Positions 1 to 64,000 of a stretch of DNA of 64,000 bases are shown here, piece by piece. The DNA lies in the NCBI GenBank assembly GCA_964017185.1, contig OZ024877.1:1342006-1406005 (forward strand). Reading direction: 5' to 3'. The translations under genes and the position numbers were made by a program. The notes below the pieces were generated by a model. It saw only the letters and a program-made list of their open reading frames with translations. It did not search any database and was not told the origin of the DNA. The number at the start of each line of letters is the position of its first letter. Position 1 is the stretch's first letter. This stretch comes from Rugalucina vietnamica. Its lineage: Eukaryota > Mollusca > Bivalvia > Lucinida > Lucinidae.

Positions 1-230
1 CTGGAAAGCACTATTCATTTAAGGCTTCTTCTGTAACGTTTAGCTCAACATAAAAAGTAACTTAACATATTTTGTATTAATGCTTGCAGTACATGCATGT
101 CACATAGTACATTATTCACACATTGTAATTTGCCCTGGCATTTTGTTGCATGTTTCATCAGCTCATGTTTTCACTTTAAATGTTTGTCCTTGTTGTTGTT
201 TATTGAATTTATTACAAGAAAGAAGAACAA

Positions 231-394
231 CAAAAACACAAACAAAAATAATAAGATAAATCCAAACTTAAAAACAAGCAAAAATGAACAAAAAAAAACA
301 AAAAAAAAACAAAAAAAAAAAAAAAAAAAAAAAACACACACACAAACACACACGCATACAAAACAAACAAACAAAAACACTGAAAAAAATTAGT
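231..394. repeat. A-rich and CA-rich low-complexity tract
   Basis: A stretch of AAC/AAAT repeats, long A runs and a short (CA)n. It adjoins the tRNA-like head at 398-460 and is probably that SINE's A-rich tail. Long open frames across it are compositional only. The mirrored tract is at 51305-51468. Confidence 0.85.
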
Positions 395-397
395 ATT

Positions 398-460
398 GGG
401 TTTTGATCCCACAACCTACGGAACGAGAGTCAGCATGCTAGTCCACTAAGCTATCCAGCC
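398..460 (-). mobile_element. tRNA-derived SINE head (left arm)
   Basis: Read on the minus strand it shows a box A-like TAGCTTAGTGG and a box B-like GATCAAAAC with a matching T-arm GGG/CCC stem, followed by an A-rich tail. The acceptor stem is not convincingly paired, so it is a tRNA-related SINE promoter and not a working tRNA gene. Confidence 0.6.
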
Positions 461-814
461 AATATACCTATTTGTTCAATATTATAAATTTCATTTTTAT
501 TGGTCCTAAAAATAACCGGTGTTTATGTTTACCATTTTCTGTTTACAAACTTTAAAAATGATAATAGTGTCACGAGAAGTCACCAGGCCTATAGCAACAA
601 TGAGTTAATACTTGAGTCGAGATAATTAATATAATATACAATGATAAGTTGTTATACGGTTAATATAATAACCTGGAACTTCATTTTGCGACAAATCAAT
701 CGACATTTCCAATTCACCGTACATGTTTTATGACCAGAGACACGCTCTACTAAACGTGCATAAGTCCGTGCGTTTCTAAGGCATACCCACATTTCACAGT
801 TTAGTTAAACAACG
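461..814. other. No gene recognised
   Basis: AT-rich sequence between the SINE head and the TGACGTCA element. I see no coding signal, RNA gene or terminal repeat in it. Confidence 0.6.
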
Positions 815-1851
815 TTCTACCCTTGGAAGACAACGGGAGGGGACATTTTAAACTTCACACTTCATACTTCACACTTCATAGTTCAGACTTCAAACTTCAC
901 AGTTCATACGCATGGCCAGTAGAGACGTCATATCCCGAATATTGACGTCACCTCACAACTTCACACTTCACAGTTCATACTCCATACTTCACACTTCACA
1001 GTTCAGACTTCAAACTTCACAGTTCATACGCATGGCCAGTATAGACGTCATATCTCGAATAATGACGTCACCTCACAACTCGAGACGTCAGACGAAGCGT
1101 GACCTGAAGTCATTTAATTTGACGTGACTTCGTGGCATGGTGCAAAATGACGACACCACCGACGTCACACGAAACGTGTGATTGACGACAGTGACGTTAT
1201 GTGAAGTCACACGAAACGACATGCGACGTCTCACATAACATCATGTGGCGTCACATGTAACGTCATGCAGATTCAATTGTAACGTCAGATGACGTCGCTT
1301 TTGACAGCACTTTATGACGCCTCCGTAATAAGTGACGTCACTTGACGTCAAACAGTTTCGTCACCTGACGTTACAAGAGACGTCACATGACGTCACACAA
1401 TTACGTCACCTGACATCACTCGACGTTACCTTACGTCACAAGCGACGTCACCTGACAATAAGCGCGGTCACCAGACATCACAAGTGCCGTCATCTGGTTC
1501 CACAAGTGGCGTCATCTGACGTCACAATTGACGTTATTTGACGTCAAACGTCACGCTGCATGACGTTACAGGTGACGCAATATGACTTTATGTGTGAGGC
1601 CGCATGTCGTTCCATGTGACGTCACATGACGTCACTGTAGTCACACACGTATCGCGTGACGACGCTGTTGGCGTCATTTCGCACCATGCCACGACGTCAC
1701 GTCACATCACATGACTTCAGGTCAGGCATTGATACACGTCAACTGACGTTAGATATGTTGACGTCACGTCACGAATGGTCTGGCGTCTCACGTTATGAGT
1801 ATGATCTGTGAAGTTTGAAATGTCCACTCCTGTTGTCTTCCAAGGGTAGAA
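815..1851. mobile_element. TGACGTCA word-array element (left arm)
   Basis: About 1.04 kb bounded by inverted ends of about 45 bp that begin TTCTACCCTTGGAAGACAAC at both termini. The interior begins with tandem ACTTCACACTTCAT-type repeats and is then filled with dozens of degenerate copies of the palindromic octamer TGACGTCA on both strands. It contains no transposase-like frame. It is interpreted as a non-autonomous fold-back or MITE-like DNA element. A clear target duplication was not found. Confidence 0.75.
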
Positions 1852-1877
1852 TATAAGAATCTAACATGAGTGTCATG

Positions 1878-1977
1878 TATGGATAGACAAATCTGTCCCG
1901 AGGGTCACATTTTGGCATCACGAGGCTCGCCGAGTGATGCCAAACTGTGACCCGAGGGACAGATTTGTCTATCCATA
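1878..1977. repeat. 100-bp hairpin palindrome (left arm)
   Basis: Near-perfect inverted repeat: TATGGATAGACAAATCTGTC is answered by its complement after a short CpG-rich centre (GAGGCTCGCCGAG). It belongs to a class of short fold-back elements seen many times in this window. The mirror copy is at 49720-49819. Confidence 0.85.
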
Positions 1978-2271
1978 CCTTACACGAATGATGGATTCCT
2001 TTTCTTGCACGCCGTAATGCGGCGAAGCTTGATTATTATACTTTTTACCTAGAAAACTGCTACAATCACGACATCCGCCATTTTGAACTAAAACGTCTTG
2101 ACGTCATCGTGACGTGTGCGCTTAGCGACGAAATAACGTGACGTCCTTTACAACCAATGTTAAAAAAGAACACTTGAACGCAGGGTGCGACCGGGGTGAT
2201 ATAACCAGGGTGGGATAAGAATTTCTCACATGGGGTAAAACGTAAAATTTCTCTATCTGGTGTGCAAGAAT

Positions 2272-2412
2272 ACTGTTTTACAAAACTGTAAAGTGTGATG
2301 TATGAAGTGTAAACTGTGAAGTATGAAGTGTTAAGTAAGTACTGTGAAGTTTGAAATGTCCCCTCCCGTTGTCTTCCAAGGGTAGAATGCTGTTTTACAA
2401 AACTGTAAAGTC
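2272..2412. repeat. Fragment of the TGACGTCA element's terminus
   Basis: A solo copy of the terminal region of the 815-1851 element (GTGAAGTATGAAGTG repeats ending in CTTCCAAGGGTAGAA). It is flanked on both sides by direct copies of TGTTTTACAAAACTGTAAAG. The flanking repeats could be an internal duplication or a long target-site duplication. Confidence 0.6.
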
Positions 2413-2439
2413 ACCACCGGTCTTTCGTAGCTATTAAAT

Positions 2440-2917
2440 ACCATTTGTGCATATTTCTTTCGCCGCGTGGGCATCCACTGCTACAATCGCGCACCTCTAC
2501 TAAGATCACTATTGCTGAAAATCTCGTAATAGACAAATCAAACCAGACTGCGATTTGGCATGTTAAAAGATCCAAGAAAGCGCATACTTCTGCTTTCATT
2601 CATTTTCTACAAAAGTGTTCGATTGTCAAACTATAAGAGACAATGTTGCGATTTTCGACTTTTTTCGACTGCCATCAAAAACGAATGCCTTACTCATGCT
2701 CCTACTAACATCTTTTGTGGTAATTTTGCCATAGCACGACATGCATGCATGTGTAAAAGCAATCAAAGGTAAAAAGTGCCATTTAAACAAATCCGATTAC
2801 CAGAAAACACGCAAAATACTTACCACTATCGCGCAAATTTTCTCTTAAAAATGCGCTACTCCACTGGAGACAGCTACCTCTCTCTTTTTCTGTCGTACAG
2901 TGAATCTATAGGGTGGA
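2440..2917 (-). repeat. Repeated segment with a strong splice-donor motif (left arm)
   Basis: About 480 bp present three times in the window: here, mirrored at about 48780-49257, and as a diverged copy at 52330-52784. On the minus strand it contains an invariant GATAGTG|GTAAGTATT, a textbook 5' splice donor, near the end that abuts LTR-type sequence. It could be a duplicated promoter or first exon, or simply the interior of an unknown element. No protein was recognised. Confidence 0.5.
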
Positions 2918-3215
2918 GTTTGCTGTGGCTTGGCTCGGCTGCACGTTACATTTGGTGGCAGCGGTGGGATGATGACAACTGCCAGAACGGAGTTGCCTTA
3001 CCCATGTAGTCCCTTGGCCAAGACTCGGGACGAGTCTTCTCGGAGGGGGAGGTAATGTGACGGGATAGCCTCCCTGGGAAATATGCAAATTTCAAACTCG
3101 AGACTTTGTGAATCGAGTAAGTGTTGGGTATATAGCGCAGTAAACCACCCTTGGTGGATGAGCATGCTTTTCCACCAACGGGGTTTGCTGTGGCTTGGCT
3201 CGGCTGCACGTTACA
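2918..3215 (+). mobile_element. LTR retrotransposon remnant, probably Ty3/Gypsy-like (left arm)
   Basis: Fossil. A complete LTR-like unit (3056-3215, starting TGTGACGGGATAG and ending CGTTACA) is preceded by the 3' end of a second LTR (2918-2950), a primer-binding-site-like stretch starting TGGTGGCAGCGGTGG, and a purine-rich tract just before 3056. The coding interior is absent, so the element is a broken remnant. Family assignment rests only on the LTR/PBS layout. Mirror: 48482-48779. Confidence 0.55.
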
Positions 3216-3313
3216 CAAGGTTCCAATGGTTCTGACATCGCTCAACTGATACCTGCTTTATCAATATTTCAATGTTCAAAATTGTTTATCGTTGAAAAGC
3301 CAGTCTTTTATTT

Positions 3314-3546
3314 GAGCCACGTCGTGAAAAAACCAACAACGTGGTTTCCGAACAGGTCCGACACAAATAAGGCTGTACAGTCACAGAAGCAGGCTAGAAG
3401 CTTGAAATTCGGATTTAAGAAGAGGAGGAAGTGTACTATCCGTATAGCAAAAACAAAGGCGCTGATCAGCTTCGCGGTTACCGCGAAGCTGATCTGCGCC
3501 TTTGTTTATGCATATGCAGATTGATGGTTTTATCATGAGGCGGTTC
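3314..3546 (-). mobile_element. MITE of the GAGCCGCCTC family (left arm copy 1)
   Basis: A 233-bp element with inverted ends (GAGCCACGTCGTG and CATGAGGCGGTTC). It has an internal hairpin built on AAAACAAAGGCGCTGATCAG around GCGGTTACCGC and a subterminal CTGTACAGTCACAGAAGC block. The same architecture recurs at 9287, 20125 and 20594. It has no coding capacity. The mirror copy is at 48151-48383. Confidence 0.8.
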
Positions 3547-3561
3547 TTTTGTTTGTTTGTA

Positions 3562-3674
3562 TTGAGGCTTAACGTCACAGTCAACAATTTCTCAGCCATG
3601 TCGGGACGGAGCCAGCGCTTCCTGGGTTTTACCAGTTCTGTAGGGAGTTAACGTTTCTTGCTCAACACGGTGCC
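3562..3674 (-). mobile_element. SINE 3' fragment (left arm)
   Basis: Matches the body and 3' end of the SINE at 7205-7426 (CTTGAGCAAGAAAC-like core, then TTAACTCCCTACAG, then GACGTTAA) but lacks the tRNA head and poly-A tail. It is a truncated, older copy. Mirror: 48023-48135. Confidence 0.7.
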
Positions 3675-3799
3675 ACCTATGGGATTGGGAAACTCCAAAT
3701 TGGCAAAATCACAAGGCGATAGGGCTTGGTCGGGGGTGGGGTGAGGTGATTGGCATGTTTTTCGTTACATTCTGGTTGCACGCACAGTAGCCTGTCAAA

Positions 3800-4490
3800 G
3801 ACAGAGTGTTCATGTATAAGGCGGACCAATCTAAGCCTCTAACCGGACAGAATATTCATGTATCAGGGCGCACATGAAGACAGAGTAATCATGTATAGGG
3901 CGCACCAGAAGACAGAGTATGCATGTATAAGGCGCAATAGACAACAGAGTATTCATGTATATGAGAGTATACATGTAAATGGTGCACAAGACGACATTGT
4001 ATTCATGTATAACGCGCACCAGGCGACACAGTATTCAAGTAAAGGGCACACCAGACGACATATTATTCATGTTAAGGGCGCACCAGACGACAGAGAAGTC
4101 GTGTATAGGGCGCACCAGACGACAAAATATTCAAGTATTAAGCGCACCAGAGGACAGAGTATTCATGTATAGGGCACACCAGAATTCAGAGTATTAATGT
4201 ATAGGGCGCACCAGAGTACATGGAATTGATGTATAGAACGCACCAGACGACAGAGTATTCATGTATAGCGTGCATAAAAGGACAGCGTATTCGTGTATAA
4301 AGCGCATCAGAGGACAGCGTGTTCATGTATAGGGCGCACCAGATGACAGAGTATTCATGTATATGATGCACAAGGACATAGTGTTTATGTATAAGGCGCA
4401 CCAGAGGGCAGAGTATTCGTATATAGGACGCAGAGTATTCGTATATAGACGACTAATTATTCATATTCGTATAGGGCTTACCAGAGGACG
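3800..4490. repeat. 32-bp minisatellite (left arm)
   Basis: About 21 tandem units with consensus around CAGAGTATTCATGTATAGGG followed by CGCACCAGACGA. They vary by a few bases and one-base length changes. Open frames here are by-products of the repeat. Mirror: 47207-47897. Confidence 0.92.
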
Positions 4491-4499
4491 ATCAAGTAA

Positions 4500-4795
4500 C
4501 GTACAGGTTTGACAACACATCAGGAAAACATGTCCATGAAACAAATATCCCCTTATGTCCACTTTTATATAGTTTTTAAAACTGGGTTTTACAAGGGTAT
4601 ACATTTTTATTTTTATTTTTGATCCAAAAAAAAAAAATGTGGACTCTCGCTAGAACAGCCTCGGCGAGGCAATTCCTAGTGTACCCATTATCTATGGTTA
4701 AAAGCAATAATAAAAAATAAAACCGTAAATCCCATATTCTCTATTATAAAGGTTTGGTTTAATGGGATATACTTGTCATGGGCATGTTATCCTTG
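4500..4795. mobile_element. Fold-back element with CCTCGGCGAGG centre (left arm)
   Basis: Imperfect palindrome. Left flank ACATCAGGAAAACATGTCCA and right flank ATGGGCATGTTATCC surround T-rich and A-rich arms, with a centre around GCCTCGGCGAGGC. Relatives occur at 5160-5330 (half copy), 21373-21640 and 55050-55475. Four of the arm-to-arm substitutions lie here. Confidence 0.65.
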
Positions 4796-5574
4796 TGTAC
4801 AGTATTGAACATGAACAAAAAAAGAAATAAAATAAATAAAAAAAAAATAAAAAGAAATGGCTGTACAACAATAATGATGTAATTCTGTTAAGCTGGAACA
4901 GCTTTTAACATATCACGTGTATAAAGTGTAGTTCGACTTCCTTTTGACTCTTGAAGGCTTTGTATACAAGTGAATATCAAATATGCGGGCCTACGAATCA
5001 TTAATATGTTATGAGGCGAAATCAAAATCATACTGTTACTTCCTGATATAGGCAGTAACAGAACGGATCTGTCGTACCTGTTTTGTCATACTACAAGTCA
5101 GCCAAAGGGGTGTAGGACAAAACTGTTCCCCTCTGGACATAACCCCTTTGCTCTCTTTGGCTATACCTGAACAACATCTGGGTAACATGTTCGTGTAATA
5201 TATACCCCCTTATATCCCACTTTTATATACCAAAACACTGGGGTATGCAGGGGTACTTTTTTCTTCTTATTTTTGATCCTGTGTACCCACAAGCAATGTT
5301 TTATGTGGAAATATGAAAAACATCATTTTTTTCTGATTTCTTTCGATTTTTATATTTGAAAAGAAAAAAAAACCTCTGTATTATACTCCTTGAAAAATCT
5401 AAGGGCCAGAAATTCAGATTTGCAGATTTTGTGAATGTCAAATAATTCATTTTATTTTATGATGTATGATTAATTTTCAATGGGTACTTTACTGAACCAA
5501 TAAGCCCCCAAAAGCTTTAACTCCATCGACAGTTAAAAAGTTGTTAGTGAACATGTCATTCACTACCCTCCAAA

Positions 5575-5725
5575 ATTGGCTATTCACTATTTTTGCATTA
5601 TCGGCTGGTTTCCTGCTGACATAAATCAATATTGGAAAAACAGGTACATGTACCTGTATTTCCAATATTGATTTTTTCAAAGCTGGGAACCAGTGGATAA
5701 TGTAAAAAATGGTGAATTTTACACA
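5575..5725. repeat. Hairpin palindrome around CAGGTACATGTACCTG (left arm)
   Basis: Inverted repeat centred near 5645. The core AATATTGG...CCAATATT with CAGGTACATGTACCTG is perfect apart from one site, and the outer flanks match less well. It has no coding potential. Mirror: 45970-46120. Confidence 0.75.
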
Positions 5726-5875
5726 TTGTGGGAGGGGTAGTAACATTTAGAAACTGTCTTTTTTTGACAACATCATGACCGTAAATGTAAGCTTGATATT
5801 GGATAAGTTCATCTTCTGCATGTATAACTTCCGTGCAATGTGACCAGAATCTTTTAAACAACGTCCCTTTTAAAC

Positions 5876-6176
5876 AGCAAGCAGAAGATAAGGGTGAGGT
5901 TAGGCGCCTGTAAAACCGGTTTAAGCTCCCAAGTAATTTTATATTACTGATCGTTCCAAGGCGATACTTCTGTTGTGGTTCTAATTTTTTGTGTGTGTTT
6001 TGGAGTCGAATTTTTGTGCTCTTTGAGCCTCATGTACGTTTTCATATTTTTAGTTCAGTTCGGATAACTGAGTGCCCGCCTATTGGGAAATAGCTGCTCA
6101 CTCGGCTTACGACATGTTTTCATGGTATAAGTACTTGACGCCTTTTCCTGATCATTGCCTATTTGTACTTCCCTAT
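5876..6176 (+). mobile_element. 3' fragment of the RT element family (left arm)
   Basis: Diverged, 5'-truncated copy of the 3' region that follows the RT gene at 26572-27190. Shared blocks include AAAACCGGTTTAAGC, TACTGATCGTTCCAAG, TTTCATGGTATAAGTAC and CGCCTTTTCCTGATC. It ends close to the same 3' terminus as other copies, as expected for target-primed insertion. Mirror: 45519-45819. Confidence 0.75.
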
Positions 6177-6185
6177 GTCCGAAAA

Positions 6186-6326
6186 AGGAATCATGCCCCG
6201 ATCGTCTACCAGCTCACGTTCAAGACTTTCCCGCGTCCCACATTGAATATTTGAAGACGCGATTCTTCTCTGTAGACACTCGCACGCGTTCTCAATAAGG
6301 TTTATGTTAGGAAGACGTGCTAGCCA
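6186..6326 (-). pseudogene. Tc1/mariner-like transposase C-terminal scrap (left arm)
   Basis: Minus-strand translation gives 47 residues beginning WLARLPNINLIENACECLQR. This matches the conserved Tc1-type block W-x-A-R-S-P-D-L-N-P-I-E-x-x-W that carries the last acidic residue of the DD(34)E catalytic triad; the E of IEN is present. It then reads to a terminal LVDD.GMIP motif. Nothing upstream is a continuous transposase, and the usual D before LNPIE is replaced. It is an old fragment. Mirror: about 45369-45509. Confidence 0.65.
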
Positions 6327-7199
6327 TTTAATTCACTAAGCCTACTCGCGTCCAAGGAACCGTATAACCCCTCAAGACTTCCTTATTGGTCGCCATTGAC
6401 CATTAAAATAAAAACTCAGGACCCAATGCGTCAGCAAATGGATTAACAATAACGCCCATTGATTTTCTGATGACCAGCCTTGCATCTTGTTTTCAGATTT
6501 AATCAGAAGATTTTGACCAAAAAAAATTATGCCCAAATTTGCATATCCATATTGCATACCAGTCATCAACCCGTTCTGAATACTGTACAGCTCCAAAGAA
6601 CCAACATTACATATGTTGCCAAGCAACATTCTGATATCAATATGCAGAGTCCAGTCGAAGTCATCTGGATTGTTGGGTCACTGTTAGGGTTATAGAGACC
6701 GTCTTTCATTCATTTTAAAAAAGTGAAGACAGTTTTTTTTTATCGTCTGATCACAAACATGATTCCCGAAAGCATCATAGACTCTAGTTCAAGTTAGCGT
6801 TTATGCGGTGTCAAAAATGGGTCGGATGGCTAATTTGACAAAAAAAAAAAAAAAACGGTCATTTAGAGTCGTATTATGGACTGACGAGCAGGCTCCCTTG
6901 GCCTTAAATCGGCTGACGTGTTGTGGGACAGTCTTCTGCCCGTAATGTTCGATCTGGAACGAGAGAAAGTCTGGAAATTGAAATGGTAATGGAGGGTGTT
7001 CGGCTTTGGTCTGTCTTGCGGGCATCCGGAAGTTACTTTGAAACTTCCTGTCACACTGCATGGAGGTTTAACAGCTTCATGCTTTATATGCCCGTTACCA
7101 GGTTACTGGGTTGATGTTTACGATCATATTCTTGTAAAAACAAGTGTTTTTGAAGAAATTACCCCACCCACCTATTGTAAAATAGCGAATTTTTGAGGG

Positions 7200-7204
<5 letters not shown>
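6327..7204. other. Unclassified, possibly degraded transposon interior
   Basis: No gene recognised. It may include upstream debris of the Tc1-like transposon, but translations in all frames are interrupted and lack recognisable motifs. An A run occurs near 6840-6855. Confidence 0.4.
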
Positions 7205-7237
<33 letters not shown>

Positions 7238-7426
7238 GAGGTTTAACGTCCCAGTCAACAATTTTTCAGTCATGTCGGTACGGAGCAAACGCTTCCTGGG
7301 TTTAACCAGTACTGTAGGGAGTTAATGTTTCTTGCTCAAGGAAACAACGGTGACGCATGCGGGGTTCGAACCCAGGACCTCTCGATTCGGAGTCCGACGC
7401 TCTACCACAACGCCACCGCGCTCCCT
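7205..7426 (-). mobile_element. Full-length tRNA-derived SINE (left arm)
   Basis: On the minus strand: a tRNA-like head starting AGGGAGCGCGGTGGCGTTGT, box A-like TGTGGTAGAGCG, perfect box B GGTTCGAACCC, a body with CTTGAGCAAGAAACATTAAC, then GGGACGTTAAACCTCC and a poly-A tail of about 32 residues. The long pure tail suggests a fairly young insertion. Mirror copy: 44267-44491. Confidence 0.9.
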
Positions 7427-7463
7427 AATGGTGCTGTGCCATGGTCACTGAAACGTTTATTGG

Positions 7464-8186
7464 TTAAGCCCCCATCTCACTGGATTGTGACAACTGGAGA
7501 CTAGTTTGCGAATAGTTCGCGACTATTTCGCGACAAAGATAAACGATATATACACAACTTTCACGTTGCAGTCTCATTGAATAGACATTTATGCGACAAA
7601 TTCGCGAATTTCGGTCTAATTTTGAAAATATATCGCGCGACTGTCGCGCGATAGTCGCGCGACTGTCGCACGACAGTCGCGCGACATTCGTGAGAGTGTC
7701 TCACGACTTTCCCGCGAATGTAACTTATTTTCATTTAAATTCGTACGACAGTCGCGCGACATTCGTGCGAGTGTCGCGCGACATTCGTACGAATGTCGCT
7801 TAGTTTTATTTTCTCGCCAGATAGTCGCGAGGTTTTCGCAAGACTGTCGCGCGACCGTCGTGCGACACTCGCGCGACATTCGTACGAGTGTCGCAAAAAT
7901 TTCGCATCGTAAATTCGCCAAAATTTCGCGGCGACAAGTTCGCGACACTCGCACGAACGTCGCGCGACCGTCGCACGACAGTCGCGCGACAGTCTTGCGA
8001 AATATTTTGGAGAAAAAAATCGCATTAATTTTTTCAACATGTTGAAAACCTTCGCGACAAGTTCGCGACTAGTTCGCGACACGTGAAAATTCTCACGACA
8101 CTCGCACGAATGTCGTGCGAAACTGCCGCGACTGAATTCGCGAAACAGTCGCGAGGAATTCGCATGCCAGTGAGATACTAGCTTTA
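7464..8186. mobile_element. CGCGAC word-array element (left arm)
   Basis: Ends carry inverted ATCTCACTGG motifs (left TAAGCCCCCATCTCACTGG, right CCAGTGAGATACTAGC). The 720-bp interior is almost entirely degenerate CGCGAC/GTCGCG words in both orientations, for example GTCGCGCGACTGTCGCGCGA. Predicted ORFs rich in SRD and RAT are translations of that word. Mirror: 43507-44229. Confidence 0.75.
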
Positions 8187-8319
8187 GGGTACCCATTGAA
8201 CATCAGGATATAATTATTCTACCCATTCCGGATCAAGTTCATGAAAATTGCTGCGCCTTCGCATATAAATGATTTGAGTATAATACACTTAGTATTATCT
8301 TGAAGCCAATTTTGTACCT

Positions 8320-8900
8320 GTTGAGAATCGTACAGATTTTTGCATCGGAAGCCGCTTGAGCTGTACGCACAAAACTCGTTAGCTGCTTTACACAAATTTT
8401 ATAAATAATCGAAAAATCAATACTTTTTGTCAGTTACACATCTCGTAGGACATATAAATCGAAAGGTAAGAATATTTTCTCTTTAAATTTACTTAGATTT
8501 GTAGTCATAAGATGCTCTGCTTGGTTCGGTACAATAATTTTGATGGTGCATCAGTGATTTTTTTCAATCTCACGAGAAAAATCGCTAATTTGTAGCAAAT
8601 TGTAGTTTTTGTGTGCAATTTAGACATTTTCTGAAATAGCCCAACGAAAGACCAACTATCGACAAATATATCACAGCAAATGTTCATGAGATATACTTTT
8701 CTGTTCCCGAAATATTACCTACTTTTCATGAGGCATGTGATATCGCCGACTGTACACCTCGCTTCAGCTGTACCCAATCATTAGCTGCATATGTCGCAAA
8801 GAAAACTGTACGCCTCGCTTGCCACATCAAAACTGTGTGGGCCAGTAAATGTGGCTGTATATGTAATCTAAACGAATGTAATCATTGATTTGCACAGAAT
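8320..8900 (+). repeat. Dispersed repeat with conserved 75-bp block (left arm copy 1)
   Basis: The block 8320-8394 (GAATCGTACAGATTTTTGCA ... TTAGCTGCTTTACACA) reappears inverted at 18704-18778. Weaker similarity continues downstream, including GAAAGGTAAGA and GCATCAGTGATTTTT. GTACAG and GTACGC words recur. The nature of the repeat is unknown. Confidence 0.65.
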
Positions 8901-9159
8901 ATCCCAAGGGGCACCCCCTGGTTAGCGCTGTACCGATGAGAAAGGGTACTGTTTTCAAGCAGAGCTGTGCAAAGCGCTGTCATCATTTAGTTAATAAAAA
9001 TGCTTTTTTTTGTGGAAAGGGGGCACTTTTATAATGCTCTAAAACGCTATGAAAAGGGGTGGAGCGAGGTTGTAGGATTAAGCTATTTATGTACCGTTAT
9101 GACTCGGAATAGCGTTCTATGCTGTTGTTGCTATATATCCACGTTACAGTTGTGGCTAT

Positions 9160-9580
9160 AGTTATGTATGGAATATTCCGTTTTTGGTTGCTCCGCGCAT
9201 ACGTTAATGAACCATTCTTGGTCACGTAACGCATGCTCGCTATCGAAAAAGAAGCCATTCAGAGCATGTTCGGATTTACCTTAAGTGAGCCTTCGCAGGA
9301 GAAAAAATAATGATTTGCATATGCGAAAAACAAAGACGAAGATCAGCTGTGTAGTTACTGCACACAGGGGCCTGTATCGTCATTTTTTTAACCTCAACAA
9401 TGACGACACAGGCGCCTGTGTAACTGCACAGCTGATCAGCGCCTTTGTTTTCGCCACAAGGATAATTTGACTAATACTCTTCTACTCATATCCAACGTTT
9501 CAAGCTTCTAGCGCTATACTGTCACTGTACAGCCTGGTATGTGTCGGACCTGGTCGGGACCCAATTATTTTTTCTTTCTT

Positions 9581-9631
<51 letters not shown>

Positions 9632-10080
9632 TTGTTGTTTTTTCACGCACAGGCTCAAATGGCATTAGTGTGCATGCTCGCAGTTGCAAAAAACTATATG
9701 TTAGGAGCGGTCATGCTCCCTGTTGATGGAAAGGCAGTTCCGAGCATGCTCGGATGAGCCAGTCAGTGCGCATGCTCGCATTTGCTTCTAAGCATACTCC
9801 GTATCGATGAAAACAAAATGTTCCAAGCATGCACGGAATTTACCATAAAATGGCACTAATGCGCACTGACCAAAGTTCGGCCGGATATAATTAAAAAATG
9901 GTTTATCCATCATACTCTCGATGCTCTGAGCACGACTGAGTAAATGGTTGCTCCGTGCATACTTCGATGCTCCGAGCACGACTAAGTAAAGGGTTGCTCC
10001 GTTTATACTTCGATGCTCCGAGCATCACTGAGTCCACGTTTGCTCCGTGCACACTTCAGTGCCCCGAGAATGACTGAATA
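9160..10080. mobile_element. GCATGCTCGG word-array region (left arm)
   Basis: Rich in GAGCATGCTCGGA-like words on both strands. Near its right end are about three tandem units of about 56 bp (GTTGCTCCGTGCATACTTCG then ATGCTCCGAGCA...). It is interrupted by the MITE at 9287-9656. It probably represents another non-autonomous palindromic element, but terminal repeats were not resolved. Confidence 0.5.
9287..9656 (+). mobile_element. GAGCC-family MITE with poly-T expansion (left arm)
   Basis: The left end GAGCCTTCGCAGGAGAAAA and right end TTTTTTCACGCACAGGCTC are inverted relatives of the family termini. The internal hairpin is AACAAAGGCGCTGATCAGCT-like with an added CAGGCGCCTGTG stem. A T run of about 50 bases (9577-9630) sits inside it and differs in length between the two palindrome arms. 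Mirror: 42035-42406. Confidence 0.7.
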
Positions 10081-10250
10081 AGACCACAGCAGGTGGACAT
10101 CCCGCCTCGGAACGATCAGTAGTATAAAATTACGGGGGCTTAGTCCGATTCTACCAAACCAAGTTCGTCTTGATCTTCTGCATTTGATGAAAACATTTAG
10201 TTAGTCTTTCGGTCTTCAACATGAATCTCTAACTACAGAATTGGTTCACA
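10080..10250 (-). mobile_element. 3' fragment of the RT element family (left arm)
   Basis: Aligns in reverse to part of 26800-26970: CGGAACGATCAGTA, ACATTTAGTTAGTC and GAATCTCTAACTA are shared. Short and diverged. Mirror: 41441-41611. Confidence 0.6.
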
Positions 10251-10342
10251 CGGTGGAAAAATAAAGGAGTGTTGACCATTTCTGTTTTGGTAAAACTAGA
10301 TGCTGGTCATCTGTTTTCTTATCTACAGGCTTACTTTCCTAA

Positions 10343-10860
10343 TAAAGCCCTTTCCTCACTGTCCCGATTCTACCCCGGCGAAGAAAAGCCGATATACTGT
10401 GATAAGCCGGGGAACTGTTCTTACCAATTTTGTTCTCACAGTCACGGTGTTACCACGGTGTACCCCAGGTCTTGTTCCCGGTTCTACCGCGGTGTTGTCA
10501 CGGTGCATGCCGGTGTGCCCCGGTTTTTCTACGGTAATAGCTCTGTCACACATTCACGTACCAGCGGCGTATCGCTCACGTATCTATGATAATTTTGATA
10601 CGTCTGAGGCGTATTTTGTTCAAGCGACGTATGTACCACATACGTGTGACGTTACTGCTACTTTCCCGTGGCGTGTCAGTGACGTATAGATCTGTATTAG
10701 TATGGAATTTCACTTTCGTATGTACGGCTTATCAAGGCGTATGTGCTACGTACGTGTGATGTATGTATGGCGCATGAAGTGTACGCATGAGGTATCTACT
10801 GTGTGACGGCGTATGTACTACGTTCTATTCTTATCTGCGGCGTATCTGTTCTGTACCAAG
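10343..10860. mobile_element. ACCGG plus CGTATG word-array element (left arm copy 1)
   Basis: The left terminus AAAGCCCTTTCCTCACTGTC matches, inverted, the end of the larger copy at about 16862. The first half is degenerate CACGGTGTACCCCGG words, the second half CGTATGTACTACG words. The composite order is the same as in 15230-16862 read backwards, so the two halves travel together. No coding potential. Mirror: 40831-41348. Confidence 0.65.
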
Positions 10861-10939
10861 TGGTTTTAATACCTATGAGAACAAACGGTTGTGTTCACTT
10901 TGTTCATGCAATTCGCATATTACAGTTATCAATTATCAG

Positions 10940-11079
10940 CGGTCGAGGATGCCACCGAAATGAAGATTAACACCGAAGAAAACATTCCCAAGCTCCCCAT
11001 CCTGGACGTGAGAACCATCGAGCGTAGCCCTGAAGAACCCTGCACAGCACCCAGGACTGTGAGAAAATCTGATCCATGA
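10940..11079 (+). CDS. Candidate terminal exon of an unknown host gene (left arm)
   Basis: After an AG acceptor-like site (TTATCAG at 10933-10939) an open frame encodes about 46 residues, AVEDATEMKINTEENIPKLP and on to a TGA at 11077-11079. Residue composition (charged, Pro-rich, few Cys) and GC content are more protein-like than neighbouring frames. No homologue is recognised, no upstream exon was found, and the pyrimidine tract is weak. It may equally be chance or a retroelement scrap. An inverted copy is at 40612-40751. Confidence 0.25.
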
Positions 11080-11375
11080 CTTCGGAAAAACGAAAACATT
11101 AATTCTATATATTGAGTTCCACATCCTTTCCTCTCATCTTTTAAATTGGTCAATTATGTGAAAACTTTTGTGCCCTATCATCATTAAAATGGCTCGAAAA
11201 TTTTTGTGTGTTATCCAAATAAGAGATTTCAGTGCGCATGCGCGGGAACACACCAAATGGTACAAAAATGCATTTCCCGTACCGCACGCGCATGGACTCG
11301 AAATTCTTCAAAACAATTCACACATTTCAAATCTTGGAAGGTCGTCCAATGAGTGTATAGCAACCTAGCCCTGTT

Positions 11376-12919
11376 AAACAGGAGGACAAATGGTCCTATA
11401 AACGCTCACCTGAGACCTGAGATATATACTAATAAACTTGTTTGACTACAATGGTAATATACATGTATATATTAAACCCCAGGGCAGGGTCTGAATAACC
11501 CTTGAAGTCAATGTCTTTTCAAATCATGAAAATTCAGTCTATTTGCCAATTTACTGCAAGTTTTGCCCTTCAAATGACATTTCAACAATTTTTCCCATTA
11601 AAATGCATGGGCGACCTAAGTTGACCTTGTCGTAAAATAGGTTAAGGTCATCCCAGGGTCATGAATGATATGAATTTTGTAAACCTTCATTCCTTGATGC
11701 TTCATGCCAGGTTTCAAAATCATAGGCCTCCTGGTTCTAAAAAAAAAGATTTTTTAAGATTTTTGTTATTTATAGCCATGGTGGCCATCTTGGTCAAGTG
11801 ACCGTGACTATTTATGCAATCTTACATTCAATCTTCCTGAGGATGCTCCACATAAAATTTGGCTTTGGTTGGCCAAGCGGTTTTAGAGAAGAATATGTTC
11901 GAATATTTTGGTGATATACATCTTTATAGACCCGGGGCAGGGGAAGACAACCCGCTGAGCCTAAAATATTATCATAAGCATAAATCTCCTGTCCATTTGC
12001 TCATTCCTAGCAAGTTTTCTGCCATTAAATGACATTTTCCTATTTTCCCCCATTCAAATGCATGGACCTTGCCGTAAAAAGGTCAAGGTCATCCCAGGGT
12101 CATGTTTTTTCATGTATATAAACTATGTAGAGCTCCATTGCCTGGTGCTTCATGCCGAGTTTCAAAATCATATGCCTTCTGGTTCTGAAGAAGAAGATTT
12201 TTAAAGGTTTTTGCTATTTATAGCCCTGGCGACCATCTTGGTCATGTGACCTTGACCATTTATATAAACTTTCATTCCCTCTTCCTAGGATGTTCCACAT
12301 AAAGTTTGGCTTTGATTGGCCAAGAAGTTTCAGAGAAGAAGATGTTTGAATATTTTGGTCAAAAACATGTATATAGCCCCAGGGCAGGGGCAGACAACCC
12401 GCTGGGCCCAAAATATTTTCAAAAACATAAATATTCTGTCCATTCGCTCATTCCTAGCAAGTTTTCTGCCATTTAATGACATTTTCCTATTTTTCCCATT
12501 CAAATGCATAGGCGACCCAAGTTGACCTTGCCGTAAAAAAGTCAAGGTCATCCCAGGGTCATGATTTGTACACACTTTGTAAAGCTCCATTGCCTGATGC
12601 TTCATGCAAAGCTTCAAAGTCATAGGCCTTCTGGTTCTGGAGAAGAAGATTTTTAAAGGTTTTTGCTACATGCATTTATAGCCATGGCGGCCATCTTGGT
12701 CATGTGACCTGAACCATTTATACAAACTTTCGTTCCCCCTTCCTAAGGATGCTCCACATGAAATTTACATTTGATTGGCCAAGTGGTTTCAGAGAAGAAG
12801 TTGATTGAAAAGTGTGAACGACGACAACGACAACAACAACGACGACAACGACGACGACGGACGACGGAGCATGGGTATACTATAAGCTCACCTGTGAGCC
12901 TTCGGCTCAGGTGAGCTAA
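11376..12919 (-). mobile_element. AGCTCACCTGAGCC repeat with three ~430-bp internal units (left arm)
   Basis: One end is the hairpin CTGTGAGCCTTCGGCTCAGG followed by TGAGCTAAT, next to a CAACGACGACGAC stretch. The interior has three tandem diverged units, each with ATGGTGGCCATCTTGGTCA-like, TGGCCAAG..GTTTCAGAGAAG and GGTCATCCCAGGGTCATG blocks. Related elements occur at 53350, 58145 and 62264. No transposase or RT frame is visible. The class is unknown. Mirror: 38772-40315. Confidence 0.7.
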
Positions 12920-13232
12920 TAAAGTGTATTGCATTCATGGGAAAGTCGTTTTTCAATGTGTTTCGCTGATTTAGATTTTGGTGGTTTGCACAGTTAAGCA
13001 AGAAATTCATCAAAATCATTTTTCAAAAATGACCCCTTCACCAGTTTTTACGTTATGGTAGTCGATCGAAAAAAGTCTGATGGCTGATTTTCACAGGTCG
13101 TCTTTGAAAATGGTTAACATATATTCAGTATTTCGTGTAAATCGACTGAAACCAAAAAAAAAAAAAAAGTTATTTAAAATTTAATGACGAGTTGCGTTGG
13201 CTGTGAACCTCAGTATAGCGAATACATTTTCT
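12920..13232. other. No gene recognised
   Basis: AT-rich interval between two mobile elements. No coding, RNA or repeat structure recognised apart from an A run near 13154. Confidence 0.6.
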
Positions 13233-15229
13233 TAAGGCCTGTTTACACGTTCACGATTTTTTTGCAACGGTGCCGCTACGATTCGCCACGGTTTGTAAAA
13301 GCGTAGTGTACATTGGTGATTCGTAGTAGAACCGTGGTGAATCGTGGTGAATCTTGTTGAATCGGGAAACTCCACGGTAGCGCTACGGAAGTTTTCTGAA
13401 TCTGAAGCTGAATAGTTTACTGGTGACACGCCAAATGACATTATTTCACCAGGGGGTTCGGATGGGGGGGTGGGAAATTAGTCCCTTGAACGCACGAGTG
13501 AAGCGAACTTGGACACACAGTCATCAGACATTTCAGCAGAGGAGACAAGTGAATCAGGGAGGTCATTCCAGTCCCTGATAGTCTGTGGAAAGAAACTACT
13601 TTTGTACGCTTCTTTGCTAGCTGAAGGTATCTGAAAAGCCAAAGAGTGTTGATTTCTACAACGCCTATTCTTTGGGATAAGGTCATCTGTGGGTATTCTG
13701 GCTTTACCCTTTAGACCTTTGTATAGCAATATAAGTCTACTATCCTTCCTCCTTTTCTTAAGAGATTCCCATTTCAGTTGACCTAAAATGCCAGTCATGC
13801 TCCCAGTTTCAAAAACATAATTTCCCGTCACAAACCTTGCCGCACGATTTTGGACCTTTTCCAGTTCTTCCTGGAGACAATGAGTGTGAGGGTCCCAAAC
13901 TGAGCTTCCATATTCCAAGACCGGCCGCACCAGTCCTTTATAAGCTGCTTCTTTCACATCTGGGGGACAAGAATACAAATTTCTCCTCAAGAATCCGAGA
14001 GTTCTGTTAGCCTTTGTACAAACATTGGAAATATGAGTATTCCATTTCAAATCATTTGTGATAGTTACACCCAGGTATTTTATGCTTTCAACGTTTTCCA
14101 GTAAAGTGCCCTCAAGGGTGTAGTTAGCCTGTATCTTACTAGACCGTTTATTTGTCAGCTGCATCATGTTGCATTTGACGGGTTGAAATCTCATTCCCCA
14201 TTTCCTAGCCCAACTGCCTAAACGATCAATGTCTCTTTGAAGTTTCAATGTATCCTCTTCATTCTTGATTTCACGATAGCAAACACAATCATCAGCAAAG
14301 AGTCTTATTTCAGACTCGATGTCTGCTGAGATGTCATTTATATACAAGGAAAACAGCAAGGGGCCGAGAACGGTGCCCTGAGGGACACCCGACACAACTG
14401 GAGCCCAATCCGATTTAATACCATTAACCACTACCCTTTGTTGTCTGAAACAAAGGAAAGCATTTATCCAATTCAGTGTTGTTCCACCTATTCCATAGCT
14501 GAACAATTTGCTTTTAAGGAGTTCATGGGGAGGAGTATCGAAAGCCTTTTCAAAATCGAGTATAAAAGTGTCGACCTGGCCTTTTTTGTCTAAGATTTTG
14601 GCCCAGTCATTTATCACTGTAGTCAACTGAGTTTCACAGCTATGCCATTTCCTAAATGCGTGTTGCCTGTCCGACAGGAGTTCATGTTCATCAAGATGGG
14701 CCATAATATTTGAGCATACAATATGTTCAAGAAGCTTACAAGGAATGCATGTCAAAGAAACAGGGCGGTAATTGCGGGCAAGTGACCTGTCACCCTTCTT
14801 AAACAGGGGGCAAATATTAGCAAGAGACCATTCTTTAGGAATTTCACCTGTATCAATTGACTGCTGGAAGAGATGGGCGAATACCGGCCCTAATTCCATA
14901 GCCAGTTCCTTTAGGACTCTGGGATGAAGCTCATCAGGCCCTAAGGCTTTAGACGGGTTTAGACCTTTGAGAAGTTTGGTCACCCCTTCCTTTGTAAACT
15001 TTTTAAAACATTCGCGTCGAATCGTGGTGGTAATTTGGCGTGGCCTAATGCGTAGCGAAAACGTAGCGTAAACGAGTTTATTCGTACTGACGTCGTAGCT
15101 ATCTATATTCGCGTCTATTCGTTAGAGATCGTAGCCATTCGTGGAATCTTTGACACCACGACCATGAGGAATCTAGGTGAATATTGGTGAATCGTAGAGA
15201 AAATCGTGAATGTGTAAACGGGTCTTTAT
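13233..15229. mobile_element. CGTGGTGAATC word-array element split by a LINE (left arm)
   Basis: Ends are inverted: TAAGGCCTGTTTACACGTTC at the left, and AATGTGTAAACGGGTCTTTA at the right. Internal degenerate words (ATCGTGGTGAATC, CGTAGCGCTAC) occur on both strands. The LINE at about 13445-15005 sits near its centre of symmetry: the sequences just outside the LINE (CACGCCAAAT and ATTTGGCGTG) are complementary. Mirror: 36463-38459. Confidence 0.75.
13478..14983 (-). CDS. LINE reverse transcriptase, 5'-truncated (left arm)
   Basis: An open frame of 501 residues encodes the RT domain and C-terminal region of a non-LTR retrotransposon of the Jockey/CR1 group. It would copy its own RNA at a nicked target. 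Visible motifs: NYRPVSLTCIPCKLLE (71-86), ILDFEKAFD with the first catalytic Asp (141-149), SGVPQGTVLGPLLF (198-211), and FADD (229-232), the catalytic Asp pair in the Y/F-x-D-D box. The C-terminal tract with LVRPVLEYGSSVWDP is typical of these elements. The N-terminal endonuclease (APE type) and any ORF1 are missing, so this is a 5'-truncated, non-autonomous insert; its frame is nevertheless uninterrupted, which argues for youth. No clear poly-A tail. The same protein is encoded identically at 36709-38214. Confidence 0.9.
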   Translation of the reverse strand: MTKLLKGLNPSKALGPDELHPRVLKELAMELGPVFAHLFQQSIDTGEIPKEWSLANICPLFKKGDRSLARNYRPVSLTCIPCKLLEHIVCSNIMAHLDEHELLSDRQHAFRKWHSCETQLTTVINDWAKILDKKGQVDTFILDFEKAFDTPPHELLKSKLFSYGIGGTTLNWINAFLCFRQQRVVVNGIKSDWAPVVSGVPQGTVLGPLLFSLYINDISADIESEIRLFADDCVCYREIKNEEDTLKLQRDIDRLGSWARKWGMRFQPVKCNMMQLTNKRSSKIQANYTLEGTLLENVESIKYLGVTITNDLKWNTHISNVCTKANRTLGFLRRNLYSCPPDVKEAAYKGLVRPVLEYGSSVWDPHTHCLQEELEKVQNRAARFVTGNYVFETGSMTGILGQLKWESLKKRRKDSRLILLYKGLKGKARIPTDDLIPKNRRCRNQHSLAFQIPSASKEAYKSSFFPQTIRDWNDLPDSLVSSAEMSDDCVSKFASLVRSRD

Positions 15230-16862
15230 ATAGAGGCATTAATATTTTCTTGGAACGCCATCAAATATTCCTATTACTCCTAATTCGTCACACATACCCA
15301 CAACAGCAAAACTTACCTAGCACATTGATACGCAAGATACGCCACACGTTCGTTGCGATACGCCGTAGAGTCAAGTATGTCGCACATACGCCACACATAC
15401 GTAGCAGAGACAAAAGGTACGCTGTACATAGGTCACGGTTACGTAACATCTAACGCCACGTACGTGTGGCGTATCAGTAGTTTGAGCTAAAATCTAAGGC
15501 GTACCTGCCACGTTGTTTCGGCAAGTACGAAATACAGAAGGTGGACAAAAGTATTCGTCGCGTTTGTAAAACTCCATTGACTTCAATGTATTTTCATGTT
15601 TGCGAAACGTATTTTAATGTTTTTGCTGTCATTTGAAAGGTAATTAATTAAAGCAATAAACAAGATATTTTCATTTAATTCCATGCATGCGTTTTTCAAG
15701 CTACAAATTTTTAAAAAGTTGTGAAATATATTTTGACAATTTTTGGGCGACGTCACTATTGACGTCAATGGGGAAATGACTTTTCAAAATTTTCCTAAAC
15801 TTTAAACTGTTGTTTTGGAAAAATGCAATGTCCTAACTTTGTCAAATGACCTTTGTTTAGTGCTTTATTTATTCAACTTTCAAATAACACAAAATTGTAG
15901 AAATATGTTGACCAGAAGAGGCAGGATAATTTTTCTTGTAAACATGAAAATACATTGAAGTCTATGGAGTTTTCAAAAGTGACGAATACTTTTGTCCAAC
16001 TTCTGTACGTGTGACGTTTGTACATTGTATCGAACCTGCCACATACGTGATACAAATTTTTAAGTGCACACATAAACATCCTAGCGCCTCGGCGTATGAG
16101 CTACGTATCGAGAGGTATGAGTTACGCATGCTCACGTTGTTCGACGTACGCGACGTGACGTACCTTTCGTATCTAGATACGCCGTTGATACGTGTGTCGA
16201 TGAGCAATAGTGCAGCTGTATAAAGACCGGATAGAACCGTAGCAAACCAGGAAAAATCGGGGTAAACCGGGGAGCCTTCACGGTGGCCTAAAATGTTTAA
16301 TACAACCGGGGCGAACCAGGGTGAACCGTGAGAGATGTCAAAAACCGGGTAAAACCGGTGCGACAACATGAGAAACCGTGATAGCATCGGAACTCGACCG
16401 TGATAAACCGGGACGACCCGGCGCAAACTGTAGAAAATGTGGACACCGGCCGCTTTTTCGGTACAAACCGGGGCTTCTCCGGGATTTCACCGGGGTGAAC
16501 CGGCACGCCACAGGGGCATATCGACAAATGATTTGGCCATAGTGTTACCCGGTTTGTCCCGATGCCGTCACGGTTCACCCCAGTCCCTATTATTTTCAAT
16601 ACCGACAAACACCGGGTCATATCCGGGACGGCACCGGGCGAACCGGGACGCCAATAGGGTGAACCGGAACCGACTGGGGTGAACCGGGATGCTACCGGGT
16701 TTTACCGTAGTAAAACCGGGGCACACCGGTATCCACCGTGACGACTCCGGGCTACACCGTGAGTGTGAGAACACGATCAATTTGGTGGAAACCAAGGTAT
16801 ACCAGCATATCTTCACCGGGGCGAACCGGGGTAGATTCGGGACAGTGAGAACGGGGCTTTAA
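15230..16862. mobile_element. CGTATGTACG plus ACCGGGG composite word-array element (left arm)
   Basis: 15260-16210 is filled with CGTATGTGTGGCGTA-type words, 16221-16862 with ACCGGGGTGAACCGG-type words. The right terminus AGTGAGAACGGGGCTTT is the inverted relative of the terminus at 10343. It is interrupted by a Tc1-type MITE at 15535-16005. Open frames here are word translations. Mirror: 34830-36462. Confidence 0.7.
15535..16005. mobile_element. Tc1/mariner-type MITE, 471 bp (left arm)
   Basis: Terminal inverted repeats of about 65 bp start CAGAAGGTGGACAAAAGTAT and CAGAAGTTGGACAAAAGTAT. The element is flanked by TA on both sides (15533-15534 and 16006-16007), the target duplication expected for the Tc1/mariner superfamily. 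It has no transposase. It interrupts a CGTATG word array and so is younger than it. Mirror: 35687-36157. Confidence 0.9.
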
Positions 16863-17414
16863 CTGCTAGAAAATATTTAGGTATAGAACAATCATTTTTA
16901 TACGAAATGTACAAAGGAAACGTTTTGTAGTGTATTGCCCCCCCCCCCTCCCCCCCCGTTAACCAACAACAGCTTTTTGCATGTGTATGTGTAATCATGT
17001 TTTGCATAATACATGTATATTAAACTGGCGTGTTTGTTCTTTGTGAAAGGGCCGGAACAATTCTCTAAAGCCCAAACCCAGAGCCCAAATATATTTATCA
17101 GCTATAGTTTCTCATTCAGGCAATACTAGTTGATTTGCAGTTATCAAAATTGAAACGATATAAAAGGGCAATCTATATGTATACATTAATTCGACTGCAG
17201 TTAGGTTGCACCGGGGTGCTACAAAATTTTTTTTTATATATACATAATTTGCGCACCAGACATAAAAGCTTTTGGTCAGCCTGTGATACAATAGTTTTGA
17301 AGCATACTGTATGTCCCCTTAAATGTCTACGGAGTTGTTGTCTATGTTTTAGTTTTATTGTCAGAATGTGATAACGAAGAAAACAACACACAACAAGATT
17401 TCTATCTTTTGTTG
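16863..17414. other. No gene recognised; contains C-rich run
   Basis: Contains a broken C homopolymer run near 16938-16958. Otherwise AT-rich with no recognisable gene or repeat boundary. Confidence 0.5.
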
Positions 17415-17860
17415 TTGTTTTTTTGTTTTACGCTGTGATACGCGAGTTACGTTACACCGCGTATTAATTTGCCGTAAGTCGTCGATGCGCCGTAGGTACG
17501 AAAATGTCGAAAATACGCCAGACATACATCACACATACGCCATAGATACATAGTAGATAGAAATGTACGCTGTAAATACGCCATGGTTACGTGGCATTTT
17601 GATAGCTGCGTACGTGTGGCGTATCAGGAGTAAGAGCTACATATCTACGGCGTACCTGACGAATGACGTATGTTCGACTTATGAACGGCGTATCGGAGCT
17701 GCCACACATGTGCAAAAAAATGTAGCACTTCGGCGTTCGAGGAGTATGAGCTACGTACATATATGCTCGTGTATGTACTACGTGTGATGTACCTTAAGTA
17801 TCTTGATACGCTGGTGATACGCGAGTCGATGCACAATAGTGTGGCAGTAGTGTAATGAAC
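17415..17860. mobile_element. CGTATG word-array element (left arm copy 2)
   Basis: Degenerate CGTATGTACG/ACGCCATAG words on both strands, ending TGATACGCGAGTCGATGCAC, which is similar to TGATACGTGTGTCGATGAGC near 16203. It lacks the ACCGG half. Mirror: 33833-34278. Confidence 0.6.
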
Positions 17861-18289
17861 GAAAACGATGGCTCTACAGATAATGCACCAGTCATTAGTA
17901 TCCATGGGCCTTTAGGGCCGACGAATAGCGGGGCATTTGAATTTTAAAATGAGCTAAAAACAGACACTGTGTGTTAAAATTTGTTGTAAAATCCAAGGCT
18001 TAAACCCTTGGCCCCTTGGAGGCTGGCAACAATGAGGACCAACAGCTGCGTGTAATTCTGATAAAAATATATGAGAGAGGGGTGCGTGTGTACAAATGTC
18101 GGGTGCAAAACTTTAAGTTGTAGGCAATTATAGATTCTGTCGCCCAACTCATCAAACCCAACAAAATAACAATTTTAAATGTTGATGCACATGGGTGAGA
18201 TGAAGTAAAAAATCGAAATTAGACACATCATTGCTCCAACATCTCGTTAGTATATTTTCTGACAAATACATATCAAATTATGCATACGG
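17861..18289. other. No gene recognised
   Basis: AT-rich interval with no motif, repeat end or coding signal I can identify. Confidence 0.5.
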
Positions 18290-18790
18290 TGATAATCACG
18301 GCGAATCGTACAGACAAAATAGCAAGGCTGGAAGCGAAGCGTACAGTCGCAAATTTTATGGTGCTAGAACAAAACCGAATTTATTTTCATAAAAACACTA
18401 TAACAACATTAAACGGATACTGATCTACATTGGTGAATGAACCTTCTTTAGTTGGGATATTTTTACAAATGCATGAAACTAACGTGGAGATGATAAAATG
18501 CGAAAACATGACGCTCATTGTCAGCGAAAACATGAAAAATCACTGATGCAGCATCGAAATTGTTGTCTTGTGCAAAAGGAGTCACCTTATGAATCTAAAT
18601 GGGAACAAATTTGAAGAGACAAATGTCTTACCTTTCAATACATGTGTCTTTCACGAAGTTTACATGATCAGATCTATTGATTTTTGCATTATTTAGAACG
18701 CCTGTGTAAAGCAGCTAACGAGTTTTGTGCGTACAGTTCAAGCGGCTTCCGATGCAAAAATCTGTACGATTCTCAACAGTAATGCTTTAC
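18290..18790 (-). repeat. Dispersed repeat with conserved 75-bp block (left arm copy 2)
   Basis: Inverted, diverged relative of 8320-8900. The block 18704-18778 is nearly identical to 8320-8394, and the flanking region shares TACCTTTC and AAAAATCACTGATGC. Confidence 0.65.
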
Positions 18791-20124
18791 ATTTTTGATC
18801 AAGCACGCGACTGTGACCACTGGAGCGTGAAAGTATATGCATAATTGAAGTCAATGCGAATCAGTTGGAGGTAATCCGAATCATGGACTATATATCACCA
18901 CCGATGGGTTTTTTCTTCAAATTCTTTGCATGTAGTCATACAGTGAACCTTATGAAATATTCCGAGGACCAAAACATGTGCCTTTTTCGGTGACATTTTC
19001 CCATAGCCATGTTTGCTCACCCCCACCCCCACCGAACACTTGAATTTCCATGGGTGATCTAAATACCGTCTGAATAGTATATGGTGCTTGTTAAAAACGC
19101 AGATTATTTCACTGTTTACACTTAATTTTATAATATAAACACCCAGAATGTAAAAATATACCTTTAGTTACAAACATCAAACAATCCAAGTCCTTTGAGA
19201 GCATAAAATGACAGTATGCGATTAATCGTGATTCGGAGTAACTACAATGATACCATTTCAAAGTTTCTAATTAAATATGTCGTATTATTCGATTTTAGGA
19301 CGGAAACTTCGTCAAAATGACAGAAAGTAATTGGGGAAAAATATTAGCAACGAATATCGAAAGATAACGTACATGGTACCTTTCATTTTCGGGAAATTCG
19401 GCGAATCGCCGTGTGTAAAAGAAAGCTTTTTCCATCGTGTTTCTGTATATGAGCCGGGAACCGTTGACGTGAACAAGATGTTGACGTCATTATACACGAT
19501 CATTGATCGATGTGAATCAAGAGTCAAGTGGCCAAGCTCGTTTTAATAAAATCTTGTTTTATATTTTTGTGAAATTCTTTTGAAAATTATTTTGATACGG
19601 ATCATCTACAGATCCGCTATGGCTACAACAAGTGTATATATCATAAAATAATACAACAAGTGTATATATCATAAAATAAAGAAATTTTGTTTTCCACTGG
19701 AAAAAAAAATAGAAATTCCATTAGAAAAAAATGACTATTTTCCTTATAAACTCAAAACATAAATCATGGGTACACATATACTCCTCCTAAAAAAATCCGG
19801 TCTTACAAATGGGTGGGGTATCTAGAAGGCCATTTTCATCTGTTCATTCTAATGACCCATCCATACTTACTCCCTCTGGATAAAAAATGCAGTGTAGACG
19901 CATCCGTGGTGAGTCATTAAGCTACTTGATTTGTATTCATGAGTCGTACACTTGATCAAGGGTATCTACAGCCCTCCGGATAAAATTTCCAGCATGCTGT
20001 ATCTCAGTATGACATTATATGTTAGAAGGATGTAAATCACTGACAAAGCAGCATCAGTTACAGTTTTGGGTTTGGAATAAGTGTTTTTAACGGTATGATC
20101 ATAGTAAGCAAATTTATACAAAAT
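18791..20124. other. No gene recognised; short local duplications
   Basis: A 28-bp direct duplication TACAACAAGTGTATATATCA(TAAAATAA) occurs at about 19625-19680. An open frame of 71 codons at 19331-19546 has no recognisable motif and is not called a gene. Confidence 0.5.
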
Positions 20125-20358
20125 GAGCCGCCTCATGGGAAAACCAACAATCTGCATAGGCGAAAACAAAGACGCAGATCAGCTTCGCGGTAACCGCGAA
20201 GCTGATCACCGCCTTTGTTTTCGCTACTCCGATAGTACAATTCCTCCTCTACTTAACTCCAAAATTTCAAGCTTCTAGTCTGCTTCTGTGACTGTACAGC
20301 CTGGTTTGTGTCAGACCTGTTCGGAAACCACATTGTTGGTTTTCCCACGAGGCGGCTC
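20125..20358 (+). mobile_element. GAGCCGCCTC-family MITE (left arm copy 3, best preserved)
   Basis: Inverted ends GAGCCGCCTCATGGGAAAAC and GTTTTCCCACGAGGCGGCTC match at most positions. The internal hairpin is GATCAGCTTCGCGGTAACCG with its complement. Flanks CAAAAT and AAATAT may hide a short AAAT duplication. Defines the family: 234 bp, no coding capacity. Mirror: 31337-31570. Confidence 0.88.
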
Positions 20359-20593
20359 AAATATGAAAATACTAACATGTGTTACAGTTCTTACAGTTTA
20401 GGTGACCGGATTTTTTTAGTTCAAATATTTTTCCTGCTACCAAAGGATCTACACTTTAAAGGAAGTTAATTTCACTTACTTGTATTTTATATAGGTTTTT
20501 CCTATACGATATTTTTGAGGCCGGGTTTCTTCAGGCTACATACGTGTACAAAATATATGTATGTGAACCTTTCACGTGGAATCACTACTTTTT

Positions 20594-20836
20594 GAGCAGT
20601 GACGCGAGAAAATCGGTCTTCGGAGTTTCTGACCAAGTCCAACACAAATCGTCCTGTACAGTCACAGACGTAGGCTTTAAGCTTGAAATTTCGGATATAA
20701 GTAGGTTTTAGGCATTGCAATATCCGTGTAGCGAAAGCAAAGGCGCTGACCAGCTTCAGCTGTGCAGTCAACGCGCATCTGATCTGCGCCTTTGGTTTCA
20801 CATAGGTAAAAATCTGATTTTCTCATGACGCGGCTC
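20594..20836 (-). mobile_element. GAGCC-family MITE (left arm copy 4, diverged)
   Basis: Same layout with termini GAGCAGTGACGCGAGAAAAT and TTTTCTCATGACGCGGCTC and hairpin CAAAGGCGCTGACCAGCTTC. It lies about 235 bp from copy 3, in opposite orientation. Mirror: 30859-31101. Confidence 0.8.
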
Positions 20837-21157
20837 AATTGTCCGTCGTCATAATATACCCAACAAAAATAGAAACGCACACAGTATAATAACGTCCAAA
20901 ATATTGCTATTAAAATAGTACTCATAATTATATCTACAGGCTAAAAGAAATTTAATTTAGCGATGCATTGCACACCTTTCAAAAAACGGATCAAAATTGT
21001 GATTTGGAGAAGTGGTCATGACTTCGAGATGTTTCAAACTTAGCACGCCATATAAAATAAAGAAATTTGAATGAAGTCCCACTCTTTTGGCATAAGTCCG
21101 TCAGAAAATAACTACCATCTACCTCTGTCATTAATATCGCCTTAGAAATTTAGTTTC

Positions 21158-22680
21158 AATTTTGTACAAAGAGTCGACGCTCCGTAGCGCTTTTAATACT
21201 ACTATAGCATCAAATCGTGGCTTGAGTCGTGATAATCTTCTATCGTGGGATTTATCGAAGCACATCGCATCGTGTCCTGGAGAAGAGGAAACATATCCAA
21301 ACGTATCTGCATGCAATGGATCGTGTCAAATCGTAAACCCTTATCGTGATGATCGCAGCCGCGCGTACTAAATCATCAGGAAAACATGTCCGTGCAATGT
21401 ATACCCCCTTGAACACCACTTTTACATAGCAAAACTGGGGTTTGCAGGGGTAAACCTATTTTTCTTATTTTTGCTCCAAAACATAGATTGTGGGTACTCG
21501 TTAGAACCGCCTCGGCGAGGCGGTTCTAACGTGTTCCCACAATCTGTTTTGAGCAAAAAAAAAAAGAAAAAAATATCCATTTTTCTCTAATAAAATTTTC
21601 AAATTTTTATAAGTGAAAAAATCCCTGTTTATTGCATGGACAAGTTATCGTAATGCTTCGCTGACCGGGCAGCTAAATCGTAACATATCTGATTATCAAT
21701 CGTGACGATATCGCATCAAAACGGAACAAACCGCATCAGCACGTATGAAATCGCATCATCTCGTAACTAAACGTAAACTTCTTGAGAAGTTCCACGATTC
21801 GATACGATTAGCGAATCGTGATGATCGCAACGGATCACGAGCTAGTGTGAAAAGGTACAAGAAGACAAAGATCAGGAAAAGGCGCAATCAGAAAAAGATT
21901 CCCACTCCAAAAACCGAGGTGGGAAAAAACAAACTAACAAACAGGTACATGTACTTATACCATGAAAACATATCGGAAGCCAAATGAGCAGCTATTTTCC
22001 CAATAGGTGGCCACTCAGTTACCTTAGCTTAACTAAAAATATGAAAACATACATAAGGCGCCAACAGCACAAACATTTTAAACACCAAAATATCAAACAA
22101 AAAGAACAACCACAGAAGCATCGCCATGGAACGATCAGTAACACAAAGTTACAGGCGGGCTTAAACCGGTTTTCATGACCATAACCTCACCCTTAGCTTC
22201 TGCAGTGGTTCATAACTTTTAATTTTATGGTTGCTGGCAGACGCAGCCTAGATCAGGGATGCCATATTAGTATAACTGCTCTGGGCACTGCATCAGCATT
22301 CCTCAACATTTGCTTTGCGGTCATCCAGTACTCACGATAAAATATGTCAAGTTAGTGTATTTGTGTATTTGTATTGAATGTTTTGTAGATGCGCTAAAAT
22401 GTATTTGGCAATCTGAATAAAGAATTGAATTTATAGTTGTTTTTCGGTCCTCGTGGTGAATCTCTTACTAGTCAATGAATCATCAAGAACAAACAAGAAA
22501 GCTGCATTATCGGGCTTTCACACTTAATCAAGAAAGCTGTGTTATCGTGCTGTTACACTCGCCACGATTCGTCCACGATTGTAATCGTGGTCTTCATCGT
22601 GGGGGAAATGGGGTAATCGTAGCGGAACTAATCACAGCTTGGTGTCAATCGTGGCAATCGGGTTAATCGTGGAGACAATT
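21158..22680. mobile_element. Nested ATCGTG word-array element (left arm)
   Basis: Blocks 21158-21372, 21640-21845 and 22500-22680 are filled with AATCGTGATGATCGC-type words on both strands. They are interrupted by a CCTCGGCGAGG fold-back (21373-21640) and by an RT-family 3' fragment (from 21853). Candidate termini are AGCTAGTGTGAAAAGG and GGGCTTTCACACTTAATC. Mirror: 29015-30537. Confidence 0.6.
21853..22500 (-). mobile_element. RT-family 3' fragment with inner insertion (left arm)
   Basis: 21853-22200 closely matches 24502-24855 (GGCGCAATCAGAAAAAGATT, CGGGCTTAAACCGGTTTT). The match resumes at 22445-22497 (GGTCCTCGTGGTGAATCTCT) after about 220 bp of unrelated sequence. Starts at the family's common 3' end (GGTACAAG on this strand). 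Mirror: 29195-29842. Confidence 0.75.
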
Positions 22681-22977
22681 TTGATAGCCAAAATCTTTCC
22701 ATGATTAATCCAATTGATAAACGCACAAGATTGTAATACAGCTGTGTTGGATCATATTTGTAACAAATCATATATGTAACACATTTGTTACGTACATGAT
22801 CACATCCGTAACAGATAAAGTGTGTTACAAATGTGTTTGTCCGAAATGGGGGTTGACATGAGAAGCATATATGTAACAGGTTTAGTTGTATATTTGTATT
22901 CAAACAGTTAACAGCAATAGCAACATCATTATATTCTTTACACTATTTATTTTATTCTCGATTGCAAAACAATAGTT
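22681..22977. other. GTAACA-rich interval, no gene
   Basis: Several TTTGTAACA/TGTTACA words (22740-22890) on both strands, resembling the word-array regions in miniature. No terminal repeats found. Confidence 0.4.
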
Positions 22978-23178
22978 CCCAGCGAGCACATGACGTCAAA
23001 ATGACGTCAGATCGACGTCGATGCGACGTATTACACATGACGTCAAAATGACGTCAGATCGACGTCGATGCGACGTATTACACATGACGTCAAAATGACG
23101 TCAGATCGACGTCGATGCGACGTATTACGTCGCATCGACGTCGATCTGACGTCATTTTGACGTCATGTGCCTGCTGGG
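22978..23178. mobile_element. Palindromic ACGTC minisatellite element (left arm)
   Basis: Inverted ends CCCAGCGAGCACATGACGTC and GACGTCATGTGCCTGCTGGG. Inside are three direct ~53-bp units (ATGACGTCAAAATGACGTCA, GATCGACGTCGATGCGACGT ...) and an inverted copy, so the right third folds back on the left. Non-coding MITE with internal tandem repeats. Mirror: 28517-28717. Confidence 0.85.
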
Positions 23179-23230
23179 TTAGCACATTAAGCTAATCGCT
23201 CTCGAGACTCACTCCAATTTGAATCAACCT

Positions 23231-23231
<1 letters not shown>

Positions 23232-23269
<38 letters not shown>

Positions 23270-23270
23270 T
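23232..23270. repeat. (GA)n microsatellite (left arm)
   Basis: Nearly pure GA run with one A interruption. Its mirror at 28423-28463 is slightly different in length. Confidence 0.95.
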
Positions 23271-23453
23271 TTTAAAACATATTTATTTCAATACTTGGAG
23301 TTATCTGCCCTTGTCTCAGCCCATTTTATATATTTTTCCTATATTTATCGTTAAAAGTTAACCATAGCAACCACATCGCAATAAAATACACAAAATAATT
23401 TCAACATATTGCCGTAACAATACGGGGTTGGATCAGTGCTTAAACAGTTTTAA

Positions 23454-24393
23454 GGATGTTCGCTGCCAATGAAAAAGTATTCAAACTTTTTTCTAACCTC
23501 TCTTTTTTGATTCCAAAATACAACACAAGACATTTGATAACAAAATAAATATAGGGTAGTGTGCATTTTTTAAGCTACAGACCTCTGAATGAGACCTCTG
23601 AGCACCATGTTTTAAATTTAGTAAAATTAATTTATTTTTAATTCTTTGAAACATTCCTGTCTTGAACAAACATATACTTAGAATGCTTTCAAAAGTCATA
23701 GTATTTACGTATCGCAGACTATTTTGGACCAAAAGCAAAGAAAAATTTGCAACTTGAAGTGGATGACAAAATTTTACGATTCCTTTTTCAACCCTACCCC
23801 CATACTCGAAAAGTCGGAAAATAGCAATATTTTGAAATGTGCGAAACCCATATTTGTTGATTCAAACTTTTTCTTGTATTTTCACACAACATAGAACTTG
23901 GTAATATTGTTCGAATAAAAGAAAGAAATATATAGGTTAGTGTGCATATAAGAGAGAACCAACAACTTGAAAATCGCCATTTTCAGCCTTTTTTCGGCTG
24001 TTTTGTTTCTTAAAGCCCATTTCATAAAACCACCTAAAATTTTATAACCAGCACACCAAAGACCCAAAGACTGACTTAGATGACCATGCATACATATACT
24101 GCAGCTAAAATAAACATCGAACTAGTGCAATTAATTTGAAGATGTGTAATATTCTAGTTTAATCTACCCTACCCCCTAAATTTTACTGACAACTAAAATT
24201 TTCTGAAATGTTGCAAAAAATGGGGTGAAAGAATGAAGTTTTTTAGATTGACAATTTTCATAGCTCATTCAATGCATATCATCAATATGTATCCAAATAT
24301 AAAATAATAGGAAAATATCTGCAACCGTTTACGAGATATTCAACAAAAAAAAAACGGAAGTTCCAAAATGTCAAATGTTAGCAGCGAACATCC
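23454..24393. mobile_element. TTAA-flanked non-autonomous DNA transposon, 940 bp (left arm)
   Basis: Inverted termini GGATGTTCGCTGCCAATG and GGATGTTCGCTGCTAACA are each flanked by TTAA (23450-23453 and 24394-24397), the target duplication used by piggyBac and Kolobok. The interior is non-coding and shows two diverged sub-units with GGTTAGTGTGCAT/GGGTAGTGTGCAT blocks. Mirror: 27298-28239. Confidence 0.88.
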
Positions 24394-24501
24394 TTAAGCA
24401 AATGCATCGAGTTTTGTAGGTTCTACTAACACGCAGAAATGCATTACGCAACTTTGACTTCATTTTTCAGGTAAATGACGTTTGCAGGGTTCATATAGTA
24501 A

Positions 24502-25530
24502 AAAGGTACAAGTAGGCAAAGATCAGGAAAAGGCGCAATCAGAAAAAGATTCCCACTCCAAAAACCGAGGTGGGAAAAAACCAAACCAACAACCAGGTAC
24601 TTATACCATGAAACATACCGTAAGCCGAATGAGCAGCTATTTTCCCAATAGGTGGCCACTCAGTTACCTTAACTTAACTAAAATATGAAAACATACATAA
24701 GGCGCCAACAGCACAAAAAATTTTATACACCAAGACATAAAACAAAAAGAACCACCGCAGAAGTATCGACTTGGAACGATCAGTAACACAAAGTTACTGG
24801 CGGGCTTAAACCGGTTTTACATGGCCATAACCTCACCCTCAGCTTCTGCAGTGGTTCATAACATTTAGTTAGTTATTTGGTCCTCGTGGTGAATCTCTAA
24901 CTAGTCAATGAATCATCAAGAACAAACAAATAAATCATGATAAACATCCTGATGAATCAAAAACCAGGACTCACAGACTGAGTAAGCTGCCCGACGATGG
25001 AGATCCCTGGGCGCCGAATAACCTACTAACTCCGGAGCAAAAGAAAAACACCAGTTGGACCCCGGTGGGCCAAGCAACAGACAAGAAGCTCCGGCCCCAA
25101 CCAACTAAAATGAATAGCTTTATGTCGGGGCCATCATAGAGTCTGACGCCCGACCCACCGGCGTGCAATTAAAGAAGGCAGCATAGTTATCAACCATGAT
25201 TGGGTTAAAAACTAAGCATGCAGACTGTCGCATAACATTTAAGTTATAACCTATACGTCTGTAACGTGTTATGATTTTTCTGAACTGAAAAGAAAAATCA
25301 TTAATTCCTTTAAGTTTCTTAAATTTGTAAACCAAGTCACCATAAAATTCAGGTTCCGAAAGGCCCTCACTTAAAAGCGTCTTTAACCCAACATTATATT
25401 TGGAAATCAATTCATAGTGTCTACGATAAAATTTAGAAAATGTTTTTCGAAGTTTATGATACCGATAGCCCTGTTGGAGAAGTTTTGCCGTTAAACATTT
25501 ATTTCGAGCGTTGAAGTCTGTAACATGATT
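24502..25530 (-). mobile_element. RT element, truncated copy ending at the palindrome junction (left arm)
   Basis: Inverted duplicate of 26161-27190. It includes the C-terminal 136 codons and stop of the RT gene (25120-25530) plus its 3' region. The upstream part of the gene is missing because homology stops at 25530, the left edge of the spacer. Confidence 0.9.
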
Positions 25531-26160
25531 AACAGGTAAACAGAGTGGACCTTCAAAAGGGCATTAAAAAACTATGGTTCACTTTATTTGGCATGTAATG
25601 ACAGAAAGGCTTTTTTCACTTCCTCTGACCAAAGTCGGTATACACTTTGGTCATGTCAGAATGTATGCGATGCCTTATCCTATCTCCTTGATAATATTTA
25701 TATTAGATTTGGGACCAAGTTATACAGACAAATTGTTGGAATTCCGATGGGTACAAATTGCGCACCTCTCGTAGCTGATTTATTTTTATACTGCTACGAA
25801 AGAGATTTCATGGATTCTCTTAACCATGATAATCAAGCTGATGTTATCGAGGCTTTTAATTCCACATCTAGGTACCTCGATGACCTTTTGAACATTGACA
25901 ACCCTTATTTTGAAGGTATGGTCAATCAAATTTATCCACCTGAACTTCAGTTGAACAAAGCCAATATCACAGATACCGAAGCCCCCTTTTTAGATCTACA
26001 TCTTTCTGTTGCAAATGGATTTGTTTCTTCTAAAATTTATGATAAGCGCGATGACTTTGATTTTGATATAGTAAATTTTCCTTTTTTGGATGGTGACGTT
26101 CCTCGTCGTGCTTCTTATGGTGTATACATTTCGCAACTTATTAGGTTTGCTAGAGTCTGC
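25531..26160. other. Unique spacer of the giant palindrome
   Basis: These 630 bp have no inverted partner. They encode the middle of a reverse transcriptase whose C-terminal part continues into the right arm. The first usable codon of that reading frame (25540) lies only 10 bases inside the left junction, so the retroelement is cut at, or almost at, the fold-back breakpoint. Confidence 0.92.
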
Positions 26161-26571
26161 AATCATGTTACAGACTTCAACGCTCGAAATAAATGTTTAA
26201 CGGCAAAACTTCTCCAACAGGGCTATCGGTATCATAAACTTCGAAAAACATTTTCTAAATTTTATCGTAGACACTATGAATTGATTTCCAAATATAATGT
26301 TGGGTTAAAGACGCTTTTAAGTGAGGGCCTTTCGGAACCTGAATTTTATGGTGACTTGGTTTACAAATTTAAGAAACTTAAAGGAATTAATGATTTTTCT
26401 TTTCAGTTCAGAAAAATCATAACACGTTACAGACGTATAGGTTATAACTTAAATGTTATGCGACAGTCTGCATGCTTAGTTTTTAACCCAATCATGGTTG
26501 ATAACTATGCTGCCTTCTTTAATTGCACGCCGGTGGGTCGGGCGTCAGACTCTATGATGGCCCCGACATAA
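25540..26571 (+). CDS. Reverse transcriptase, N-truncated (Penelope-like or related), spanning spacer and right arm
   Basis: An open frame of 343 codons runs from just after a stop at 25537 to TAA at 26569-26571. It encodes the core and C-terminal part of a retroelement RT, expected to copy element RNA into DNA. Motifs: GIPMGTNCAPLVADLFL (about 67-83, the template-binding B box) and RYLDD (about 111-115, the catalytic Asp pair). The downstream FLDLHLS and YGVYISQLIRFARVCNHVTD tracts are shared, from memory, by a family common in cnidarian and mollusc genomes. Motif A with the first catalytic Asp is upstream of the cut and absent, so the product cannot be a complete polymerase. No GIY-YIG endonuclease follows the RT. 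Penelope affinity is inferred from the B and C boxes; other RT classes are not excluded. The last 136 codons are duplicated in the left arm. Confidence 0.75.
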   Translation, partial: TEWTFKRALKNYGSLYLACNDRKAFFTSSDQSRYTLWSCQNVCDALSYLLDNIYIRFGTKLYRQIVGIPMGTNCAPLVADLFLYCYERDFMDSLNHDNQADVIEAFNSTSRYLDDLLNIDNPYFEGMVNQIYPPELQLNKANITDTEAPFLDLHLSVANGFVSSKIYDKRDDFDFDIVNFPFLDGDVPRRASYGVYISQLIRFARVCNHVTDFNARNKCLTAKLLQQGYRYHKLRKTFSKFYRRHYELISKYNVGLKTLLSEGLSEPEFYGDLVYKFKKLKGINDFSFQFRKIITRYRRIGYNLNVMRQSACLVFNPIMVDNYAAFFNCTPVGRASDSMMAPT

Positions 26572-27190
26572 AGCTATTCATTTTAGTTGGTTGGGGCCGG
26601 AGCTTCTTGTCTGTTGCTTGGCCCACCGGGGTCCAACTGGTGTTTTTCTTTTGCTCCGGAGTTAGTAGGTTATTCGGCGCCCAGGGATCTCCATCGTCGG
26701 GCAGCTTACTCAGTCTGTGAGTCCTGGTTTTTGATTCATCAGGATGTTTATCATGATTTATTTGTTTGTTCTTGATGATTCATTGACTAGTTAGAGATTC
26801 ACCACGAGGACCAAATAACTAACTAAATGTTATGAACCACTGCAGAAGCTGAGGGTGAGGTTATGGCCATGTAAAACCGGTTTAAGCCCGCCAGTAACTT
26901 TGTGTTACTGATCGTTCCAAGTCGATACTTCTGCGGTGGTTCTTTTTGTTTTATGTCTTGGTGTATAAAATTTTTTGTGCTGTTGGCGCCTTATGTATGT
27001 TTTCATATTTTAGTTAAGTTAAGGTAACTGAGTGGCCACCTATTGGGAAAATAGCTGCTCATTCGGCTTACGGTATGTTTCATGGTATAAGTACCTGGTT
27101 GTTGGTTTGGTTTTTTCCCACCTCGGTTTTTGGAGTGGGAATCTTTTTCTGATTGCGCCTTTTCCTGATCTTTGCCTACTTGTACCTTTT
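26572..27190 (+). mobile_element. 3' untranslated region of the RT element (right arm)
   Basis: Follows the RT stop codon and ends near TTGCCTACTTGTACC. At least four other stretches per arm or flank (5876, 10080, 21853, 58770) are truncated relatives of this region, showing it belongs to a mobile family and not to unique host DNA. Confidence 0.8.
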
Positions 27191-27297
27191 TACTATATGA
27201 ACCCTGCAAACGTCATTTACCTGAAAAATGAAGTCAAAGTTGCGTAATGCATTTCTGCGTGTTAGTAGAACCTACAAAACTCGATGCATTTGCTTAA

Positions 27298-28239
27298 GGA
27301 TGTTCGCTGCTAACATTTGACATTTTGGAACTTCCGTTTTTTTTTTTTGTTGAATATCTCGTAAACGGTTGCAGATATTTTCCTATTATTTTATATTTGG
27401 ATACATATTGATGATATGCATTGAATGAGCTATGAAAATTGTCAATCTAAAAAACTTCATTCTTTCACCCCATTTTTTGCAACATTTCAGAAAATTTTAG
27501 TTGTCAGTAAAATTTAGGGGGTAGGGTAGATTAAACTAGAATATTACACATCTTCAAATTAATTGCACTAGTTCGATGTTTATTTTAGCTGCAGTATATG
27601 TATGCATGGTCATCTAAGTCAGTCTTTGGGTCTTTGGTGTGCTGGTTATAAAATTTTAGGTGGTTTTATGAAATGGGCTTTAAGAAACAAAACAGCCGAA
27701 AAAAGGCTGAAAATGGCGATTTTCAAGTTGTTGGTTCTCTCTTATATGCACACTAACCTATATATTTCTTTCTTTTATTCGAACAATATTACCAAGTTCT
27801 ATGTTGTGTGAAAATACAAGAAAAAGTTTGAATCAACAAATATGGGTTTCGCACATTTCAAAATATTGCTATTTTCCGACTTTTCGAGTATGGGGGTAGG
27901 GTTGAAAAAGGAATCGTAAAATTTTGTCATCCACTTCAAGTTGCAAATTTTTCTTTGCTTTTGGTCCAAAATAGTCTGCGATACGTAAATACTATGACTT
28001 TTGAAAGCATTCTAAGTATATGTTTGTTCAAGACAGGAATGTTTCAAAGAATTAAAAATAAATTAATTTTACTAAATTTAAAACATGGTGCTCAGAGGTC
28101 TCATTCAGAGGTCTGTAGCTTAAAAAATGCACACTACCCTATATTTATTTTGTTATCAAATGTCTTGTGTTGTATTTTGGAATCAAAAAAGAGAGGTTAG
28201 AAAAAAGTTTGAATACTTTTTCATTGGCAGCGAACATCC
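27298..28239. mobile_element. TTAA-flanked DNA transposon (right arm)
   Basis: Mirror of 23454-24393, with TTAA at 27294-27297 and 28240-28243. Two bases longer than the left copy. Confidence 0.88.
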
Positions 28240-28422
28240 TTAAAACTGTTTAAGCACTGATCCAACCCCGTATTGTTACGGCAATATGTTGAAATTATTT
28301 TGTGTATTTTATTGCGATGTGGTTGCTATGGTTAACTTTTAACGATAAATATAGGAAAAATATATAAAATGGGCTGAGACAAGGGCAGATAACTCCAAGT
28401 ATTGAAATAAATATGTTTTAAA

Positions 28423-28423
28423 A

Positions 28424-28463
<40 letters not shown>
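28423..28463. repeat. (CT)n microsatellite (right arm)
   Basis: Mirror of 23232-23270, with a small length difference. Confidence 0.95.
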
Positions 28464-28464
<1 letters not shown>

Positions 28465-28516
28465 AGGTTGATTCAAATTGGAGTGAGTCTCGAGAGCGAT
28501 TAGCTTAATGTGCTAA

Positions 28517-28717
28517 CCCAGCAGGCACATGACGTCAAAATGACGTCAGATCGACGTCGATGCGACGTAATACGTCGCATCGACGTCGATCTGACGTCAT
28601 TTTGACGTCATGTGTAATACGTCGCATCGACGTCGATCTGACGTCATTTTGACGTCATGTGTAATACGTCGCATCGACGTCGATCTGACGTCATTTTGAC
28701 GTCATGTGCTCGCTGGG
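28517..28717. mobile_element. Palindromic ACGTC minisatellite element (right arm)
   Basis: Mirror of 22978-23178, with the same inverted CCCAGC...GCTGGG ends. Confidence 0.85.
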
Positions 28718-29014
28718 AACTATTGTTTTGCAATCGAGAATAAAATAAATAGTGTAAAGAATATAATGATGTTGCTATTGCTGTTAACTGTTTGAATACA
28801 AATATACAACTAAACCTGTTACATATATGCTTCTCATGTCAACCCCCATTTCGGACAAACACATTTGTAACACACTTTATCTGTTACGGATGTGATCATG
28901 TACGTAACAAATGTGTTACATATATGATTTGTTACAAATATGATCCAACACAGCTGTATTACAATCTTGTGCGTTTATCAATTGGGTTAATCATGGAAAG
29001 ATTTTGGCTATCAA

Positions 29015-30537
29015 AATTGTCTCCACGATTAACCCGATTGCCACGATTGACACCAAGCTGTGATTAGTTCCGCTACGATTACCCCATTTCCCCCACGATG
29101 AAGACCACGATTACAATCGTGGACGAATCGTGGCGAGTGTAACAGCACGATAACACAGCTTTCTTGATTAAGTGTGAAAGCCCGATAATGCAGCTTTCTT
29201 GTTTGTTCTTGATGATTCATTGACTAGTAAGAGATTCACCACGAGGACCGAAAAACAACTATAAATTCAATTCTTTATTCAGATTGCCAAATACATTTTA
29301 GCGCATCTACAAAACATTCAATACAAATACACAAATACACTAACTTGACATATTTTATCGTGAGTACTGGATGACCGCAAAGCAAATGTTGAGGAATGCT
29401 GATGCAGTGCCCAGAGCAGTTATACTAATATGGCATCCCTGATCTAGGCTGCGTCTGCCAGCAACCATAAAATTAAAAGTTATGAACCACTGCAGAAGCT
29501 AAGGGTGAGGTTATGGTCATGAAAACCGGTTTAAGCCCGCCTGTAACTTTGTGTTACTGATCGTTCCATGGCGATGCTTCTGTGGTTGTTCTTTTTGTTT
29601 GATATTTTGGTGTTTAAAATGTTTGTGCTGTTGGCGCCTTATGTATGTTTTCATATTTTTAGTTAAGCTAAGGTAACTGAGTGGCCACCTATTGGGAAAA
29701 TAGCTGCTCATTTGGCTTCCGATATGTTTTCATGGTATAAGTACATGTACCTGTTTGTTAGTTTGTTTTTTCCCACCTCGGTTTTTGGAGTGGGAATCTT
29801 TTTCTGATTGCGCCTTTTCCTGATCTTTGTCTTCTTGTACCTTTTCACACTAGCTCGTGATCCGTTGCGATCATCACGATTCGCTAATCGTATCGAATCG
29901 TGGAACTTCTCAAGAAGTTTACGTTTAGTTACGAGATGATGCGATTTCATACGTGCTGATGCGGTTTGTTCCGTTTTGATGCGATATCGTCACGATTGAT
30001 AATCAGATATGTTACGATTTAGCTGCCCGGTCAGCGAAGCATTACGATAACTTGTCCATGCAATAAACAGGGATTTTTTCACTTATAAAAATTTGAAAAT
30101 TTTATTAGAGAAAAATGGATATTTTTTTCTTTTTTTTTTTGCTCAAAACAGATTGTGGGAACACGTTAGAACCGCCTCGCCGAGGCGGTTCTAACGAGTA
30201 CCCACAATCTATGTTTTGGAGCAAAAATAAGAAAAATAGGTTTACCCCTGCAAACCCCAGTTTTGCTATGTAAAAGTGGTGTTCAAGGGGGTATACATTG
30301 CACGGACATGTTTTCCTGATGATTTAGTACGCGCGGCTGCGATCATCACGATAAGGGTTTACGATTTGACACGATCCATTGCATGCAGATACGTTTGGAT
30401 ATGTTTCCTCTTCTCCAGGACACGATGCGATGTGCTTCGATAAATCCCACGATAGAAGATTATCACGACTCAAGCCACGATTTGATGCTATAGTAGTATT
30501 AAAAGCGCTACGGAGCGTCGACTCTTTGTACAAAATT
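29015..30537. mobile_element. Nested ATCGTG word-array element (right arm)
   Basis: Mirror of 21158-22680, containing the RT-family fragment (29195-29842) and a fold-back centred near 30180. Confidence 0.6.
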
Positions 30538-30858
30538 GAAACTAAATTTCTAAGGCGATATTAATGACAGAGGTAGATGGTAGTTATTTTCTGACGGACT
30601 TATGCCAAAAGAGTGGGACTTCATTCAAATTTCTTTATTTTATATGGCGTGCTAAGTTTGAAACATCTCGAAGTCATGACCACTTCTCCAAATCACAATT
30701 TTGATCCGTTTTTTGAAAGGTGTGCAATGCATCGCTAAATTAAATTTCTTTTAGCCTGTAGATATAATTATGAGTACTATTTTAATAGCAATATTTTGGA
30801 CGTTATTATACTGTGTGCGTTTCTATTTTTGTTGGGTATATTATGACGACGGACAATT

Positions 30859-31101
30859 GAGCCGCGTCATGAGAAAATCAGATTTTTACCTATGTGAAAC
30901 CAAAGGCGCAGATCAGATGCGCGTTGACTGCACAGCTGAAGCTGGTCAGCGCCTTTGCTTTCGCTACACGGATATTGCAATGCCTAAAACCTACTTATAT
31001 CCGAAATTTCAAGCTTAAAGCCTACGTCTGTGACTGTACAGGACGATTTGTGTTGGACTTGGTCAGAAACTCCGAAGACCGATTTTCTCGCGTCACTGCT
31101 C
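30859..31101 (+). mobile_element. GAGCC-family MITE (right arm)
   Basis: Mirror of 20594-20836. Confidence 0.8.
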
Positions 31102-31336
31102 AAAAAGTAGTGATTCCACGTGAAAGGTTCACATACATATATTTTGTACACGTATGTAGCCTGAAGAAACCCGGCCTCAAAAATATCGTATAGGAAAAAC
31201 CTATATAAAATACAAGTAAGTGAAATTAACTTCCTTTAAAGTGTAGATCCTTTGGTAGCAGGAAAAATATTTGAACTAAAAAAATCCGGTCACCTAAACT
31301 GTAAGAACTGTAACACATGTTAGTATTTTCATATTT

Positions 31337-31570
31337 GAGCCGCCTCGTGGGAAAACCAACAATGTGGTTTCCGAACAGGTCTTACACAAACCAGGCTGTA
31401 CAGTCACAGAAGCAGACTAGAAGCTTGAAATTTTGGAGTTAAGTAGAGGAGGAATTGTACTATCGGAGTAGCGAAAACAAAGGCGGTGATCAGCTTCGCG
31501 GTTACCGCGAAGCTGATCTGCGTCTTTGTTTTCGCCTATGCAGATTGTTGGTTTTCCCATGAGGCGGCTC
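31337..31570 (-). mobile_element. GAGCCGCCTC-family MITE (right arm)
   Basis: Mirror of 20125-20358, the best-preserved member of the family. Confidence 0.88.
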
Positions 31571-33832
31571 ATTTTGTATAAATTTGCTTACTATGATCAT
31601 ACCGTTAAAAACACTTATTCCAAACCCAAAACTGTAACTGATGCTGCTTTGTCAGTGATTTACATCCTTCTAACATATAATGTCATACTGAGATACAGCA
31701 TGCTGGAAATTTTATCCGGAGGGCTGTAGATACCCTTGATCAAGTGTACGACTCATGAATACAAATCAAGTAGCTTAATGACTCACCACGGATGCGTCTA
31801 CACTGCATTTTTTATCCAGAGGGAGTAAGTATGGATGGGTCATTAGAATGAACAGATGAAAATGGCCTTCTAGATACCCCACCCATTTGTAAGACCGGAT
31901 TTTTTTAGGAGGAGTATATGTGTACCCATGATTTATGTTTTGAGTTTATAAGGAAAATAGTCATTTTTTTCTAATGGAATTTCTATTTTTTTCCAGTGGA
32001 AAACAAAATCTCTTTATTTTATGATATATACACTTGTTGTATTATTTTATGATATATACACTTGTTGTAGCCATAGCGGATCTGTAGATGATCCGTATCA
32101 AAATAATTTTCAAAAGAATTTCACAAAAATATAAAACAAGATTTTATTAAAACGAGCTTGGCCACTTGACTCTTGATTCACATCGATCAATGATCGTGTA
32201 TAATGACGTCAACATCTTGTTCACGTCAACGGTTCCCGGCTCATATACAGAAACACGATGGAAAAAGCTTTCTTTTACACACGGCGATTCGCCGAATTTC
32301 CCGAAAATGAAAGGTACCATGTACGTTATCTTTCGATATTCGTTGCTAATATTTTTCCCCAATTACTTTCTGTCATTTTGACGAAGTTTCCGTCCTAAAA
32401 TCGAATAATACGACATATTTAATTAGAAACTTTGAAATGGTATCATTGTAGTTACTCCGAATCACGATTAATCGCATACTGTCATTTTATGCTCTCAAAG
32501 GACTTGGATTGTTTGATGTTTGTAACTAAAGGTATATTTTTACATTCTGGGTGTTTATATTATAAAATTAAGTGTAAACAGTGAAATAATCTGCGTTTTT
32601 AACAAGCACCATATACTATTCAGACGGTATTTAGATCACCCATGGAAATTCAAGTGTTCGGTGGGGGTGGGGGTGAGCAAACATGGCTATGGGAAAATGT
32701 CACCGAAAAAGGCACATGTTTTGGTCCTCGGAATATTTCATAAGGTTCACTGTATGACTACATGCAAAGAATTTGAAGAAAAAACCCATCGGTGGTGATA
32801 TATAGTCCATGATTCGGATTACCTCCAACTGATTCGCATTGACTTCAATTATGCATATACTTTCACGCTCCAGTGGTCACAGTCGCGTGCTTGATCAAAA
32901 ATGTAAAGCATTACTGTTGAGAATCGTACAGATTTTTGCATCGGAAGCCGCTTGAACTGTACGCACAAAACTCGTTAGCTGCTTTACACAGGCGTTCTAA
33001 ATAATGCAAAAATCAATAGATCTGATCATGTAAACTTCGTGAAAGACACATGTATTGAAAGGTAAGACATTTGTCTCTTCAAATTTGTTCCCATTTAGAT
33101 TCATAAGGTGACTCCTTTTGCACAAGACAACAATTTCGATGCTGCATCAGTGATTTTTCATGTTTTCGCTGACAATGAGCGTCATGTTTTCGCATTTTAT
33201 CATCTCCACGTTAGTTTCATGCATTTGTAAAAATATCCCAACTAAAGAAGGTTCATTCACCAATGTAGATCAGTATCCGTTTAATGTTGTTATAGTGTTT
33301 TTATGAAAATAAATTCGGTTTTGTTCTAGCACCATAAAATTTGCGACTGTACGCTTCGCTTCCAGCCTTGCTATTTTGTCTGTACGATTCGCCGTGATTA
33401 TCACCGTATGCATAATTTGATATGTATTTGTCAGAAAATATACTAACGAGATGTTGGAGCAATGATGTGTCTAATTTCGATTTTTTACTTCATCTCACCC
33501 ATGTGCATCAACATTTAAAATTGTTATTTTGTTGGGTTTGATGAGTTGGGCGACAGAATCTATAATTGCCTACAACTTAAAGTTTTGCACCCGACATTTG
33601 TACACACGCACCCCTCTCTCATATATTTTTATCAGAATTACACGCAGCTGTTGGTCCTCATTGTTGCCAGCCTCCAAGGGGCCAAGGGTTTAAGCCTTGG
33701 ATTTTACAACAAATTTTAACACACAGTGTCTGTTTTTAGCTCATTTTAAAATTCAAATGCCCCGCTATTCGTCGGCCCTAAAGGCCCATGGATACTAATG
33801 ACTGGTGCATTATCTGTAGAGCCATCGTTTTC
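31571..33832. other. No gene recognised (right arm)
   Basis: Mirror of 17861-20124. The only structure recognised is the dispersed repeat with its 75-bp block (about 32915-32989). Confidence 0.5.
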
Positions 33833-34278
33833 GTTCATTACACTACTGCCACACTATTGTGCATCGACTCGCGTATCACCAGCGTATCAAGATACTTAAG
33901 GTACATCACACGTAGTACATACACGAGCATATATGTACGTAGCTCATACTCCTCGAACGCCGAAGTGCTACATTTTTTTGCACATGTGTGGCAGCTCCGA
34001 TACGCCGTTCATAAGTCGAACATACGTCATTCGTCAGGTACGCCGTAGATATGTAGCTCTTACTCCTGATACGCCACACGTACGCAGCTATCAAAATGCC
34101 ACGTAACCATGGCGTATTTACAGCGTACATTTCTATCTACTATGTATCTATGGCGTATGTGTGATGTATGTCTGGCGTATTTTCGACATTTTCGTACCTA
34201 CGGCGCATCGACGACTTACGGCAAATTAATACGCGGTGTAACGTAACTCGCGTATCACAGCGTAAAACAAAAAACAAC
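33833..34278. mobile_element. CGTATG word-array element (right arm)
   Basis: Mirror of 17415-17860. A length difference in the A-rich tract at its edge changes the phase of overlapping open frames between arms. Confidence 0.6.
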
Positions 34279-34829
34279 AACAAAAGATAGAAATCTTGTT
34301 GTGTGTTGTTTTCTTCGTTATCACATTCTGACAATAAAACTAAAACATAGACAACAACTCCGTAGACATTTAAGGGGACATACAGTATGCTTCAAAACTA
34401 TTGTATCACAGGCTGACCAAAAGCTTTTATGTCTGGTGCGCAAATTATGTATATATAAAAAAAAATTTTGTAGCACCCCGGTGCAACCTAACTGCAGTCG
34501 AATTAATGTATACATATAGATTGCCCTTTTATATCGTTTCAATTTTGATAACTGCAAATCAACTAGTATTGCCTGAATGAGAAACTATAGCTGATAAATA
34601 TATTTGGGCTCTGGGTTTGGGCTTTAGAGAATTGTTCCGGCCCTTTCACAAAGAACAAACACGCCAGTTTAATATACATGTATTATGCAAAACATGATTA
34701 CACATACACATGCAAAAAGCTGTTGTTGGTTAACGGGGGGGGAGGGGGGGGGGGCAATACACTACAAAACGTTTCCTTTGTACATTTCGTATAAAAATGA
34801 TTGTTCTATACCTAAATATTTTCTAGCAG

Positions 34830-36462
34830 TTAAAGCCCCGTTCTCACTGTCCCGAATCTACCCCGGTTCGCCCCGGTGAAGATATGCTGGTATACCTTGG
34901 TTTCCACCAAATTGATCGTGTTCTCACACTCACGGTGTAGCCCGGAGTCGTCACGGTGGATACCGGTGTGCCCCGGTTTTACTACGGTAAAACCCGGTAG
35001 CATCCCGGTTCACCCCAGTCGGTTCCGGTTCACCCTATTGGCGTCCCGGTTCGCCCGGTGCCGTCCCGGATATGACCCGGTGTTTGTCGGTATTGAAAAT
35101 AATAGGGACTGGGGTGAACCGTGACGGCATCGGGACAAACCGGGTAACACTATGGCCAAATCATTTGTCGATATGCCCCTGTGGCGTGCCGGTTCACCCC
35201 GGTGAAATCCCGGAGAAGCCCCGGTTTGTACCGAAAAAGCGGCCGGTGTCCACATTTTCTACAGTTTGCGCCGGGTCGTCCCGGTTTATCACGGTCGAGT
35301 TCCGATGCTATCACGGTTTCTCATGTTGTCGCACCGGTTTTACCCGGTTTTTGACATCTCTCACGGTTCACCCTGGTTCGCCCCGGTTGTATTAAACATT
35401 TTAGGCCACCGTGAAGGCTCCCCGGTTTACCCCGATTTTTCCTGGTTTGCTACGGTTCTATCCGGTCTTTATACAGCTGCACTATTGCTCATCGACACAC
35501 GTATCAACGGCGTATCTAGATACGAAAGGTACGTCACGTCGCGTACGTCGAACAACGTGAGCATGCGTAACTCATACCTCTCGATACGTAGCTCATACGC
35601 CGAGGCGCTAGGATGTTTATGTGTGCACTTAAAAATTTGTATCACGTATGTGGCAGGTTCGATACAATGTACAAACGTCACACGTACAGAAGTTGGACAA
35701 AAGTATTCGTCACTTTTGAAAACTCCATAGACTTCAATGTATTTTCATGTTTACAAGAAAAATTATCCTGCCTCTTCTGGTCAACATATTTCTACAATTT
35801 TGTGTTATTTGAAAGTTGAATAAATAAAGCACTAAACAAAGGTCATTTGACAAAGTTAGGACATTGCATTTTTCCAAAACAACAGTTTAAAGTTTAGGAA
35901 AATTTTGAAAAGTCATTTCCCCATTGACGTCAATAGTGACGTCGCCCAAAAATTGTCAAAATATATTTCACAACTTTTTAAAAATTTGTAGCTTGAAAAA
36001 CGCATGCATGGAATTAAATGAAAATATCTTGTTTATTGCTTTAATTAATTACCTTTCAAATGACAGCAAAAACATTAAAATACGTTTCGCAAACATGAAA
36101 ATACATTGAAGTCAATGGAGTTTTACAAACGCGACGAATACTTTTGTCCACCTTCTGTATTTCGTACTTGCCGAAACAACGTGGCAGGTACGCCTTAGAT
36201 TTTAGCTCAAACTACTGATACGCCACACGTACGTGGCGTTAGATGTTACGTAACCGTGACCTATGTACAGCGTACCTTTTGTCTCTGCTACGTATGTGTG
36301 GCGTATGTGCGACATACTTGACTCTACGGCGTATCGCAACGAACGTGTGGCGTATCTTGCGTATCAATGTGCTAGGTAAGTTTTGCTGTTGTGGGTATGT
36401 GTGACGAATTAGGAGTAATAGGAATATTTGATGGCGTTCCAAGAAAATATTAATGCCTCTAT
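34830..36462. mobile_element. ACCGGGG plus CGTATG composite element (right arm)
   Basis: Mirror of 15230-16862, split by the Tc1-type MITE at 35687-36157. Confidence 0.7.
35687..36157. mobile_element. Tc1/mariner-type MITE (right arm)
   Basis: Mirror of 15535-16005, with the same inverted ends and TA flanks. Confidence 0.9.
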
Positions 36463-38459
36463 ATAAAGACCCGTTTACACATTCACGATTTTCTCTACGA
36501 TTCACCAATATTCACCTAGATTCCTCATGGTCGTGGTGTCAAAGATTCCACGAATGGCTACGATCTCTAACGAATAGACGCGAATATAGATAGCTACGAC
36601 GTCAGTACGAATAAACTCGTTTACGCTACGTTTTCGCTACGCATTAGGCCACGCCAAATTACCACCACGATTCGACGCGAATGTTTTAAAAAGTTTACAA
36701 AGGAAGGGGTGACCAAACTTCTCAAAGGTCTAAACCCGTCTAAAGCCTTAGGGCCTGATGAGCTTCATCCCAGAGTCCTAAAGGAACTGGCTATGGAATT
36801 AGGGCCGGTATTCGCCCATCTCTTCCAGCAGTCAATTGATACAGGTGAAATTCCTAAAGAATGGTCTCTTGCTAATATTTGCCCCCTGTTTAAGAAGGGT
36901 GACAGGTCACTTGCCCGCAATTACCGCCCTGTTTCTTTGACATGCATTCCTTGTAAGCTTCTTGAACATATTGTATGCTCAAATATTATGGCCCATCTTG
37001 ATGAACATGAACTCCTGTCGGACAGGCAACACGCATTTAGGAAATGGCATAGCTGTGAAACTCAGTTGACTACAGTGATAAATGACTGGGCCAAAATCTT
37101 AGACAAAAAAGGCCAGGTCGACACTTTTATACTCGATTTTGAAAAGGCTTTCGATACTCCTCCCCATGAACTCCTTAAAAGCAAATTGTTCAGCTATGGA
37201 ATAGGTGGAACAACACTGAATTGGATAAATGCTTTCCTTTGTTTCAGACAACAAAGGGTAGTGGTTAATGGTATTAAATCGGATTGGGCTCCAGTTGTGT
37301 CGGGTGTCCCTCAGGGCACCGTTCTCGGCCCCTTGCTGTTTTCCTTGTATATAAATGACATCTCAGCAGACATCGAGTCTGAAATAAGACTCTTTGCTGA
37401 TGATTGTGTTTGCTATCGTGAAATCAAGAATGAAGAGGATACATTGAAACTTCAAAGAGACATTGATCGTTTAGGCAGTTGGGCTAGGAAATGGGGAATG
37501 AGATTTCAACCCGTCAAATGCAACATGATGCAGCTGACAAATAAACGGTCTAGTAAGATACAGGCTAACTACACCCTTGAGGGCACTTTACTGGAAAACG
37601 TTGAAAGCATAAAATACCTGGGTGTAACTATCACAAATGATTTGAAATGGAATACTCATATTTCCAATGTTTGTACAAAGGCTAACAGAACTCTCGGATT
37701 CTTGAGGAGAAATTTGTATTCTTGTCCCCCAGATGTGAAAGAAGCAGCTTATAAAGGACTGGTGCGGCCGGTCTTGGAATATGGAAGCTCAGTTTGGGAC
37801 CCTCACACTCATTGTCTCCAGGAAGAACTGGAAAAGGTCCAAAATCGTGCGGCAAGGTTTGTGACGGGAAATTATGTTTTTGAAACTGGGAGCATGACTG
37901 GCATTTTAGGTCAACTGAAATGGGAATCTCTTAAGAAAAGGAGGAAGGATAGTAGACTTATATTGCTATACAAAGGTCTAAAGGGTAAAGCCAGAATACC
38001 CACAGATGACCTTATCCCAAAGAATAGGCGTTGTAGAAATCAACACTCTTTGGCTTTTCAGATACCTTCAGCTAGCAAAGAAGCGTACAAAAGTAGTTTC
38101 TTTCCACAGACTATCAGGGACTGGAATGACCTCCCTGATTCACTTGTCTCCTCTGCTGAAATGTCTGATGACTGTGTGTCCAAGTTCGCTTCACTCGTGC
38201 GTTCAAGGGACTAATTTCCCACCCCCCCATCCGAACCCCCTGGTGAAATAATGTCATTTGGCGTGTCACCAGTAAACTATTCAGCTTCAGATTCAGAAAA
38301 CTTCCGTAGCGCTACCGTGGAGTTTCCCGATTCAACAAGATTCACCACGATTCACCACGGTTCTACTACGAATCACCAATGTACACTACGCTTTTACAAA
38401 CCGTGGCGAATCGTAGCGGCACCGTTGCAAAAAAATCGTGAACGTGTAAACAGGCCTTA
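36463..38459. mobile_element. CGTGGTGAATC word-array element split by a LINE (right arm)
   Basis: Mirror of 13233-15229. Confidence 0.75.
36709..38214 (+). CDS. LINE reverse transcriptase, 5'-truncated (right arm)
   Basis: Encodes the same 501-residue Jockey/CR1-type RT as 13478-14983, residue for residue, with FADD at 229-232 and no endonuclease domain. Perfect agreement over 1.5 kb shows that the copies arose by duplication of the whole arm, not by two separate insertions. It begins within the LINE body, and the ATG used is simply the first in the open frame. Confidence 0.9.
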   Translation: MTKLLKGLNPSKALGPDELHPRVLKELAMELGPVFAHLFQQSIDTGEIPKEWSLANICPLFKKGDRSLARNYRPVSLTCIPCKLLEHIVCSNIMAHLDEHELLSDRQHAFRKWHSCETQLTTVINDWAKILDKKGQVDTFILDFEKAFDTPPHELLKSKLFSYGIGGTTLNWINAFLCFRQQRVVVNGIKSDWAPVVSGVPQGTVLGPLLFSLYINDISADIESEIRLFADDCVCYREIKNEEDTLKLQRDIDRLGSWARKWGMRFQPVKCNMMQLTNKRSSKIQANYTLEGTLLENVESIKYLGVTITNDLKWNTHISNVCTKANRTLGFLRRNLYSCPPDVKEAAYKGLVRPVLEYGSSVWDPHTHCLQEELEKVQNRAARFVTGNYVFETGSMTGILGQLKWESLKKRRKDSRLILLYKGLKGKARIPTDDLIPKNRRCRNQHSLAFQIPSASKEAYKSSFFPQTIRDWNDLPDSLVSSAEMSDDCVSKFASLVRSRD

Positions 38460-38771
38460 AGAAAATGTATTCGCTATACTGAGGTTCACAGCCAACGCAA
38501 CTCGTCATTAAATTTTAAATAACTTTTTTTTTTTTTTGGTTTCAGTCGATTTACACGAAATACTGAATATATGTTAACCATTTTCAAAGACGACCTGTGA
38601 AAATCAGCCATCAGACTTTTTTCGATCGACTACCATAACGTAAAAACTGGTGAAGGGGTCATTTTTGAAAAATGATTTTGATGAATTTCTTGCTTAACTG
38701 TGCAAACCACCAAAATCTAAATCAGCGAAACACATTGAAAAACGACTTTCCCATGAATGCAATACACTTTA

Positions 38772-40315
38772 TTAGCTCACCTGAGCCGAAGGCTCACAGG
38801 TGAGCTTATAGTATACCCATGCTCCGTCGTCCGTCGTCGTCGTTGTCGTCGTTGTTGTTGTCGTTGTCGTCGTTCACACTTTTCAATCAACTTCTTCTCT
38901 GAAACCACTTGGCCAATCAAATGTAAATTTCATGTGGAGCATCCTTAGGAAGGGGGAACGAAAGTTTGTATAAATGGTTCAGGTCACATGACCAAGATGG
39001 CCGCCATGGCTATAAATGCATGTAGCAAAAACCTTTAAAAATCTTCTTCTCCAGAACCAGAAGGCCTATGACTTTGAAGCTTTGCATGAAGCATCAGGCA
39101 ATGGAGCTTTACAAAGTGTGTACAAATCATGACCCTGGGATGACCTTGACTTTTTTACGGCAAGGTCAACTTGGGTCGCCTATGCATTTGAATGGGAAAA
39201 ATAGGAAAATGTCATTAAATGGCAGAAAACTTGCTAGGAATGAGCGAATGGACAGAATATTTATGTTTTTGAAAATATTTTGGGCCCAGCGGGTTGTCTG
39301 CCCCTGCCCTGGGGCTATATACATGTTTTTGACCAAAATATTCAAACATCTTCTTCTCTGAAACTTCTTGGCCAATCAAAGCCAAACTTTATGTGGAACA
39401 TCCTAGGAAGAGGGAATGAAAGTTTATATAAATGGTCAAGGTCACATGACCAAGATGGTCGCCAGGGCTATAAATAGCAAAAACCTTTAAAAATCTTCTT
39501 CTTCAGAACCAGAAGGCATATGATTTTGAAACTCGGCATGAAGCACCAGGCAATGGAGCTCTACATAGTTTATATACATGAAAAAACATGACCCTGGGAT
39601 GACCTTGACCTTTTTACGGCAAGGTCCATGCATTTGAATGGGGGAAAATAGGAAAATGTCATTTAATGGCAGAAAACTTGCTAGGAATGAGCAAATGGAC
39701 AGGAGATTTATGCTTATGATAATATTTTAGGCTCAGCGGGTTGTCTTCCCCTGCCCCGGGTCTATAAAGATGTATATCACCAAAATATTCGAACATATTC
39801 TTCTCTAAAACCGCTTGGCCAACCAAAGCCAAATTTTATGTGGAGCATCCTCAGGAAGATTGAATGTAAGATTGCATAAATAGTCACGGTCACTTGACCA
39901 AGATGGCCACCATGGCTATAAATAACAAAAATCTTAAAAAATCTTTTTTTTTAGAACCAGGAGGCCTATGATTTTGAAACCTGGCATGAAGCATCAAGGA
40001 ATGAAGGTTTACAAAATTCATATCATTCATGACCCTGGGATGACCTTAACCTATTTTACGACAAGGTCAACTTAGGTCGCCCATGCATTTTAATGGGAAA
40101 AATTGTTGAAATGTCATTTGAAGGGCAAAACTTGCAGTAAATTGGCAAATAGACTGAATTTTCATGATTTGAAAAGACATTGACTTCAAGGGTTATTCAG
40201 ACCCTGCCCTGGGGTTTAATATATACATGTATATTACCATTGTAGTCAAACAAGTTTATTAGTATATATCTCAGGTCTCAGGTGAGCGTTTATAGGACCA
40301 TTTGTCCTCCTGTTT
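38772..40315 (+). mobile_element. AGCTCACCTGAGCC repeat (right arm)
   Basis: Mirror of 11376-12919. It starts with the hairpin AGCTCACCTGAGCCGAAGGC and a CGTCGTCGTTGTCGTC stretch, followed by three diverged ~430-bp units. Confidence 0.7.
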
Positions 40316-40611
40316 AACAGGGCTAGGTTGCTATACACTCATTGGACGACCTTCCAAGATTTGAAATGTGTGAATTGTTTTGAAGAATTTCGAGTCCATG
40401 CGCGTGCGGTACGGGAAATGCATTTTTGTACCATTGGGTGTGTTCCCGCGCATGCGCACTGAAATCTCTTATTTGGATAACACACAAAAATTTTCGAGCC
40501 ATTTTAATGATGATAGGGCACAAAAGTTTTCACATAATTGACCAATTTAAAAGATGAGAGGAAAGGATGTGGAACTCAATATATAGAATTAATGTTTTCG
40601 TTTTTCCGAAG

Positions 40612-40751
40612 TCATGGATCAGATTTTCTCACAGTCCTGGGTGCTGTGCAGGGTTCTTCAGGGCTACGCTCGATGGTTCTCACGTCCAGGATGGGGAGCT
40701 TGGGAATGTTTTCTTCGGTGTTAATCTTCATTTCGGTGGCATCCTCGACCG
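40612..40751 (-). CDS. Candidate terminal exon of an unknown host gene (right arm)
   Basis: Inverted copy of 10940-11079, with the same 46-residue frame and stop. It shares all the doubts of the left copy. Confidence 0.22.
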
Positions 40752-40830
40752 CTGATAATTGATAACTGTAATATGCGAATTGCATGAACAAAGTGAACAC
40801 AACCGTTTGTTCTCATAGGTATTAAAACCA

Positions 40831-41348
40831 CTTGGTACAGAACAGATACGCCGCAGATAAGAATAGAACGTAGTACATACGCCGTCACACAGTAGATACC
40901 TCATGCGTACACTTCATGCGCCATACATACATCACACGTACGTAGCACATACGCCTTGATAAGCCGTACATACGAAAGTGAAATTCCATACTAATACAGA
41001 TCTATACGTCACTGACACGCCACGGGAAAGTAGCAGTAACGTCACACGTATGTGGTACATACGTCGCTTGAACAAAATACGCCTCAGACGTATCAAAATT
41101 ATCATAGATACGTGAGCGATACGCCGCTGGTACGTGAATGTGTGACAGAGCTATTACCGTAGAAAAACCGGGGCACACCGGCATGCACCGTGACAACACC
41201 GCGGTAGAACCGGGAACAAGACCTGGGGTACACCGTGGTAACACCGTGACTGTGAGAACAAAATTGGTAAGAACAGTTCCCCGGCTTATCACAGTATATC
41301 GGCTTTTCTTCGCCGGGGTAGAATCGGGACAGTGAGGAAAGGGCTTTA
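40831..41348. mobile_element. ACCGG plus CGTATG word-array element (right arm)
   Basis: Mirror of 10343-10860. Confidence 0.65.
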
Positions 41349-41440
41349 TTAGGAAAGTAAGCCTGTAGATAAGAAAACAGATGACCAGCATCTAGTTTTA
41401 CCAAAACAGAAATGGTCAACACTCCTTTATTTTTCCACCG

Positions 41441-41611
41441 TGTGAACCAATTCTGTAGTTAGAGATTCATGTTGAAGACCGAAAGACTAACTAAATGTTT
41501 TCATCAAATGCAGAAGATCAAGACGAACTTGGTTTGGTAGAATCGGACTAAGCCCCCGTAATTTTATACTACTGATCGTTCCGAGGCGGGATGTCCACCT
41601 GCTGTGGTCTT
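41441..41611 (+). mobile_element. RT-family 3' fragment (right arm)
   Basis: Mirror of 10080-10250. Confidence 0.6.
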
Positions 41612-42034
41612 ATTCAGTCATTCTCGGGGCACTGAAGTGTGCACGGAGCAAACGTGGACTCAGTGATGCTCGGAGCATCGAAGTATAAACGGAGCAACCC
41701 TTTACTTAGTCGTGCTCGGAGCATCGAAGTATGCACGGAGCAACCATTTACTCAGTCGTGCTCAGAGCATCGAGAGTATGATGGATAAACCATTTTTTAA
41801 TTATATCCGGCCGAACTTTGGTCAGTGCGCATTAGTGCCATTTTATGGTAAATTCCGTGCATGCTTGGAACATTTTGTTTTCATCGATACGGAGTATGCT
41901 TAGAAGCAAATGCGAGCATGCGCACTGACTGGCTCATCCGAGCATGCTCGGAACTGCCTTTCCATCAACAGGGAGCATGACCGCTCCTAACATATAGTTT
42001 TTTGCAACTGCGAGCATGCACACTAATGCCATTT

Positions 42035-42062
42035 GAGCCTGTGCGTGAAAAAACAACAACAA

Positions 42063-42103
<41 letters not shown>

Positions 42104-42406
42104 AAAAAAAGAAAGAAAGAAAAAATAATTGGGTCCCGACCAGGTCCGACACATACCAGGCTGTACAGTGACAGTATAGCGCTAGAAGCTTGAAACGTTG
42201 GATATGAGTAGAAGAGTATTAGTCAAATTATCCTTGTGGCGAAAACAAAGGCGCTGATCAGCTGTGCAGTTACACAGGCGCCTGTGTCGTCATTGTTGAG
42301 GTTAAAAAAATGACGATACAGGCCCCTGTGTGCAGTAACTACACAGCTGATCTTCGTCTTTGTTTTTCGCATATGCAAATCATTATTTTTTCTCCTGCGA
42401 AGGCTC
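42035..42406 (-). mobile_element. GAGCC-family MITE with poly-A expansion (right arm)
   Basis: Mirror of 9287-9656. The homopolymer is two bases longer or shorter in aggregate, one of the main coordinate shifts between arms. Confidence 0.7.
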
Positions 42407-43506
42407 ACTTAAGGTAAATCCGAACATGCTCTGAATGGCTTCTTTTTCGATAGCGAGCATGCGTTACGTGACCAAGAATGGTTCATTAACGTATGCGCGG
42501 AGCAACCAAAAACGGAATATTCCATACATAACTATAGCCACAACTGTAACGTGGATATATAGCAACAACAGCATAGAACGCTATTCCGAGTCATAACGGT
42601 ACATAAATAGCTTAATCCTACAACCTCGCTCCACCCCTTTTCATAGCGTTTTAGAGCATTATAAAAGTGCCCCCTTTCCACAAAAAAAAGCATTTTTATT
42701 AACTAAATGATGACAGCGCTTTGCACAGCTCTGCTTGAAAACAGTACCCTTTCTCATCGGTACAGCGCTAACCAGGGGGTGCCCCTTGGGATATTCTGTG
42801 CAAATCAATGATTACATTCGTTTAGATTACATATACAGCCACATTTACTGGCCCACACAGTTTTGATGTGGCAAGCGAGGCGTACAGTTTTCTTTGCGAC
42901 ATATGCAGCTAATGATTGGGTACAGCTGAAGCGAGGTGTACAGTCGGCGATATCACATGCCTCATGAAAAGTAGGTAATATTTCGGGAACAGAAAAGTAT
43001 ATCTCATGAACATTTGCTGTGATATATTTGTCGATAGTTGGTCTTTCGTTGGGCTATTTCAGAAAATGTCTAAATTGCACACAAAAACTACAATTTGCTA
43101 CAAATTAGCGATTTTTCTCGTGAGATTGAAAAAAATCACTGATGCACCATCAAAATTATTGTACCGAACCAAGCAGAGCATCTTATGACTACAAATCTAA
43201 GTAAATTTAAAGAGAAAATATTCTTACCTTTCGATTTATATGTCCTACGAGATGTGTAACTGACAAAAAGTATTGATTTTTCGATTATTTATAAAATTTG
43301 TGTAAAGCAGCTAACGAGTTTTGTGCGTACAGCTCAAGCGGCTTCCGATGCAAAAATCTGTACGATTCTCAACAGGTACAAAATTGGCTTCAAGATAATA
43401 CTAAGTGTATTATACTCAAATCATTTATATGCGAAGGCGCAGCAATTTTCATGAACTTGATCCGGAATGGGTAGAATAATTATATCCTGATGTTCAATGG
43501 GTACCC

Positions 43507-44229
43507 TAAAGCTAGTATCTCACTGGCATGCGAATTCCTCGCGACTGTTTCGCGAATTCAGTCGCGGCAGTTTCGCACGACATTCGTGCGAGTGTCGTGA
43601 GAATTTTCACGTGTCGCGAACTAGTCGCGAACTTGTCGCGAAGGTTTTCAACATGTTGAAAAAATTAATGCGATTTTTTTCTCCAAATTATTTCGCAAGA
43701 CTGTCGCGCGACTGTCGTGCGACGGTCGCGCGACGTTCGTGCGAGTGTCGCGAACTTGTCGCCGCGAAATTTTGGCGAATTTACGATGCGAAATTTTTGC
43801 GACACTCGTACGAATGTCGCGCGAGTGTCGCACGACGGTCGCGCGACAGTCTTGCGAAAACCTCGCGACTATCTGGCGAGAAAATAAAACTAAGCGACAT
43901 TCGTACGAATGTCGCGCGACACTCGCACGAATGTCGCGCGACTGTCGTACGAATTTAAATGAAAATAAGTTACATTCGCGGGAAAGTCGTGAGACACTCT
44001 CACGAATGTCGCGCGACTGTCGTGCGACAGTCGCGCGACTATCGCGCGACAGTCGCGCGATATATTTTCAAAATTAGACCGAAATTCGCGAATTTGTCGC
44101 ATAAATGTCTATTCAATGAGACTGCAACGTGAAAGTTGTGTATATATCGTTTATCTTTGTCGCGAAATAGTCGCGAACTATTCGCAAACTAGTCTCCAGT
44201 TGTCACAATCCAGTGAGATGGGGGCTTAA
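43507..44229. mobile_element. CGCGAC word-array element (right arm)
   Basis: Mirror of 7464-8186. One base substitution is visible (opposite left 8014). Confidence 0.75.
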
Positions 44230-44266
44230 CCAATAAACGTTTCAGTGACCATGGCACAGCACCATT

Positions 44267-44455
44267 AGGGAGCGCGGTGGCGTTGTGGTAGAGCGTCGGA
44301 CTCCGAATCGAGAGGTCCTGGGTTCGAACCCCGCATGCGTCACCGTTGTTTCCTTGAGCAAGAAACATTAACTCCCTACAGTACTGGTTAAACCCAGGAA
44401 GCGTTTGCTCCGTACCGACATGACTGAAAAATTGTTGACTGGGACGTTAAACCTC

Positions 44456-44491
<36 letters not shown>
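44267..44491 (+). mobile_element. Full-length tRNA-derived SINE (right arm)
   Basis: Mirror of 7205-7426. In this orientation the tRNA-like head, the body and a poly-A tail of about 34 residues read left to right. Confidence 0.9.
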
Positions 44492-44495
<4 letters not shown>

Positions 44496-45368
44496 CCCTC
44501 AAAAATTCGCTATTTTACAATAGGTGGGTGGGGTAATTTCTTCAAAAACACTTGTTTTTACAAGAATATGATCGTAAACATCAACCCAGTAACCTGGTAA
44601 CGGGCATATAAAGCATGAAGCTGTTAAACCTCCATGCAGTGTGACAGGAAGTTTCAAAGTAACTTCCGGATGCCCGCAAGACAGACCAAAGCCGAACACC
44701 CTCCATTACCATTTCAATTTCCAGACTTTCTCTCGTTCCAGATCGAACATTACGGGCAGAAGACTGTCCCACAACACGTCAGCCGATTTAAGGCCAAGGG
44801 AGCCTGCTCGTCAGTCCATAATACGACTCTAAATGACCGTTTTTTTTTTTTTTTTGTCAAATTAGCCATCCGACCCATTTTTGACACCGCATAAACGCTA
44901 ACTTGAACTAGAGTCTATGATGCTTTCGGGAATCATGTTTGTGATCAGACGATAAAAAAAAACTGTCTTCACTTTTTTAAAATGAATGAAAGACGGTCTC
45001 TATAACCCTAACAGTGACCCAACAATCCAGATGACTTCGACTGGACTCTGCATATTGATATCAGAATGTTGCTTGGCAACATATGTAATGTTGGTTCTTT
45101 GGAGCTGTACAGTATTCAGAACGGGTTGATGACTGGTATGCAATATGGATATGCAAATTTGGGCATAATTTTTTTTGGTCAAAATCTTCTGATTAAATCT
45201 GAAAACAAGATGCAAGGCTGGTCATCAGAAAATCAATGGGCGTTATTGTTAATCCATTTGCTGACGCATTGGGTCCTGAGTTTTTATTTTAATGGTCAAT
45301 GGCGACCAATAAGGAAGTCTTGAGGGGTTATACGGTTCCTTGGACGCGAGTAGGCTTAGTGAATTAAA

Positions 45369-45509
45369 TGGCTAGCACGTCTTCCTAACATAAACCTTAT
45401 TGAGAACGCGTGCGAGTGTCTACAGAGAAGAATCGCGTCTTCAAATATTCAATGTGGGACGCGGGAAAGTCTTGAACGTGAGCTGGTAGACGATCGGGGC
45501 ATGATTCCT
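45369..45509 (+). pseudogene. Tc1/mariner-like transposase scrap (right arm)
   Basis: Mirror of 6186-6326. The IEN motif is preserved. Confidence 0.65.
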
Positions 45510-45518
45510 TTTTCGGAC

Positions 45519-45819
45519 ATAGGGAAGTACAAATAGGCAATGATCAGGAAAAGGCGTCAAGTACTTATACCATGAAAACATGTCGTAAGCCGAGTGAGCA
45601 GCTATTTCCCAATAGGCGGGCACTCAGTTATCCGAACTGAACTAAAAATATGAAAACGTACATGAGGCTCAAAGAGCACAAAAATTCGACTCCAAAACAC
45701 ACACAAAAAATTAGAACCACAACAGAAGTATCGCCTTGGAACGATCAGTAATATAAAATTACTTGGGAGCTTAAACCGGTTTTACAGGCGCCTAACCTCA
45801 CCCTTATCTTCTGCTTGCT
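45519..45819 (-). mobile_element. RT-family 3' fragment (right arm)
   Basis: Mirror of 5876-6176. Confidence 0.75.
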
Positions 45820-45969
45820 GTTTAAAAGGGACGTTGTTTAAAAGATTCTGGTCACATTGCACGGAAGTTATACATGCAGAAGATGAACTTATCCAATATC
45901 AAGCTTACATTTACGGTCATGATGTTGTCAAAAAAAGACAGTTTCTAAATGTTACTACCCCTCCCACAA

Positions 45970-46120
45970 TGTGTAAAATTCACCATTTTTTACATTATCC
46001 ACTGGTTCCCAGCTTTGAAAAAATCAATATTGGAAATACAGGTACATGTACCTGTTTTTCCAATATTGATTTATGTCAGCAGGAAACCAGCCGATAATGC
46101 AAAAATAGTGAATAGCCAAT
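45970..46120. repeat. Hairpin palindrome around CAGGTACATGTACCTG (right arm)
   Basis: Mirror of 5575-5725. Confidence 0.75.
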
Positions 46121-46899
46121 TTTGGAGGGTAGTGAATGACATGTTCACTAACAACTTTTTAACTGTCGATGGAGTTAAAGCTTTTGGGGGCTTATTGGTT
46201 CAGTAAAGAACCCATTGAAAATTAATCATACATCATAAAATAAAATGAATTATTTGACATTCACAAAATCTGCAAATCTGAATTTCTGGCCCTTAGATTT
46301 TTCAAGGAGTATAATACAGAGGTTTTTTTTTCTTTTCAACTATAAAAATCGAAAGAAATCAGAAAAAAAATGATGTTTTTCATATTTCCACATAAAACAT
46401 TGCTTGTGGGTACACAGGATCAAAAATAAGAAGAAAAAAGTACCCCTGCATACCCCAGTGTTTTGGTATATAAAAGTGGGATATAAGGGGGTATATATTA
46501 CACGAACATGTTACCCAGATGTTGTTCAGGTATAGCCAAAGAGAGCAAAGGGGTTATGTCCAGAGGGGAACAGTTTTGTCCTACACCCCTTTGGCTGACT
46601 TGTAGTATGACAAAACAGGTACGACAGATCCGTTCTGTTACTGCCTATATCAGGAAGTAACAGTATGATTTTGATTCCGCCTCATAACATATTAATGATT
46701 CGTAGGCCCGCATATTTGATATTCACTTGTATACAAAGCCTTCAAGAGTCAAAAGGAAGTCGAACTACACTTTATACACGTGATATGTTAAAAGCTGTTC
46801 CAGCTTAACAGAATTACATCATTATTGTTGTACAGCCATTTCTTTTTATTTTTTTTTTATTTATTTTATTTCTTTTTTTTGTTCATGTTCAATACTGTA

Positions 46900-47197
46900 C
46901 ACAAGGATAACATGCCCATGACAAGTATATCCCATTAAACCAAACCTTTATGATAGAGAATATTGGATTCACGGTTTTATTTTTTATTATTGCTCTTAAC
47001 CATAGATAATGGGTACACTAGGAATTGCCTCGCCGAGGCTGTTCTAGCGAGAGTCCACATTTTTTTTTTTTGGATCAAAAATAAAAATAAAAATGTATAC
47101 CCTTGTAAAACCCAGTTTTAAAAACTATATAAAAGTGGACATAAGGGGATATTTGTTTCATGGACATGTTTTCCTGATGTGTTGTCAAACCTGTACG
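46900..47197. mobile_element. Fold-back element with CCTCGCCGAGG centre (right arm)
   Basis: Mirror of 4500-4795. This stretch and the adjoining 700 bp carry most of the base differences between arms. Confidence 0.65.
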
Positions 47198-47206
47198 TTA
47201 CTTGAT

Positions 47207-47897
47207 CGTCCTCTGGTAAGCCCTATACGAATATGAATAATTAGTCGTCTATATACGAATACTCTGCGTCCTATATACGAATACTCTGCCCTCTGGTGCG
47301 CCTTATACATAAACACTATGTCCTTGTGCATCATATACATGAATACTCTGTCATCTGGTGCGCCCTATACATGAACACGCTGTCCTCTGATGCGCTTTAT
47401 ACACGAATACGCTGTCCTTTTATGCACGCTATACATGAATACTCTGTCGTCTGGTGCGTTCTATACATCAATTCCATGTACTCTGGTGCGCCCTATACAT
47501 TAATACTCTGAATTCTGGTGTGCCCTATACATGAATACTCTGTCCTCTGGTGCGCTTAATACTTGAATATTTTGTCGTCTGGTGCGCCCTATACACGACT
47601 TCTCTGTCGTCTGGTGCGCCCTTAACATGAATAATATGTCGTCTGGTGTGCCCTTTACTTGAATACTGTGTCGCCTGGTGCGCGTTATACATGAATACAA
47701 TGTCGTCTTGTGCACCATTTACATGTATACTCTCATATACATGAATACTCTGTTGTCTATTGCGCCTTATACATGCATACTCTGTCTTCTGGTGCGCCCT
47801 ATACATGATTACTCTGTCTTCATGTGCGCCCTGATACATGAATATTCTGTCCGGTTAGAGGCTTAGATTGGTCCGCCTTATACATGAACACTCTGTC
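47207..47897. repeat. 32-bp minisatellite (right arm)
   Basis: Mirror of 3800-4490. Unit number and order appear unchanged, which is notable for a tandem array. Confidence 0.92.
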
Positions 47898-48022
47898 TTT
47901 GACAGGCTACTGTGCGTGCAACCAGAATGTAACGAAAAACATGCCAATCACCTCACCCCACCCCCGACCAAGCCCTATCGCCTTGTGATTTTGCCAATTT
48001 GGAGTTTCCCAATCCCATAGGT

Positions 48023-48135
48023 GGCACCGTGTTGAGCAAGAAACATTAACTCCCTACAGAACTGGTAAAACCCAGGAAGCGCTGGCTCCGTCCCGACATG
48101 GCTGAGAAATTGTTGACTGTGACGTTAAGCCTCAA
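48023..48135 (+). mobile_element. SINE 3' fragment (right arm)
   Basis: Mirror of 3562-3674. Confidence 0.7.
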
Positions 48136-48150
48136 TACAAACAAACAAAA

Positions 48151-48383
48151 GAACCGCCTCATGATAAAACCATCAATCTGCATATGCATAAACAAAGGCG
48201 CAGATCAGCTTCGCGGTAACCGCGAAGCTGATCAGCGCCTTTGTTTTTGCTATACGGATAGTACACTTCCTCCTCTTCTTAAATCCGAATTTCAAGCTTC
48301 TAGCCTGCTTCTGTGACTGTACAGCCTTATTTGTGTCGGACCTGTTCGGAAACCACGTTGTTGGTTTTTTCACGACGTGGCTC
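48151..48383 (+). mobile_element. GAGCC-family MITE (right arm)
   Basis: Mirror of 3314-3546. Confidence 0.8.
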
Positions 48384-48481
48384 AAATAAAAGACTGGCTT
48401 TTCAACGATAAACAATTTTGAACATTGAAATATTGATAAAGCAGGTATCAGTTGAGCGATGTCAGAACCATTGGAACCTTG

Positions 48482-48779
48482 TGTAACGTGCAGCCGAGCC
48501 AAGCCACAGCAAACCCCGTTGGTGGAAAAGCATGCTCATCCACCAAGGGTGGTTTACTGCGCTATATACCCAACACTTACTCGATTCACAAAGTCTCGAG
48601 TTTGAAATTTGCATATTTCCCAGGGAGGCTATCCCGTCACATTACCTCCCCCTCCGAGAAGACTCGTCCCGAGTCTTGGCCAAGGGACTACATGGGTAAG
48701 GCAACTCCGTTCTGGCAGTTGTCATCATCCCACCGCTGCCACCAAATGTAACGTGCAGCCGAGCCAAGCCACAGCAAAC
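48482..48779 (-). mobile_element. LTR retrotransposon remnant (right arm)
   Basis: Fossil. Mirror of 2918-3215: one LTR, the end of a second, a PBS-like stretch, and no coding interior. Confidence 0.55.
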
Positions 48780-49257
48780 TCCACCCTATAGATTCACTGT
48801 ACGACAGAAAAAGAGAGAGGTAGCTGTCTCCAGTGGAGTAGCGCATTTTTAAGAGAAAATTTGCGCGATAGTGGTAAGTATTTTGCGTGTTTTCTGGTAA
48901 TCGGATTTGTTTAAATGGCACTTTTTACCTTTGATTGCTTTTACACATGCATGCATGTCGTGCTATGGCAAAATTACCACAAAAGATGTTAGTAGGAGCA
49001 TGAGTAAGGCATTCGTTTTTGATGGCAGTCGAAAAAAGTCGAAAATCGCAACATTGTCTCTTATAGTTTGACAATCGAACACTTTTGTAGAAAATGAATG
49101 AAAGCAGAAGTATGCGCTTCCTTGGATCTTTTAACATGCCAAATCGCAGTCTGGTTTGATTTGTCTATTACGAGATTTTCAGCAATAGTGATCTTAGTAG
49201 AGGTGCGCGATTGTAGCAGTGGATGCCCACGCGGCGAAAGAAATATGCACAAATGGT
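48780..49257 (+). repeat. Repeated segment with strong splice-donor motif (right arm)
   Basis: Mirror of 2440-2917. In this orientation GATAGTG|GTAAGTATT reads forward at about 48870-48885. Confidence 0.5.
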
Positions 49258-49719
49258 ATTTAATAGCTACGAAAGACCGGTGGTGACTTTACAGTTTTGT
49301 AAAACAGCATTCTACCCTTGGAAGACAACGGGAGGGGACATTTCAAACTTCACAGTACTTACTTAACACTTCATACTTCACAGTTTACACTTCATACATC
49401 ACACTTTACAGTTTTGTAAAACAGTATTCTTGCACACCAGATAGAGAAATTTTACGTTTTACCCCATGTGAGAAATTCTTATCCCACCCTGGTTATATCA
49501 CCCCGGTCGCACCCTGCGTTCAAGTGTTCTTTTTTAACATTGGTTGTAAAGGACGTCACGTTATTTCGTCGCTAAGCGCACACGTCACGATGACGTCAAG
49601 ACGTTTTAGTTCAAAATGGCGGATGTCGTGATTGTAGCAGTTTTCTAGGTAAAAAGTATAATAATCAAGCTTCGCCGCATTACGGCGTGCAAGAAAAGGA
49701 ATCCATCATTCGTGTAAGG

Positions 49720-49819
49720 TATGGATAGACAAATCTGTCCCTCGGGTCACAGTTTGGCATCACTCGGCGAGCCTCGTGATGCCAAAATGTGACCCTCGGG
49801 ACAGATTTGTCTATCCATA
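49720..49819. repeat. 100-bp hairpin palindrome (right arm)
   Basis: Mirror of 1878-1977. Confidence 0.85.
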
Positions 49820-49845
49820 CATGACACTCATGTTAGATTCTTATA

Positions 49846-50882
49846 TTCTACCCTTGGAAGACAACAGGAGTGGACATTTCAAACTTCACAGATCATACTC
49901 ATAACGTGAGACGCCAGACCATTCGTGACGTGACGTCAACATATCTAACGTCAGTTGACGTGTATCAATGCCTGACCTGAAGTCATGTGATGTGACGTGA
50001 CGTCGTGGCATGGTGCGAAATGACGCCAACAGCGTCGTCACGCGATACGTGTGTGACTACAGTGACGTCATGTGACGTCACATGGAACGACATGCGGCCT
50101 CACACATAAAGTCATATTGCGTCACCTGTAACGTCATGCAGCGTGACGTTTGACGTCAAATAACGTCAATTGTGACGTCAGATGACGCCACTTGTGGAAC
50201 CAGATGACGGCACTTGTGATGTCTGGTGACCGCGCTTATTGTCAGGTGACGTCGCTTGTGACGTAAGGTAACGTCGAGTGATGTCAGGTGACGTAATTGT
50301 GTGACGTCATGTGACGTCTCTTGTAACGTCAGGTGACGAAACTGTTTGACGTCAAGTGACGTCACTTATTACGGAGGCGTCATAAAGTGCTGTCAAAAGC
50401 GACGTCATCTGACGTTACAATTGAATCTGCATGACGTTACATGTGACGCCACATGATGTTATGTGAGACGTCGCATGTCGTTTCGTGTGACTTCACATAA
50501 CGTCACTGTCGTCAATCACACGTTTCGTGTGACGTCGGTGGTGTCGTCATTTTGCACCATGCCACGAAGTCACGTCAAATTAAATGACTTCAGGTCACGC
50601 TTCGTCTGACGTCTCGAGTTGTGAGGTGACGTCATTATTCGAGATATGACGTCTATACTGGCCATGCGTATGAACTGTGAAGTTTGAAGTCTGAACTGTG
50701 AAGTGTGAAGTATGGAGTATGAACTGTGAAGTGTGAAGTTGTGAGGTGACGTCAATATTCGGGATATGACGTCTCTACTGGCCATGCGTATGAACTGTGA
50801 AGTTTGAAGTCTGAACTATGAAGTGTGAAGTATGAAGTGTGAAGTTTAAAATGTCCCCTCCCGTTGTCTTCCAAGGGTAGAA
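49846..50882. mobile_element. TGACGTCA word-array element (right arm)
   Basis: Mirror of 815-1851, with both TTCTACCCTTGG-type ends intact. Confidence 0.75.
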
Positions 50883-51236
50883 CGTTGTTTAACTAAACTG
50901 TGAAATGTGGGTATGCCTTAGAAACGCACGGACTTATGCACGTTTAGTAGAGCGTGTCTCTGGTCATAAAACATGTACGGTGAATTGGAAATGTCGATTG
51001 ATTTGTCGCAAAATGAAGTTCCAGGTTATTATATTAACCGTATAACAACTTATCATTGTATATTATATTAATTATCTCGACTCAAGTATTAACTCATTGT
51101 TGCTATAGGCCTGGTGACTTCTCGTGACACTATTATCATTTTTAAAGTTTGTAAACAGAAAATGGTAAACATAAACACCGGTTATTTTTAGGACCAATAA
51201 AAATGAAATTTATAATATTGAACAAATAGGTATATT

Positions 51237-51299
51237 GGCTGGATAGCTTAGTGGACTAGCATGCTGACTCTCGTTCCGTAGGTTGTGGGATCAAAACCC
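51237..51299 (+). mobile_element. tRNA-derived SINE head (right arm)
   Basis: Mirror of 398-460. Box A TAGCTTAGTGG and box B GATCAAAAC read forward here and are followed by a T/G-rich tail. Confidence 0.6.
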
Positions 51300-51881
51300 A
51301 ATACTAATTTTTTTCAGTGTTTTTGTTTGTTTGTTTTGTATGCGTGTGTGTTTGTGTGTGTGTTTTTTTTTTTTTTTTTTTTTTTTTGTTTTTTTTTTGT
51401 TTTTTTTTTGTTCATTTTTGCTTGTTTTTAAGTTTGGATTTATCTTATTATTTTTGTTTGTGTTTTTGTTGTTCTTCTTTCTTGTAATAAATTCAATAAA
51501 CAACAACAAGGACAAACATTTAAAGTGAAAACATGAGCTGATGAAACATGCAACAAAATGCCAGGGCAAATTACAATGTGTGAATAATGTACTATGTGAC
51601 ATGCATGTACTGCAAGCATTAATACAAAATATGTTAAGTTACTTTTTATGTTGAGCTAAACGTTACAGAAGAAGCCTTAAATGAATAGTGCTTTCCAGAA
51701 CATTTAGCGCGATTTGCTTTTTTTTTCTTCGCTCTTCGCTGTAGTGAAGCCGTCTTGCCATGATTCGCAAAAGGAGCAGATTGCCCAAGATAGTGGGTGC
51801 ATGAATAGTTCGTTTTTATAAAAATCACGCTCAGAACAAGAAAAAAATGCTTCGTTTAAATTGGCGCTGATATAGTTTTTG

Positions 51882-51960
51882 GAAGAAAAAATAAAGTTGA
51901 CCCTACCCGGATTCGAACCTGGGACTGAGGGATTCCAAGCACATCACCGTAACCACTGCT
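51882..51960 (-). mobile_element. tRNA-like SINE head outside the palindrome
   Basis: Minus strand carries box B GGTTCGAATCC with a paired T-arm (CCCAGG/CCGGGT) and a box A-like TATAGAGCAGTGG. The acceptor stem does not pair, so it is a SINE head or tRNA relic and not a gene for a working tRNA. Confidence 0.5.
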
Positions 51961-52329
51961 CTATAAGCATATGCATGAATGCAGGTCGTTTTCCAAAAGT
52001 CTTATACTTTCCCATTACTAACTTACCTGTTGGTGTTCTATTAAAAGCTCGTCCTCAAAATAGATTATTGTTATTGGAAAATATTTTTGTAAACCAAAAG
52101 TATCAACACGACAGGATACCGCGGCTGACCTGTAGCATTAATTAATGTTGTCTAATGCACAAACAAACTTTGAAGAATAAAACATGTTATTTTGGCTGAC
52201 ACAATGCATTTTTATCCGAAATTTAGGCAGATTTCTGCTGGTTATGCGCAAATTTCCATACCAACGATCTCAATACTTCACACAGTCTGTAGTCACTACT
52301 GGGTACAAAAAACAAAACACCATCTACTC

Positions 52330-52784
52330 CACTGCACCAGTCGCGCACCTCTTCTTAATCTTCCGTACAGTCACTAATTGCTGAAAAATCTCGAAATAGA
52401 CAAATCACACCTGACTGCGATTTGGCATGTTGAAAGATCCAAGGAGGCGCATATTTCTGGTTTCATTCAATTTTTTCAAAAGTGCTCGATTGTCAAACTA
52501 GCAGAGACAATGCTGCGATTTTCGACTTTTTTTCGACTGCCATAAAAAACGAATGCCTTCCTCATGCTCCTACAAACATCTATTGTGGTAATTTTGCCAT
52601 AGCACGACACGCATACATGTGTAAAAGCAATCAAAGGTAAAAAGTGGCAAATAAACAAATCCGATTACCAGAAAACACGCAAAATACTTACCACTATCGC
52701 GCAAATTTTGTCCGAAAAATGCGCTACTCCACTGGAGACAGCTACCTCTCTCTTTTTCTGTCGTACAGTGAATCTATAGGGTGA
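52330..52784 (-). repeat. Diverged third copy of the splice-donor-bearing segment
   Basis: Roughly 90 percent similar by eye to 2480-2917, including CTCGATTGTCAAACTA/GCAGAGACAATG and the minus-strand donor GTAAGTATTTTGCG. It lies directly upstream of the sulfatase gene and outside the visible palindrome, in inverted orientation relative to 48780-49257. Confidence 0.7.
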
Positions 52785-52913
52785 ACTCCGTCGGTGGAAA
52801 AGCATGCTCATCCACCAAGGGTGGTTTACTGCGCTATATACCCAACACTTACTCTATTCACAAAGTCTCGAGTTTGACATTTGCATATTTCCCAGGGAGG
52901 CTATCCCGTCACA
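52785..52913 (-). mobile_element. Partial LTR of the same fossil LTR family
   Basis: Fossil fragment. On the minus strand it begins TGTGACGGGATAGCC and matches the first part of the 3056-3215 LTR. Broken and solo. It ends about 70 bp upstream of the sulfatase start codon, so it may form part of the gene's upstream region. Confidence 0.6.
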
Positions 52914-52982
52914 CTTGTAATGTGTCTTTATGCTGAATGAATAATTATGTTTACTAGGGAGGGACAACCTCTCAATAACAAC

Positions 52983-53118
52983 ATGGAGTGGGATAGCCGA
53001 CGGTGTCTACTGGTAGCTTTGTTAGTTTGGACTATAACCGGCGTCAGTTCCTACCTTACACCACCCCCAGCAACAAACAGACCGCCGCACATCATTTTTA
53101 TGGTCGCCGATGATCTAG
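52983..53118 (+). CDS. Arylsulfatase (ARSB/ARSI/ARSJ-like), exon 1
   Basis: First coding exon of a secreted or lysosomal sulfatase, an enzyme that hydrolyses sulfate esters, probably of glycosaminoglycans or similar glycans. The chosen ATG (52983) lies in a good initiation context (ACAACATGG) and is followed at once by a signal peptide: basic DSRR, then the hydrophobic run CLLVALLVWTITGV, with likely cleavage near residue 23. An in-frame upstream ATG at 52947 would add 12 residues ahead of the signal. PPHIIFMVADD (residues 34-44) is the conserved first sulfatase strand; D43 and D44 should bind the active-site calcium. The exon ends with a phase-1 donor G|GTAAGC followed by a short GTCT microsatellite. 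Exons 1-3 together encode the first 100 residues; full-length members have about 500, so the rest lies beyond 64000. The ARSB, I and J subfamilies cannot be separated on this much sequence. Confidence 0.92.
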
Positions 53119-53349
53119 GTAAGCCTGTCTGTCTGTCTGTCTGTCTGCCATTTTAGATATGGAGACATTCTGGAAAAAATCTAGTTCCGGTTTGATTCAA
53201 GATCGCGGATTTGGTCATGAACATGCAATTTTTTTTTAACATACAGATTGGAAAAATCTCAGGATCTTTGGTTAAAAATAATCGAAGTCAACATAATTTT
53301 CACTATAAACAAATCAAAACTAATGTCGAAAGACTTATCAGGTGCATTT

Positions 53350-54740
53350 TAAGCTCACCTGAGACGAAGGCTCAAAGGTGAGCTTATAGGATAGGCAGGT
53401 ATCCGGCGTCCGTCCGTCGTCCGTCCCTCAACATTTTCAAACGAACTTTTGATATTTGGCATAAAGCATCCACGGGAGGGGGGCAAAATATTGTTTTTGT
53501 TCAGATCGGATCAGAACTCTGGTTGACATGGCAACTTATACGTTTTATAGACTTATAATGGAAAAAAGTGGAAATTACAAATATTAGCTTTCTCATTGGA
53601 GATATTTGATTTTTTTAGAGAAATGTTTATTGAGTAGTGTTCTACGTTTCGGATGACCTTCATCCTGATCGCTTATTTTGATTGGTTGGTGGGGCCAAAA
53701 CAAAGGGCAAATTTTCGAAAAAAAAAAAAAAATCTTTAAAAATCTTCTTCTCAGAAGCAGTTTGCTTTATGAAGCTTATACTTTGCAAACATGTTTCTGG
53801 CATTAGCCTCTACAAAAAATATTGTTTTTTGTTCTAGTCCGATGAGAACTCGGGTTGCTATGGAAACTGAAAGACTTATAATGGAAAAAGTGAAAATTTA
53901 ATATTTCTGCAGTCTCATTGGAGATATTTGGATTTGGCTTTTGCAGAAATGTTAATTTAGTAGTCCTCTATGTTTCATATTCCTTTTGTCCCAATACCTT
54001 ATTTTGATTGAATGCTGGGGCACCAAAAAGGTAAATTTTCGAAATAATATTACAAAATCTTCTCTTCAGAAACTGTTTGGGTTATGAAGCATCCATACAT
54101 CTTTCTAGCATTAGCCTCTACAAATCAGCTGTGTTTTGTTCCAGTCAGATAAGAACTAGTTTCCATAGACTTATAATGGAAAAAGTGAAAATTTTATATT
54201 TCTGCAGTCTCATTGGAAATATTGGATTTTTTTTTTAGAAATGTTCATTGAGTTGTCCTCTATGTTGCAGATGAACTTCATCCTTATCCCTTATTTTGAT
54301 TGGTTGCTGGGGCCCCTAAAAGGTCAAAGTTTTGAGAAAAAAAAAGCATTAAAAATCTTTTTCTCAGAAACTGCTTGCTATATGAAGCTGATGCTTTGCA
54401 TCCATGTTTCTGGTATTAGCCTCTACAAAGGTTTTTTGTCTGGATAGGAACTCTGGTTGCTATGGCAACTTTCAGTTTGCATAGACTTATTATAATGGGA
54501 AAAGCAGAAATCGGCTATTTTTTGCAGTCTCATTTCGGATATTTGATTTTTTTTGCATAAATGTTAATTGAGTAGTCTTCTATGTGTTATATGACTCTTA
54601 TTTGACTTATAATATGGTGCTGGATAATATATTACAGAATTTTATCAGTTGTAATTTGTCAGGTGTCCATAAATGTTATATTCAACGATAGCTGTTTAAT
54701 CAGGTGAGCTTTGTGGCCCATGGACGTCTGTTGTTTTAAA
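53350..54740. mobile_element. Diverged AGCTCACCTGAG repeat in sulfatase intron 1
   Basis: Starts with AAGCTCACCTGAGACGAAGG and a hairpin partner CAAAGGTGAGCTTATAG. It contains about four diverged ~300-bp units sharing ACTTATAATGGAAAAAGTG and CAGTCTCATTGGAGATATTT. It ends at AATCAGGTGAGCTTTGTGGC. It is a different subfamily from 11376-12919 and fills most of the intron. Confidence 0.65.
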
Positions 54741-54825
54741 TTAGTTCAACTTCTGGTAATAAATTTTTCAGGTTTTCAGCCCTTGTTAGTTTGTTAAACT
54801 ACATATTCGACGTAATCATTTTCAG

Positions 54826-54937
54826 GTTGGAATGATGTTGGATGGCACAATCCGGACATGTACACGCCTAACCTGGACAGTCTAGCACGAGACGGGGTCA
54901 TTTTAGACTCGTCATATGTCCAACCACTTTGTAGCCC
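54826..54937 (+). CDS. Arylsulfatase, exon 2
   Basis: Bounded by a CATTTTCAG acceptor and a CC|GTAAGT donor. It continues the exon 1 frame as [21 protein letters not shown] and ends with YVQPLCSP. Cys81 (counting from the 52983 start) is the first residue of the sulfatase signature C-x-P-S-R and should be converted to formylglycine, the catalytic nucleophile, by the formylglycine-generating enzyme. GW(N/D)DVG and TPNLDSLA are strongly conserved in the family. The intron is phase 2, splitting the proline codon of CSPSR between exons 2 and 3. Confidence 0.95.
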
Positions 54938-55049
54938 GTAAGTAACACAACACAAGATAATGACAATGACACTGGCCTGACAGAGTACTACAAGATCAGA
55001 CAGATTTTAGTTTTTGTAAGACAAGTATGAGCAACATATAAAGTATAGT

Positions 55050-55475
55050 AAAACCAGGGGTATACATTATTTTTGCTCCAAAATATAGATTGTGGTTACT
55101 CGTTAGAACCGCCTCAACGTGAACAAAATATTCAATTTTTACATGTGAAAAAAAAAAACATCTGTATTGGAGAGTTTTCGTACAAAGGTCAACATTACGA
55201 AAACTTGCCCATGCAATATACAGTGATTTTTAAAGTTGTAAAAAATGCAAATTTTCAGCAGAAATTTTTTGCTATTTTTTCTTATTTTTGCTCAAAACAT
55301 AGATTGTGGGTACTCGTTAGAACCGCCTCGGCGAGGCGGTTCTAACGTGTACCCACAATCTATGTTTAGAGCAAAAATAAGAAAAATATCAAAAGTTTTC
55401 AGCTGAAAATGTTCAATTTTTGAAGCTAAAAAAATCTCTGTTTATTGCATGGGCAAGTTTTCGTAATGTAAATGA
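55050..55475. mobile_element. Fold-back elements in sulfatase intron 2
   Basis: Two related pieces: a half copy near 55070-55115, and a near-perfect palindrome at about 55290-55390 whose arms contain AAACATAGATTGTGGGTACT and whose centre is GCCTCGGCGAGGC. Same family as 4500-4795 and 21373-21640. Confidence 0.75.
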
Positions 55476-55833
55476 ATGTCGAAGATACATAAAAGTCCTT
55501 ACCGCGGAATCTTGTCATGGGGTCTGGTATTTCTTTTAGAAAACCGCTCTCATTTAATGACTTGTATGCAACAACGAAAAGCGACATTCCGTGGCGTAGA
55601 CTATAGGCACAAACTAGTGTGGAGACACGGTCCCGGCGTGCGAATTTGGTTCAGTAAAGATTCGCAGACAGATTAACTGTTTGATTTCTAAACTTATTAA
55701 ACATTTTTCTATGAATTCATAGAAACTCTTAAATTTATAGAAACTCAATCAATCAAAATCTTACCCCTACCTGATAATATTACCCTCGTTTGGTTTTATC
55801 CCTAATTATGCTTGAAATATTCTTATGTTGCAG

Positions 55834-55885
55834 ATCAAGAAACTGTTTTATGTCCGGGTACTATCCATACCATACCGGAATGCAG
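55834..55885 (+). CDS. Arylsulfatase, exon 3 (founder of the 51-bp array)
   Basis: A 52-nt micro-exon after a TATGTTGCAG acceptor. It completes the split proline and encodes SRNCFMSGYYPYHTGMQ, i.e. the S-R of the catalytic C-S-P-S-R motif (Arg85 supports the formylglycine and metal) and the following G-x-Y-x-x-x-T-G-x-Q helix segment found in ARSB-type enzymes. It ends at a phase-0 donor CAG|GTAACT. The first intron bases (GTAACTCACTGTTTCATGTC) are already the beginning of the repeat unit that forms the array at 60284-61739. The next exon is not visible up to 64000. Confidence 0.93.
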
Positions 55886-55915
55886 GTAACTCACTGTTTC
55901 ATGTCGGGGTATTAG
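55886..55915 (+). repeat. First, interrupted unit of the exon-3-derived array
   Basis: GTAACTCACTGTTTCATGTC followed by GGGGTATTAG matches the first 30 bases of the 51-bp unit. The unit is broken by the transposon beginning at 55916 and resumes at 60284. Confidence 0.9.
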
Positions 55916-56269
55916 TATGGAAGCGTATAGGTACCCCCCTGATATTCATTTCTCGTGATATATTTATGTCGAGAAACAATAATATTATGGTTTATCATAC
56001 CTCATATAAATTTGCCATGTTAAACTCCCACAGGCCGGAAGGTGAAAAATTCTTATTATTACCCAACATACTATATAAATAGAAATAAAACATTTCATGC
56101 TGTCTTTTAAACAATTTCAGTTAAAGCCAGTTTAAACCAGTTTCAATTAACTGTTTCATGTCATGTGACGAACTGTTTCATGTGCAACAGTTTTTACTGT
56201 TTCCCAGTCATGTGACATGCTTTGCATGCTTTTATACTGCCTCGCCATACCTGCAAATATTGTCAAAGA

Positions 56270-56690
56270 AAAAGTAATCAAAAGCAAACAACCAAACAAA
56301 TGAATCAAACAAACAAACAAAACATGATCAAACAAACAAAAACAAGCAAACAAACATAAAATAAACAAATCCAACCAGGCATTAATCACAAATAAGCACA
56401 TGAAATAATCTAAGAAAACAATAAAAAAAACTAACAGTAACTTTAAACAAACAACAAACAAACAAGCAAAACAAACAAAAACAGAATAAAACATAACAAA
56501 CAAACAAACAAGCATACAAACAAAAAATGACTCAAACAAACAAGCAGAATAAACAAAATTAGTAAGATAAGCAAACAAGTCGATCAACTTAAGTGCAAAA
56601 TAAACAAGCAGAACTTACAAAAAAAACAATAAAATAGTAAACAAACAAGCAAATCAGAATCAAACAAGCAAACATGTTCTATACAACAAA
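56270..56690. repeat. (CAAA)n-type low-complexity tract
   Basis: Over 400 bp of CAAACAAA-rich sequence with few Gs. The long minus-strand open frame across it is compositional. Confidence 0.9.
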
Positions 56691-56814
56691 ACCAGGATAT
56701 AAACATGTTCCAACCATATTTTCAGTTTTAACATTTAATGTTACAACCAGTCTTGTCATAATATAGTATGTGTCTGTTACGAAGTTAATAATGAACGTTG
56801 AGTTGGGTAATAAA

Positions 56815-56989
56815 ACAACTATTTCAAACCTTCCTGTGTGACAGTCATAACTATCACCCCTCGGAACTGTGGATGACCCGATGAACTGTTGCCCTCGGCC
56901 TTCGGCCTCGGGCAACAGTTCATCGGGTCATCCACAGCACCTCGGGGTGATAGTTTTGACTGTTACAAAGGAAGGTATGAAATAGTTGT
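56815..56989. repeat. Hairpin palindrome with GGCCTTCGGCC centre
   Basis: Arms ACTATCACCCCTCGG and GATGACCCGATGAACTGTTG pair with their complements across a GCCTTCGGC loop. Member of the short fold-back class. Confidence 0.85.
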
Positions 56990-57111
56990 ATACTATCACC
57001 CTGCGATAATTTCGACTATCGCATGCACATAAAATATGCGCGTACAGTTCGTTTTTCTAAAAGGTTTTATCTCAAAGAAGGTACCTTCAAAACACATAAT
57101 TTTAATATAGG

Positions 57112-57252
57112 GATCAACCATGGTTTTCAGTGTTCAAACATTCGATGGGTCACGAGGAAGGTGTTTGAACACAAGGCCGCAGGCCGCGTGTTCAAACACC
57201 TTCCGAGTGATCCAGCGAATGTTTGAACACTGAAACAAACCATGGTTGATCG
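57112..57252. repeat. Hairpin palindrome with GGCCGCAGGCC centre
   Basis: Outer arms GATCAACCATGG/CCATGGTTGATC and inner arms GAAGGTGTTTGAACAC/GTGTTCAAACACCTTC. The words TTTGAACAC and GTTCAAAC recur again at 57418-57500. Confidence 0.85.
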
Positions 57253-57752
57253 CTATTCTTGCATTTCCACACTAACCCACTTAAAATCTCATGAAAATAA
57301 CATTAACAACGTAAAACACTAACCCAAAGCCGCAGAGCTTCTTCAACGTCGGCCATTTTGTTTCTATAAAACACATGACGTCACGTCGCATTGACCAATG
57401 ACGTCGGCCAAAACCCATGTTCAAACGGCACGTGAATTTCATGATTTGAACACGGGTTTTGCTGTTTGAACACGGCTTTCGGCCAATCGAAAACGGCTTC
57501 AAACAGCTATGCGCATAGATATCTATGCAAGAATAGAAGTTTGATAAAATTAAGTATAACAAACATATAAAATTATTTTGGTAGTAGAAAATGGGCTGAA
57601 TTGACGTTTAAAATCGTGAATAGCGATCAGTTGTTGTGATGACGTTACGTAAATGCGAAATAACGTTACGCAACGTCGCGCCAAAATTGGTATTACGCAT
57701 TCAAATAAAAAGACATTTTTTTCGATCTTCATCAATTTCGGTATGATACAAT

Positions 57753-57891
57753 AAATACAACACTGCTGAGAGGGTGATAGTAAGAATTTTCACCCTTCGA
57801 AAATGATTACCAACCTAGGCTTCGCCTCGGTCGATAATCATTTCCTCAGGGTGAAAATTCTTACTATCACCCTCTCAGCAATGTTGTATTT
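57753..57891. repeat. Hairpin palindrome with GGCTTCGCCTCGG centre
   Basis: Arms GAGAGGGTGATAGTAAGAAT and ATTCTTACTATCACCCTCTC are perfect complements, with AAATACAAC/GTTGTATTT outside. Confidence 0.87.
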
Positions 57892-58144
57892 ATATAATAT
57901 CGCTACATTATATCGCTATCTTTTTGTCGAGAAAATGCTATAATTTATTATGAACTCGATATACTTTAACGTGTTACGATATACTTTTATTAAGTTTAAC
58001 ACCATATTTAATGCGTAAAAAATTCCATCACATAATAACTTTTTACAACATAGCCGTTACTGGTCATTATTTTGGTGTCATATTCAATAAATTATTTCAT
58101 CGCAATAATCTTGGCGGGAATATTGCGTCACATGGTTGGGGGCA

Positions 58145-59426
58145 TTTAACCAGAGGACCAATGGTCCTGTAAAGGCCCACCTGAGATCTGAGATATAAAC
58201 AACTTGACTAGAATGGTCATATACATGTATATAGCTCTAAGGCAGGGTCAGAATAACCCTAGTTATATAGCTCCAAGGCAGGGTAAGAATAACCCTAGGG
58301 CCAATTTCGTTTTCAAAATCATAAACATTCGGTTCATTTGCTTATTACCTGAAAGTTTTTCCTTTCAGTATGACATTAAACATTTTTGTATATGTGACCT
58401 AAGTTGGCCTTGCCTTTTAATCTGTCAAGGTCATCACAGGGTCTTGATTTATAAAGACATTGTAGTACTCTAGTCCCAATTGCTACATGTCAAGTTTCGT
58501 CACAATAGGTCTAGCGATTCCGGAGAAGTTTTAAAGGGTTTTCACCATATATGAGCATGGTTGCCATCTTGATCATTTGACCTAGATCATTTATAAACAT
58601 ATTAGTCCCCCCTTTATATAGATGTTTCTTATAAAATTTGACTTGAATTGGCCAAAAGGTTTAAGAGAAGAAGATCCTTGAATAATATAGCAATATACAT
58701 GAATATTGCCCCTGGGTAGGGGCAGAACATTCCCTGGGGTCCGAATTATTTACAGAATCTTTTTAAAAATCTTTAAGGCGATACTTCTGTGATGGTTCTT
58801 TTTGCTATATGTTTTGGCGTTTAAAATGTATGTGCTGTTGGCGCCTGAAAATTAAAGTATGTTTAGGTGACTGAGTGATCACCTATTTGGAAAATAGCTA
58901 CTCATTCGATTTACGATATTTTTCATGGTATAAGTACCTGATTGTTAATTAAGTTTTTTCCCGCCTCGGTATTTTGAGTGGGAATCTTTTTCTGATTGCG
59001 CCTTTTCCTGATCTTTGCATACTTATTGTACGTTTTCAATCAATTAGCCCATTTCCTGCAAGATTTGCCCTTCAAATGATATTTTGACAATTTTTCTCAT
59101 TGAAATGCATGAGCAATCTATGTTGACCTTGCCGTAAAATAGGCCAACGTCATCCCGGGGTCATGATTTATGCAAACTTTCTCCGGTTCTGAAGAAGGTT
59201 TTTGATATTAAAAGCCATGCGGCCATCTTGGTCATGTGACCTGGACCATTTATAGAAACTTTCGTTCCCCCTTCCTAAGGATGCTCCACATGAATTTGGC
59301 TTTGATTGCTCTAGCAGTTACAGAGGAGAAGATCTTTGACATTGTTGACGAACAACGGAAGGACGGACGACGGAACATGGCCACCCTATAATCTCACCTT
59401 TTAAGCCTTCGGCTCAAGGTGAGCTA
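58145..59426 (-). mobile_element. AGCTCACCTGAG-family repeat inside the TIR element
   Basis: Starts with GAGGACCAATGGTCCTGTAA (compare GGAGGACAAATGGTCCTATA near 11381) and ends with the CCTTCGGCTCAAGGTGAGCT hairpin. It is interrupted by an RT-family 3' fragment at 58770-59038. Confidence 0.75.
58770..59038 (+). mobile_element. RT-family 3' fragment outside the palindrome
   Basis: Matches about 26920-27190 (GGCGATACTTCTG, TTTCATGGTATAAGTACCTG, TTTTTCTGATTGCGCCTTTT). It ends near the family's common 3' terminus, so the family is active genome-wide and not palindrome-specific. Confidence 0.8.
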
Positions 59427-60050
59427 TAAACACTGCCGTTTCTTAATATTACAAAATAGATATCTAATATATTGCCATAAAAACACGAATTTCCGCAAAA
59501 AATACAGCATTATATTGTCAAAATTATTGTGTAATATTAAAAACTAAATTAATACATTGCGCAGATTACCACATAATTTTAATGACAAAAACTATTACGA
59601 GACATTTTATAACGGTGCGGATAGTAAAGTGAGATAAATAATACGTGGAAACGTAGTATTTATCTCAATATTACAAGATTTTTATGGTGCAATAAGTTAT
59701 TTTATTTTATACTTAGCAGTGAAATTAATGTATATCAAAAATGGATAAAACTGATATTTTCACTGCAGAATTGATATTGATATTTTCACTAGTAATTGAT
59801 ATCAGCCGATATTTTCAATGTAGAGTTTGGATTACTTCTGACGTTTCCATTCACTTCAGAAATTCAAATGCCTATAACTCCGTTATTTACGAACGAAAAC
59901 ATAAAGTGTGGGTATTCATTTTCTTAGTTAGAACGTTAGGAACAATGTGGTACCAAAATTATTTGTGTTTTCAAAAGTTTTTGGTTTTTGCATTTTCACT
60001 GCCTGCTTTGTGAATAGGAAAATGCCCGTGTATTGTATAAAATAAAAAGA
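59427..60050. other. AT-rich interior of the TIR element, no gene
   Basis: Repeated TGATATTTTCACT phrases (59750-59830). A 90-codon open frame at 59741-60013 has no recognised motif and is not called. Confidence 0.45.
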
Positions 60051-60208
60051 AAATTTACTTTTTATCGGTAAATACCAAATATATTTCATCTCGTGACTTG
60101 AAAACATCTAAATTTTCACTCGTGCTACGCACTCGTGAAAATTTTGATGTTTTCAACTCACTCGATGAAATATATTTGGTATCCACCTCAAAAAAAGTAA
60201 ATATCCTC
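60051..60208. repeat. Hairpin palindrome near the TIR element's right end
   Basis: Arms TACCAAATATATTTCATC/GATGAAATATATTTGGTA and AATTTTCACTCGTG/CACTCGTGAAAATTTT around a GCTACGC centre. Confidence 0.85.
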
Positions 60209-60283
60209 TATTTACGTTTTAATGACAAAAAAGTATCTCGAGAAAATAATATTAGGGGGGACCTATACGCTTCCATATATTAG

Positions 60284-61739
60284 TTATCCATACCGGACTA
60301 CAGGTAACTCACTGTTTTATGTCGGTAAATTATCTATGCCATAGCGGACTACAGGTAATTTACTGTTTTATGTCGGGATATTATCCATACCATACCGGAC
60401 TACAGATAACTCACTGTTTTATGTCGGGATATTATCCATACCATACCGGACTACAGGTAATTCACTGTTTTATGTCGAGATATTATCCATACCATACCGC
60501 ACTATAGGTAACTCACTGTTTTATGTCGGGATACCATACCAGACTACAGGTGATTCACTGTTTAATGTCCGGGTATTATCCATACCATTCCAGACTACAG
60601 GTAAATCACTGTATTATGTCGGGATATTATCCATACCTTACCGGACTACAGGTATTTCACTGTTTTGTGTCAGAATATTATCCGTACCATACCGGACTAT
60701 ATGTAAATTACTGTTTTATGTAGGCATATTATCCATACCATACTTGACTACAGGTAATGCACTGTTTTATGTCGGGATATTATCTATACCATAGCGGACT
60801 ACAGGTAATTCACTGTTTTGTGTCAGAATATTATCCGTACCATACCGGACTATATGTAAATTACTGTTTTATATCGGGATATTATCCATACCATACCGGA
60901 CTACAGGTAACTCACTGTTTTATGTCAGGATATTATCCATACCATACCGGTCTACAGGTAGTTCACTGTTTTTTGTCGGGATATTATCCATACCATACCG
61001 GACTACATGTAACTCACTGTTTTATGTCGGGATACTATCCTAACTATACCGGACTACAGGTAACTCACTGTTTAATGTCGGGATATTATCCATACCATAC
61101 CGTACTACAGGTAACTCACTGCTTTTGTTGGGATATTATCCATACCATACCGGACTTCAGGTTTCTTCACTGTTTTATCTCGGGATATAATCTATACCAT
61201 ACTGGACTACATGTAACTCACTGTTTTATGTTGGATTATTATCAATGCCATACCGGACTACAAATAATTAACTGTTTTATGTCGGGGTATTATTCATACC
61301 ATACCAGACTACAGGTTACTCTCTATTCAATGTCGGGATATAATCTATGCCATACCGGACTAAAAATAACTCACTGACAGGTAACTCACTGTTTTATGTC
61401 GGGATATTATCTATACCTTACCGGACTACAAGTATTTCACTGTTTTATGTCGGGATATTATCTATACCTTACCGGACTACAAGTATTTCACTGTTTTATG
61501 TCGGGATATTATCCATACCATACCGGGCTACAGATAACTCGCTGTTTTTTGTCGGAATATTATCCATACTATATACCAGACTACATTTAACTCACTGTTT
61601 TATGTCGGGATATTATCTATTCCATACCGGACTACAGATTACTCACTGTTTTATGTCAGGAAATTATCTATACCAAACCAGACTACAGATAACTCACAGT
61701 AATATGTCGGGATATTATCCTAACTATACCGGACTACAG
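60284..61739 (+). repeat. 51-bp tandem array derived from sulfatase exon 3 and its donor
   Basis: About 29 head-to-tail units, most exactly 51 bp: GTAACTCAC followed by the 42-nt exon 3 tail (TGTTTTATGTCGGGATATTA ... GGACTACAG). Translated, each unit reads VTHCFMSGYYPYHTGLQ, against SRNCFMSGYYPYHTGMQ in exon 3. The repeat is therefore the last 42 nt of exon 3 plus the first 9 nt of intron 3. Most unit junctions keep CAG|GT. The unit is 17 codons, so the frame is kept across long runs (one open run spans 60757-61377). A few units are shortened or out of phase (near 60520 and 61370), and a two-unit segment is itself duplicated (60656-60757 and 60809-60910). Confidence 0.95.
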
Positions 61740-62066
61740 GTATTTTTTTTTCAACAGAGAACTTTAATGTACTCTTAAATCCAATGTCAGCCCTATTGGC
61801 TGTTTTCGTCCATCAACAATTCCAAAGCTACTTCTCGCTTAATAATAATAATATAATAATATAAATAGCTTGATTGTAAGAAGCACATCGAGGTCATGGC
61901 TTTTATACCTTGTTGTACTTATCAATAGTCAAATATAGATAATATAATTGGTAACAGGACGCCATAATACTGTTGTGTACTATTGAAAATTGATAATTGT
62001 TCATATAATATATAAGACAAAAATTAAACATTTTTGGGATTGATATTTTTATCATTTATGGGGGAT
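61740..62066. other. Intron 3 sequence, no exon recognised
   Basis: Directly after the array comes a pyrimidine-rich acceptor-like stretch (TATTTTTTTTTCAACAG, ending about 61757). The following frame (RTLMYS then stop) is not sulfatase, so I do not call an exon. Remaining sequence is AT-rich. Confidence 0.5.
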
Positions 62067-62153
62067 TAAACCACTGACAGTGCTGGAACAAATCAAACTA
62101 GAGCGTTCGGTAAAGCGTTCGGTTTGATTTGGTCTTGCACTGTTAATGGTTAA
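62067..62153. repeat. Short hairpin palindrome
   Basis: Arms CACTGACAGTGC..AAATCAAAC and GTTTGATTTGGTC..GCACTGTTA around a doubled GCGTTCGGTAAAGCGTTCGG centre. Confidence 0.7.
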
Positions 62154-62263
62154 ATATACTTATTTTAATTGTTTTTCGAATCCTTTCTTAGTGCTACCGG
62201 GAAGATTTTATAAACAATATTTATTCACTAGGAAATGGAAACATTGCAGGTGTTTGCTTTTTT

Positions 62264-63555
62264 AGCTCACCCTGAGCCGTAGGCTCAAAAGGTGAGCTTA
62301 TAGGATGGCCATGCTCCGGCGTCCGTCCATCATCGTCGTCCGTCGTCCACAATATCAAGGATCTTCTCTTCTGAAACCGCTTGACCAATCAAAGCCAATC
62401 TTCATGTGGAGCATACTTAGGAAGGGGGAACGAAAGTTTATATAAATTGTCCAGGTCACATGACCAAGATGGCCGCCATGCCCATATATAGTAAAAACCA
62501 TAAAAAAAATTCCTCCTCTGGAACCGGTGGACCGATTTCAATGAAACTTGTTATGTAGCATTGGGGTCTCTGGCCCATCATAGTTTATATAAATCATGAC
62601 CTTGGGTTGACCTTGGCCTATTTTATGGCAAAGTCAATTTTGGTTTCACAGGCTTTTCAATGGTAAAAGTGAAAACATTGAATTTTTCAGGATGTTTTGT
62701 AGCCTGTGACCTGAAAGTTGGTAGATACAGACAACACGGTGAGCTTATGAAGTGTTGTGAGTATTAAAGGTCAAGGTCATTTCTTGACATTGGCCAAAGG
62801 TCATTTACAAATTAAATATAAAACTTTGTTTTCATAGTAACCGCTCGACCAATCAAAGCCAAGTTTTACATGTAGTATCCTTGGGATGTGGGAACAAAAT
62901 TTAATATAAATGGTCAAGGTCACATTACCAAGATGGCCGCCATGGCTATGAATAGCAAAAACCTTCAAAAATCCTCTTCTCCAGAACCAGAAGGCCTACG
63001 ATTTTAAAACTTGGCATGAAGCATCAAGGGGAGGAGCTCTACAAAGTTTATGATCTTTTTTACGGCAAAGTCAACATAGGTCGCCCATGCATTTGAATGG
63101 GGAAAATTGTCAAAGTGTCATTTGAAGGGAAAAACTTTACGGAAATGGGCAAATGGACTGAAGATTTATTATTCTAAAAAAAGGACCCCAGGGGCAGGTC
63201 TGCCCCCACCCTGGGGCAATATATATGTATATTACCATAATACTCAAAGATCTTCTCTGAAACCGCTTGGCCAATTGAAAACGAACTTCATCTGGAGAAT
63301 TTCTTAGGAAGGGAGAATGAAAGTGAATATAAAGGGTCATGGTCACATGACCAAGATGGCTATCATGACCTTGGGATGGCCTTGACCTAATTTATGGCAA
63401 GACCAACATGGGTTGCCCATGCATTTGAATGTGGAAAATTAGTAAAAATGTAAATAAATGGGGGAAAACTTGTTGGGAGTATGCAAATGTACAGAAAATT
63501 TACGTTATGTAAAAACATGTCTTCAGGGGGGTTTTAGCCCCCTGCCCTTGGGCTA
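62264..63555 (+). mobile_element. AGCTCACC-family repeat near the right edge
   Basis: Starts AGCTCACCCTGAGCCGTAGG with its hairpin partner CTCAAAAGGTGAGCTTATAG and a CGTCGTCCGTCGTCC stretch. Internal units carry CATGACCAAGATGGCCGCCA, repeated about three times in diverged form. Same family as 38772-40315. Confidence 0.75.
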
Positions 63556-63561
63556 TATTAT

Positions 63562-63705
63562 ACAGTTATTTCATGCTTCAGGAGGCAATGGTGCAAAATA
63601 TTTTCCCCGAGGTGCAGGTACCGACATTCGCCTGGGGCAATAGCATGTCAAGTCGGTACCTGCACCGAGGGGAAAATGTTTTGCACTATTGCTTCAAATA
63701 ACTGT
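63562..63705. repeat. Hairpin palindrome, TACCTGCACC type
   Basis: Arms ACAGTTATTT..GTGCAAAATATTTTCCCC..GGTGCAGGTACCGAC pair with GTCGGTACCTGCACC..GGGGAAAATGTTTTGCAC..AAATAACTGT. Confidence 0.85.
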
Positions 63706-64000
63706 TTTATTACCTAATTACATCTATAGTCATGTGACATCATGTGAGCAGACTTATCATGTGACAGCCCGCTAGGCAATAGAATTTTCCATTGCCTGGT
63801 ACAATTTCATGTTGTTACCGTGTTACACTGCAGTCATATGGCATATCACATGACCAGGCAATAGACTGATCACTGGTCATGCAATAGAATTTTCTATTGC
63901 CTGGTTCTGTTTCAAAGTATTAACAATAATTACTGGAATAGATGAAAATAACATTTCTATGCAATATTTGATGTAATTAGGTAATAAATGTATATGACCA
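63706..64000. repeat. Repeated GCAATAGAATTTT(C)TATTGCCTGGT words
   Basis: AGGCAATAGAATTTTCCATT and GCAATAGAATTTTCTATTGC, plus repeated CATATGACATCACATG phrases, form short inverted repeats up to the window edge. No exon of the sulfatase gene is recognised here. Confidence 0.55.

Follow-up and report, generated by a model that had tools for sequence, protein, structure and literature searches.

The 51-bp array behind exon 3 of a sulfatase gene in the window (the 64,000-nucleotide stretch of Rugalucina vietnamica contig OZ024877.1 analysed here) is very probably a 'mirage' minisatellite lying within intron 3, which arose by duplication of an exon-intron boundary, subsequently grew, and is spliced out with that intron. 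Once a tandem duplication had crossed the exon 3/intron 3 boundary, taking in 44 nt of exon and 7 nt of intron, a second copy would have come to lie just within the intron. Slippage or unequal exchange could later have produced about 30 units, and gene duplication would have spread this array (array A) to paralogues. Finally, an insert would have landed in the first unit, and array and insert would be removed together with intron 3. Such an array would be tolerated because the original donor is still the first one after exon 3. The observed basis of this reading comprises the anatomy of the array, its distribution among paralogues, an empty insert site, the lack of clear coding constraint and a stop after nine codons; from these, we infer first-donor use in RNA, the slippage mechanism and fitness neutrality.

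The host gene is arylsulfatase B-like. The exon peptide, joined by hand, matches ARSB in PDB entry 1fsu (E = 6.6e-37) and the Pfam Sulfatase family PF00884 (E = 5.8e-21), and the CxPSR signature is present as CSPSR, which spans exons 2 and 3; formylglycine formation and enzyme activity are putative. Exons 1 and 2 were located by tblastn with a human ARSB sequence and by translation, and their edges were checked. The insert was placed by its terminal inverted repeats and target duplication and by the empty site in the paralogue R2, and the remainder of the array by Tandem Repeats Finder and alignment. The window sits inside a palindrome, with an arm-to-arm identity of 99.6-99.9 percent. The features are as follows:

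52983..53118, + strand: exon 1 of the sulfatase, beginning with the earliest in-frame ATG (a guessed start codon) and ending at the donor CTAG|GTAAGC
54826..54937, + strand: sulfatase exon 2, ending inside the CSPSR signature
55834..55885, + strand: sulfatase exon 3, 52 nt, SRNCFMSGYYPYHTGMQ; its end seeds array A
55886..55915, + strand: the opening 30 nt of the unit next to the exon; TAG at 55913-55915 is an in-frame stop, and the final 6 nt form the left copy of the target duplication
55916..60277, no strand assigned: insert of 4362 bp with terminal inverted repeats (TATGGAAGCGTATAGGT) and target duplication TATTAG, which splits array A
60278..61742, + strand: remainder of the 51-bp array A, 28 complete units

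Tandem Repeats Finder reports array A at 60288-61742 with a period of 51, 28.4 copies and a score of 1552. The unit consensus consists of 7 nt of intron and 44 nt resembling the tail of exon 3, in the same phase as in the exon, and the 44-nt part differs at five positions from the window's own exon 3 and at one from exon 3 of the paralogue R3. The original prediction of a minisatellite built from an exon end and its donor is thus borne out in its anatomy, with some revision of detail. Exon homology restarts at intron position +8 in a fixed-shift comparison, giving a unit of 44 + 7 nt rather than the proposed 42 nt of exon and 9 nt of intron, two bases fitting both sides. About 29 units had been estimated, and alignment gives 28 complete ones. 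In the window, these do not adjoin the exon: the first unit is broken off after 30 nt by the 4.36-kb insert. That most junctions keep CAG|GT holds only barely (16 of 29, and 17 of 29 for AG|GT).

Array A recurs in diverged form at two further loci, R2 (88 percent; C9:1.653 Mb) and R3 (79 percent; 1.2145 Mb), which rules out a chance pattern. In both, it adjoins exon 3 directly, and in R2 the insert site is unoccupied and the array uninterrupted. The loci R1 (the window's gene), R2 and R3 hold 28, 32 and 24 complete units, respectively, and a search behind exon 3 of the more distant relatives R5 and R6 found no array. The palindrome around the window, its arms 99.6-99.9 percent alike, may itself be a join error, and array A might by the same token be a product of assembly. 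However, its units are diverged and diverged copies stand at R2 and R3, which makes an assembly artefact extremely unlikely.

The period of 51 preserves the reading frame, and the original prediction was that a ladder of serial in-frame donors would lengthen the sulfatase by 17-residue blocks beside the formylglycine site. Reading in frame past the first donor, a TAG is met after nine codons in the window (55913-55915) and likewise in R2, and in the window the 4.36-kb insert precedes all further donors. R3 differs in that 177 codons can be read on past the exon before a stop, and two CAG|GT junctions, at +108 and +125 codons, are in frame. Between AG|GT sites of the window array itself, stop-free in-frame runs reach up to 187 codons. 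Changes between units were also compared, counting distinct changes in indel-free units only (23 of 28 in the window, 27 of 32 in R2 and 13 of 24 in R3). The nonsynonymous, synonymous and stop changes numbered 36/14/3 in the window (37.0/12.0/4.0 expected under random placement), 37/16/3 in R2 (38.8/12.7/4.5) and 17/11/3 in R3 (20.7/8.9/1.4). Synonymous changes are thus slightly above expectation in all three arrays, although not significantly (P = 0.30, 0.18 and 0.26), so that this comparison, proposed with the original prediction, revealed no significant departure from random placement and no clear coding constraint of the kind expected of UBC-like units. The divergence at codon positions 1, 2 and 3 is 0.089/0.099/0.080 in the window, which amounts to equal divergence at all three, and 0.067/0.097/0.102 in R3, where position 1 is lowest. 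The AG|GT columns of array A rank 39 (window), 37 and 44 of 51 in conservation, and by this measure no protection of the donors was seen.

For the window copy, a coding extension was rejected on the read-through stop, the change counts and the codon-position divergence. As a general account, the donor ladder finds a precedent in human UBC, which, in the part of the source consulted, employs an in-frame tandem AG|GT array (PMC10809524); it is nevertheless very improbable, given the stop in the window and R2, the insert, the lack of significant codon constraint, the loss of AG|GT at 12 of 29 junctions, and sister arrays in the same family with periods of 53, 107 and 25. Those periods also weaken the argument from a period of 51, which is indeed a multiple of three. 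Judging from the sequence, the in-frame CAG|GT junctions of R3 may be used at times, and so may an internal exon composed of units of the array. In general, the exon-seeded neutral repeat that had been named as the alternative fits best with the stop, the insert, the unit divergence and the donor ranks.

Two further junction arrays occur in the family: array B, located at the donor of exon 6 and with a period of 53 bp, and array C, of 107 bp, at the exon 2 acceptor, the latter found as an array only in R3. Tandem Repeats Finder gives 76, 36 and 28 copies of array B in R1, R3 and R4, while complete units number 74 in one arm of the palindrome and 70 in the other, 35 in R3 and 27 in R4; R2 has an array B match over about 10 kb. 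With a period of 53, array B does not keep the frame unit by unit. When its 53 columns are ranked by conservation, AG|GT stands at 14 in one arm of R1 and at 18 in the other, at 7 in R3 and at 32 in R4, and is thus somewhat better conserved in R1 and R3 but not in R4. Donor arrays could conceivably be maintained as U1-binding clusters or as decoy splice sites that regulate the processing of long introns: in the window's gene, array B supplies a single intron with 34 perfect CAGGTGAGT sites and retains AG|GT at 62 of 73 junctions. Set against this, the donors of array A are without protection and copy number varies widely among paralogues, and such a function is hardly to be expected. Three junction-spanning arrays in one family are uncomfortably many for a position-blind process, and they count against the boundary-duplication reading preferred here.

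A more serious possibility, although still an unlikely one, is that the donor itself seeds duplication, with breakpoints on the intron side at a distance of about 3 to 7 nt, in many genes and through a process linked to splice sites or transcription. In five donor arrays, which belong to four genes or gene families, the intron contributes no more than about 3 to 7 nt, as determined by script for array A and L042 and by eye for array B, L041 and L043. Three of these (L041, L042 and L043) lie elsewhere in the genome and begin as array A does, one of them in a Pfam-supported SLC23-like exon; however, they were chosen for coding-looking units, which favours a short intron part. Automatic delimitation of the units split diverged copies inconsistently, and the fixed-shift comparison was used afterwards. 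By this comparison, homology starts at +8 in array A, +4 in L042, +3 in array B and +9 in L043 (donor index one base early), and no start was found in L041; by eye, it starts at +6 in array B and +8 in L043. The triple CAGGTRAG pattern has 538 matches, whereas five octamers with rearranged letters have 80, 344, 111, 89 and 57, and at a spacing of 40-52 there are 385 matches against 21 for the reversed pattern; these counts are of overlapping matches rather than arrays. Counted by eye over the span common to the scans (C1 and C2 to 58.4 Mb), the arrays number about 12, compared with 7 and 1, with little excess over CAGTGRAG. In 284 kb, three of eight array families with a period of at least 20 and at least 10 copies span a splice junction, the families being grouped by eye and one of the three being array A, which prompted the study; with arrays of at least five copies, the proportion falls to three of 12. 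Moreover, array C is acceptor-sided with a long intron part, and real donors are common, so that position-blind seeding would strike them too. There is only a modest chance that 5' splice sites seed donor arrays with periods of about 51-58 genome-wide, so that exons are followed by dozens of stacked donors and in-frame material or new introns are now and then supplied. Donor seeding is compatible with boundary duplication followed by growth, to which it would supply an additional cause.

Taken as a mirage-type minisatellite, array A places this phenomenon in a sulfatase family with arrays at three splice junctions, and others elsewhere in the genome. The loci range naturally from those lacking an array through a partial copy and short and long arrays to one split by an insert, and in them the origin of junction duplications can be studied, together with the choice of the spliceosome among many similar donors and the question of whether arrays feed intron gain. 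A period that is a multiple of three is weak evidence of coding use.

Literature searches on junction repeats in molluscs and bivalves and on recursive splicing returned nothing closer than the lancelet, human, potato and yeast cases, and neither did a search on sulfatases and minisatellites, in which a human ARSB variant study, in the part available, treats minisatellites only as breakage-prone DNA. One sequence search with the molluscan haemocyanin domain PF14830 returned no match, which does not demonstrate that the domain is missing. The comparisons below likewise draw on the portions of the sources consulted. The mirage minisatellites of lancelets are described in Adh3, the globins BflGb6 and BflGb9, troponin C and PGBD5, with units of 10 to 160 bp and variable length; RNA suggests that regular splicing is apparently undisturbed, and somatic instability is reported for Adh3 (PMC3087553, PMC3902484). 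Like these, array A has a unit that spans an exon-intron boundary (44 + 7 nt), directly next to the exon in R2 and R3; AG|GT persists in many of its junctions, though not in every one (17 of 29), and its length is unstable, as seen here between paralogues of one assembly. Unlike them, arrays A and B reach 23 to 76 copies by Tandem Repeats Finder, compared with 3 and 6 in BflGb6; the hosts are a sulfatase family and other genes; and regular splicing, which we infer here, is suggested there by RNA. In human segmental duplications, internal tandem repeats lie at exon-intron boundaries of recent paralogues with variable copy number (PMC2812944), and RNA there shows novel introns or retention of the repeats. 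The tandem AG|GT sites of human polyubiquitin UBC are dual-specific, regularly spaced and in frame (PMC10809524); the units there are whole coding monomers in use, whereas here they are a 17-codon exon tail under no significant codon constraint. Tandem duplication with splice motifs has also led to intron gain in potato RdRp (PMC4974935), where the duplication likewise crosses an intron-exon boundary, and in fission yeast (PMC3629103). In those cases a new intron arose, whereas here an existing intron was lengthened.

The 51-bp array A lies behind exon 3 of an ARSB-like sulfatase gene (R1) on contig C9 of a 1.09 Gb genome. A peptide joined by hand from the R1 exons hits arylsulfatase B in the PDB (1fsu, E 6.6e-37) and the Sulfatase family in Pfam (E 5.8e-21). 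The gene, its related loci (R2-R6) and their arrays are located as follows.

Window 55834-55885: sulfatase exon 3 of R1
Window 55916-60277: insert of 4362 bp; terminal inverted repeats TATGGAAGCGTATAGGT; duplicated target TATTAG
Window 60288-61742: 51-bp tandem array A, 28.4 copies
Downstream of the window, exon 6 donor of R1: 53-bp array B, 76 copies
C9:1.653 Mb: related locus R2
C9:1.2145 Mb: related locus R3, with the 107-bp array C at its intron 1/exon 2 acceptor boundary, 12.4 copies
C10:8.475 Mb: related locus R4, with a 25-bp array in the intron behind the 53-bp array
C10:21.05 Mb: related locus R5
C10:21.02 Mb: related locus R6

The array A unit is composed of 44 nt resembling the end of exon 3 and 7 nt resembling the start of intron 3, and its consensus translates in the exon 3 frame to VTHCFMSGYYPYHTGLQ. 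The original prediction of a unit that joins an exon end to its donor is therefore borne out, with the split corrected from 42 + 9 to 44 + 7 nt. The 44-nt part differs at 5 positions from exon 3 of the window and at only 1 from exon 3 of R3; hence, the array preserves an older exon state, or the window exon has changed since. In the window, the insert interrupts the first unit after 30 nt and separates this piece from the remainder of the array, and all further donors are more than 4 kb away, beyond it. In R2, the insert site is unoccupied and an unbroken array follows the exon, so the ancestral array started directly at the exon; the predicted placement directly behind the exon holds for this state and not for the window copy.

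The array had been proposed to provide serial in-frame donors that lengthen the sulfatase next to its formylglycine site. Reading past the first donor, in both the window and R2, yields VTHCFMSGY and then TAG (window 55913-55915). Indels are absent from 23 of the 28 complete units of the window array, 27 of the 32 of R2 and 13 of the 24 of R3. In these units, the distinct nonsynonymous/synonymous/stop changes number 36/14/3 in the window, 37/16/3 in R2 and 17/11/3 in R3, against 37.0/12.0/4.0, 38.8/12.7/4.5 and 20.7/8.9/1.4 expected at random. Synonymous changes are a little above expectation in all three arrays, not significantly (P 0.30, 0.18 and 0.26, respectively), and divergence at codon positions 1/2/3 is 0.089/0.099/0.080, 0.052/0.069/0.060 and 0.067/0.097/0.102. 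Of the 29 junctions of the window array, 17 keep AG|GT and 16 keep CAG|GT, so that the statement that most units keep CAG|GT only just stands; the AG|GT columns show no extra conservation over the other columns (ranks 39, 37 and 44 of 51). Array A therefore gives no clear sign of coding use. Some in-frame use of its units as coding sequence is possible: in R3 no stop interrupts the frame for 177 codons, within which CAG|GT falls in frame at +108 and +125 codons, and in the window array up to 187 in-frame codons lie between AG|GT sites without a stop. Such long open stretches are, however, expected, because the exon-like sequence began without stops. Given the early TAG and the near-random changes, the proposed lengthening of the protein is most likely a misreading of an array that is itself real.

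Other junctions of the family carry similar arrays. The array B unit is, by eye, 48 nt of exon plus GTGAG, with 34 perfect CAGGTGAGT sites in R1; R3 has 36 copies and R4 has 28, and at R2 the DNA match extends across about 10 kb. Array C has single matches at five other places, over 68 to 100 bp. The R4 25-bp unit resembles the exon 6 end and donor, with 11 occurrences of ACAGGT in the stretch examined, and its array does not start at an exon. Behind exon 3, the second copy in R4 is only partial, and R5 and R6 have no array; R5 also has none behind exon 6. Of the periods 51, 53, 107 and 25, only 51 keeps the frame.

The window lies within a large palindrome (axis near 25847, spacer about 0.6 kb; alignments of 43.0 and 10.9 kb at 99.88 and 99.63 percent), so the sulfatase gene has a second, mirror-image copy beyond the window. 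The palindrome may reflect a recent inverted duplication or an assembly join. Array B has 74 complete units in one arm (C9:1418226-1422329) and 70 in the other (C9:1313548-1317439), which, between nearly identical arms, suggests a recent copy-number change. The window also contains mirror-image open frames (window 13481-15121, minus strand, and 36571-38211, plus strand) that by eye resemble the reverse transcriptase of a LINE-type element. A 32-bp tandem array, which could mark an untranslated exon, is found some 5 kb upstream of exon 1 of the sulfatase and is common to R2 (window 3846-4432 and 47265-47852, and near C9:1663682). Upstream of R3, a 52-bp unit forms a very long tandem array (C9:1190035-1205005) that is nearly uniform, with pieces matching at 96-98 percent.

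Genome-wide, three CAGGTRAG sites spaced 20-50 nt gave 538 overlapping matches, which are not counts of arrays, vs 80 for the reversed pattern; CAGTGRAG and its reverse gave 344 and 111, and CAAGTRGG and its reverse 89 and 57. At a spacing of 40-52, there were 385 donor-pattern matches vs 21 for the reversed pattern. Among the matches listed for C1 and for C2 to 58.4 Mb, approximately 12 donor arrays, 7 CAGTGRAG arrays and 1 CAAGTRGG array were recognized by eye. Three of these donor arrays (L041, L042 and L043), a sample biased by being picked for coding-looking units, all start at an exon-like end, and the intron part of their units is 3 to 7 nt (L042 by script, the others by eye). The L041 exon matches Pfam PF00860 above the cut-off (E 1.1e-7) and PDB SLC23A1 (7ytw, E 1.8e-10); L042 has a Tudor match below the cut-off (E 0.0019) and weak PDB matches to SH3 proteins; no identity was found for the exon-like sequence of L043.

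These arrays most likely arose by a tandem duplication crossing the splice junction. With the original donor kept in place, the new copy would be intronic and little would be lost; the array would then expand and contract as an ordinary minisatellite and spread with gene duplication. The donor may take an active part in seeding the duplications. The R1 and R2 copies of array A have 43 unit variants in common, where 24.7 would be expected, as well as two complete units that depart from the consensus and occupy neighbouring places; array A is therefore older than the R1/R2 split. R3 goes little beyond expectation (24 vs 20.3 in common with R1, and 26 vs 19.9 with R2). The distribution of the arrays suggests that A and B are older than the separation of the R1-R4 copies, and that C arose later, in R3 only.

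In the literature library searched, a search combining sulfatase, minisatellite and splicing found one paper, on another subject, and no sulfatase gene with a junction-spanning minisatellite. Related systems are human boundary repeats (PMC2812944), intron gain by duplication (PMC4974935, PMC3629103) and UBC, in which AG|GT sites form an in-frame ladder (PMC10809524). In lancelets, "mirages" are tandem repeats over exon-intron boundaries, found in globins, Adh3, troponin C and PGBD5; according to these reports, either boundary is hit, AG/GT occurs in many units, length is unstable and splicing is apparently undisturbed (PMC3087553, PMC3902484). The sulfatase array belongs to this known kind, and its moderate interest comes from recurrence at several junctions in one family and in other genes.
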